Both the position numbers and the translations under genes were made by a program. A DNA stretch of 50,614 nt from NCBI GenBank assembly GCA_015146655.1, contig VKHL01000183.1, positions 1-50,614 of the forward strand. Direction: 5' to 3'. Of the stretch, positions 1 through 50,614 are shown piece after piece (the stretch's first letter is position 1; the number at the start of each line of letters is the position of its first letter). The notes beneath the pieces were generated by a model, which saw only the letters and a program-made list of their open reading frames with translations, was not told the DNA's origin and made no database searches. The stretch is from Ochromonas danica (lineage: Eukaryota; Sar; Chrysophyceae; Chromulinales; Chromulinaceae).

Positions 1-136
1 GTTAATCGAAGGATGATGGCTTGTCTTGGTGAATGGAATGGAATGGATGGGATCTCATGGCAAGGAGGATGGAAAGGAGAGAGAGGTGCGCGTTTGCATT
101 TGCTGACGGAACGGCAAAAGCCGAATAGTGACACAG

Positions 137-170
137 TTTTGCCACTTTTGCCACTTTTGCCACTTTTGAC
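137..170. repeat. 9-bp tandem repeat upstream of the PhlG-like gene
   Basis: Three full copies and one partial copy of the unit TTTTGCCAC lie in a row, ending about 75 bases before the start codon at 244. A short GGAAT-rich run lies at 32-52. These are simple repeats in the probable promoter or 5' untranslated region; no function can be assigned. Confidence 0.85.
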
Positions 171-243
171 TTGTTGGGGTTTGGGTGTCAAACTCGAACT
201 GTTCGTGGCGTTTTGTCCCTGCTAGAGAGAAATAAAGGGAAAT

Positions 244-1176
244 ATGATCCAGCATCATGCCATCAGTCATCAAGATCTCTGCTATACACTCTCTCGTCCT
301 GATATTATTCCGTCTGAGTTGTTAGTGCGTGAGCTGTCAGGTGAATTGTCAGAACATGATTATTTTGGTCGCAGCATGAAGGTGTTGCAAGAATCCATGC
401 CGAATGACATCACAGCTCACGGAGAAGAAGCTTATGTAGCTGTTGAAGACATGCAATCTCTTCTCAGCACTGATAGGCAATTTATGGAGGATGGATATGT
501 TATTCGACGAGACGGATCGCTCTATTTGGCGGTGTCGACAGATCTGGGCGATATTTCCGGCAAACTGGTCGATTGGTGGTTTGGACAGTGTGATAGTGAT
601 GAGAAATTTCAATGGTGGCATCCTAAAGATCATGGTTCGTGCATTTTTGATGCACCCTTCTATGCGGCCATGGCATGGGAGCGCTTCTCGGGCTATTATG
701 TGGGGCACACTCAAGTGGTGGAAGAGCGATTGGCTGGTCAGATGCGTCGATTACACTATGAGTATCTGCGGCCTGGGCGATTCTTTGACTCAAATTGGTC
801 AGATGAACTATCATGCTGTGTGGTCGCACGCATTCATCTGGATGATCCATATTGGGGTATGCTGGCAGTGGGCTACATGCTGCACATGGTGCGAGAGGTA
901 AATGGGCGGAATGTTATTCGCAGTCGCTACTGGCTTGGTGATATATCCTTTGCAGAAACTCCGGAGAACTACTATCTTGCACAAAGCATGAACTTCTGGG
1001 CGAATGGTCCACTTGCGCGTGGTCGGGTGCTGACGAAGCAATTTGCACATGCACTTTACGCACAGGTTTCAGAAAAGATGATGTGCTTGCGAAGCTGGCT
1101 TCCTTCTCTCTATTTCCGTGCTCAGGTTGATCAACGAGCCTTCCGTGAGAAATTCTCTGCTTTATCACATTCATAG
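244..1176 (+). CDS. DAPG hydrolase (PhlG)-like protein
   Basis: This is a single-exon gene of 310 residues. The core around residues 108-130 (a VDWWFG stretch followed by WWHPKDH) and the C-terminal LRSWLPSLY segment resemble the 2,4-diacetylphloroglucinol hydrolase family, whose bacterial members cleave a carbon-carbon bond of an acylated phloroglucinol with a zinc ion. The length matches bacterial PhlG (about 290-300 residues). Candidate metal ligands are H126, H130 and E160/E161. The C-terminal His/Glu pair of the family is not clear: H269 and E277 are eight residues apart, and Q274 may stand where a His is expected, so catalysis is uncertain. No signal peptide is evident. The substrate in an alga is unknown. 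Assignment rests on remembered family motifs, not on a search. Confidence 0.65.
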   Translation: MIQHHAISHQDLCYTLSRPDIIPSELLVRELSGELSEHDYFGRSMKVLQESMPNDITAHGEEAYVAVEDMQSLLSTDRQFMEDGYVIRRDGSLYLAVSTDLGDISGKLVDWWFGQCDSDEKFQWWHPKDHGSCIFDAPFYAAMAWERFSGYYVGHTQVVEERLAGQMRRLHYEYLRPGRFFDSNWSDELSCCVVARIHLDDPYWGMLAVGYMLHMVREVNGRNVIRSRYWLGDISFAETPENYYLAQSMNFWANGPLARGRVLTKQFAHALYAQVSEKMMCLRSWLPSLYFRAQVDQRAFREKFSALSHS

Positions 1177-1656
1177 ATTATTATATCTGCATTCACCCGC
1201 TACTATTATCAAATCTTCTACTACATTGAGGTCCACTTCCAATTTTTTACTACAATTTTTCTTAAGTTAATAACTACACACTTTTGTCTATCGCCGAGTA
1301 TTGACACACGCGATAAACGCAGACAATCAAGCGCACATCCAGGTCAATCGCCCAGGCAAACGCGAATTTATCAGATCATTTCAAACACGCCTTTGCGATT
1401 ATTATATAAAATTGACCTCATCATCACACTTTTGTGGTATGCTCACAAGCTAACAGTCACAACACAACTTTCCCACTGGACCGCATAGTGTCACATCAAG
1501 ACTATGTGACGTGCAAATGTCCAGGGGGTTAAACCAGTATAAAAAAAGATGAACAACGAAGAACAAAACGAATCAAAAACTAACGGCCCATCTAGGACAA
1601 TAACACAAGAGCCACAAACAAACAAATAAGATATTTTCCTTCAATAGCCTCCACAG
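1177..1656. other. Intergenic region between convergent genes
   Basis: This AT-rich stretch separates the 3' end of the PhlG-like gene from the 3' end of the first permease gene. I see no coding potential, RNA gene or notable repeat; it probably holds the two 3' untranslated regions. Confidence 0.6.
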
Positions 1657-3867
1657 CTAATCCTGACTATCAACTATCATCTCCCCCCTGCGGGTATCAA
1701 CACGGCCTCTAATCTCACTGGCGGGGCTTGAGGGAACAATTTTATGGTTGCCAATATAAGAAGAGCCACTGTCTGTGGCCAGCCACTTAACACTTCCACC
1801 CAAGGGGGCCTTCTCGGTACTTTTAGCAGTTGTACCACGCATAGATAAACCATTTTCACGCATAGATGCTAAGACCCCAAGCACTCCACCAAGAGAACTT
1901 CTTTGAGACTTCTTCGAACTACGACGGCTACTACCAGTTCGACGACGTTGATTAGCTAAAAACGCACAGATCACATTAGAGCAGTATAAAACATAAAACA
2001 GAAAAAGAGCATACCATTCACGATATACGCCTTCATAAACTTCTCTTGCTCCTCCTTAGAAAAGAACTGACGCTTGTTAGCCACCCACCAGTAGTAAATC
2101 ATACTGCCCACGAAATATAACATCAACGTGATGCCCAGACCCTTGTTATCATTGTCATAGTATAGAGATATCACCATATACATGAAGAAGAATGCAATGA
2201 CCAACAGAGATCCCCATAAACCGAAAGGACTCTTGAAGCCACGATCCATACTCTTGAAACGAGTCGCAAATACCACGTGAGCTGCCATCATGCCAATCAC
2301 TTCCAAACACGTCTGCAAGCCACCCATATGAACGATCTTCAGGAAGAACGTGTTTACCTTGTAGTACCCTGCCACTAACAGCACATAGCTCAACAACGCA
2401 CACAGAAGAATCGCCATCACTGGCTTCGTCTCTTTCTTCACCATGTCGTCGCCCACAGCCAACAACCCGCCTGCTCTCTTCACTACTCCTCCAGATCCAG
2501 ATACCGCCTCAGCTGCTCGACAACCTTCCTCTTCTCCCTTCGCATACTCTACTACCAAACCAGACGATGCTTGAGGCTGAACCTGAACTTCTGCATCATC
2601 TGTGTTGTCCTTCTGAACTGTCGCCAACCAACTCGGCAACAGACCCGAACAAGCCATCGAGCGAATCTGCCTTCCTCCTCCATACAGAAACCCCAAGAAG
2701 CTTCCCGTGATGCCAGCCAACGAGAAGAATGGCAACACCTTGTCATTCACACCCCTCAAGCAGATCTTCAGACCCACTGTGTAAGGATAGGCCTCGGACA
2801 GTAATGTATTCGGATCCGATACGTAGGCGCGGGCCGCAAACACAGTACCCAAAGCGATCAGAATGGTGAAGATCATGATGCGCACCATTGCCACCGGGAC
2901 TACCTTGTTCAACTGAATAACAGTATATATGCAACGACAGCAACGCAATAGTCTCATTAGAATCAACAAACACATCATCTGCATGCTCCCACGCCTCTAA
3001 CGCAAATCACTCTAACCCTAACCTAACTTACAAACGTACACACACTTCAAATGCAATCTCTCACCTGATCGTTTGAGCACGTGCGCACAGCGTCAATACC
3101 CGTAAAGAGAAAAGCTGAATAGCCTAGTGAGCGAAGGAATTCAACTCCATCCCCATCAAACCCATTCGAAGACCACTCCAAATGAGACACCTTGCCATAT
3201 CGCATAGATCCGCTCATGAAGATCAGCTGAGTCGTAAACGAGCCTACCGCCAACACTCCCCAACTCCACCAGATCGCACGACTGCCAAACACCTGCAAGC
3301 TGATCGCCATCGCATAGAACCCCAGCCACAGCACAGGCAACCAATGCTCTGCAAACCCATAGATTTCGAAGAACATCGTGCCCATCAAATACGCACACAT
3401 CGACGAGTACAAGATGTACTTCCCACCCTCCATCACACCCGTGATATACCCCAGGGTGGGACCCAGAGTGCAGCGAACATAGCCATAGCAGCCGCCAGAG
3501 AAAGGAACGATGGACACCATCTCACTGTAGCTGTAGGTCAACACGATGTAGATGATGCCGGTTACAATGAGAGACACAAAGTATAACCACAGCCCATAAA
3601 TGGCGATGCCTATGCAAGCATTAAAGTAGTGAACGGTTAAGTATTTTCTGTTGTCTCAGCTGTCTTACCTTTATTCCACATGATGACCTGCTTGCCATTC
3701 ATAATACACAGGCCTTACAACATCATGATAAAGTGTTCAGTAAGCTTTTGTGAGAAGGCAGTTGACAATGGAAGACACAACTTCTCACCCAAAGCATAAA
3801 CAAAGAGGGATCCTGATTTGATGTGGACAGTAAACCCATGGTGTAAGGCTCTTTTGATAGCATTCAT
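1657..3867 (-). CDS. APC-family amino-acid/polyamine permease, copy A
   Basis: Five exons on the minus strand: 3867-3789, 3713-3669, 3609-3065, 2912-2015 and 1955-1657, all with GT-AG borders and matching phases, giving 622 codons (621 residues). It is a polytopic membrane protein of the amino acid-polyamine-organocation superfamily. The sequence shows many hydrophobic segments, a VSIVPFSGGCYGY loop in the early core and a GGGRQIRSMACSGLLPSWLA loop that corresponds to the family's conserved YG-R--MARDGLLP-type loop. The C-terminal exon encodes a basic, serine-rich tail (RRRTGSSRRSSKK) that is probably cytosolic. It is closely related to the gene at 11832-13963, including identical lengths for exons 2 and 3 (45 and 545 nt). 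The start at 3867 is the only ATG that gives an open first exon in phase. Substrate and membrane are not determinable. Confidence 0.82.
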
Positions 3868-4061
3868 GGTGCTTGATCTTGAATATGCTTCGATGTTTTG
3901 TGTGCGAATGCAGAATGATGGGCTGGAGAGAAAAGAGGAGAGCGTGGGGCGAGAAGGAGCCAGAGACGGAGACGGAAGGCTCAACATCAACAACAAGACA
4001 GACAGAAGACGATGCAAGACCACGAGAAGAGTTCTGTTTCTGTTTGAACTGCCAGTGCTAC

Positions 4062-4077
4062 TTGCGCGGGAAGTCAC
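4062..4077. promoter_or_regulatory. E2F-like motif upstream of permease A
   Basis: TTGCGCGGGAAG, followed by TCAC, matches the TTSSCGC/GCGGGAA style of E2F/DP sites. It lies about 195 bases upstream of the permease A start codon. The same 12-mer occurs at 9243-9254. Function is inferred from the motif only. Confidence 0.35.
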
Positions 4078-4222
4078 TCAAATGCAAGGAACAGAACAAT
4101 CACCTTTGCCAGAGGCCAAAAACTGTTTCTTTCGCAAATAGAAACTGTTTTTTTCCACCCGAAAACGAAAACCACGTATGGGGTAACTTCGTACCACTCT
4201 GTCTTAGATACTACGGACGCAA

Positions 4223-4238
4223 GAAAAAGTCCCGCAAC
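4223..4238. repeat. Short perfect inverted repeat GTCCCG-CAAC-CGGGAC
   Basis: Two 6-bp perfect arms flank a 4-base spacer, in a GC-rich patch within an AT-rich intergenic region (end points approximate by one or two bases). It could be a factor-binding site; no other evidence. Confidence 0.5.
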
Positions 4239-4429
4239 CGGGACCGCGCCACTCAGAGAGTTTGTTTTTCGCTCAGGTGATGCCTGAGATGCCTTTTGAT
4301 ACAAATGAATACACTTTTATGTTCTAAATTAAATTTGCTATCCAACTATGTCAAACTTATTAGGATTGGTTGAGAAACCAGAGACGAGTAGAACTTCAAA
4401 AATAGTGAAAAATTAGTGTAATTCCCTTC

Positions 4430-4453
4430 AAATGAAAGGAATTCCTTTCATTT
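4430..4453. repeat. 24-bp perfect palindrome
   Basis: The sequence is self-complementary over 24 bases, centred on GGAATTCC with AAATGAAA / TTTCATTT flanks. It stands alone in the intergenic region. It may be a dimeric protein-binding site or a relic of an insertion. Confidence 0.8.
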
Positions 4454-5610
4454 TCTGGGTCATTTTCGAATGAATCGATTGTTTTGAGGACTGTGGTCGC
4501 TCAAGACACGGTCGGAAGAAAACGATTACAAATATTGTTGGTATATTGGCTCTGTTTTATGATTGTGAAAGTGGATTTTTGATTCTCCTTGTTTCCAAAG
4601 ATCCTTAGCGATTGGCAGCAATGCCCAAGCTCAGCAAGCAGCGAGACTTGCACTTCGTGAGGGAAAACCTCGTCAAGATGATTGGCTTTCTCCTCTTCAC
4701 TCTTCTCAGAGTCACAAGGCATTGTGCGATACGTCAATGACACCTCTTTCTCATCTCTCAACACCATCTTACCCTTGCGCCAGCCAGGAAGTTCCTCGAA
4801 GCATCGCTTATGGCTTACTATGTACGTACACCAAGACAGCTATGTGATTGTTTTTCCTCTTTTTCCCTCTTTTTTCGTGATGTTTTCTATTTGGATCTTT
4901 GCAACTCGTTCCTATTGTTTATCTCAACAGTTTATTGTGATGATTTTACTGGCAGATGGTAGTATAGGTGGGGTAACAGCAGGTGTAGATGGGGTAACTT
5001 GTAGGTGTGTTTAACACTTCTATCTGCATATTAACGCCAAAGATAGTAAAGATAAAGATTACTAAGAGATCTGACCATTCAAATGGAAAGAATGAAGATG
5101 AATACCGTGGACATGACCAATTCTGATCTCAATCTTGATTTTCTGTTGTGATTTAATACAGGATGACTACTAAGATAACGGCAAGCACGTGCTGTGAAGA
5201 CTGATAAGGAAGTCATAGTAATCAAAGCTAAAGTAGAACCTGATGATACTATAAAAGGTCCATATCTAGCTGATAACATTGCTGTCATAAAGAATGTCTT
5301 ATCACCAATCTCACTGAATAAGATTAGAAAGAAAGATTGAATTAGATAATGATGATAATGACTACAATGATGCCGTGCTAGTAGTGGCAGTGGTAGTGGT
5401 AGAAGAAGACTGTATTAGCTTTGCTGTTTGCCATAATTGTCTTGCTTCTTTCCTCGTCCGAGCGATTGGAATCTTCTATTCTCTGTCTGTCTTTCATTGC
5501 GAGAAGTCACTTCTTGGACTTTATAGTTGCTTCTCTATTCTATTCTCTTTTCTTTAATAATATGGCATTTATTGCATTACCAAGAAAACCTCTCTTTTTG
5601 CAAAAGTCGA

Positions 5611-5861
5611 CTTAAATTAAGGAAATGGGAGAAATTGGGTGGGTCTTTTACTTTTTGGGTTTTTTGTTTGCGCGTCCGTAGTATTAGTGGGACCTTGGGC
5701 AATTCGCAGCCTTTTTCAGAAGCCTTTTTTTGACCATTTACATAAATACAGAGCAAATACATAAATCTAGTGAGGAAATACATAAATCTAGTGAGGAAAT
5801 ACATAAATCTAGTCTCAATCGCGTTAAGGAAATACATAAATTGAGAATTTCCTTAATTTAG
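5611..5861. repeat. Possible terminal inverted repeats of a small non-autonomous element
   Basis: A 15-base stretch at 5611-5626 (core TTAAATTAAGGAAAT) recurs inverted at 5847-5861, with one base missing. The enclosed 220 bases hold no gene but include the 21-bp tandem repeat. The layout resembles a MITE-like element, though no target-site duplication is clear and AT-richness makes chance matches possible. Confidence 0.3.
5755..5845. repeat. 21-bp tandem repeat
   Basis: Units starting at 5755, 5776 and 5797 are identical over the core AAATACATAAATCTAGT, with GAGG as spacer, and a diverged copy lies at 5830-5845. The period is 21 bases. The array abuts the foldback that starts at 5857. Confidence 0.85.
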
Positions 5862-5959
5862 GAAACCCTGATTTTCGTAGATAAAACTCTTCTTTGAAAA
5901 CGCGCATTTTTCCCTTCTTCAAAGAAGAGTTTTATCTACGAAAATCAGGGTTTTCTAAA
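5857..5959. repeat. Foldback element with 42-bp arms
   Basis: The arms at 5857-5898 and 5918-5959 are reverse complements over 42 bases with a single mismatch, around a 19-base spacer. CCTTA lies just outside on both sides (5851-5855 and 5960-5964), a candidate 5-bp target-site duplication. A small GACCTT-CGGG-AAGGTC hairpin follows at 5971-5986. It may be a foldback/MITE-type insertion or a transcribed hairpin. The near-perfect arms suggest recent origin or selection for pairing. Confidence 0.8.
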
Positions 5960-6879
5960 CCTTAGCCCTCGACCTTCGGGAAGGTCCAGTGACCGTCAGA
6001 CCGTGGTGTCCATCATTCCCTATCAATGCAGCCTCCCAATGTTGCAATGACGTCCTTTTAAGAATGAATGCAACCAAGCTTCAAAACAGTTTGGAAATAA
6101 GATGGAAGTTAAGTTATCCAACAAAGCAAATGGGCAGGGTGATTTCCATATACAGTACCGAGCGATTGTTGTGACTGTTGTTAGGGTTAGGGTCTTTTGG
6201 GGCTTTTCGGCATTGGTGCTGTGCTGGCTAGAGTGAGCAAGGCGGGTAAACCTTTCCTCTAATGTGGGTAAACGAAATCTTACTTCACCACCCATGGGTG
6301 AATCCTATTCAAAGCTTGTGAGCATCTTATCGTATCATGTTTACGCTGAAGGAAAGCAACACGTCCAATTAATGCTGTGATTAGTGCTTGTGGGTGGTAA
6401 ACAACCTCATTTTGAAACAAAGCAGCGATATGTTAAGCGATTTCGAACAATAACATAAGTTAACTATGACTTGTCGAATCACAACACAAAATGTGATTCT
6501 GGGGGTGCGTTGTTTCCATATTTTTGAAATTGACTTTAGATATGGGATGATTTATTAGTATGGTACCTCGCCAAATATTATTATATATGATTTCAGCCTT
6601 TATTGCTTCGAAGGGAAAACATTTACTATGTGGCCAGACTATTAACCTATGCTGTAAAAATGCGTAGCTGTGAATATGTTCAAACTGGAGATCCTGCAGT
6701 TCCTTCCATCTCAAGCTGCAGTGATGGCTTTCTTTTTATCCTTACATGTGTAAGGTTTGTGGTTACGCTCGTTGTTGTTTAATTATGTTTATGTTATAAT
6801 AACGAATTATGTTTTGACCAGAGAATGAATATTATTGCAATGAATTTTCCTAAATAACATTAAAAGCAGGACAACTTCA

Positions 6880-9068
6880 TCATGCTACAATGTCATCATC
6901 AGAGACCAGCTCGTTCTCGATCTTGTACTGTGCACTGACTATGACTGTACTTCGCTTAACTACTTCACCGTCCTGCGTCACCAGCGGCTGCTTGGTCTCC
7001 AGTTTGCCATTGAGCAGGGTCATGAACATGATCACCGTCTCGTCCACCGCGAGCTGTGAGTTCATGCTATAACAATCGTGGATGGTCTTCACCCCGTTCT
7101 GTTTCACTGGATGCGTCTCACTGATTGTGCACTGCAATATGACCAGCGTCCACCTCTCGTCGATCTTGATCAAGCAGAATGCGTCACCGGACTCCAGGTT
7201 ACCATAGGGAGGGATGTACAACAAGTTCGGCTCCAGGTACTTCTTCTGCTCTCGCCAGTTGAGCGCCAACACTTCCTTTCGCGGGAAGGTCACTGTGACG
7301 TATTTTGCACCATCAGTGAGCGGCTTTGCGAGAAACTTGACACCTGAGATCTTGAAACCGTGGAGACACAGAAGCTCAAACTCGTTCCCATCGTCGCCGC
7401 CGCGGAAAGTGCCAGCATTATATTTGATGCGCGCCTGGGTCACGAGCATTCTGTCCTTTAGCTGGAGGAGGCTTCGGAGTACGAACGGGGAGGCGAAGGA
7501 ATAGATGTACGGTCTCCTCTCGAACAAGTATTTGCCATTCACCACATGCGGGTTTCTGTGCACGAGCACATCCGAAATGACATCCTCGGTGCCTCCAAAA
7601 CCAGCCTTGAAGAAGCGGTCACATACCAGCTCTCCCTTTTCCTTTATGACAGCTTCAAGTTCTCCCATTGCGTCACTCTCTTTGGAAGTTGCGCATAGAA
7701 TACTGTTCCGAATGGCCCCACCGAAGAACTGCATGTTGTCGTATGCGCACTGGGCCTTTTCCTTCCCATACTCCCTCTGGAACTGCTTGGAGTTGAACAA
7801 GTAGGCCTGCTCCTCAGCCGACCATGTGGGCATCACTTTGCGCCAGCCGTTCTTGATCAGCTCTTTAAAACGAGATGGCCGAAACGAAGTAAAGATAAGA
7901 GATATACCGAGGTGCCCGTGAGGAGACCCATCGGCAGTTTCCATATCGGCAAACAGCGGAATGTCTTCATCAAGCGGCTCATTACTCTCCACTAAGCGCA
8001 GGCCGAATTCTTCCTCACGAACATGACGAAACAGCCAGATCTCACCTCTACCGCTTATGGTCTGGTAGTAGAATGACCGCGTCGTTAGGCCCAGTGTGCT
8101 GGGGTTCTTTAACAGGCTCTTCAGGATGACGAGGAACAGAGCGCTCTTCCCGATGCCTTCAGTGCCCAGAATGGCGATCGTCTTGCTCCTACCAGGTACT
8201 TCTTCACTCAAGCATGAGGAGATATCCTTGATTAAGTCATCATAGCAGTCGCGGAGGTAGAGGTATGTTTTGAGGCCTGACTGCTTCTTCAACAAATCAG
8301 GCACACCAGAGAGATCTAAGAACTTGTTACCATCCTCCTTGAAAACAATTTTCACTAGACAAAAGAGCGAAAGAATCGTCAGTCTAATGGAAACGGCATA
8401 AAGCAGCATTTATTTAAATACCTTTCTCCTCCTTCTTTGATGCAGCAGATGTTTTGACACGTCCTCCTCCACCAGTTAGGGCAGCTGAAGAAAATAATAG
8501 AAGATATCAAGTGACAACAAGAGATCGAACAAGATGATTAAAAACAGACAGAAAACACAACAAAACAAGGCGAAGAAAGTCTATTTAAATACCTTTCTTC
8601 TTCTTCTTCTTCGCGAGGGTTTGGCCGCTTCCACAACTGCCATCTCAGCCTCGCTCTCACTATCAGAGGACTCGTCTGATGAGATTGACTCCTCGACACA
8701 AGCCTTCTTAGTAACGGAGCTGTTAAGAGGTACGTGTTAGATAACACAGAGAAATGAAGGATGGCAGCACTAGTTGACTTGCTCACCTCTTCTTCTCCTG
8801 TGCCTCGAAGAGCTGGTTCAAGTTGGTGATGGGGCCACCAGTCAACAACTTGGTCTTGCCGAGCTTGCTTTCCTTAAAAAGGGCCTGGGTGGTCTCCTTC
8901 AAGCCGATCTCATTGAGGAAGCTGAAGACAGACTTGAGCTTATCAATAGGCAGAGTTTCAGAAAACTGGTTGAACATGCAGGCAATCAAGACGTCAGTCT
9001 CCAGAGCAGATAATCGGATAAAACGAGAGAAAGATGGAGTGTCGCCATACCTTCCTCTTAGTTGCCAT
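6880..9068 (-). CDS. LisH-domain fused to Crinkler/RHS-type NTPase-nuclease
   Basis: Proposed five exons: 9068-9051, 8998-8787, 8719-8661, 8484-8422 and 8354-6880. All have GT-AG borders and compatible phases; the sum is 609 codons (608 residues). Residues about 7-75 carry a LisH motif (LKSVFSFLNEIGLKETTQALFKES in parts), a dimerisation motif. A Ser/Glu/Asp-rich linker and a Gly/Lys segment follow. The long last exon has a Walker A P-loop GTEGIGKS at about 181-188, a WSAEEQ segment typical of RHS/Crinkler NTPases, and a C-terminal restriction-nuclease-like region (a YIPPYGN--GDAF block, then LVILQCTISETHPVK). In this superfamily the NTPase and nuclease form nuclear-acting modules. The N-terminus lies 388 bases from the divergent LRR gene start. 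The intron 3 donor (GTGAGAGC at 8660) was chosen because it alone keeps the frame open. The last exon alone is strongly supported; the LisH link is inferred. Confidence 0.68.
8581..9068 (-). CDS. Alternative short LisH isoform with polybasic tail
   Basis: If the donor at 8660 is not used, reading continues from exon 3 to a stop at 8583-8581. The exons are then 9068-9051, 8998-8787 and 8719-8581, giving 123 codons (122 residues). The product keeps the LisH motif and the acidic Ser/Asp/Glu stretch and gains a KPSRRRRRRK tail that looks like a nuclear localisation signal. It could be a genuine alternative product, an ancestral separate gene, or a mis-spliced form. Both alternatives look protein-like, which is why both are listed. 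Confidence 0.4.
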
Positions 9069-9456
9069 GGTCTGGTGACAAAAGAATGCTGGAATGTTCA
9101 CCACGTCGCGATGTCGCATGTCATAGTCATAACTAGCTTTTTAGATATATGACTTTTCTCAGATCCCCCCATCCGAAAAGACCATTTATCCTGCAAAAAC
9201 AGACTTTTTCAAACGAAAACGAAAAAAGTGTGACAGGGTTTGGTTGCGCGGGAAGGCGGAACTGTTCCCCCGCAAATAGCAATTGTGCGGGACGTGATGG
9301 ATGCGATCTTTTCCAAGTTTGGTTTGCTTTGGTATTGTGCTGGTCTTGATTGAAGTTGCCCTTCTTTCTCCAATCGAGGTAGATCCATCCTACTTTCTCC
9401 ATGACTGTATTGTTTTGTTCACAATCTATTTCTGATGCCTTTTCTAGTGCAAATCA
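9069..9456. promoter_or_regulatory. Divergent promoter region of the LisH-Crinkler/RHS and LRR genes
   Basis: About 390 bases between two start codons. It contains TTGCGCGGGAAG at 9243-9254 (E2F-like), a nearby CCCCCGCAAATAG segment, and CGAAAACGAAAA at about 9222. The same kinds of short elements (TTGCGCGGGAAG, CGCAAATAG, CGAAAACGAAAA) occur at 4.06-4.17 kb upstream of permease A. Confidence 0.4.
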
Positions 9457-11193
9457 ATGGCGAATCTGCTGTTTTCATTAGACCAAAGACTCCTTCAACT
9501 CTCTCTGTCCAGCTTCCTGGACTGGGAAGATCTCTCTGCCCTTGATGTCGCATGTCTTGGCGAGAGTCGATCAAGATGGCTCGAGGTGGCCCGCGGCCTG
9601 ATCTCTTCAGCTCCTCCACTCCATTCCATCCCTGCCGTGAGAGAGTTTTGGCAATGGATTGGCCACAGAGGCATTTTCCTCGAAAGAATTCAACTGCACA
9701 TTAATGACTTGGATCTACTCTTGTCAAACTTGGACAGCCAAGGCTATTCCATAATTCGCGAGATGAAGATCTTCGATGACGAGGGCATGGGCGGCGCCAT
9801 CGACAAAAACAAACTGCTCGACTTGATGGGACGTTGTACAAATCTGCGAGCCCTCGCATTGGATCACTTGTACATTAATGAGGTACTGCTACGTAAGCTG
9901 GGCCAGGCTGTGCCTCCCCTCGAGAGTATCGACTTGTCCAATCTCATTCTGCGCAAGTGGGATGTCTCCGCATTCCTTGGCAGGCACGTGCCCGTGTTAA
10001 AAGAGTTGAAGCTATGGGAGTGCCAAATTGACGGGAATAAAGTGATTAACTATCTTCACAAGAACAATCTCTCTCTGGAAGTGCTGCAACTGGGTGCTGG
10101 CCATAAGATGGCTTTGGCGCACAAGATGGTGCTTGACTACCTCACTGCCCATGGGGAGTCTTTGAGATCGCTGCATTTGGAAGGTGCTGAACATACTTTT
10201 CCTATCACCAAAGACCTGCTGACTTCCATCTTGGGTCTCTGTCCTCGTCTGGAATTCTTGGCGCTGTCGAGCGCGCAGTCCTCAGTGGGGACACTGTCCT
10301 TGTCGCCCATCTTTCAAGCTCATCCTCACCTGAAGGCCATCTCCTTGAATGATCTGTCCATTGAGTTTGATGAAGAGGATCGCACTGTTGAATTGAAGTC
10401 CAAGATGCTGGAAATGCATACCAACTGGGAGGACTGGATCGCTTGCCTGCTGACTATTCTGAAGGATGGATACAGGCTGGGCATTACCCACGGCCATGGC
10501 AACCGATTTAGAGCTCATGCCAATGAGTTCAAGCTGGTGATTGACCAGCTTCATCCTTATTTATCTGCTTTGACAGTGGATGTGCACGATTTGAGCGACG
10601 AACTCTTCGTGGATTTGATTGCGAGATGCCCACTGTTGACTTGGCTAGATATTCGTGGGTGGTCGGGAGTCTTGTCTGATGCATCTCTGCGCGCTATTAT
10701 CTTACACCAACCTCCTCTAAGGTGTCTAGATATTATGCTGTTTGGTATGAGCGAGCAGAATCCCCTCTCTGATGAAGTGATCGCCGAGGTGATTGAGGCT
10801 TGTGATTCCCTGGACAATCTGAGAATCCCTTCCGCGGGTTGTCAAGCCATCAAAGCTGTGTCCAAGCATCCCACCTTGACAAATTTCTCTCTTACCATCG
10901 ATGGAATTAACGATGACATCTTGTCCTTACTGCTTGATGATGAGGTGAAATGGCCAGATGGTCTGAAAAGAGGATTGTTTCGACTTCCCGGTCAGATTTT
11001 CATTACCCTTGCTGATGAAGTGTCAACCTTCAAGAGTGCCGGATTTTCTCCTGGTACGAGGTTCTTTGTGCGACAGAGACACGATGGCAATGTGATCTAC
11101 ATGTCTCTGCCTTCAAGGATGCCAATACAGAGAGAGATTTTGGCTGAGGAGGTTAAAATTGTCGGGGAGGACTTTGTCCCAATAGCCAAGTGA
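9457..11193 (+). CDS. F-box-like/leucine-rich-repeat protein, paralogue 1
   Basis: A single-exon gene of 578 residues. The N-terminus (about residues 5-50, with FLDWEDLSALDVACLG) has the length and hydrophobic pattern of an F-box-like helical domain. Residues about 100-500 hold irregular leucine-rich repeats with LESIDLSNL, LKELKLWEC and LRSLHLEGA-type units. A conserved tail motif, LLLDDEVKWPDGLKRG, lies near residue 490. The gene at 44108-45847 (579 residues) shares the N-terminal box, repeat architecture and tail motif, so this is a family. A substrate-adaptor role in ubiquitin ligation is an analogy, not shown. No signal peptide or membrane segment is visible. Confidence 0.8.
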   Translation: MANLLFSLDQRLLQLSLSSFLDWEDLSALDVACLGESRSRWLEVARGLISSAPPLHSIPAVREFWQWIGHRGIFLERIQLHINDLDLLLSNLDSQGYSIIREMKIFDDEGMGGAIDKNKLLDLMGRCTNLRALALDHLYINEVLLRKLGQAVPPLESIDLSNLILRKWDVSAFLGRHVPVLKELKLWECQIDGNKVINYLHKNNLSLEVLQLGAGHKMALAHKMVLDYLTAHGESLRSLHLEGAEHTFPITKDLLTSILGLCPRLEFLALSSAQSSVGTLSLSPIFQAHPHLKAISLNDLSIEFDEEDRTVELKSKMLEMHTNWEDWIACLLTILKDGYRLGITHGHGNRFRAHANEFKLVIDQLHPYLSALTVDVHDLSDELFVDLIARCPLLTWLDIRGWSGVLSDASLRAIILHQPPLRCLDIMLFGMSEQNPLSDEVIAEVIEACDSLDNLRIPSAGCQAIKAVSKHPTLTNFSLTIDGINDDILSLLLDDEVKWPDGLKRGLFRLPGQIFITLADEVSTFKSAGFSPGTRFFVRQRHDGNVIYMSLPSRMPIQREILAEEVKIVGEDFVPIAK

Positions 11194-11831
11194 CTTGAAC
11201 CCTTCCTCACTGTGCTATTGTTGTCGTATGTTCCGCGTCATTCATGGCAATGGCGATGGTTTCTGTTGGATTCTCTAGAAGTATTGTATTCTAGTAGTAT
11301 TGCCTATTGCTGTCTTCTTCAGCCATCTTTGATAAATTATAATACCCTCTAAATAAATAGTCACCTAAGATTGTTGTTAAGCTCCTTGTGGAGGAGTTTG
11401 TGATGCTATAGTCATGAAAGCTTGATTGATTGATTGATTGATTGATTGATCGGTGGCAGATAGTCCAGTGGAATGATGAAATCAAGCGGAAATGCACGGA
11501 CTCAATAAAATGAGACTTGTGTTTGCTTTACGAGCAATTGTATATTATTATCTACATTACAAAACAAGTCACTTTACAAACATCCTACCACTGGTATACC
11601 GAGAAGAAACACATAACGATACTATATTATTTCTATGTTTTTGTTTCGAAACCATTGGGCCTATAGGCAATGATTCAGATAGAGCAAAGCTCTTCAAACG
11701 CATTCATGGTCAACACAGAGAAGTAAGGCTAATAATATTCCATTAGGACGTCGATCAACGATTATTATCTATCGCTGGTCGAGCAATTGACAATGATAAA
11801 AATGAGAAACACTAATGACGAGCACGGTTGA
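11194..11831. other. Intergenic region with (GATT)n
   Basis: This lies between the LRR gene and permease B, whose 3' ends converge. It holds a (TGAT)n run at about 11423-11451 and is otherwise AT-rich without a supportable gene. Confidence 0.6.
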
Positions 11832-13963
11832 CTAGCCAAAGGAGCGCACCTCGTCAAGAGGATGGAACAAGCAAAATAGGATTTGGATATGGATATGGAC
11901 ACCAGGTGGGGGGGGGGGGGGGGGGGCAATAGATAAATGAGCAGAATAGCATAACATAAAAGCAATGAAAACGAAATAATCAATTAGTTGGAGTTGCAGC
12001 GGGCGAACAGCAGCATCTTTCGTGGGAGATGGAGCCACTTTACGACTAGATGTACCCCCAGGTTTCTCTTCGACAGTCTCCACAGCAACAACGTTCATGC
12101 CAGGGGGAGGACCTGCAGGCAAAACCTTGGAGCAATTGGTTATCAAATTGTTGAAGATCATGCCCACCGCTGAGGGTTTGGAGTTCTTGTCGCTCTTCCT
12201 GCTGCTGGTACTAATAAGACGTCTGCGCTTATTGGCTAAATACAAACAACAAACACTATCAGCTTGGAATATTAACAGGCGGGATGAGATCACTTACCAT
12301 TGACGACGTAAGCTTTCATGAAGTTATCTTGCTCCTCTTTCGAGAAGAATTGTTGTTTTGTCACCACTACAAAATAGTAGATCATAAAGCCGAAGAAGTA
12401 GCACATCAGGGTAAGGCCATGGCCTTTCCTGTCGTTGTCGAAATAGAAGAAAACACAAAACATCATAATGAAGTACAACAAGGTGACAATCGCTCCGGGA
12501 ATCCCCACTGGACTGACATATCCGCGCTCCATGCCAGAAAATTTTGTCGCAAATACGATATACGATCCCATCATGCCATACACTTCAATACAAGTCATCA
12601 ACCCGCCCATGCGAATGATTTTCACAAGCGGATCGTTGATTTTATAATAGCCCGCACAGATGATTATATATGCCAATACAGAGACCAAAATTACAGCCAT
12701 GATAGGCTTTGTCTCCTTCAAGGGGATCTTCTCGCCAGTTATCCGGGCATGTTCTAGTTCCGCGTCGGTGGCGTCTTTTTGAACCGTGGCTAACCACTTG
12801 GGCAGCAAGCCAGAGCAAGCCATGGAGCGAACAAGACGGCCACCTCCATAAGCAAACCCCAAGGAACTGCCAATTAACCCTGGCAGACATAAGAACATGA
12901 CATGTGCGGGATCAATGTCTGGAATAGCAAGCTTGAACCCTGCAGTGTATGGATAAGTAATGGCATAGATTTTCAAGTTACTCGTGTAGGCACGTGCCGA
13001 AATTATTGTAGAGAATGCCGTGAGCACAGTAAAGTAGACAGTGCTGACCATTGCACGCGGTACAGTTTTGTTGGACTGCGCGGACAAGAGGGAACAGTGA
13101 GGGGCATATCAACAAACAGCAGACAAAGAAGACACCCACCTGATCAGTTGAGCATGTTCGTACAGCATCAATACCCGTGAACAAGAAGTTAGCATAGGAC
13201 AAAGTCCGGAGGAATAGCTCGCCATCATTATCAAACTTGTTGATCTCATCGCGAAAGTTGCGGATTTCTCCGACATGCATGGCACCACAAAAGAAGATCA
13301 TTTGTATTGTAAATGTTACCAAAGCTAGGACTCCCCAACACCACCAGATCACTCTCGTGCCACCTACTTGCACACCAATAATAAAAAAGAAATAGGCAAG
13401 CCAAACCACCGGGAGCCACTTCTCTTCAAACTGATAGACGCTCATGAACATTGTGCCAACTAAATAGACGGTCATGGCAGTATAAAGGACATACTTTCCA
13501 CCCTCCATAATACCTGTGATGAATCCTAAAGTTGGACCAATCGTGCAGCGCGCATAACCAAAGCAGCCGCCAGCGAAGGGAACGATGGAAACCATCTCTG
13601 CGAAGTCGTAGGTCAGCACGACATAGATCACCGCTGCTACGGCAATACACTGGAAGTACATCCAAAAGCCAAACGTACTAAGGCCTAGAGATTACATACG
13701 ATTGTATTGTCAGACTATCCGAAGCTTGGCTAGAAGAACGAGTTTCCTCACCTTTACCCCACATAATAACATGCTTCCCATTCATAATGCAAAGACCTAG
13801 AAACGCCAAAAAAGAATTTTAAAAACCTGTCCAGGATAGGAGAGAGTGAAAAGTTGTCATCTGAGCGTTTCTTACTTAATGCATAGACGAAAATCGTGCC
13901 AAAGTTTCTTGCTATCCAGGCATAGAGAGTTTCTGTCTTTTTACCCTCTGCACCAACTTTCAT
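11832..13963 (-). CDS. APC-family amino-acid/polyamine permease, copy B
   Basis: Five exons: 13963-13876, 13796-13752, 13684-13140, 13075-12298 and 12235-11832, summing to 620 codons (619 residues). It parallels copy A in every exon: FVYAL in exon 1, CIMNGK--IMW in the 45-nt exon 2, VSIVPFAGGCFGY and the DAVRTCSTDQ end of the 545-nt exon 3, and YGGGRLVRSMACSGLLPKWLA in exon 4. It has about twelve hydrophobic segments in the APC pattern. The last exon starts with the same basic tail (ANKRRR--SSRKS) but then diverges and runs through a 19-C tract. Its final 50 or so residues look like untranslated sequence read as protein, so the true C-terminus is uncertain. The two copies are probably an old tandem duplication. 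Confidence 0.8.
11908..11926. repeat. G19 homopolymer inside the permease B C-terminus
   Basis: Nineteen consecutive G on the plus strand read as a proline run on the coding strand. Such tracts are prone to length error in sequencing and to slippage in vivo, so the frame after it is insecure. Confidence 0.95.
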
Positions 13964-14456
13964 TTGGTCAATAATCTAGGAGTAATATGAAAACTGATCT
14001 GGTCGCAGGGTCTACTTGTGGTCCAATATCAAAGGAGACGGTATTTCTTGAACTGTGACCCAGCAGACTCAAGTCAGCGTGACAGTGCAAAAACAACACG
14101 GCAACCCGTAAATTGGAAGTTAAATCTCATATTTCCAAGTCCTTCCCGTTGCAATTCTGTCGCCAGCAATAGATCCGCTTGCTAGACTGACGTGCGCACT
14201 ATTCAATTAACATTCATGGTTCAAGTGTAAACCAGGTGCAGTTGTTTAGTTTCTTATTCTGGTGGGTTGCCCAGCACACAGCTTGAAGATGTTTATAGAG
14301 TAACCGACAGTGAACGAGCGAGTTGATCAGTGAGATTGCCAGAGCAGCAGTGAAAGGAGAATTTGAACGAAATCAATCTGATTTAGAATGCCTGTGGTAA
14401 GGTAAACACACTTAAGCTACAATAGGATACTAATATCGCTTATTAATTTAAATTAT
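13964..14456. other. Intergenic region
   Basis: Lies between the start of permease B and the 3' end of Raptor. No gene, RNA or strong repeat is visible; the right end is AT-rich and probably the Raptor 3' untranslated region. Confidence 0.55.
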
Positions 14457-17400
14457 TTATGTATTGGCTTGAAACAACGACACGACGCCATCTGTTGCAC
14501 TCGCCGCAAGCAAAAGCTTGTGTGGGTGGAATGCTAGAGAACAAACTGGACCAATACGTTGCCCCAGGAAGCCGTCATAGTACTTAATGATATTTCCAAT
14601 CTGCTCACCACTCAAAGTTAAAATCTTGATAAACTGTGCATGGGATCCTGTGGAAATGATTGGCGCACAGGAATGAACTGACAACGCCGTCAACGGAGAC
14701 TTCTGAACTTCCAATGTCTTATATGTACGCTGTGTGCGCAAATCCCAGAACTTTACTGTTCCCCGTACTGAACCAATTATAACTTCAGCAACATCTGCAC
14801 GAAGATGAGCATGTGAGACCCAATTCGAGTGTGAATGAGAGAAATGAACCCGGCCACCATTGGTATGTACACGTTCATCATATATAGCAATCGAGCCATC
14901 TGCAAATCCCGCAAATGTCCAAGTTACAGGAGTGTTGTCAATATCAGGCTGCAACATGTGTTGGGCAGGAGGCAAGACAGAGCTAAAGGCGCGATTGGAG
15001 ACTGTCGTTGTGGCCAATGCCGTCAGACAAGTTTCATGGCCTGTATGAAATGTGCGCACATTCTGCTCTCTCCCAACATCCCAAACACGAATTGTGTTAC
15101 TATTCCCACCAACTACTAGCGTTCCAGCTGTTTGCTGCCATGATAGAACAGTGCCCGAACCACGAGACGCCAAGTCAATATCCGGTAATGCACAGAACGC
15201 TGTAGCCAATTCAACAGAAGAGGCATTTCCAACAGCTGGAGCAGGAGGAGTGCCAGGATTATTTGCCCCGGCAGTACCAGAGACATTGTTGTTGGAGACC
15301 GTGTAGGCATTGGATTGTGTGAAGTCTGAGTGTGAAGTGTCTCTCCAAACTCGCACGACGCCATCATCGCTACCCAAGAGCAGCAAAGCATCATAGCTTT
15401 CATTAATCCATGTCATCGCAGTGATCCTGGCAGTGTTATTTGCCCCCACAGCCACGATATCACCAACTACTGCAGCGGCAGGACTGTTGCTGCGGACTGG
15501 CATGCCATTGCTATCTCTTTGTCCAATCGCAGACACCGTATTCATCATGCTGTTGATGTTATTGTTCACATTGACATGATGATGAATATTAGTCACTGAT
15601 TGTTGCGATTGGGAATGAGAATGAGAAATGACTGCTGAAGATTGGCCGCCTGTGTGAGAAGTTCCACGATACAGCGCAGTTTTGGAAGTATCGGCACCAC
15701 CACTCTGCATCACGGTGTAATTACGAAGCACGTGCTTGTTTTTGATCTCCATGAGACGCGCATGACTACTTGTAGACCAAACCTCAACAGTGTTGTCATG
15801 ACAGGCAACTACCACGTCTTGAAAAGCATGAAACATAACCATGGAAGGAGTCATAGGACTATCTAATGTCATCGTGTTGCCTTTCTGTTCAAACTTGCAA
15901 ATATTGCTAGAAGAAGCTACTGTTGGTGGGGGAGGAGTCCGCTGTCCCATTGAGCTCCCATAACTACCATAGACGCCATCGTCTCCAAACTTCCCTTTGT
16001 TGCGATCCATGAAAAGGATATCGTTTGAACGATCCTCCACATCACGAAACATTTCCGCTAAACTGCGTTCGTTCGTCATCATTTCCTTTAATTTGGCTGC
16101 GCGGTACTCATTTTGCTTCGCTTCGATACTCAAGGGATCTTGAAATGGATCAAAATTGTAAATTGAAGGCTCCAGGAACTTCTTCTTCGCCATCTCGTAA
16201 TGATTCGAAGAGAAGCAAATCATCAAGTCTTCTTCGGTGTAGTTCAGATAATCTTTAAACACATCCATGAAGACATTCTTGGCGGGAGGAGTCGAGCGAG
16301 ATGATGCATTATTTTGAAGATGGTTGCTTCCTGACACAACTGGTGTTGCCAAGACTCCGGCAGCTATTTGAGTGCTATTGCGAATAACATTGTTGTTGGC
16401 AGAGAGGCCACCTAAACTTCCTGCCGCAGCACCACCATCCAAAAGATTAGGATCATTTAATGACCCAGCATTTGGTGAGCTTAACGGCAGCTTCCCAAGA
16501 AACTTGATCGTCTTTGGTCGAGAAGGAGAACCATAGGGAGCGCCCATGGGAGAAAAGGGGTGCAGATAAAAAGAATCTCCGCCGCCACCATTTCCTGGGC
16601 CTTGTGGTGCGGGTGGAGTAGGTAAAGCTCCTTGATAAGGTGTAGACATTGTATTATTGGTAAGATCCCGCTGTCCTGGTGTGGTGGGAAAGCCATCAGG
16701 GTTGCCAGATGCGAAATAAGAGCCACCACCCAGTCCATCTGCTTGAATATCTCGATTAGAAATCTCACGCTTCATCTTTCCATCTGTTTGACGAGGGGGT
16801 GGAGAGACCATGCTCCAATTGGGGAAGTTGACTGGCGGTCTGCCACTTCCAGCACCAGGCGTGAGATTGTTTTCAGAGAAATTGCCAAAGCTATAGTTAT
16901 TATTTGCTGCATCGCCAGGAGTGTCAGGAGAGAAGAAGACACTATTATTTCCATTGTTTTTGGTGCTGCTGCCTTGATTGATTTGATTGCCCAAGAAATC
17001 TCGATTATTGAAGGAATTCATGGCAGAAGGAATGCGAGGATAAATCCGATCTCTTTCGTCAATGGCGATCAAAGCATGTACTCGAAACCGAATCGTGGCC
17101 ACGGCTTGGGAAATAAGCGCATGAGGATCTTTGCCTTCCACTTCCGTGAGTGCAAGCCACAAGCGAACGTAAGCCGAGGCCATTAGCGTGGCTAAGGACG
17201 GCTCGTTGTTATTGTTTGTATTGCTCTGATCGACCTTGGAATCAGCACTAGAAGCTGTTTTAGACTCAAGCGATTGAAGATCTCCATCATACTGTCCCTT
17301 CAGAAGAGACTGTCGGCCAGGATGATTGGCGAGCACGTTGTTGCTGCTCTCAGCACGACCCCGATTGGCGCCGCCGGTGTTTTTCTCGTTCCACTCTTCA

Positions 17401-20068
17401 TTTCGAACCTCGATAAAAGCTTCCACTTGTTCTGCGATAGCTCTGGATTCAGTCGGAGTGAGGAACCAGGGGTAGACAACAGGCTTGCCGTATGATGGTC
17501 CTTCTGCGCTGGGAGATGCTGAGCCTCGAGAAGTGGATCGATTCGCGTTCTTTTTCTCATGATAGCGTTCGTAGATGGCTTTGGCAACTATCTTAACACA
17601 GTCAATATGAGCAGGCTGCACGAGGAACTTAGACAATGCATAGACTGCTTCCAACCGAACCATGACCGAACCATCCGTGCAACATTCCAAGATTTGTAAA
17701 GCCAGTTGCAGCTCTGCCTCAATTAGATCTTTCTCCTCCACAAATGAATTGCGAACACTGCCATCTCGTTCATCACTATTGGAGGAAGAAAGAGAAGTTT
17801 GCATTTGTCTGAAACTAGGTGTGGCACTGCCACTTCCGGCAGCAGAGGGAGCATTGTTGGACAAGGAACTCGCACCGAAAAGCTCTCCCAATGCTAACAC
17901 GGCCGCAGTACGCACGGTGGGATCAGGATCGATTAACAAAGGATAGAGTTGTGTATGCCCGGCTTCTGTGATGCAAAGATACTTTGCCCATAAGAACTCC
18001 TCACTCAACTTGAAGAGACACAAACAAATCCACAACTTCAAAGTGCTACATTTCATGACTTCGTCTTGGCCAAAACAATTGGTGCAAGCACGATGTAACC
18101 CTAACTGTATACAGGATTGCTGGCCTTCTTTAGATCCGTTGCAAATCTCCGACAAGACAAAAGCTGCTAGACACCGCTGGCTTGCTGAAGTAGTGGCGGA
18201 GGTCATGGACTGGATAAAATACACCTGGGATTTCTCACGAATTAATTCTTGTCGACAACTTGCATCAAATCCAATGATCGCTGCCCATATTGAAATCAGA
18301 ATCTGTTTGGTCTCTTCTGCTGGATTCTGCAAGAGTTTGACGATATAAGGGTAAATGCCTAAAATCAACGCGACCTTTACAGCTTCTAGTCCTAGAGAGA
18401 GATAGCGCTTCAATAGCTGTAAAGCACGTAGGCGATGGGATTGCGACAAAAGAACTTGTAGCACAACAGGCAGTTGCAAAGGAGGCGGAGAGTTGGCTGT
18501 GCCAAAGTCCAACCACATTTCAAATGCAGACAATTGATCAGTGAAAAAGGACAAATTGGATGGCATATTAAAAGCCATGTTATTGGCTGGCAAAGTCATG
18601 CTACTTCCTTTTTGCAAAGAAATCTGTTGTGTGAGGAAAGATCCCAAAGCCATATCCCACGCTTGCCAGAGAGAATGAGTGGTGGAGTCAGGTAGTGGCG
18701 GATAAGACTGAGGGGTACAGTTGAAGCTTTTCATGATACGCTTTGCCATTAGAAAGTTTCTAACACGCAAATATCATCATCAGTTGGAGGGAAAAGGAAC
18801 GCTCAAGAAATGCAAACAGACCTGAACAACGAGGCGACAAGCAAATCGTGGCGAAACATTCGTTTGAACATTTTCGCTGGAAGAGTGTTCCATGCTATAG
18901 TATCTGTAATTGCGGTGAGAATCCAGTTCAATTCGCCACGAGGAGACTTCCTGTCATTGTCTTTGCCAGGGATGGTCTCGGCAATGCTCGGGTTAGCGTC
19001 ACGCATAGACTCAGGATTCTATAAAGAATGTCCTAAATTAATTAGACAGTAGAATGGATAAGTAAGTAATTATCTCACCTGCAAAATGAACCATCGGATA
19101 GCGATCGTAGTTGGGGTGGTGAGACAGGAGGTGAAAATATCTGCTGGATAGTCAGGGTGAAATGGGAGATGTTCGTTGGCTTTGCATGCCGCCAGAACAA
19201 CTGACCCACTATCTAACCCTCCACCGGCTGACGCCAACGATAAACTGGACTCGTTGGGCTGATTGCTCTTAGACGAAGTGTCATCCGTGGCTGCAAACGG
19301 AGAAGCATCATCCTCTTTACCCAGATTCTCTACTAGATGAGGAATGAGCATGCCTGCTCCACTGCAATCAAGGACATAGATAGTTGGATCACCAATCCAT
19401 GCCCGCACTTCTCTCACAGCCACGGGGGTGTAGTGGGTGTGGTGCTTGCCAAAGACCCACAACTCACCGTTCTTCGTTGGTTTCGGCACACCATGGCCAT
19501 TATAGTGAAACAATATCCTATCTTGACGGCAATTCTTGCGTAAGCTCATGCAGACCTTTCGGAGGTCTTCAGAGGAAGGGTCTAGCAAGGGCCTGTACTT
19601 CGCCTTGGCTTGCCACTTTTCGTACTGCTGCTGGAGAAGCTGTCCGATCATATCCAAGCCTTTCTGCTTGAGAGGAGTAGGGTCAAACCAGCATTCCTTC
19701 CTTCCACAAGGATTGGGCTTGACAACGTCCGGCGGGTCCACGCCAATGTTGAGGCAGACAACAAGCGCCACGCCAGCAGTTTTCATACGCCCCTTGAGCC
19801 GCCAGGAATCATCTCCTGTGTGAAACTCTTCATATGCCAGATTCAGATAGTCTTCTGAGTGCCACTCATCGTCCAGGAAGAGGTTGTTGGAGAAGAGGTT
19901 GGAGAGTTGCTTTAATTTCTGGCAGGACGGTCCCTCCTGTCGGCCATTCGGAGCAAGAAAGCTTTCTCGCAATAAGCTCTCATGGTCACTACTACCAAGC
20001 AAACGCGATCGAGAATGGCTCATAGATGCCTCATTATAATTCATTTTCTTCCGATCAGTGACCACCAC
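14457..20068 (-). CDS. RPTOR: Raptor, regulatory-associated protein of TOR (TORC1 subunit)
   Basis: Three exons: 20068-19079, 19018-18822 and 18759-14457, summing to 1830 codons (1829 residues). Raptor is the scaffold that presents substrates to TOR kinase in TORC1. Residues about 95-300 form the caspase-like raptor N domain, with [11 protein letters not shown] (H192) and YVLDCSGAG (C235) marking the caspase-like positions. Exon 2 encodes the hallmark [17 protein letters not shown] and [11 protein letters not shown], continuing across the intron into the [15 protein letters not shown] segment. HEAT-type helices follow, then WD40 repeats over the last 450-500 residues. The protein is longer than human raptor (1335 residues) because of Asn/Ser/Gly-rich inserts in the middle. 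Start could instead be the ATG at 20044. It is divergent from eIF4G. Confidence 0.95.
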
Positions 20069-20459
20069 AGTCTATCCAGAAATCGAAGTCATAGATAATC
20101 AATCCAGAGGAACGAGCTCATGATGGAGTAGTGGGGAGGAAAACACCGAGGTTTTCAAACTTAGCCTTTTCCATAAAACACCTTCCTCTTAGATAGTGCA
20201 AGAAAAGATTGCGTTTGTTGTGGTTAGTGCAAGTGTTCTTCCTCTGTGTGGTGTGGTTGGTGGTCTCTCCGTGTTAGTGTCATGGCAAGCCATACAAACC
20301 CAAGCGAACCTGCCTTGTCTCGCAAGGTTCTTGGGAAGCAACTCTCTCCTTTCCTCTTCTTTCTTTTTTCTCTTTTCTGAGAAAGTTCTTTCAATTGAAA
20401 GGACAGAAGTCGAGTATTTTTATAAGCTTTTCTTCTGGGCCTCAATCTTATTGGTTTTG
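20069..20459. promoter_or_regulatory. Shared divergent promoter of Raptor and eIF4G
   Basis: About 390 bases separate the two start codons. The right half is pyrimidine-rich and probably eIF4G leader. A 14-bp perfect palindrome, CTTTCAATTGAAAG, lies at 20388-20401. No TATA element is evident. Confidence 0.5.
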
Positions 20460-23400
20460 ATGTCCAACAGCGACCAATCAAGGCGCACCTCATCGAATTC
20501 TATGAGCAATCCAGGCTCTCAACCCCGTCGTCAACCAGTAGGCAGTGCTCCTGCAGGTAGTTGGCAATATTTTCCTTCGCCTGAATTTTCCTTTTAACTG
20601 GTTTGTCTTCTTTGATATTGTGTTTTCCCTCACAGCGACTGCCAAGCCAGCAACTACTGGCAAGATCTCTCCAGTAAGTCTCTTACACCTGACTTTGTTC
20701 CGCCTATGCACAGTGCCTAACTCCATTGATTTTGCGTTTCAGTCGGCTGTACCTACTCGCACCAGCTCAGCTCCTCCTGAAGGCCATGGCACTGAGAAGG
20801 CCACACACTTCCAGCCCACCAAGACTGGACCAGGTCTTCATGCACCTCCGGTAATGACCTTTGTCGCCTGCTACCATCACAGTCCCCAAGCAGTCTGATA
20901 GTTGTTGTTAATGTGCAGGCAACTGGTGAGTTCAACTACAAGAGTGCTGCTCTGAAGGCGTCCTCAGGGGCTGCCGACAACGGCAAGGCCAAATCGGAGG
21001 AGTCGGCCACTTCATCTCCAGCGACACCAGCAGTGACTGCTGCTCCCTTTGTTCCCAGTTCAGAACCAAAAGGAGAAGCTGCAGTCGCGGAGTTCATTCC
21101 TTCCGCCCCTGTTCTCCAAACACCTGTGGAAGAGAACGTGCATGCGACATCGGGCAACTACGGTGATAACAGCAGCAAAGATAATATCGAGAGTGGAGTT
21201 GATTCTCAGCAAGCTCATCGAGGCTATGACAACAGAATTAACAAGACCGGCAATGCTCGCCGCACCAACAATAACCGTGGCGGCCAGCCATTGGATCATC
21301 AGTTTAACAATGCTGGATATGCCAAACCAACGCGCGGCGCTGCTGGTACCATGATGCCTGGTGTTCCTTATGGCAACTATGCTGTGATGCCTCAACAAAT
21401 GTAAGAATGCTTGTGGTCGTTAGAATTTAACGACTTTTCGTTAATGGTCTGCTTTTTCTGTTAGGTATTACGCCAACGGGTATTACTACGACGCTAATGC
21501 AGCGGCTGCAGCGGGCTATTATGGATATCAGCAAGCGTATTATTATCCCTTTGCTAATGCCATGCCAGCCACTTATCCCAACTATATGCATACTGTGCCG
21601 GCTACTGGTGCTACTCCTGCTCCTGCTAATCCTCCTCAAGCGCCTTCAATTCCTGCCAAAGCAGAAGCTAGCCCTGTGCAGTTTGTTCCTCCTGTTGCCC
21701 CCACCCCCGCAGAGCCTGTCGCGGCAGCGCCAGTTGCTCCATCAGCGTCACAAACACCTTCAGCACCACCTGTTCAACCTGCACAGCCTGCAGAAGTTCC
21801 TGCTACCTCTACAACTGCTCCAGAGAGTCAAAAATCAATTCCAGTTACTCCCGTTGTTAAAAAAACTGCTTTACGAATCAAGCCCAAGGGTTCTACCGCA
21901 GAAGTGCCCTTCGAACAATGGAAGAATCAGATGAAGAAGGAAGAAAGCGTTGAAGGCTCAAAAGAAGAGTCTGTTGAGCCTGCTAAGCCTGAAGTGCCCG
22001 TCCAACCTGCTTCCATTCCTGAAATTCCTGTTTCTGTTCCTCGCACTCGCAAAAATACCGAAGAAGAAGTGAAGGTTGCTTCCACGCCGTCTACGCCTCT
22101 GCCCCCAGTTGTTCCAGAAGCCTCTCCTATCGTGACACCACGTAAAGATGTTCCTCCCCCGGCGGCTGAGGAGGTCACTGTGAGTGCTGCTGCACCACGC
22201 CGACTTGTTCCAGGTGGCCAAGTGAAGCTCAATCAGGGCCCAATTGTCAGAAAGTACACCAAGTCCGAGCTTTTGTCTTATCGTCCTGCTGTCTTGGAAT
22301 TTAATCCTGCAACCTCTTTGATGGGTCCCATCGCCTCTGATGGCGGTGGAGGAGGTCATGGCAAGCAAAGCGGCGGCGGATGGAAGGGTGGTAAAGGTGA
22401 ACGTGAGCCTCGTGAAAGTGGTAGAGGTGTTAATACCGTTGTTGAAAATGTCGGTGGCGATGGCTGGGGTAAAGAACAGCTCCCTACACCAACTGGTCGC
22501 AGAGGCAAGAACGCTCCTGCAGGACCAATGCCTAAGAAGGTGGTCTCTGACCCTCTCGAGAAGCTCACCATGGATGTCACCGCTATTCTTAATAAGATCA
22601 CTCCGCAGACTTTTGAGAAGTTGAGTCAGCAGATCTTGGAGATCAAGTTAGAGGATACCAGCATGTTAGATCGCGTTGTGCAATTGATTTTCGAAAAGGC
22701 TGTCCAGGAACCCAACTTTACCTTCATGTATGCTGACTTGTGTCTCATGCTGAAGGAGAAAGGCACGAACTGGGTCTTCTATACTGTCGTCAAGAGCATG
22801 GATTCTGAACCTGAAGAGTATTTCTGGATTCGCGACTTCACTTTCCCCAATGAAGCAGCTACTTACTATTGCAAAGCTGATTGTATGGCAGCTATTCAAA
22901 GAGATGATGAAGCGCTCCAAATGAAGCCTTTGTCGAACACCCTGCAGCCAGAGTCTATTGAGTATATTCTTTACAAGAATAAACTCTATCGCGTAAGTTG
23001 TTCCTGTTAACTCTTTTCGATGCGTGGATTATGTTGATTAACATGTGATTAAACTATTGCATTAGATTGGTCATGAAGTTCTTTGTGATAAAGTTTGGTA
23101 TCTCACCGCTGTCTCCTTTGACAAGGTTAGTGAGGACAAGAGAGGCCAGACCATGTTCGCTGATCCTGAGATCGCCAAGAAGGAAGCCATCGGAGAAGTG
23201 TCCTTCCGTGGCCGCCTTGCTCACAGCTGTGAGCAGGAATTTACTGCTTCTGTCAAGAATGAGAACATCGAGAGACTTGCAGGGGAACTTCGCAAACTAC
23301 ATGCTGAGCGTCAAACAATGTCTGAAGAAGAGTTTCTTCAAAAGACTGAGGAGATCGAAGAACAACGCGGCAGATTAAAGCGTCGCATGTTGGGTAACAT

Positions 23401-24651
23401 CCGCTTTGTCGGAGAATTGTACAAGAAGAAGCTCCTCAACACTGATACCATGCATGACTGTATTGTGGAATTGTTGGGTAGTCCCGGCGAGTGGAAACCA
23501 TCTTACGAAGAGGCCGATTTGGAACTGCTTTGTCGTTTCCTGAAGACTGTCGGTGAGTCGCTGGAGAGCAAGTCCACTCGTAACAAGAGCAAGCCGGAAT
23601 TGGGTATCAAGTTCAATCAGTACTTCGACCGCATGCATCAGCTAACAAAGGACAAGAACGTCAATTCTCGTATTCGCTTCAATATTGAAGAAGTGATTGC
23701 GTTGAGAGAGAACGGTTGGCAGGCGCGTCGTGAGCAAGAAGGACCTAAGAAGCTCGCCGAGATTCATCAGCAAGTTCAAGCTGAACAGACTGCACCTCCT
23801 AAGATGGCTCGTCAACCTTCTTCGGGCAGCTTGAGCGGCCAGGGTGGTCGAGGCGGTGGAAACCGACGCGATTCTGACGATGCTCGCAACCCAGCACGAG
23901 ATGCTGGCCGTGGTGGACGTAGAGATCGGGATGATCGCGACAATAGAAACAACAATCGAAGTGGTGGTGATCGTGATCGTCGCGGCGGAGTGTCTCCAAT
24001 GACTCCTTCCTCTCGATCTCAACAACAACAGCCAAGATCTTCTGCTGTATCTGCTCCGGTTACAACACCAAAGGAGCCTATCACTTTCCAGGACAATTCC
24101 AAGCGCAACTTGGTTCGCAGTTCTCTTGAAGAGTATTTGTCTGGTGTTGAGATTGGGGAATTGATAGCCATGCTCAAGGATGACAGCAAGAGAGCGAGTA
24201 CTCCATCTCTTTTGGCCTATTTGCTATTGGAGATCATCTCCAAATATGTCAACCTCAATAATGCCGCACAACAGAATAGTTTGCTTCGCCTTTTCGATAA
24301 TGCTGATTTCATGAAGTTCTTCCAAGATTATAAATACGCTGTGGATGCGGCTTTGGAGAATTGTGAGCCTTTCAAGACGTTGCCTGGCACTGCGGTGGAT
24401 GTCATTGATGTGAGTATCTCAAGGTTGCTATTCATTCTAACGGTGACTCATGGTTTTCGGTGTTGTTTCCATAGGCTCCTCAACGGATAGCTCGTATTCT
24501 GTCTCATCTCATCAAGGGAGGGGCAACTACTCTTGCCAAAGTGCAAGAGTTGACGAATGTGTTCAAGCAACAGAGTCTGGATGAAGACTTGGATGACCCC
24601 GAGATGATCGAAGCATGTTTCCAAAAGTTCTTGAAAGCATTGGAAGCCTAA
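20460..24651 (+). CDS. EIF4G: Eukaryotic translation initiation factor 4G
   Basis: Seven exons: 20460-20556, 20636-20673, 20743-20850, 20919-21400, 21465-22992, 23066-24409 and 24475-24651, summing to 1258 codons (1257 residues). eIF4G bridges cap-binding eIF4E, helicase eIF4A and the 40S-bound eIF3. The N-terminal half is disordered, with a Tyr/Ala-rich patch and Pro/Ala-rich stretches. YTKSELL at about residue 506 fits the canonical Y-x4-L-hydrophobic eIF4E-binding motif. An MIF4G domain runs from about 606 to 850 (LEKLTMDVTAILNKITPQTF; FMYADLCLML). An RG/RD-rich linker follows, then an MA3-type domain from about 1096 to the end. The frame is open upstream to an ATG at 20196, but the added residues do not look like eIF4G. 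Confidence 0.95.
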
Positions 24652-25569
24652 TTGTTTGATTCGATTAGCGCGGGCGTTAGTAGCATAGATGCAGTTTTGT
24701 ATATGCAGGAGGGGAGAGGGAGGCAGAAGGAAAGTTCTCTGGATGACTGATTGTTGTAATCTTGAAGCATGCTCCTGTGATGCATCTCTTGTCTTTGCTT
24801 TGCTTCATGTTGTTGTTCTCTTTGTTGCGAGCAGTTCAGAAAACGATGGCATCAACTTGGATTACCTTACAAAATCAATATGACAGGTTGGTGGGAGTGC
24901 TCCATGGCATTGGATGAAGAAGTTTGACTATGAAATCGAATCTTAATCAACCAAGCCCATGGTTCTCCAATCACAATCAATCCTAATATATATTTTACAG
25001 AATATCTAGTAAGCAGAGAAGAAGAATTGATAAGGACAAGAACTGAATTGATTAAAATCCGTCGCTTTCATGCGCAGCGCCATGTGCTTGTCACGATATT
25101 GAGCGATAATAGAACTGTTGCAGAAAAGACGATGGTTATCATTCTGTCATGATAGATCATCTCAACCTAAGCGATGTGATTGGATCGCAACCAATGCATC
25201 GCCAAGCCTTCTCCAAGGACGGGGACAATGTCATCACAGCTCTCCTAATGGAGAGTGTTCGTCTGTCTCATTAGTCCGCATCGATCAGAGCTGTCTTACG
25301 ATCAACATCAGCAGGTCTCCAACCCCATCATCATCTCATAAATCAATACGGAAGCAGACCTCTAACAACCACTAGAATAGTATCTACACCACAGGATAAA
25401 GAATACCAAAAGGAACTACCAAGAAACAAGAGTAGAAGAGGAGGATTTGATAGAAAAACAAAAGCAAAAGCGAGTGACGTTGTCATGAACTGAACTGTAC
25501 GATAGGATGATGTCATGTCATGGTTCTGATCTTGTTGTGTTCACAGCAGTGATTGCTCTACGGCAGTGA
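24652..25569. other. Intergenic region
   Basis: About 0.9 kb between the convergent ends of eIF4G and the small His-rich gene. One 85-codon frame at 25118-25375 has no support. No RNA or notable repeat is visible. Confidence 0.55.
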
Positions 25570-26112
25570 TCAGTTACAAGGAGGATTAGGTGGGCCATTC
25601 ACTAGTTTGGAATCAGACGTCTCTCTGAGAAACTTGGCGTGAATCTGTTTTCGCATAATTACTGTCGGCGAGACCAAATGATGATCTGTTGGACTGAAGG
25701 CCAGGAAGCGCTCCGTGGAGTTATCAAAGTCGACGTCGACTAAGGTGGGAGATGGCGTGGAAGGCTTGGTGACAGGCGACCTCTTCGTGGGCGAGACCAA
25801 CGGCGAGGGGTGGTGAAGAGGAGAAGGTTGGCCTCCTCGGATGGACAGCTGCCGAGCAGATCTCTCCAACACAATGAAAGAATCGGCATGAAGAAGCATA
25901 TCCTCGCTAGGGGGGTCAGGTAAAGGTGTCAAATCCAATGCTAGTAATCCACTGCCTCTGCCGTGGACGTGATGATGATGATGGTGGTGGTCATCAGAAG
26001 ACTTGCCTTCGCTATCATTGCTGCGACTGCCGAAAGAATATTTCTCTTCGGCATGAAGGTCAAGACTACTGCTTCTGCTGCTACCTGCTTTGAACTCTTG
26101 CTTGCTGTCCAT
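25570..26112 (-). CDS. Low-complexity protein with poly-His run, unknown function
   Basis: A single-exon frame of 180 residues. It begins with a Ser/Lys-rich segment, has a seven-His run near residue 43, then an LALDLTPLPDPPSEDML segment and an SP/TP-rich stretch (PSPLHHPSPLVSPTKRSP, KPSTPSPTLVD) that could be phosphorylated by proline-directed kinases. No domain is recognised, and no signal peptide or membrane segment is seen. It is divergent from VPS39, with starts 369 bases apart. Codon-like composition and the lack of frame breaks support it, but it could be part of a larger spliced gene. Confidence 0.55.
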   Translation of the reverse strand: MDSKQEFKAGSSRSSSLDLHAEEKYSFGSRSNDSEGKSSDDHHHHHHHVHGRGSGLLALDLTPLPDPPSEDMLLHADSFIVLERSARQLSIRGGQPSPLHHPSPLVSPTKRSPVTKPSTPSPTLVDVDFDNSTERFLAFSPTDHHLVSPTVIMRKQIHAKFLRETSDSKLVNGPPNPPCN

Positions 26113-26480
26113 GTCAAAGAAACCTGCTAGTCTAATAGTCTACAATAAAATGGTGGCGGTGGCCTCTGTATTCTATTGTCTCTCTGCTCTGTCAGTCTGT
26201 TATTCTCTTCTTCTCACCCTCTGACGTTGACAGTTGAAGGAACCAAATGTGACTTTTAAACCATTTTGTCAGTCTTTTCAGAAGGAGGTGCTTTTGAAGT
26301 TGTTCTCCTTCACCTCTAGACCTCTAGATCTAGACCTCTAGACCTTAGATGATCTTCAGGGATGCGCGGGGCAGTAATAATAACAGAAGGTCATGACGCT
26401 GTCTCAATCTTCTCCTCAGCGAAGAACCAATTAGTCTCCATTATTCACCTCGCTTTCTTTGCTATTTCCCCACATCTACC
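26113..26480. promoter_or_regulatory. Divergent promoter region with CTAGA repeats
   Basis: Separates the His-rich gene and VPS39. Around 26316-26346 the short word CCTCTAGA/TCTAGA repeats several times and includes a TCTAGATCTAGA palindrome. Confidence 0.4.
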
Positions 26481-29400
26481 ATGCAAAGAACGATTTTTGA
26501 TCGCTCTGTCATGGATGGATTCCGTGGCTCACGAGTGGAATCGGTTGTCTCCACTGCCCATGGACGAAAGATCTTCCTGGCAGTGAATGATGGAGCAATC
26601 ACCACCTATAACTGCTCCTTGGAGTCTAACAGTGCTGGCAGAATCTATGTCTGTAAAGATCAAGAGCTCTTTCGCAAGCCTAGTAAAGACAAGAAGTCAT
26701 GCGCTCCCCTTCTCGCAGTCGAGGTGAGTGTGTCTCTCTCTTTGACCTTTTCCCAGTCAAATCATACCATATCCATATGACTGCTTTTGTGCTGGTAGAG
26801 TTGGCGTGCTGTGGTCTGCATAGCGGATGGTATCCTCACTGCCTATGACGCTCAATTCGGACAGGCGATAGCCTCCATCCCAGACAACAAAGGCGTGCAT
26901 CTCTTTGCTGTCTATGAGAAGCAAGACTCTCTCCTCATTATCAACAAGAAGAAACTCGTGCATTATAGTTGGTCATCTCCTGGATTTCAACTGAGGAAAG
27001 AGTTCAATTTAGCTGATGTGCCCAAGTCTCTTCATCATATCGCAGGGACTGCTATTATTGGGTACAAGAAGTACTACGAATGTTTGGATTTATCCTCTGG
27101 TATTACTAGTCGATTAGTTGACTTTGAAAGAGAGCACAAGATGATCGCAGCTGAGATACCTGCCAATATCTATCGCAGTGAGCGCATTTTGATTTCAATA
27201 GGGCAGCAAGGCTTGCTCGTTGATCGTGACGAGATCCTCGCTGGTAGCTATATCTACCCTACAGAAAAGGTAGTACCCAAGGTAGATTGGGGAGCGCCGC
27301 CTAATGCTGTCAATGTCATGACGCCTTTCCTGTTGTCCACACTGTCAGACACCTCCGTGGAAGTGCATGATTTGCTGTCCCTCACTCTCCTGCAGAAGGT
27401 GGTAATCACATCTCTCAGCGGCTATGGTCTGACATTATCAGTTTGTTGTGAAGACATTACTCGTGGTCAGGCGGCAGGTTCACCTTTCTTGTATCACGCC
27501 TTCCTTTGCAATGGCGATCAAATGTTCGCCCTGAGAATGACTTCCTTGAGCAGCCAGGTCCACGATCTTGTGGCATATGGAATGTTTGAAGAAGCCATCC
27601 AGCTGTGCTCTCTCTGTCCTGTAGCAGACAAGCGAGACATTAATATGATTCAATTGCATGAGTCCGCTGCCAACACGATGATGAGCAAAGGAGACTATGA
27701 GAAGGCGATTGAACATTACATCCAAGCCCAGACAAGCTTTCTAATAGTCGCAAAGCAATTTCCAGACTTTATTCCCTTGTCTTTGCATGTGATGTTTGGT
27801 ATCATGCAAACGACGAAGCTGGCTGGGACTATTTTGCAGAAAGCTGCGGCTGCTGCTGCGACTTTCTGTCAATATCACCGCCCTCGAGTAAGCTGACCTT
27901 TTGCTTTGTCTTTGCTATTGATTGTTTGACATTACATTTGCTGTCTGGTGGGATAGATGAACAGACGTGGTGAAAAGGCTGAAAAGATGAAAGAATTGGG
28001 AATTATCGCGGCTAGCTCAGTGTTAAATACATCTTACAGTATGAGTAGCAAAGCCAAATCCAGAGACTATTCTGAAGATGAGGTATTGCTTTCTTCTTCT
28101 TGTTCTGTGGATAGGACTAGCTTTAGACTAATACTGTGGGATCATATAGGACTACATCGCTGACCCCGATGAAGAGCTCAAGAAGTGTGTGTTGCTAGAC
28201 AGCATGTTGCTCTTCGCTCTCATGCACTGTGCCAATGACCGCAAGCCAGAAGTCCTGCAGCTGCTTTCAGGACCAAATCGCTGCCAGATCGAGACATGTG
28301 CTGTTCTACTAGCTTCCCATGGCAACACCTACACTGAGGCTTTATTGTGGCTATATCGGTCTCAACATCAGCATGCGCGCGTCTTGCAAGCCCTCACAGA
28401 AGATAAATGTGTCGCGATTGGAGCATGGAGTCGTGATCAATTCTACTGTTGGACTGCTGATTATCTGCGCTGGTTGTGGTATAATGAAGAAGACAATACC
28501 TTGCCTCGACAGGCGCTCTTTGCTTTGAAGGCAGTGCTGGAATATGATGCTGAGCTAGGCTTGAGCGTGTTGGTTAGCAGACCCACTGGCAAGACTTCAT
28601 TTGGTGGGAAAGGGGTGACGATAGGAGAAGTGCTTACTTTCCTTCGCTCTTGTTCCCCTCGTATTAACTATGGGCGAGGTTCTATTAACCTGGCTGTCTT
28701 CCGTGGAGGTCACAGTGCTATTAGCAGTAGCCAGCAGACCGTGTGGGCAATGGAGAATTCAATAGCACAGGTGCTTTCTTCCATCCCTTTGGCCACAGGA
28801 CATGCTCTTGCTGTAGCCTTCTTAGAATGCTTAGTGGCCAGTGGTGAAGCTCCGCCTAGTCTACATGATGATTTTGCTCGTTTGCTGGTGGAGGGCATTA
28901 TCCAATCGCCCTTCCCTCCCACCACACCAGCAGAAGCTCTCCCAGAAGATGCCGAAGATCTGCTGTTGTACAAGATCTACCGCAAGAAGTTGCAGGCGTT
29001 CTTAGCCAATTCCAATGCCTACCATCCTCAAGCCATCTCCAAGATGTTGTCAAAAGAGTATTATTTGGAAAATGCACTCATTTTGGCTAAATTGGGTCGT
29101 CATCGCGATGTCTTGGTCATCTACATCAAACACCTCAAGAAGCTGGACCTGGCTGAAACTTATTGTGATAAGGTCTACACGGTGCTAAAGGACCATCCTA
29201 GTAATCTTGCTATGAATATGAAGACAAGTTTGATGGGCATTTTGAACTCCAACATGCCGCCAGGAGTGACCATTGCATTGGACCTCGCCGCCACTCTCTC
29301 AGAACCTTCTGAGATCTATTTGATCATGTTCCAGGTCATTCTAGATGAAGAGGAAGAGGAGAATGAGAATGAGAATGAGAATGAGAATGGCAGTGATTCA

Positions 29401-29673
29401 GATTCGCTATCATCACCGCCTGCACAGCCCAGTGAGAATGTTCGTGTGGTAGTTTCCTTGGCTGAGAAGTATTTCGATCGTTTTGATGCCACCGCGCTGT
29501 TAGAATTGCTACCAAGAGACATTCCTGTGGCTTCGCTCTTGCACTACTTCCTCACTGTCTTGGAGTATGGTAATTGCAAGAGGCGGAACTTGCAAATCCT
29601 TCATCATCTCCTGCGAGTGCGAGAAGTTGCTGTGCGCACTTCAGACTTCATTCAACTCATACCTCAGAAATAG
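26481..29673 (+). CDS. VPS39: VPS39/VAM6-like HOPS subunit
   Basis: Four exons: 26481-26723, 26799-27887, 27957-28082 and 28150-29673, summing to 994 codons (993 residues). VPS39 is a subunit of the HOPS tether that drives fusion at the vacuole/lysosome; in yeast it also feeds TORC1 signalling. The N-terminal 320 residues form a citron-homology beta-propeller (IADGILTAYDAQFGQAIASI). Clathrin-like helical repeats follow (MFEEAIQLC; GDYEKAIEHYIQA), then the C-terminal Vps39 domains (ENALILAKLGRHRDVLVIYIKHL; AEKYFDRFDATALLELLP). The length fits VPS39 (about 870-1050). TGFBRAP1/VPS3 is the main alternative. A (GAGAAT)n run at about 29360-29388 encodes an acidic Glu/Asn loop. Confidence 0.85.
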
Positions 29674-30314
29674 AAACCATGACGATGCGGACCTTGGGCT
29701 CCTTGGCCTTGGCTTAGTGTACTAGTAGTAGTAATATTGATATTTCCTTCCAATCATGTCATTTGAATTGGTTGCTTTTGGTGAGTATAGTTAACATGTG
29801 GTCGAACAGAACGACAACAAGTTAATAATTAGTCACTGTTCCACATGCACGATGATTTAAGACACGGTAACACACACCGCCCCGCATAATGATCAACTTT
29901 TGCTACAGTGTACTAGCAGTAATAGCTATGGAGCAGCTTACTAACTAACTAAATGAAAGAACAAAGACTCTGATTGGATGATGGCAAAGCAAGCTTTGCT
30001 TAAGTTACAAGGGAAGGAAGGAAGGTATGCAATGAAGGTGGGGGAGGAAGGAATTAGGATGAAGTTAATGCACTAACAGTCTCAGCATAGATAGTTGGGG
30101 TGCTTAGTTCAAGGAGAGGGAATGACAGGTGGGGAGGTGAATGATGAAGATGATCATGATGATGCAGACCAGCAAACAGACAATCCATGGCATTCAGAAT
30201 GAACACCATCCACTGCTGCTTACTGACTCGCTTAGATAGAACCAACGGGAGGGAGGTAGAGAGGCTTCTTCACATGGCATTCAGCTCAGCACCATGATAT
30301 GCAGTGCTAACTGC
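29674..30314. other. Intergenic region
   Basis: Holds the 3' ends of VPS39 and the light-harvesting gene, which converge. Contains GGAA-type simple repeats at about 30011-30025. No gene supported. Confidence 0.55.
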
Positions 30315-30908
30315 TTAGTTGCCATAGAGGAAAGGAAGACCAGTGATCAAGTGCTCGCCCTGGTACAGACCGCCGATCAACTGCTGAGAGTCGTGGCGGA
30401 GGAGCTCCAGGATGGCCAACATAGCCAGACGGCCGTGGTTGAGCTCCTGGTCCTGAGCCTTGCGGAGTTCCTCAGGGGTCTTGCCCTTGCCCTCAGTGTC
30501 GCCCAACACCAAGTAGCCACGGTAGTCCACGGCACCGATGAGGAAGAAGATCTGGAGCCAGCCAAGAGCAGGGACGGACTGGATAGCAGCGACACCGTTG
30601 GGGATGGAGTCGAAGGTGATGCCAGGAGCGATGTCACCAGGGAACTTGAAGATCTCAGGCACGATGTAGCCGAGGACAGCCAACTGAGCAACACGGCCGT
30701 GCTTCAGCTCAGACTCGCGGTACTGGTCGAAGGTAGCCTGGTCGATGTCCTTGGACAGACCAAGAGGATCGAAGAAACCAGCAGGAGCAGTGACACCAGC
30801 CTCGTTCTCGAAGGACATCTTGAGAGAAGAGGAGGTAGCACGGCGAGCCACAGGGGCGAAGGCAGAAGCGCCAATGAGAGAGGCAACGATAGCAAGAGCA
30901 CGGAACAT
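30315..30908 (-). CDS. Fucoxanthin-chlorophyll a/c-type light-harvesting protein
   Basis: A single-exon gene of 197 residues when started at the ATG at 30908; an upstream ATG at 30941 would add 11 residues that spoil the signal peptide. The N-terminus is a hydrophobic signal peptide ending in ASAFAP, the known cleavage context for plastid import through a secondary (four-membrane) plastid. Three membrane helices follow. Helix 1 carries ESELKHGRVAQLA and helix 3 carries QELNHGRLAMLA, the chlorophyll-binding Glu/His/Arg motif of the Lhc family. Helix 2 is around ALGWLQIFFLIGAVDY. The protein acts in thylakoid light harvesting. Strong codon bias leaves the complementary strand open throughout. 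Confidence 0.95.
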   Translation of the reverse strand: MFRALAIVASLIGASAFAPVARRATSSSLKMSFENEAGVTAPAGFFDPLGLSKDIDQATFDQYRESELKHGRVAQLAVLGYIVPEIFKFPGDIAPGITFDSIPNGVAAIQSVPALGWLQIFFLIGAVDYRGYLVLGDTEGKGKTPEELRKAQDQELNHGRLAMLAILELLRHDSQQLIGGLYQGEHLITGLPFLYGN

Positions 30909-30995
30909 TTTAGTGGTGGCAACGTGGAAGACTTCAGACACGCTCTGTTGCAGTTGTGGATAGCCAGCAGCGGCCTGCCCAGCGAGATCAACTTC
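30909..30995. promoter_or_regulatory. Compact divergent promoter, light-harvesting gene and acidic coiled-coil gene
   Basis: Only 87 bases separate the two proposed start codons. One or both transcripts must therefore start within this gap or overlap the neighbouring coding region. Confidence 0.45.
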
Positions 30996-32497
30996 ATGAC
31001 CTACCCCTCCGACACTGACAGCGAGGACGAGGCCTTCCTCCCCGAAGAGGAAAGCGATGAGGAAGAGGAAGAGGAAGAATTAGATAGTGAAGAAGAGTGT
31101 GAGGTAGATAGCAATGAGGAGGAGGAGGAGGAGGAGCAGTCCCCCAGCAAGGCGAAGGAGGAGGTGATGGTGAGCGACCACAGCGACGATCTGCTAGCAC
31201 AGGAGCTCATCGACAGAAGCATTGCCATTGATCCGCAGGACTACGACCCTGACCTCGTAGACTCTCCTCTCAGCGTGGACAGCGCCTTCCTGCCCAGCGT
31301 GTCCCGCTACTTGCAAGAGAAGGCGCTGACGATCTCGTGGGCCAGAACCACCTTCGACCAAGACATCGCCAAGGAGTACGCTGACTTCGTCATATCGCAG
31401 CTCTCCCTCTCTCTCAAGTCACTGCCAAAGTAAGTCTCTCTCTCTTCCTCCCCTCTTGCTCTCTCTCACTGACTGACTGACTGACTGGCTGCTACCTGTG
31501 CTATGCTATGATGTGTTGTGCTATGATGTGCTGTGGTGAGGGTAGCATCTGGAGTCGCATGGCGGGTAGAGACCTGGGGCTATTAAATGCTTTCTATCTG
31601 GCTCAGAGCAAGCCTCCACTCTCTCCTGTCGAAGAGCAGCTAGCACAGAGCAACAGTGAGAGAGCCAGCACAGTGACGATGATCACCGCCATCAAAGACC
31701 TCGTGGACGTGCTCAAGACCATGCAAGAGAGACAGAACCTCCTCCTGCTAACACCTCCTGACCTCTCGCTGCAATCGTCAGCTTTGGAGCCTCCGCCTAC
31801 AGTCCCCAGCCACACTGCCCCCGCCTCCTCCTCCTCCTCCTCTGCCTTCCATCTCTCCGCCATCGCCAAGCTCACTCGACAGCTGAAGAGAGCGTCGACG
31901 AAGATCACGTCTCTGGAGGAAGCTCTTGCCGTGGAGAGAAGACACTCTTCTAACTTGGAGGCGAAGGACAGGAAGATGCGCGAGCTGGTGGTGACCTTGA
32001 AGAACGTGTCGGAGCTGGACGATGCGGGCATCTCCATGCTAAGAGAGCTGTCTCACTCCAGGTCTTCTGTTAGCGACCCCGTGGTAGCCACGACAAGGTT
32101 AGACCGCCATCGAGGTGATACAGACAGAGGCCAAGCGACTCTCTGGTCCTCCGCTGCGGAGAACAATGTGCAACAGAACAATAGCAATAGCAGCAGCTAC
32201 TTGTTGGATCGATTGGTTGCAGGGAATGACAGCGAAGACGAGAGCCTCTTCGAACAAGAGAACTACTCGCCCTCCTTGGGCAAAAGGAAGAAGTCCCTGC
32301 TGGGTCTGACCTCTGCAGCCAGCGAGGGACGAGGAGAGAAGCCCAAGCGACAGCGCTGGGAAGGCATGCAGCAGACAGTTCAGCAACAGCAGGAGGAGGA
32401 GGAGCAGGTAGCAGACAGTCGAACAGCTGGTGACTCACAGCCACACGATCATCATCGAGCAGGGCAGAGTGACCACACTCCTCTGCGCAACAGATGA
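30996..32497 (+). CDS. Acidic coiled-coil protein, unknown function
   Basis: Two exons: 30996-31429 and 31546-32497, joined in phase 2, giving 462 codons (461 residues). The first 50 residues are almost entirely Asp/Glu/Ser, with runs of five to seven acidic residues. A conserved-looking segment follows (LLAQELIDRSIAIDPQDYDPD). Exon 2 includes a helical segment that looks like a coiled coil (LTRQLKRASTKITSLEEALAVERR) and a late Lys/Arg patch (GKRKKSLLG; EKPKRQRWEG) that could be nuclear localisation signals. A Gln-rich end follows. No catalytic domain is recognised. The chosen ATG starts just past the divergent promoter; the frame is open further upstream only because it runs antisense to the light-harvesting gene. 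Confidence 0.65.
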
Positions 32498-32709
32498 TGA
32501 ACAACAATACTGCTACTGCTACTGTAGATACTATACTATACCAGATGACACTACTGTAGGCTAGTCTATGTAGGCTAGCTAGCTAGTCTATTAGTGACAA
32601 CAAGGCTAAACTTTCTTTACAAATCTTCATCAACAATCAATCAATCAATCCATGTCTATTGTGTGCTATTTCTCGAGGAGGAGCAGGAGCAAAGGGGTAG
32701 AGTGCTCGC

Positions 32710-33285
32710 TCAGGTGGAGGCCTTCTTGAGCTGGTACCAGCTGGTCTCGGCCTTCTTCTTGAGCTTGAGGAGGAACTTGTCGGCCTTCTTGAGGTAAGAG
32801 CAGCCTTCGATCTCAGCGAACAAGGGGCCGATCGAGAGCGCGTAGGGCTTCTCCTCGCTGGTGAACTTGAAGGTGAAAGACGTCTCATCCGACTCCTACC
32901 ACAACACAAACACACCACATAGTACACACACACACAGTGAGTGAGTTAATGGGCAGTGAGTTAGACTTCTCGTGAGCTCCCTCACCAATGAGATAGAAGA
33001 GTCCTCGATCTCCGAGGCGTTGTTGAACTCAATGTAGATCTTGATGTACTTGGTCTCGTCCACCCAGGAGTAGGAGTCCAGCGCAGAGACGATGACCTTG
33101 CCAGAGTCCTTGGGCAGCGGGGAGGTGCCCAGCAGGCGAGGCTCTTCTTTTCCATCCCATTGTGGGCCATCAATCTTCTTGCCGTGGGCGTAATAGTAGG
33201 AATTCGATCCCTTCCGACTGATATTCTCCTCCAAGGCTGAGGAAGGCTTGGTACCGTCTTGAAGCGTCTCTTCACTGTCAGACAT
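32710..33285 (-). CDS. CS-domain protein, CacyBP-like
   Basis: Two exons: 33285-32986 and 32895-32710, joined in phase 0, giving 162 codons (161 residues). Residues about 68-150 form a CS (p23/CHORD-SGT1-like) beta-sandwich: SYSWVDETKYIKIYIEFN, then TSFTFKFTSEEKPYALSIGPL and a LLKLKKKAETSW ending. This resembles the central CS domain of calcyclin-binding protein/Siah-interacting protein, a cochaperone-type adaptor in ubiquitination. The N-terminal 65 residues are polar and unrelated to the CacyBP dimerisation helix, and the SGS-type tail of CacyBP is absent. Other CS proteins (p23-like) are possible. Confidence 0.7.
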
Positions 33286-33658
33286 CTTCTAAATACTCAA
33301 AGTAGAGAATAGGAAATCACAAGAAGAGGTAACACAGGCAGGGGGTGGGGGGAGAGAGGTGAGGGGTGAGGAGGGGCAGTGGGAATGTCTTCTGCCCGAT
33401 GCTGTCCTGATCACCAAGTTCTCGAACTTGAGTGACAGCACCGCCAGGACTCCAGAAAACCAGATTCTAGAATTTATTATTAGCCCCACGCAACCGTTGC
33501 AGGCGGTTGCAGTTCCGGAGTTCAGTTAGAGTTCAGTTCAGAAGCGGAAGAACTCTTCTTTTGCGCAAATCTTCCCAACCTTGGAAACTGAAAAAGTCTC
33601 CTTCCTTGAACTTCGTTGAGTAAGCCACTAGTCCCTCCACTGCCCCGCTTGGCCTCTC
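33286..33658. promoter_or_regulatory. Divergent promoter region holding the left copy of a 77-bp repeat
   Basis: About 370 bases between the starts of the CS-domain and zinc-finger genes. The repeat at 33455-33531 takes up its middle. The rest is GA-rich near 33340-33375 and holds no gene. Confidence 0.5.
33455..33531 (+). repeat. 77-bp inverted repeat, left copy
   Basis: Identical over 77 bases to the reverse complement of 50538-50614. It contains an internal hairpin, GCAACCG-TTGCAGG-CGGTTGC (about 33490-33510). Similarity stops sharply at 33531; the other boundary is unknown because the partner copy runs off the window. Confidence 0.92.
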
Positions 33659-35224
33659 ATGGGCTCCTCTGCCTCGACATTATCGAAAGACCAGAGCATC
33701 GACCTCACCAAAGATCTGCGAGAACACTACGAGCGCTACAAGAGTCAAGGTCTCAGTGATGCAGACATTCATCAGAAACTAATAGCTGATTATGATAAGA
33801 AGGTGGGGCAAATTCATACTCCCACCTCGAAGGCGAAGGCTGAGGCCGGCGCTCATCAACTGGGCAAGAACCCCTCGAAAAGTGGTTTGAGCTCAAGAAG
33901 AATCCCTCTGGGTGAAGGTGCTAGTGGAAAGCACGCGAGAGTGGGAACTGCTGGCGGTCCGGGAGGGGGAGGGACCAGCAAGACCCCCACTCGTCGCAGA
34001 TCCTTCGACACCAACGCTGCCAATCGCAAACCAGTTCCTCCTCCTGTTGTTGACGCGACAGTCAAAGCTACTCCCAACTCCTCTGCGAAGGTGGGCAACT
34101 CAGAGAGTACTGAAAATACGGTTAAATCTGCACAGAGTGTGCAGGCAATCGCTGGTGAGCATCCCCCACTCTCCGGCGTGGCGTCTGACGCTGCATTGCA
34201 ATCTGCGCAAATCGTGGTGGACAGCTGGGACAGCGTTACCACTCAACCCTTTTGCAACCTCTGTCAAATGGCATTTAAATCTGAAGCTTTCTTACAAAGA
34301 CATGTCAAATTCAGTGATCTGCATATTCAGAATGTGAAGAAGCAGCAACAAGCTAATAACGAGGGTGTAGCCGCCGCGGAAGTGGTAGTGGCACCTGCTC
34401 CGACCGTATCCACGCCACTGTTAGTAACACCACAAGATCCTAAACCAAAGGAGAATCCTTTGCAAGATGGGTTGTTAGTTGCAGTGGCCAACCAAATCGA
34501 AGGGCTTCATTTCAAAATGCTCTATACTGGCTCGAAATTCTTTTGGCGTACGCAAGACAATGTTGATTTGCATTTCTTTCATCATATTTTACCAGATGTT
34601 ATCGAAATCGTAAGCTACGATTGTGTCAGAGGAAAGGAAATGAATCGCATTTATTTGGATTATGGTTGCGTTTGGGACAATGCTCGCCATAATTATCATA
34701 AGAATACCCGTGATGCCAATCCTATCGTGGAAGAAGAGAGCAAGCGACAGATATTAACCACCTATATCTTGCAACGCTTGCAATTATCTACCATAAGTAA
34801 TCAGATTGCTGCTATAACTGATCATGACACTCCCGTGGGCTCCACTGGTATGTGCTTTGCTAAACTCAGTGGAGATGAAAAAGATCGCTCCCCTGTGTTA
34901 GAGAAGCCTCCAATAGTACTTGTGCCTGTTGTAGTTACGAGACGAAGAAGAACCAATGCAGAAGAGATTGAAGCGACCATATCCTCATTGGCAGACGATC
35001 GAAAAGCCTTGTCAGAAGCAACAGGGATGGCTGAGAGAATCGCTAACCTTGTTTATAGCTCCGCCAACCAAATCGCTTCGAAGAAATGGTGGACAGATTT
35101 TAATCGACCGCGCAAGCTTTGGGTCTGGGCCATCCGAAGAGTTATTCGTCAGAAACTCGTGGCTGAGACCAAGAAGATTCTTCTGGCTCGTGCTGCCGCG
35201 AAGGAGAAAGAAGGATTGAAGTAG
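33659..35224 (+). CDS. C2H2 zinc-finger protein with putative N-myristoylation site
   Basis: A single-exon gene of 521 residues. The N-terminus MGSSASTLSK fits an N-myristoylation signal (Gly2, Ser6), suggesting membrane association. The first 150 residues are basic and disordered. A single C2H2 finger lies at C199, C202, H215 and H222 (CNLCQMAF--LQRHVKFSDLH), spaced like U1/matrin-type fingers. The second half is a conserved-looking mixed region (FHHILPDVIEIVSYDCVRGKE) followed by a helical, basic C-terminus (RKLWVWAIRRVIRQK). I do not recognise the family. It is divergent from the CS-domain gene. Confidence 0.75.
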   Translation: MGSSASTLSKDQSIDLTKDLREHYERYKSQGLSDADIHQKLIADYDKKVGQIHTPTSKAKAEAGAHQLGKNPSKSGLSSRRIPLGEGASGKHARVGTAGGPGGGGTSKTPTRRRSFDTNAANRKPVPPPVVDATVKATPNSSAKVGNSESTENTVKSAQSVQAIAGEHPPLSGVASDAALQSAQIVVDSWDSVTTQPFCNLCQMAFKSEAFLQRHVKFSDLHIQNVKKQQQANNEGVAAAEVVVAPAPTVSTPLLVTPQDPKPKENPLQDGLLVAVANQIEGLHFKMLYTGSKFFWRTQDNVDLHFFHHILPDVIEIVSYDCVRGKEMNRIYLDYGCVWDNARHNYHKNTRDANPIVEEESKRQILTTYILQRLQLSTISNQIAAITDHDTPVGSTGMCFAKLSGDEKDRSPVLEKPPIVLVPVVVTRRRRTNAEEIEATISSLADDRKALSEATGMAERIANLVYSSANQIASKKWWTDFNRPRKLWVWAIRRVIRQKLVAETKKILLARAAAKEKEGLK

Positions 35225-35452
35225 CTCTGCTCTCGTTCCATTTCGTTTTATGGTTTTCCGCACTTCTGAGCATTATTAAAGTTTGGAGCTGTATTGACAA
35301 GTTATTATTTACATTCATTTCACAATAGTTTGGGCAGACGATATATTTATTTGGGCTTCATTGTGTTTCAATACTAAGTTGTGTGCCGAGGCCTTAGGAA
35401 GTAGTTCTCTATAATGATAAGTAATCCTGATTATCATTCGATTGGCCGTAAT

Positions 35453-36726
35453 TCAGTCATCCAACAAAGCCTGAACCATCTCAGATGGCCAGCCCAAGGC
35501 CTCGGCCTTCTCTTCCAGTCTCTCCAGCACGTGCAGCCTTGAGATGACGGGCACAACGACTTCCGACAGCTCCGGCTCCAGTTGAAGCGCGACCTCGTAG
35601 TATTCGATGGCGCTGCGCAGCTTTTGCGATTCAGCCAGAGCGTCACCTGCTCTTCTCCAAGCCTGGCCATCAATCATCAATCATATTATTAACCGCAACA
35701 CATAATGATAGAGAGGCAGGTGGTCAGAAGGAGAACGAGTACTGTATTCTACCTGAGCAAAGCCTGGCAGCAGCACTGTGGCTGTGAGCAGGTCCTGCAG
35801 CGCCCTTAGCAATGCATTCTCATACAAGCTCCAAGTCAAAATCATCTTTCCAAGTAGATCGTTAATTGTCGTGGGGATTGAACCTTCTCGAGGTTCCGGC
35901 CACATCGCCTTCCCTTCTGCCCATCGAGGCGACTGGTCGAGTTGCTGGTACAGACCATTCACACGTTGCAACAGCTCCAAAACAACATGTTGATTAGACG
36001 ACGAGGTAGACAGCATCTCCAGCACTTTGACCAACATCTCATAGGAAGGCAGTATGACTTGCGCCACGTTGGCGATGTCCTTGTAGCGCAAGCGACAGGC
36101 ATAGGCGCGCTGCAACAATGCCGTGCCGCGCATGACTAGCAAGACCCCCTCCTGCTCCTTATCTCCCAAAGACAGCGCCTTGTCATAGCACTCGATGGCT
36201 TGATCCACTTCTCCACTGCGCAAGTAGATGTTCCCTTCATCTGCTCGTCAGCCCCACACAGTCAGCATGTGGGCAGTCACATTACACACGAGGTGAAGAG
36301 AGACTTACAGTTCAGCCTCAAGACATCCGCAGAGGTCATGTTGATGTCAATGTGTAGCGTAGACTGCAGCAACTCCACGACCTTCTCCACTGATCGCACC
36401 ATCGTGGCCTCGACGAATCCGCCCTGCGGGGTCAGCACGCGCACGTTGGGGCCCTTGTTGCACCTACCCAGACAATTCACAGCGACGACAGGGATGGTGG
36501 ATGGCGTCAGAAAGGTGAAAGTGGCCATGGTCGCATCGCTGCCCTTGTCTCGACAGTACTTGTTCGTGCAGACGAAAACCTGGCCATGTCCGCCACCCAC
36601 AGCGCTGGGCTGGGAGTCTGTAGAAGACATCCGCCACAAGCGACCAGGGAATAGACTAGACTTAGAGAACTCATAGGAAGAAGACAGCACACAAAGCAAA
36701 GCGAACAGCCATAGAGAAGTAGACAT
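35453..36726 (-). CDS. Thioredoxin-like [2Fe-2S] ferredoxin fused to TPR domain
   Basis: Three exons: 36726-36309, 36240-35753 and 35662-35453, summing to 372 codons (371 residues). The N-terminus (MSTSLWLFALLCVLSSS) is a signal peptide, and a Ser/Phe-rich stretch after it could make a plastid transit region. Residues about 48-130 form a thioredoxin-like ferredoxin with Cys at 53, 58, 85 and 89 (VFVCTNKYC; VNCLGRCNKGPNV), the expected cluster ligands. From about 140 on come helical TPR-type repeats (GNIYLRSGEVDQAIECYDKAL; GDALAESQKLRSAIEYYEVAL). A plastid electron-transfer or scaffold role is likely, partner unknown. The gene is convergent with the zinc-finger gene. Confidence 0.8.
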
Positions 36727-36834
36727 AGTTCAATTCCATACCAATCTCCCCTCCCTGTTAACAACAATTTGGGTTTTCTATTGGATCAAATTTCTAGACT
36801 AATCACCAAACAAGCTACTTCATTGTAGCAATCT

Positions 36835-36907
36835 GGGCGACTAGCTCAATTGGTAGAGCGTACGCTTAGCATGCGTGAGGTATGGGGATCGAAGCCCCAG
36901 TTGTCCA
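36835..36907 (+). tRNA. tRNA-Ala (anticodon AGC)
   Basis: The sequence folds into a full cloverleaf of 73 bases. The acceptor stem GGGCGAC pairs with GTTGTCC and includes the G3:U70 pair that identifies alanine tRNAs. The anticodon loop TTAGCAT gives AGC at 36868-36870. The T arm is TGGGG-ATCGAAG-CCCCA; A54 is also known in other eukaryotic tRNA-Ala. There is no intron, and CCA is not encoded. A TTTT tract at 36912-36915 is a likely RNA polymerase III terminator. Confidence 0.97.
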
Positions 36908-37231
36908 ACCCTTTTCCCGGCCAGTCTTTAACTGTTTTACTGGGCAATGATTTGGTTGCATTGCATATAGAGCAGATTGTTCAATGGGAGCTCAGTCCTT
37001 CTTGCACTGTTACTTCAACGGGACTACAGCTGCTCTGCTGCTGCATAAAACCTCGTTCGTTCATCATTTGAAGTATTACTGTATATAGTGGTGGTATGCA
37101 CTTCAACTGCTCAAGCCTTGCATCAGAGTTAGTGTCAATAGGACAACGACTGGAATCATACTTTGCGAATCCAACCATCACATGAATTTAAGAAACAACC
37201 AGAAGACTAACACACACACACACAACATAGA
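36908..37231. other. Intergenic region
   Basis: About 320 bases between the tRNA and the 3' end of the SPINDLY-like gene. Apart from the Pol III stop and a (CA)n run at about 37212-37224 nothing stands out. Confidence 0.55.
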
Positions 37232-40200
37232 TCATTTCATTTCTACTTCTAATTTTCCATCACCCTCACTGTGGAGAGGAGCTGGGAGGAGGTTGGCCAG
37301 GCTGTCTGTGAGGTAAACGTTGCTCACCTCTCCCCCCACTGCCTGATCGTGCGAATAGAACAAACTGCCATCCCTCCAGAATGCTTCCGTCTCATACTCA
37401 AAGCTCTGCATGAGCAGTGCTGGGTTGGTGACATTGTATCCCGCTTCTACTAAAATACGTGCCAGACGATTGTCACAGCGTGGCACTCCCAGGAAGAAGT
37501 CAGTCCTCTGCACCACTTCCTCAGCCATGGGCGGGTGGAAGATCCAGGTGTCTTGACTGTCCGTGCGGAAGGAGAACGTCGAGTCGCTCTCATAGGCTTC
37601 ATCCTCCAGCCGCGCGATCTTCTTCCACTTCAAGAGCGCCAACACCGTCTTCTTGGGCAGCGAGAGCTTGCGGAGCAGTCTGGTAGCGTCCTCTGCGATG
37701 TGAATGTCCGCATTAGCTAATACACATAGAGAAAACAAGATGAGCAGGCGCAGAGCAAATCACACTATCATCAGTCATCCCTCACCAATCATCACCAATT
37801 TCCCCTGAAGGTATTCATTGGCGAAGCGGAAAGCTTGTTTGAAGGTTAGTCTTTCCTTAATGACGTGCTGATGAACTTTCTTCTCGACTGCAGGGCCAAA
37901 GGAAGTCAAGTCGTAGAGCTCTTCTGTCAAGAGGTAGATGGCGGAGATGTTGTCGTTGGCGAGATTCTTGCGCAAGACGAGGTCGACCAGTCCTTGGCGA
38001 TCTCTCCCTTGGCACTTGAAGTACTGCACTACCAAGACCAATTCATGACCCTGTTCGTGACTGCTGGCGACTTGCTTCCAGTAAGGGCGATTGATCCATT
38101 GGATGAAATTGAAGACGTCAAGCGAGACGTCAGAGCTAATCTGTGCGATTTTGCGGTCCATCGCGTGGCCGCGGGCAGACGAGGCTTGAGTCACGGCGGC
38201 CAAGACAATGTTGAGCAGATGATCTCCTCGCTCCTGTGCGTGCCTTATAACCTTGATCAGTTCCGCCTCGCTCTTTCCCTGTTGACGCCCAAGGCTGAAG
38301 GGCCAGAGACCTCGCGTTTGCAGGATGTCTTGCAAGACGATCACACTCTGCATGCTGTGCGCGGACCATTCTATCGTGGACAGCCAAGTGATGAAGATCA
38401 AGAACTTGTAGTAATTATGAACAGATTGCTTCACGAAGGCAGGATTAATGCGCCCCAATCCCAGCAAACTGGACCACATCACCAGGCAATCTTCCGCTGA
38501 GCCATATCTCTTCAAGGCAGAGAATAGATTGATCTCCACGGAGGGGAGACTGATTCCCGGGAAATACACACTTCTTCTCTTCTTGTGGGCACCAGTGCGT
38601 TTGCTCAATCGCTGCACCAATGTTGGCAATTGGAAGCGTTGTTGAACTTCAGGCTCGAGCGTGTCAAGTAGCGAAGTATTGTAGCGAGTGCGCAGCTTGT
38701 CTTCGTAGGCCAAGATGGCGCTTTGAATGCAAATAGGGCCGAAAACGGTCTTATCCTCCTGATACAAGCTTGCTATAGCAAGGCAGGTATAGGCCATGGA
38801 GTCTTCCACCTCATAGATGTTCACAACAGAGCAGTAACGATAGGCTTCATCGTATCGCCCCAACTGCACTGCAGTAAACCCGAGCTCCAGAAGGACTAGC
38901 GCAGTCGTCATGCGGTCTGAGGTATTCTCTGATTGCAGGATGCGGACGACGCTCTGTCCTTCTCGCAAGGCACTTTCATAGTCTTCGTCAGCCAGGAAAG
39001 CGTGGAAGTTAGGCAGCAATGCTTCCGCACTGGAGGCAGACATCTTGTGCTTCATAGACCTTCTGGCACTGTAGGCAACCATCTCTTCCACCAGGACGGA
39101 GTAGTTGAGAGCAGAGAATTGGATATCCTGTGCACTGTCTGCTGGCCCAGTCTCTCCCTGGACTGTCTGTTGCTGACCAATGTGACGGTCAACTATGTGA
39201 AGCAGATGATTGCCTGGCTCGTACCCTCTGCCCTCCATTTCCTTTCTCGCCTGGATATCAATTAAGACATCTTCATGGATGGCTCGGCAGTACTTGCTGT
39301 AATCTCCTTCATCCCAGACACTCTTCCAGCTATGGTTCGCACTGTATTCATCGGGGTGATAGATGGAGCTGCAATAATCCTTCCAAAAGGCAAATAGACG
39401 AGGCCAAGGCAAGGAGCGATTGCCTCGTTGAACCTCTTGATTCCAGCCCTGCAGCCCATAGTATCCTGCAATAGGATCTTCACTGTTATCCTTATCTCCG
39501 TTCACATGATGGCGAAGTCGACGATTTACATGGTTTCGGTAATACAGCTGAGCCAATAAATGCCGCTCATCTTCTAGAATAGGGAAACTGCTCTCTTCTA
39601 GATGCCAATTGCCATCAATGTGGTTAGGCAAGTGAAATCTTGTCTCCGCGATGCGGCGCTTGTAGGCCTCATCGAAGCGTTGACTATTCTCTTCTCTGAG
39701 AGAAGTGCGCTCCAATTCCATGGTTTTGTTAATGGGATGATGATTCCATTGCATTAGCTCGCAGTAGTCCAGGAATTCCTCGTATGTCATAACAGTTCCT
39801 CTCAAGGAACTCTCACTCTCAATCTCACTGTTACTGCTTGGGCCATTTGATGCTGTGGACTGCCTGCTTCCAACATTCAGATTCATGTTATGGTGGAGAT
39901 GCGCAGAATAGGCACTTGTGAGATATTGCTTGCTATTTGTAAAGCCCAACAGACGCTGCAAGAAGCGAGTCCAAGTGTACGGCACGAACATGTCCTCCCA
40001 GAGCAGATCCTCGCTCTTGACCAGCTTGTCCACCATGGAGGCATAGAACACTTTGTCATAGTACAGGCGCAAGGCGATATCGAGATAGTCAACAATATTG
40101 ACAGCCACCAACTCCGGAATATTCATCGTGCGATAGAAAGCATAGCCCATGCGTCCGCGCAGGTATTCTGTGGGCAAGGTGATGTAGGGCTTCTTCAAGA

Positions 40201-42641
40201 TAATCGCATCAGCTGATGTGCGAGACCCATCAAACGGAAAGGGATGGATAATCACGTCTGAAATTCGAATCAGATTATAGAAATGCTCGCTGGATACTCT
40301 GGGGATGACGTGAAAGCGATGCTGATACGCTGGATGGAGTTGGTTGCGGATGCGCTCCTCGTAGACTTTCGTCCAATACTCCCTCCTCCCGCCCGTCAGA
40401 ATGATGTGGACATGATCAGGTGTGGCGTAAAGTATCTGCACGAGAATCAAATCAAAGAGTGGGACAATCTTGAAGACACTTTGCGGCATAAAGTAGACGA
40501 AGGCGTTGCTGTCCTCAATTCCGATGAAATCTGCTTTGCGGAAGGTGCGGATGGATCCGATGAGTTGAGTGAGGTTCACTTCCTGCAGAACCACCTCAGG
40601 AGGCATATGTCGATAGTAATGAATGCCTTGGCCTTCTAAATGGACCACTTGCTCTGCGTAGGCATGATGAGCGCCTGTGTGGAGACGAGTTCGAAATGGT
40701 GACTCCATGGCATCAGCAGAAATGAAGTAGTCCACCATATCACCATTTCCTGTGGTAACAGGATTCCCCCAGAAGGCGAGTTGAATGGGTGCAAAGCGAG
40801 AGTGGCTGAGGAAATGATTGATGGGCTCGCCCAGGACGTCAGCGAAGACCAGCACATCCAAAACCAAACTTTGCAGCTTGCGCACAGCGTCCTCATGCAC
40901 TAGACCAATCTCAACGACTTCATCACATATCTTGTAGAAGACAGGAGAAACAGGCTTGCTGTCTGATCGAGCCACACACAAACAGACGATTTCGAACTGG
41001 AATCTTGGCAAATGGGTTATAACTCCATCCAGCAAGAGGCCGTGAGGCTCAAAGATCCCGAAGAACTTGGAGATGAAGCCAATTCGTTTTCTCTGATGAA
41101 AGAAGCCCACAACAGAGAGAGAAGGTGCACCACTTTCTTTGACTGGCGGGGACATGATCTCTGAGAGACTTCTGCTTTCATGGCGAAGAAAGTGTTGGAG
41201 GGAGTTGTTTGCTAATAAACGAGGAGCAACGTGACCCACAGACGCAATCAACAACTCATAGATGCGACTAATTATTCGCTGCAAGTGATAGTCATTGATG
41301 CCACGGAATTGAATGTAGAAGTGGATGCGATCCAAATTGGACAACAGTGGGATCTTGGCGATGGCTTTGCCAGCTTGCAAGTCACTCAACAGCTCTTCCA
41401 GCACACGAGATGCATTGCGATATAGATAAAGCCTTTCACTCAAGGCACTGTCCCAAGAAAGAGCCACAGGAGAAGTCATCAACACTTTCCGCAGCTTCAA
41501 CACTGCGACTTGTTCTCGCGGATGGTGCAGAGTCGGTCTGCTCAGAATGGCCTCTATTGCACGAGACACATAGGATCGAGCAAGGTCCAGCTTGCCGTCA
41601 TCTTGGTAATACCCCGCGAGGTTGCCGAGGGCGTGCACTAGATGAGGGTCGATCTCCAGAGCCGCTTGCAGCCAGAGCACTTCCTCCGCTTGGCGGCCTA
41701 TCGAGCCTAGCAATGCACCGAAGTTATTCCGAAGACCAGCATCACCTGGTAAGTTAGGAGCGGCTATTTCATAATAGTGAAGCGCTTCTTTCACTTTCCC
41801 CAAGCCTTGATAGGCCGCGGCCAGGTTAGCGTGGATGACAAAGTGATGAGGATTCAGTTCCAGCGCATGCAGATAATTGCTCACAGCTTCATCGAGTCGA
41901 TTCTGATGATGCACTGCCATGCCCAGCAAGTAGCGCATGGAGTATTCCTGGGGGAAGAGCTGCACGGCTTGCCTGGCCAAACTCTCTCCTACAGAAAACT
42001 GACCTCGCCCTATTTCAAGCTCTATCAGCAGCTTCCAAATGCGCTGATAACTTGCATCGTGCTGCAAAACCTTGTGGCAATAGTCGATCGCGGTCTCTGA
42101 GTGCTCCGCCCAATTGGCCTCCACAATGGCGAGGTTGGCGTAGAAGAGGGTCGTGTCCCGCGAAGGCAGGAAGAGATCGAGGCGTTGTAGTTCCTGTCCC
42201 AAGGAGCGAGCCTTCTCAATCTGACCCATGGAGCGCAGGGCCTCGAGATAGTTGGCCACCACAGAGATGCTGTTGTAGCCAGACAGGCGGAAGTACTCCT
42301 CGAAGTGGTGGAGGGCAGCCTCGCCATTGTTCTCGAACTTGAGCAAGAGAGCAGCTATGGAGAGGTAGTAAGAGACACACGAGGGACTAAGGTGAGCACA
42401 CACAAAGACTGCCCATAGAGGGACTAACAGGCTTACCGAGCAGTTGTCGACCTTCAGCATGCTGCGGATGCTGCGCCACCGCCTCCTTGGCCAACTCTAG
42501 ACTCTTTCGATCGTTCCTGTTGGCCAAATCAGCGGCTTGGAAGAGCACCTCGAGCAGAGTGTCATCATGTAGTGACAGGACAGCCTCTGCTTTAATTGAG
42601 ACAAACAGCAGAACAAACAAGAGCAACACAATCCACCCCAT
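37232..42641 (-). CDS. Large SPINDLY/OGT-like (GT41) TPR glycosyltransferase with signal peptide
   Basis: Three exons: 42641-42437, 42354-37786 and 37716-37232, joined in phase 1 twice, giving 1753 codons (1752 residues). GT41 enzymes add GlcNAc or fucose to Ser/Thr. Residues 1-19 (MGWIVLLLFVLLFVSIKAEA) form a clear signal peptide. TPR repeats span about 35-330 (SNYLHALELNPHHFVIHANLAAAYQGLGKVKEALHYYE in parts). The catalytic region runs from about 490 to 870, with RIGFISKFFG, IQLAFWGNP--G--DYFISAD and HPFPFDGSRTSADA (about residue 774). A long region of unknown type with further helical repeats follows. Near 1670 lies a VPRCDNRLARILVEAGYNVTNPALL block that I recall from other algal glycosyltransferase-like proteins. 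Cytosolic OGT/SPY is about 900-1050 residues and has no signal peptide. Confidence 0.85.
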
Positions 42642-43313
42642 CTGCTTCTCTTTCTACTAGTCAGTCGCTATGCTCTTCTTCTTCTCTGTGCTGAGCTCTT
42701 CTTCCTTGTCCTCTTCCCCTCACTGATCACTGACTGCTTTTGCTCTTCTCTCACTCGAAGGGCCACAGGGAAGGATCACAGCGTGACTGAGACAGACTGA
42801 AAGAGAACTGAAAAAGATTGAAAGAGAACTGAAACCATCGCCTGGCTTTTCTGGCCTCCCAGTTTGGAGATCTAGACATTTGGCAACTCTATGGGAAGTG
42901 CGGCAGTTAGCAAGTCCACTGTGTCTACAGCATTATATCCACTCCCACTCTGTACAACACACTGTAGACCATTAGATGAGAACATCTGGCAGTAGCGTAG
43001 AGGTGAACCACCTAGCGCTCTCGAGGAAAGAGCTTAGTCTACAGTATAACAACAAGTCACAATGAGATTAAGCCTCCTAGTCCCTCATGATGAATATCAT
43101 CTACGAGGCTGTGCAGTACACTGACACCAGACAACACTGACGACGAGGCACTGGTGGCAGACTCCTCTACACACTGTAATACTGTAGGGTGTCCAAGAGA
43201 GATGATTTGAAAGACCTAATCAAGTAATGAAATAAGCGATTTTCACTATTCCAGTCTACACACAATATGTACATTAACATGAGAGGAGAGAAGCATTGGT
43301 AGTCCCTCAGTCA
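42642..43313. other. Intergenic region
   Basis: About 670 bases between the SPINDLY-like start and the TMEM17-like stop. It contains two copies of TGAAAGAGAACTGAAA (42798-42813 and 42819-42834). No gene is supported. Confidence 0.55.
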
Positions 43314-43946
43314 TCAGTCAGCCTCGACCAACCGCATGAACTGAGACGTCTGACTTCGAATAATAGCTCGAATAGTCAAAGCTCCGAAGAAGCACTCGAT
43401 AATCTGTTAACAGACAGAGACTTCCATCACAGCCAGTATTCTCAAAGTAATCACTTCAACAAGCAATCAAAGCATACCAGGAAGATGAACATCAAGGAGC
43501 CCAGGATACGATCAGCAGGGAAGAACGAGGCCTGGAAGTACGCCAGGAAGGTGACGAGGGGCAGCTGTGGGAAGAACGTCATCAGCAGGAAGGTCGACAG
43601 CCGCGGCACCTGAAAAAAGTGTGTGTGGGGGAGGGGATTAGCGAGCAACGTCACCCCCCATACAGCAGCAGAATTCACTTACGCTCTCCATGAGGTTGCC
43701 AGAGTAACCAGAATAGGCACGCACTGGCTCCATGATGAACCAAATGCAGTAGACCACGATGGCTGTGTAGTACTCGTAGGACAGCGCCTTCTTCACAACC
43801 ACGTACCCCATGAGCACAGCGAAGAGCAAAGAGAAGAGCAGATTGTAGTGCAAGAGAATCTGCAGAGGGAGACTGGACAAGCGAGGCTTATGAGAAACCT
43901 TGTTCTCATTGTGAACGAAATCTATCAGATGATCACTTCGACGCAT
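43314..43946 (-). CDS. TMEM17/TMEM216-family ciliary transition-zone membrane protein
   Basis: Three exons: 43946-43683, 43609-43478 and 43403-43314, all joined in phase 0, giving 162 codons (161 residues). Four hydrophobic segments are visible. LSSLPLQILLHYN before the first helix, VRAYSGYSGNLMESVPRL between helices 2 and 3, and the FLLMTFFPQLPLVTFLAYF helix match the Transmemb_17 family. The C-terminal exon supplies FFGALTIRAIIRSQ, a typical ending. Members belong to the B9/MKS module that gates the ciliary base, so this gene argues for flagella. I cannot decide between TMEM17, TMEM216 and TMEM80. Confidence 0.85.
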
Positions 43947-44041
43947 CCTCCCATCAGCTATTTATATATTGTTTGATTTATTGTTTGATTTATTGATTTT
44001 ATTCCTTATTGGCAGAATGTTGTCGATGGATTCCATATCAG

Positions 44042-44053
44042 ATTCCATGGAAT
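44042..44053. repeat. ATTCCATGGAAT palindrome with GGAATTCC nearby
   Basis: A 12-bp perfect palindrome followed at once by further GGAATTCC words, about 55-65 bases before the start of the second LRR gene. ATTCCATGG-type words recur upstream of the histidine kinase (about 46088 and 46211). Possibly promoter elements. Confidence 0.4.
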
Positions 44054-44107
44054 AACTTGGAATTCCGGAATTTGTCGATATGAAGGTGGAAGGACAAGGA
44101 GAAAGCA

Positions 44108-45847
44108 ATGAGTGTCTGGCAGTTGAATCGAGATATTCTTCACTGTGTTTACGCAGAGTGGTTAGTCTGGAGGGATCTGTCAGTCTTGGATGTCGCCTGT
44201 GTGGGCAAGGAGGATCGAGAGGCCTGGCTGTCTTCCTTGGCTTCCCTCAGGAAGACCAACAGCTTCATGGAGAGAGGATTCTCCGATAGGAAGGGCATGC
44301 TCTATTCTGACAAGATCGACCAGTGTCTGTTTGACGAGGCTATCAAGAGGTTGTATGGCTGGCTGGCTAGTCGCAGAGTCTTCTGTGTGGAAGGCTTCCC
44401 TCTGCGACTGCCTCTGTTGGAAGAAGTGCAAAGGTTTCACTGCCCTGCTCTTCAATCCATCGTGATAGAGCAGGTCTGGTTCTCCTCGTCCTACTCCTCC
44501 CAAGTGGAGAGGCTTCTCTCAGTCTTCTTGGCCCAGTGCAATGCACTGCGAGGTCTGGCCTTGGAGCTGCCCAACATGACTGAGGAAGAAGATCCAAATG
44601 AAGCTGAATCTGATGGGGACATTAGTGAGACTGTCCTTCTAGTCTTGGTGGAGAGCTTGAGAGAGAAGTCTCTGAGTCAGATCGCTCTGTGGGGTAGTGC
44701 CTTTGCAGGCCGTCGCCTTGCCTTGACAACGATTCTCCTCTCAAAGCACGCCTCCTCTTTGCAGGAGATCAACCTGAGAGTGGATGATGGAGTAGAAGCG
44801 ATCATGTCCGCTCTGCTGGAGAATCAAATCCATCTGAAGGTATTGAATGTCTTCTTGCCTGGAGAGGATTTGCAGTCGTTGGATTCCTTGTTGTTACCCT
44901 ATCTCTCCTCCGCTGGTGACTTGTTAGAGACGCTGCAGGTTGAGTGCTGCAGTGGGTCGTACTTCGATATCGAGCACATCTTGATCGCTGTTGCAGCATC
45001 TTGTCCCAAGTTAGCTTGCTTGGTGATGCGCAATGTCGAGCCATGCAGTGTTGAGATCCTGCGCCATCTCTATGAACACTGCCCACTTCTCCAGGACTTG
45101 TTCATTGAGGGAACTATCACAGCACATCACACAAGTAGTGTTGTGTCAATGACGTTGAGTGGCTCCAGTGAAGACTGGGCGGCTTGCTTGTCTCATGCAC
45201 TGGCTAGAAGTCCTTGCAAAGAGGTGATGCTAAGGCTAGAAGAAGATTATGATCCAGTGCCAAATAATCTCCAATCCGTGCTGGAGCCTTACCGTATTTG
45301 TTTATCTTCTTCCGCACCTGAGGCCTCCTTGGTCGCCCTGTTGAATGATCTTCCTAACTTGAAGTGCTTGTGCCTTCAACTAGACGTGGCGACTGTCTAC
45401 ACTGATGCTACCTTGTCAGCAATCAAAGCGCATACGAAAAGTCTCGTAGAGTTGTGCTCACAAATTTCTTCCTTCGGCCGTCAAGCTTTCAAGTTTTCTG
45501 ACAAGATGCTCAGTGAGGTGATCGAGGCCTGCCAGCAGTTGAAGAGCCTCACAGTGCATTGTTGCGGACTGCAGAGTCTTCTGGCTGTATCGAAGCACTC
45601 AAGTCTGAGAATGGTTTGCTTTCCCAAAGCTCAGCCAGTCTACAAGAAGGCAGTGGAAAGGCTGTTGCTTGACGAGGAGGTGGTATGGCCTGACTCTCTT
45701 CAAAAAGGGTATTTCTGTGACTCTCAATCCAGCAAGTGCTATCAGTTCAATCAAGAGTCACACAAGTGGACTGTGAATAAGTGCAGCAATACAGCAACTG
45801 GCAGAGCAGGTACGAAAAAGCGCCGCAAAACCCGCAGATTCTTGTAA
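44108..45847 (+). CDS. F-box-like/leucine-rich-repeat protein, paralogue 2
   Basis: A single-exon gene of 579 residues, one residue longer than its relative at 9457-11193. The N-terminal box (WLVWRDLSVLDVACVG) and the tail motif (LLLDEEVVWPDSLQKGYF) match that copy; the leucine-rich repeats between them are more divergent (LREKSLSQIALWG; LKVLNVFLPGEDLQSL; LACLVMRNVEPCSV). The very C-terminus is basic (KKRRKTRRFL). The shared ends and variable middle suggest a family in which the repeat face evolves for different partners. No signal peptide is seen. Confidence 0.8.
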   Translation: MSVWQLNRDILHCVYAEWLVWRDLSVLDVACVGKEDREAWLSSLASLRKTNSFMERGFSDRKGMLYSDKIDQCLFDEAIKRLYGWLASRRVFCVEGFPLRLPLLEEVQRFHCPALQSIVIEQVWFSSSYSSQVERLLSVFLAQCNALRGLALELPNMTEEEDPNEAESDGDISETVLLVLVESLREKSLSQIALWGSAFAGRRLALTTILLSKHASSLQEINLRVDDGVEAIMSALLENQIHLKVLNVFLPGEDLQSLDSLLLPYLSSAGDLLETLQVECCSGSYFDIEHILIAVAASCPKLACLVMRNVEPCSVEILRHLYEHCPLLQDLFIEGTITAHHTSSVVSMTLSGSSEDWAACLSHALARSPCKEVMLRLEEDYDPVPNNLQSVLEPYRICLSSSAPEASLVALLNDLPNLKCLCLQLDVATVYTDATLSAIKAHTKSLVELCSQISSFGRQAFKFSDKMLSEVIEACQQLKSLTVHCCGLQSLLAVSKHSSLRMVCFPKAQPVYKKAVERLLLDEEVVWPDSLQKGYFCDSQSSKCYQFNQESHKWTVNKCSNTATGRAGTKKRRKTRRFL

Positions 45848-46298
45848 GCACTACGCTACCTCGTCCATTCTCGCAGAGTGGTTTATAATGACCAGTCTAC
45901 AATGGAATGAACTTTGTCATGTGCCTCTGTTCTTCTTCTTGGTTGTGTATCTCAGAAAATGATCTAAATTATGAAGACCATCAGAAGTAGAGTTGACATC
46001 TTTTCAGTATAGCTACGTACCGTTCTAATATAGTGCCTCTAAGTAATGAACGGTCTTTGCTGAGAATATATTCCTGTGGAATACGAAATTCCATGGACAG
46101 GACAGGGTAGTTTGCGGGCTTTTCGTTTCCCCGCGTAAGGCAATACTTCAGCTGTAGACTGCAAAGTCAAACACCATCATCACTCACAACCATCACATCC
46201 ACACGAAAGAAATTCCATGCACTGCTACGCTAATTATATTAGATCTAATTATATTGTGGAATAGTTAAGTTAAGAGGAATTATCCTCAAAGAAAGAAC
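45848..46298. promoter_or_regulatory. Intergenic/promoter region of the histidine kinase
   Basis: About 450 bases. Near the right end an 11-bp direct repeat, CTAATTATATT, occurs at 46230-46240 and 46245-46255, about 45-70 bases before the kinase start. A TTTCCCCGCG word lies at about 46126. Confidence 0.4.
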
Positions 46299-48672
46299 AT
46301 GATTCATCCCAAGTTTTCTCGAGAGATCGACTTGTCGGACATCGACCACGCCATCGACCACAAGGTGGACATCTTCTTGAGAATCAAGGACCCTACTATC
46401 CGTAGCTTATACGATAAATTTATTTTGAGCCGTCCTCTCTCCTCGTCCTTCCTCCTCATCAGCCTATCTCTCACGGCTATCACCTTTCTCTATCTTGCCT
46501 GGACGATTCTCAATTATTTCACTGAGGAATTTGCTGTCTACGAAACTGTTAATAATTCTATTCTTCTTCTGTGTTGTGTTGTTTTCTTGGTGCTTCTTTG
46601 GTCATTTTATTTCATGGTAGTGGTGGTGCGGGGCGGCAGGTCTGTCTTGTCTTCGCATCGCATTACCGCCACTTTCTTCCTGGCCAGCCATCTCTTCATC
46701 TCCTACCACCATCTCGTTCGAGTGGTCAAAGGAGACTGCAATGAGAGTGGACATTGGTATTTCCACTTGCATTGCGATCCTTTTGCTGAAGCGCATGGAC
46801 TGCCCATGGAGAGCACTTTGCTTGTCATGGCCATGCCTTTCATCCACGCCATCTCTTCTCAAGGCATGCAGTTCACATGGTCACTTATCCTGTGGTTTAT
46901 TTCATTAGCTCTCTTGGTCTTTTCAATCTGTTATTTGAAGGCCACGGAGTCGATCTTTCTGGTTTTGCTCTACTTTGTCGGCAGCCCCACTTTTCTTTTG
47001 GCCATAAAGCGTCAGAGCTATCTGATCTTCTTCATGAAGATGAAAATGGATGCTATTTTACAAGAATCGAAGAAGGAAGCCGAGGAAGAGAATGCTCAGG
47101 AGCTAAGGCATATGATTGCTAATGTAGCACATGATCTCAAGACGGTAAGATGCCTCTGATTGTGATTCGTGTCCGCATTGATATTGATAGTTTCTGCATC
47201 TGCAATGGTTTATCTAGCCTCTGACTTCTTTTCTCTCCGGGATGGAATGTGTCGCTCAAGTTGTGCAGGATTTGCGCTGCAAGCCTCAAGGCAGCTTCGA
47301 TCTGCAAGACGCCATGGTTACCATCACCAACTGCCTGTCCAACATGAGGAATACCAATTCCTTTATGTTGATGACAATTAATCGTTGTATTGATTATACT
47401 AAGGCCAGCAAAGGCATGCCCTTGATTCCCAAGTATGAGACAGTGGATGTAGAGGAAGCATTGTCTTTGCCCATGAACTGCATGAAGGATATCCAACAGC
47501 GTGTCTCCATTGTTTTATTGCCATTACCTGGCGAGTTATGTACTCATATTGTTACGGACAAGCAGTGGCTGCAAGAGAATGTCTTGTGCTTGGTTAGCAA
47601 TGGTGTGAAGTACTCCGCCGAGGGAGGCGTTGTCACCATCGCTGCCTCACTCATTACCGCTTCATTGCCGGTTGAAAATCGACCTGTCAAAGAAGGAAAG
47701 AAAACCCTTCGTGTCTTATGTGACGAAGAGAAATTACTACACATTGAGGTGGAGGATGCAGGCGAAGGCTTGACTGAAGAGGCAATGTCGACGTTGTTTA
47801 GTCCTGCTAGACAGGCACAACGACTGGCTGGAGGGACTGGGCTTGGTCTGTATTGCCTGGCCCAGCGCGTTCAAGCTCTTGGTGGTAATTGTGGAGTCCA
47901 AAGACGCAGAGATGGGGGACAAGGAGCGTTGTTTTGGTTTGATATTCCCTACAGCCCTGACAGTGTCGCTGCTGCATCGTCCAGTAGCAGCGCTCGCAAT
48001 GCTTCTTTGCGCAGAAGCTCATCTTTGAAGATCAAACTGCTACTTCATCGCAGTATTTCAGACAAGTCGAAAACAATTCCCAATTCTTGTTGTTCCCTGT
48101 CTGAAGATGAACCAGTAGTCGAGCGATTGAGAATGGCTCCTCATTTGGAAGTCGAGAAGAATGATTCTCTCAACAGCTGGAGAAACCATCCTGGCATGTT
48201 AAATATCCTCATTGTCGACGATTCTCCGATGATTTTAAAGATGACTTCTTTAATGCTGAGAAGACATCGACACGCAGTGACGACAGCTTCCAATGGAGCG
48301 GAAGCAGTCAGAATGGTGACAGAACAAATGGCAGATCATGACAGAGGCTACGATGTCATCATCATGGACATGCAAATGCCTGTCATGGATGGTATCGAGG
48401 CTGCTCAACGAATCCGCAAGAAGGAGCTCACTGGCTCTTGGTTTGTGGGAACAATTAGTCCGAAGGGAGGCAATACGGTTGCTGACCCTCCCTTGGCAAA
48501 GGCGAAACAGATTATCATTGGCGTCTCAGCTAATTCAGACGGCGAGACAGCGCAGGCTGCGAAGCGAGCAGGAATAGATGGCTTCCTCCCAAAGCCATTC
48601 ACAGTGGATGCCTTTTATAAAGCTTATCGAGATGCCCTGGAAGAGCTCGCCAACCCTCCAATTCCTTTTTAG
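46299..48672 (+). CDS. Membrane hybrid histidine kinase
   Basis: Two exons: 46299-47144 and 47218-48672, joined in phase 0, giving 767 codons (766 residues). About six hydrophobic segments lie between residues 45 and 245 and have no recognised sensor motif. A HisKA box follows with H278 (NVAHDLKT, completed by PLTSF across the intron). The ATPase domain shows the N-box (LVSNGVKYS, about 410), VEDAGEGL and GGTGLGL. The C-terminal receiver has VDDS at about 614, the phospho-acceptor Asp in IIMDMQMPVMDG at about 666 and the Lys in FLPKPF at about 741. The protein should relay phosphate from His to its own Asp. Splicing exactly inside the H-box is worth noting. The ligand is unknown. Confidence 0.92.
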
Positions 48673-49078
48673 TTTGCTTGACATCAATGTCTTGTCAAGT
48701 CTTTCTTTTTTTCCATTCTTTGTTATCGTAGAGTTTTCGATTTCTTGACGAAGTGCTGCTCTGACTTGTGGTAGTAGTTTAGTGCTTGAAAGAAGAGTCA
48801 CGAAGAGCATGAAGAGCTACCTCCCCAGCAGAGACTCCCCTCTCTGTCTGAGTTTGTTAGTGCCTTTCTCGCAAGTTAGTTTGTTGCGAGGAAGCGACAT
48901 GCTCAGGAATCCTATCACTGGCTTCATATTAAATTTAGAGTCTGGTGATCATCTGTGCATTTGCTCTAATGATGAGGCAGAGATATTCATTATTATATAT
49001 ACAGTAGTTTACGATTTGATTTAGTTGGTAGTGTCAAAGTGTATTCATTAGTGATCACAAGTCTTTTCTCCCATTCAT
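48673..49078. other. Intergenic region
   Basis: About 400 bases between the convergent 3' ends of the histidine kinase and tafazzin genes. AT-rich toward the right, no gene supported. Confidence 0.55.
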
Positions 49079-50230
49079 TCAATTCATTCTTTTCCATCTT
49101 CCCTTTGGGTCATAGACAGGCAAACAACTTTGTCTCTTGTATGCTTGAGCCTCTAATCGTTGTAGAGCCTTTTGAACTTCCCAAGCGATCTCTCCGTACA
49201 GCTGCAGACTGTTACGAGTGGTTCGCCATTGAGACAGTTCCCCTGGATGAGCAGCAAGGAAAGTTGCAATTCTCTCTCTGAAGTCCAATGGTTCACCGAT
49301 GAACACTTCAATCTCTTGACCTCTTCTTGGCAATAGAGATTGAGGAAGTGCAGATTGTGGATGCTTTTTCCTCTCTTGGCACTCAATCTCAGGCACCACA
49401 GAACTCATTCCTCGATGATAGAGAGGTAACACTATGGGGATATTAGAATAGCTATGAGCAATGATCTTCCCTACTCCCCATCTCAATGGTCCTAAGATTG
49501 CTTCATTCTCTTCAAATCGCCAATTCTGCCACACTCGACCTTCAGGGAAGATATGACACCATGCCCCCTCATTAGCGAGCTTCTGTGAGAATAAGTGGAG
49601 AAGAGGTTGATCAATCAAACCAGCGCGATCAATTGGCAATACATTTCCAGCCTCGAGGATGGCGGAGAGCCATGGTCGAGCAAAGTAGATGTTCTCAGTG
49701 CAGAGGACCCATCGCAGAGCCTCTGGACGGAGTCGATACCAAGGCAGCATGGCCGCCCACAGACCAGGATCATCTAGGATAGACTGGTGGTTGCTCACAG
49801 TGAGCAGTCCTTGGCCTGCCGGGCGGTGGAAGACGAGATCTTCTAGTGTAGACTGGTTATTGACATGAAAGTCACTCCACAAGTGAAAGAAAGCAGAACA
49901 ATGCAGTCCTACGAAGTGATTGTTACTGATGCGAAGCATGCGATAAGAGAAGTCTTCTTCCTCCTTGCTGTCTATTCGAAGAAGATGTTTCTCATAGAAC
50001 TCCTGGCAGCTACTACTACTACTGCTACTACAGGTGGTGCTGGCGCTGGTGCTGCTACTGGTGGTGTGAGATCTGAGCGATGCTGAGGCAATCACAGAGT
50101 GATGATGACCTTGCTTGGAGAGGAGAGCATCACAGCTTGTCATCCATAGCGTGAACAACCAGATCAAGATGACCCTCCCTGATCTCATCTCTAACCTCAT
50201 CATTCTCATCTCTAACCTCAGTGATCTCAT
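49079..50230 (-). CDS. TAFAZZIN: Tafazzin-like phospholipid acyltransferase
   Basis: A single-exon gene of up to 383 residues. The catalytic NHQSILDDP at 147-155 has the His-x4/5-Asp of PlsC acyltransferases and the DDP typical of tafazzin, and IFPEGRV at 227-233 is the acyl-acceptor block. RWGVGKIIAHS and PLYHRGM also follow tafazzin order. Tafazzin remodels cardiolipin in mitochondria. Here the N-terminus is longer (human about 262-292 residues), with a hydrophobic VILIWLFTLW near residue 20 and a Ser/Thr-rich stretch to residue 75, so the start could be a downstream Met and the location could be other than mitochondria. Several Met residues in the first 16 make the exact start uncertain. 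Confidence 0.85.
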   Translation of the reverse strand: MRSLRLEMRMMRLEMRSGRVILIWLFTLWMTSCDALLSKQGHHHSVIASASLRSHTTSSSTSASTTCSSSSSSSCQEFYEKHLLRIDSKEEEDFSYRMLRISNNHFVGLHCSAFFHLWSDFHVNNQSTLEDLVFHRPAGQGLLTVSNHQSILDDPGLWAAMLPWYRLRPEALRWVLCTENIYFARPWLSAILEAGNVLPIDRAGLIDQPLLHLFSQKLANEGAWCHIFPEGRVWQNWRFEENEAILGPLRWGVGKIIAHSYSNIPIVLPLYHRGMSSVVPEIECQERKKHPQSALPQSLLPRRGQEIEVFIGEPLDFRERIATFLAAHPGELSQWRTTRNSLQLYGEIAWEVQKALQRLEAQAYKRQSCLPVYDPKGRWKRMN

Positions 50231-50614
50231 CCAATCCCTCCACAGCAGAGAGAAGAGAGAAGAGGCGAATCTTCACATTTTCATCCACTGAAAAACACAA
50301 ACTATCTAGACTACTCGAAAAACAGGTTTTAACACGAGAGAGATGACAACAACCACAACCATCAAATAGTTACACTGTTATACCCTGTTAATTTCCATAC
50401 CATGACCTTTTGGTTGCAATTACAACAACTAGAATGACTGTAAGCTAAACATTGAATAACTTTATACGGAAACCAAACTACGCAGAGGACTCTCAACAAC
50501 ACCCTCCACATTTATACAAGTTATGACGACCTTCAACCTCTAACTGAACTCCGGAACTGCAACCGCCTGCAACGGTTGCGTGGGGCTAATAATAAATTCT
50601 AGAATCTGGTTTTC
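50231..50614. other. Upstream region of the tafazzin-like gene to window end
   Basis: About 380 bases with no gene; the last 77 bases are the right copy of the inverted repeat. The stretch before it is AT-rich. Confidence 0.5.
50538..50614 (-). repeat. 77-bp inverted repeat, right copy (runs off the window)
   Basis: Perfect reverse complement of 33455-33531. Identity continues to the last base, so the true length is unknown. It lies 308 bases upstream of the tafazzin-like start codon. Confidence 0.92.

Follow-up and report, generated by a model that had tools for sequence, protein, structure and literature searches.

The locus examined here raises the question of how a LisH-like motif comes to stand in front of a P-loop NTPase with a nuclease-like end, and whether the two are parts of a single gene, as a first-pass annotation of this DNA had proposed. 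It lies on the minus strand of contig VKHL01000183.1 of Ochromonas danica (GCA_015146655.1), of which positions 1 to 50,614 were analysed; this whole stretch is called the window, and all positions given without a contig name refer to it. The searches covered one genome, a draft assembly of 31.2 Mb in 337 contigs, and all exon borders were inferred from the sequence and from family likeness and are gene models only.

The four small upstream exons with GT-AG borders and the long open exon of the first-pass annotation were all recovered. Exon 1 (9051–9068) encodes MATKRK and is identical to exon 1 of a nucleolin-like gene on C222; exon 2 (8787–8965) encodes the LisH-like motif; exon 3 (8593–8719) begins with an acidic Ser-rich, nucleolin-derived part that reaches to 8620 and ends in an Arg-rich short linker of the NTPase family (8619–8593); and exon 4 (8422–8484) is 63 nt long. 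The introns between them and exon 5 occupy 8966–9050, 8720–8786, 8485–8592 and 8355–8421. Exon 5 (6880–8354) is open throughout and encodes the body, that is, the NTPase and putative nuclease, with its stop. The P-loop appears as a Walker A motif GTEGIGKS (8143–8166), followed by the motif FGGAIR (7708–7725; FGGxxR) and by a C-terminal GDAF...QxT....HPVK block (7102–7188), a candidate active site of a restriction-endonuclease-like domain. The 3' flank (6167–6880) is 100% identical to that of C223 over 714 bp and to that of C24 over 395 bp. Elsewhere, the window carries an FCP-like gene with an ASAFAP-type presequence (30315–31079), which makes a photosynthetic stramenopile likely.

Eleven bodies were studied, the window's included, together with two short fragments on C7; weaker family members on C113, C30, C126 and C337 were matched with other queries, and all family counts are lower bounds. 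Relatives of the exon 5 protein are encoded on C223 (98%), C24 (98%, broken), C56 and C7 (twice each, 78%) and, more remotely, on C268 (33%) and C175 (three times, 31%). No DNA difference separates the two bodies on C56 or the two on C7, and the three on C175 encode proteins that are 100% identical; several copies sit at the ends of contigs or form tandems of identical bodies (C56a/b, C7a/b), positions at which the assembly is likely to contain errors. Behind their headers, nine of the 11 gene models stay open up to the stop (the C56a model lacks its start; C268 is open unspliced too). The remaining two are the window copy, which stops at the join, and C24, which joins in frame and has 17- and 8-base gaps and stops in the body. 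Comparison of the window body with C56a (pN/pS 0.55, p=4.6e-5) and of C223 with C7b (0.59, p=2.5e-4) indicated purifying selection; in the third pair tested, C56a with C7b, constraint was not significant (0.82, p=0.09). Proteins of the Crinkler/RHS (CR) family have a Walker A motif of GxPGIGKS type and a motif of FGGxPR type. All six aligned members of the present family fit both, with G63, G66, I67, G68, K69 and S70 of the first and F210, G211, G212 and R215 of the second invariant in every row.

The origin of the LisH-like part could be followed in the same genome. Positions 8620–9088 of the window, comprising about 20 bp of 5' leader, exons 1 and 2 and part of exon 3, are 91% identical over 482 columns to the nucleolin-like gene on C222, introns included; intron 1 matches at 84/85 bases and intron 2 at 58/64. 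This identity within introns, together with that of the block as a whole, shows at the level of sequence that the LisH-type header was copied as DNA from the 5' end of a nucleolin-like gene. The captured block is preceded, at a distance of 15 bp, by the end of a dispersed repeat. Apart from C222 (91% protein identity), the LisH exon matched one other place in the genome at E<=1, the 57 bases with which C56 begins (95%). The C222 product has a LisH-like start, long acidic Ser-rich runs, an RRM (RRM_1, PF00076, two stretches, E 1.4e-32) and an RGG-rich tail, and in these acidic stretches, RRM repeats and tail it is like Nucleolin/NSR1-type proteins; unlike them, the window retains just the LisH-like motif and the first acidic stretch. 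A LisH-like motif ahead of acidic Ser runs may also resemble the arrangement in Nopp140. In profile searches the LisH-like motif gave weak matches, always below cut-off: four LisH models touch the C222 version (E 0.0043–0.1; best 17.2 bits versus a cut-off of 27), one touches window exons 1–3 (E 0.032; 14.3 bits versus 30.7) and two touch window exon 2 alone (E 0.016 and 0.16).

The fusion junction lies inside exon 3, at 8619/8620, where nucleolin-derived DNA meets family DNA. The C56a junction is the same, and C56a and the window form a single alignment over 6873–8845 (87%) that runs through it. Because C56a aligns in one piece through this junction, we regard the LisH-to-NTPase join in the window as real as DNA. 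The C56a sequence begins inside exon 2 at the contig edge, with the LisH motif itself beyond that edge, and its model keeps a single frame from the exon 2 tail across exons 3–5 up to the usual stop. The end of exon 3 differs in length between the two copies, and because the difference is not divisible by three, the exon ends in phase 1 in C56a but in phase 0 in the window. Phase 1 is also found at the end of the header exons in eight further copies (C223, C24, C7b, C7a, C56b and C175a–c). With the borders conserved in the family, exon 4 is therefore out of frame after exon 3 in the window and its third codon is a stop, the product reading ...AAKPSRRRRRRK-LP-stop; with intron 3 left unspliced it reads ...RRRRRRKVFK-stop. 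The in-frame join of the upstream exons to the NTPase exon, on which the first-pass annotation was built, thus fails with these borders, and the window copy is probably not intact as a fusion. The proposed combination of LisH and NTPase/nuclease holds as one gene structure, in frame at the C56a junction; with the conserved borders it does not hold as an intact gene in the window, and LisH is not a header characteristic of the family.

Header and body of the window copy have different histories. Intron 2 is identical to that of C56a at 63/64 aligned bases. Exon 4 and intron 4 together match C24 at 128/129 bases and C56a at 100/123, and C223 and C24 bear a different header from the window despite their near-identical body and 3' flank. 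Thirty sites from intron 3 through intron 4 separate C24 from C56a; those in intron 3 are mixed in the window (4/7 C56a-like, 3/7 C24-like), and all 23 later sites are C24-like. The best position for the switch from C56a-like to C24-like sequence is 8517–8480, at the end of intron 3, and a break as strong was seen in 179 of 20,000 shuffles. A crossover at the end of intron 3 best accounts for this conflict between the nearest relatives of header and body, and most likely the LisH-type header was recombined onto a C223/C24-type body near 8517–8480. Exon 4 is missing from C223, as if through recombination between two GGTATTTAA-type repeats at the donors of exons 3 and 4.

Examination of the other copies gave, as gene models, seven header types and one shortened form on the 11 bodies; for five bodies, representing four independent events, a donor of the header was identified. 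C223, C24 and C7b share a signal-peptide-like header, MLTFALFLQLACLLLPSMAY..., which continues with a 55-residue stretch containing 8 K/R, 1 D/E and 14 S/T; all four genome matches to it lay on C223, C24 and C7, that is, none outside the family. C7a has a shortened header form and is in frame (540 aa). C56b (549 aa overall) has a membrane-anchor header; 142 bp of its DNA match, at 94% identity, the beginning of a C7 gene in which the next exon encodes a cytochrome P450 (PF00067, E 8.9e-31); the start codon lies outside the common piece, and P450 coding sequence would have to act as a splice donor in C56b. For C175a the header donor is a cytochrome b561 gene on C60 (PF03188, E 1.5e-26), whose 5' end is shared over 490 bp at 99.4% identity, including 265 bp ahead of the start codon. 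For C175b it is an acidic Ser-rich gene on C13 with an 867-aa open frame, again through its 5' end (398 bp, 99.5% identical, including 138 bp ahead of the start codon). The near-identical neighbour of C175b, C175c, with a short, Cys-rich header, is without the C13 piece and represents the empty site, and the insert in C175b is flanked by a 39-bp repeat with one mismatch. C268 has a helical header that looks like a coiled coil by eye and has relatives on C99 (67%) and at C56:160005 (44%). A ubiquitin-like or LFLAK header was sought by Pfam scans of five headers (LisH type, signal type, C175b, C175c and C268) and was matched in none.

By these comparisons, the source of four headers is in each case the 5' end of an unrelated gene (nucleolin-like, cytochrome b561, cytochrome P450 and acidic Ser-rich), with the start codon and leader of the donor included in three of the four captures, and the LisH-type header is one of several on near-identical bodies. 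The modes of joining differ, with fusion inside an exon, insertion with flanking duplication, and joining in or near intron 3.

Taken together, we consider it probable (about 0.68) that the window locus is a member of a small, recombining family of P-loop NTPases with a putative restriction-endonuclease-like domain, resembling Crinkler/RHS proteins, which carries a nucleolin-derived 5' end; this fusion is in frame in C56a and, with the family borders, broken in the window. The 5' end of a nucleolin-like gene was copied as DNA with its introns kept and joined within an exon to family DNA, and the crossover at the end of intron 3 most likely placed the LisH-type header on a C223/C24-type body. 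Broken ends at or near the header border may have been filled with copies of 5' gene pieces, and joins giving a start codon and frame would persist; that such breaks are made by the body's own putative nuclease is speculation. Most likely, the LisH part in the window yields at most a short LisH-acidic-Arg peptide, and it is the C56a-type copies that make the LisH fusion.

More tentatively, and with odds that we would put a little short of even, the family may gain its N-termini generally from 5' pieces of 0.14–0.5 kb of unrelated genes of its own genome, so sending one body to different compartments under different 5' control, in an ongoing birth of Crinkler-type headers. From its domain types, the body is predicted to be an NTP-driven, DNA-acting protein of the conflict type. 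A donor N-terminus would re-address this one catalytic body, to secretory or plastid-like, membrane, nuclear or nucleolar destinations. The LisH/acidic/Lys-rich header would direct the products of C56a-type copies to the nucleus or nucleolus, possibly in dimeric form; the P450 and b561 pieces would anchor theirs in membranes; and the signal-type header, in which SMA-YxP presumably resembles ASAFAP, would enter the secretory route or the plastid.

The strongest competing explanation is that the locus makes two products, a short LisH-acidic peptide that stops at 8581 or earlier and an NTPase that starts at an ATG at 8409 or further in, in which case other headers might be dispensable too. The frame of exons 1–3 does run into a stop, within either intron 3 or exon 4, and the ATG at 8409, directly after a stop, opens a 509-aa frame: the stretch 8355–8409 lies within intron 4, is in frame with exon 5 and reads MLLYAVSIRLTILSLFCL-VKIVFKE, a hydrophobic stretch. 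A counterpart of this ATG with a similar hydrophobic stretch was found in all seven close copies, the set compared (window, C223, C24, C56a, C56b, C7a and C7b); length differences around it are multiples of three among six of these, and C223 differs by its loss of exon 4. The view of the first-pass annotation that the long exon has no credible start was thus not sustained, and the conserved ATG strengthens the two-product explanation and somewhat weakens both our main reading and the wider proposal of header capture. The same stretch, however, has good intron ends in the close copies (donor AAAG/GTATTT or GTATTA, pyrimidine-rich acceptor), and in the eight other copies the phase at the end of the header exons suits the body. 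With good intron ends and a conserved ATG both uses of the stretch are possible, and the body, in the window as elsewhere, could be made from this start without any header. On balance we hold two separate products to be somewhat unlikely.

It is also conceivable that the bodies belong to a mobile element, as an RHS-like insertion target or a transposon passenger, and that the headers are by-products of insertion without any re-addressing. The presence of near-identical bodies at several places, the duplication around the C175b insert, the repeat that ends so close to the captured nucleolin block and the possible header-independent start would all fit such an element, but the open models of nine bodies behind their headers (C56a without its start) and the constraint on the body in two of the three pairs argue against it, and we judge it unlikely.

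A single LisH-NTPase-nuclease protein could be made from the window copy itself by splicing off the family borders, for example with exon 4 skipped and an acceptor inside exon 5. The window body is still fully open, and with exons 1 and 2 and the start of exon 3 fixed at least 208 GT-AG chains keep the frame to the end of exon 5, among them one of 594 codons that joins donor 8593 to acceptor 8337 without exon 4. All of these need borders foreign to the family, whereas the borders common to the sister copies give open models in those copies and a stop in the window, and we regard such a protein as improbable. The exact length of 609 codons, which had been offered in support of the join, was rejected as evidence: if exon 1 and the beginning of exon 2 are kept constant, 15 different GT-AG chains leading to acceptor 8354 come to 609 codons, and the full set of conserved borders occurs in none of them. 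That the draft assembly, in 337 contigs and with several family copies at contig ends or in tandem, wrongly joined a nucleolin-gene repeat to an NTPase copy in the window is highly improbable, given that the same junction occurs on another contig, C56, and that the window header differs from both C222 and C56a.

The assignment to the Crinkler/RHS type, which the first-pass annotation had made from motifs, was examined separately. The motifs are present as described above, but no Crinkler/RHS model scored above its cut-off in Pfam, NCBIfam and PDB sequence searches. RHS and Crinkler Pfam families were matched neither by six members at E<=1, where the best match was to DUF87 (E 0.00092), nor by three queries at E<=10. 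PF07999 was not matched in the genome, a weak negative since the same search also matched none of 14 controls. TIGR01631 touches five of the six members weakly in their C-terminal part, with a more extended match in C175 (best E 0.027, 12.7 bits versus a cut-off of 89.75). This match was rejected as proof; an arbitrary string scored E 0.0052 against another model. Pattern scans for relatives in viral and prokaryote collections gave 31 and 19 stretches, respectively, none of which was confirmed by tblastn. The structure model of the whole body was poor (pLDDT 60), and fold searches with it gave no match at E<=0.001. The C-terminal domain was modelled better (pLDDT 80, pTM 0.82), again with no PDB fold match at E<=0.001; 13 of the 50 matches listed (211 at E<=10) are restriction, nicking, resolvase or repair endonucleases by title, Mre11:Rad50 left out of the count and none of them significant. 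The GDAF...QxT block is without a plain ExK. Membership in Crinkler/RHS is accordingly unproven, the case for it consisting of the motifs and of matches below threshold.

In passages of a review that summarises Zhang et al. 2016, CR proteins are described as a header followed by NTPase, HTH and REase, with many unrelated headers, and no same-genome donor genes are named for them (PMC5289972). Here, donors, recipients, an empty site and a crossover are legible in one genome, so that the origin of headers becomes testable. If true, our proposal would illustrate how an organism that is probably no pathogen redirects a protein of this kind within its own cell. Searches of the literature, judged from titles, starts of abstracts and passages, found no report in which headers had been taken from identifiable non-family genes, and none that joins 'LisH domain' and 'Crinkler'.

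By comparison with known systems, the family shares with trypanosome RHS proteins (TIGR01631, PF07999) the faint TIGR01631 match and is unlike them in the distance of that match from its cut-off and in leaving PF07999 unmatched. With oomycete Crinklers and CR proteins it has in common an exchangeable N-terminal header of several types, a P-loop NTPase and a C-terminal nuclease-like region; it differs in that the five headers scanned lack an LFLAK or ubiquitin-like match, that four headers come from genes outside the family, and that the organism is a likely alga. A further parallel is in Phytophthora sojae, for which passages of PMC3726527 describe different N-termini on nearly identical C-termini, arising by exchange among CRN genes through duplication and recombination at the header/body border, marked by HVLVVVP. 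The swapping of parts is known inside oomycete Crinklers; what differs here, as far as the titles, abstract starts and passages show, is that the donors lie outside the family and that their pieces are joined within an exon, within an intron, or by insertion with flanking duplication.

Within the body of the window copy of this NTPase/putative nuclease gene, nine positions at which the window differs from both the C223 and the C24 copies are clustered between 6912 and 7085. The window agrees with the C7b copy at five of these nine, three of which are also shared with C56a, and judged from this pattern the segment looks like a gene-conversion tract. Further upstream in the gene, short repeats of the GGTATTTAA type are found at the exon 3 donor and at the exon 4 donor (window 8592-8421; C223, ~27380-27410). 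C223 is without the stretch between two such repeats, with the reading frame kept, as if the two repeats had recombined.

Upstream of the captured block of nucleolin-like sequence, and separated from it by 15 bp, is the end of a dispersed repeat (window 9103-9238) for which the genome search gave 25 other matching rows, mostly ~60-115 bp long; the promoter region of the new gene is therefore partly repeat sequence. On the other side of the gene lies a ~285-bp repeat (5690-5975) with copies, many partial, across many contigs; it contains an inverted match (5857-5959) and by eye appears MITE-like.

Two long open frames in the window (9448-11193 and 44084-45847) are LRR/F-box-like by eye and have similar starts; the former matches LRR_At5g56370 with an E-value of 4.3e-6, at the cut-off. 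The region is flanked on either side by mutually related multi-exon membrane transporters, by eye amino-acid-permease-like (1971-3655 and 12290-13691), perhaps reflecting a local duplication.

An additional signal-peptide-like (signal-type) header is present downstream of C7b (C7:97429-97716) and a run of N separates C7a from C7b, both of which indicate that assembly of the C7 tandem array is probably incomplete. The signal-type header of C223, C24 and C7b has SMA-YxP followed by a stretch that residue counts showed to be Ser/Arg-rich and acid-poor, an arrangement that resembles a heterokont bipartite plastid presequence.
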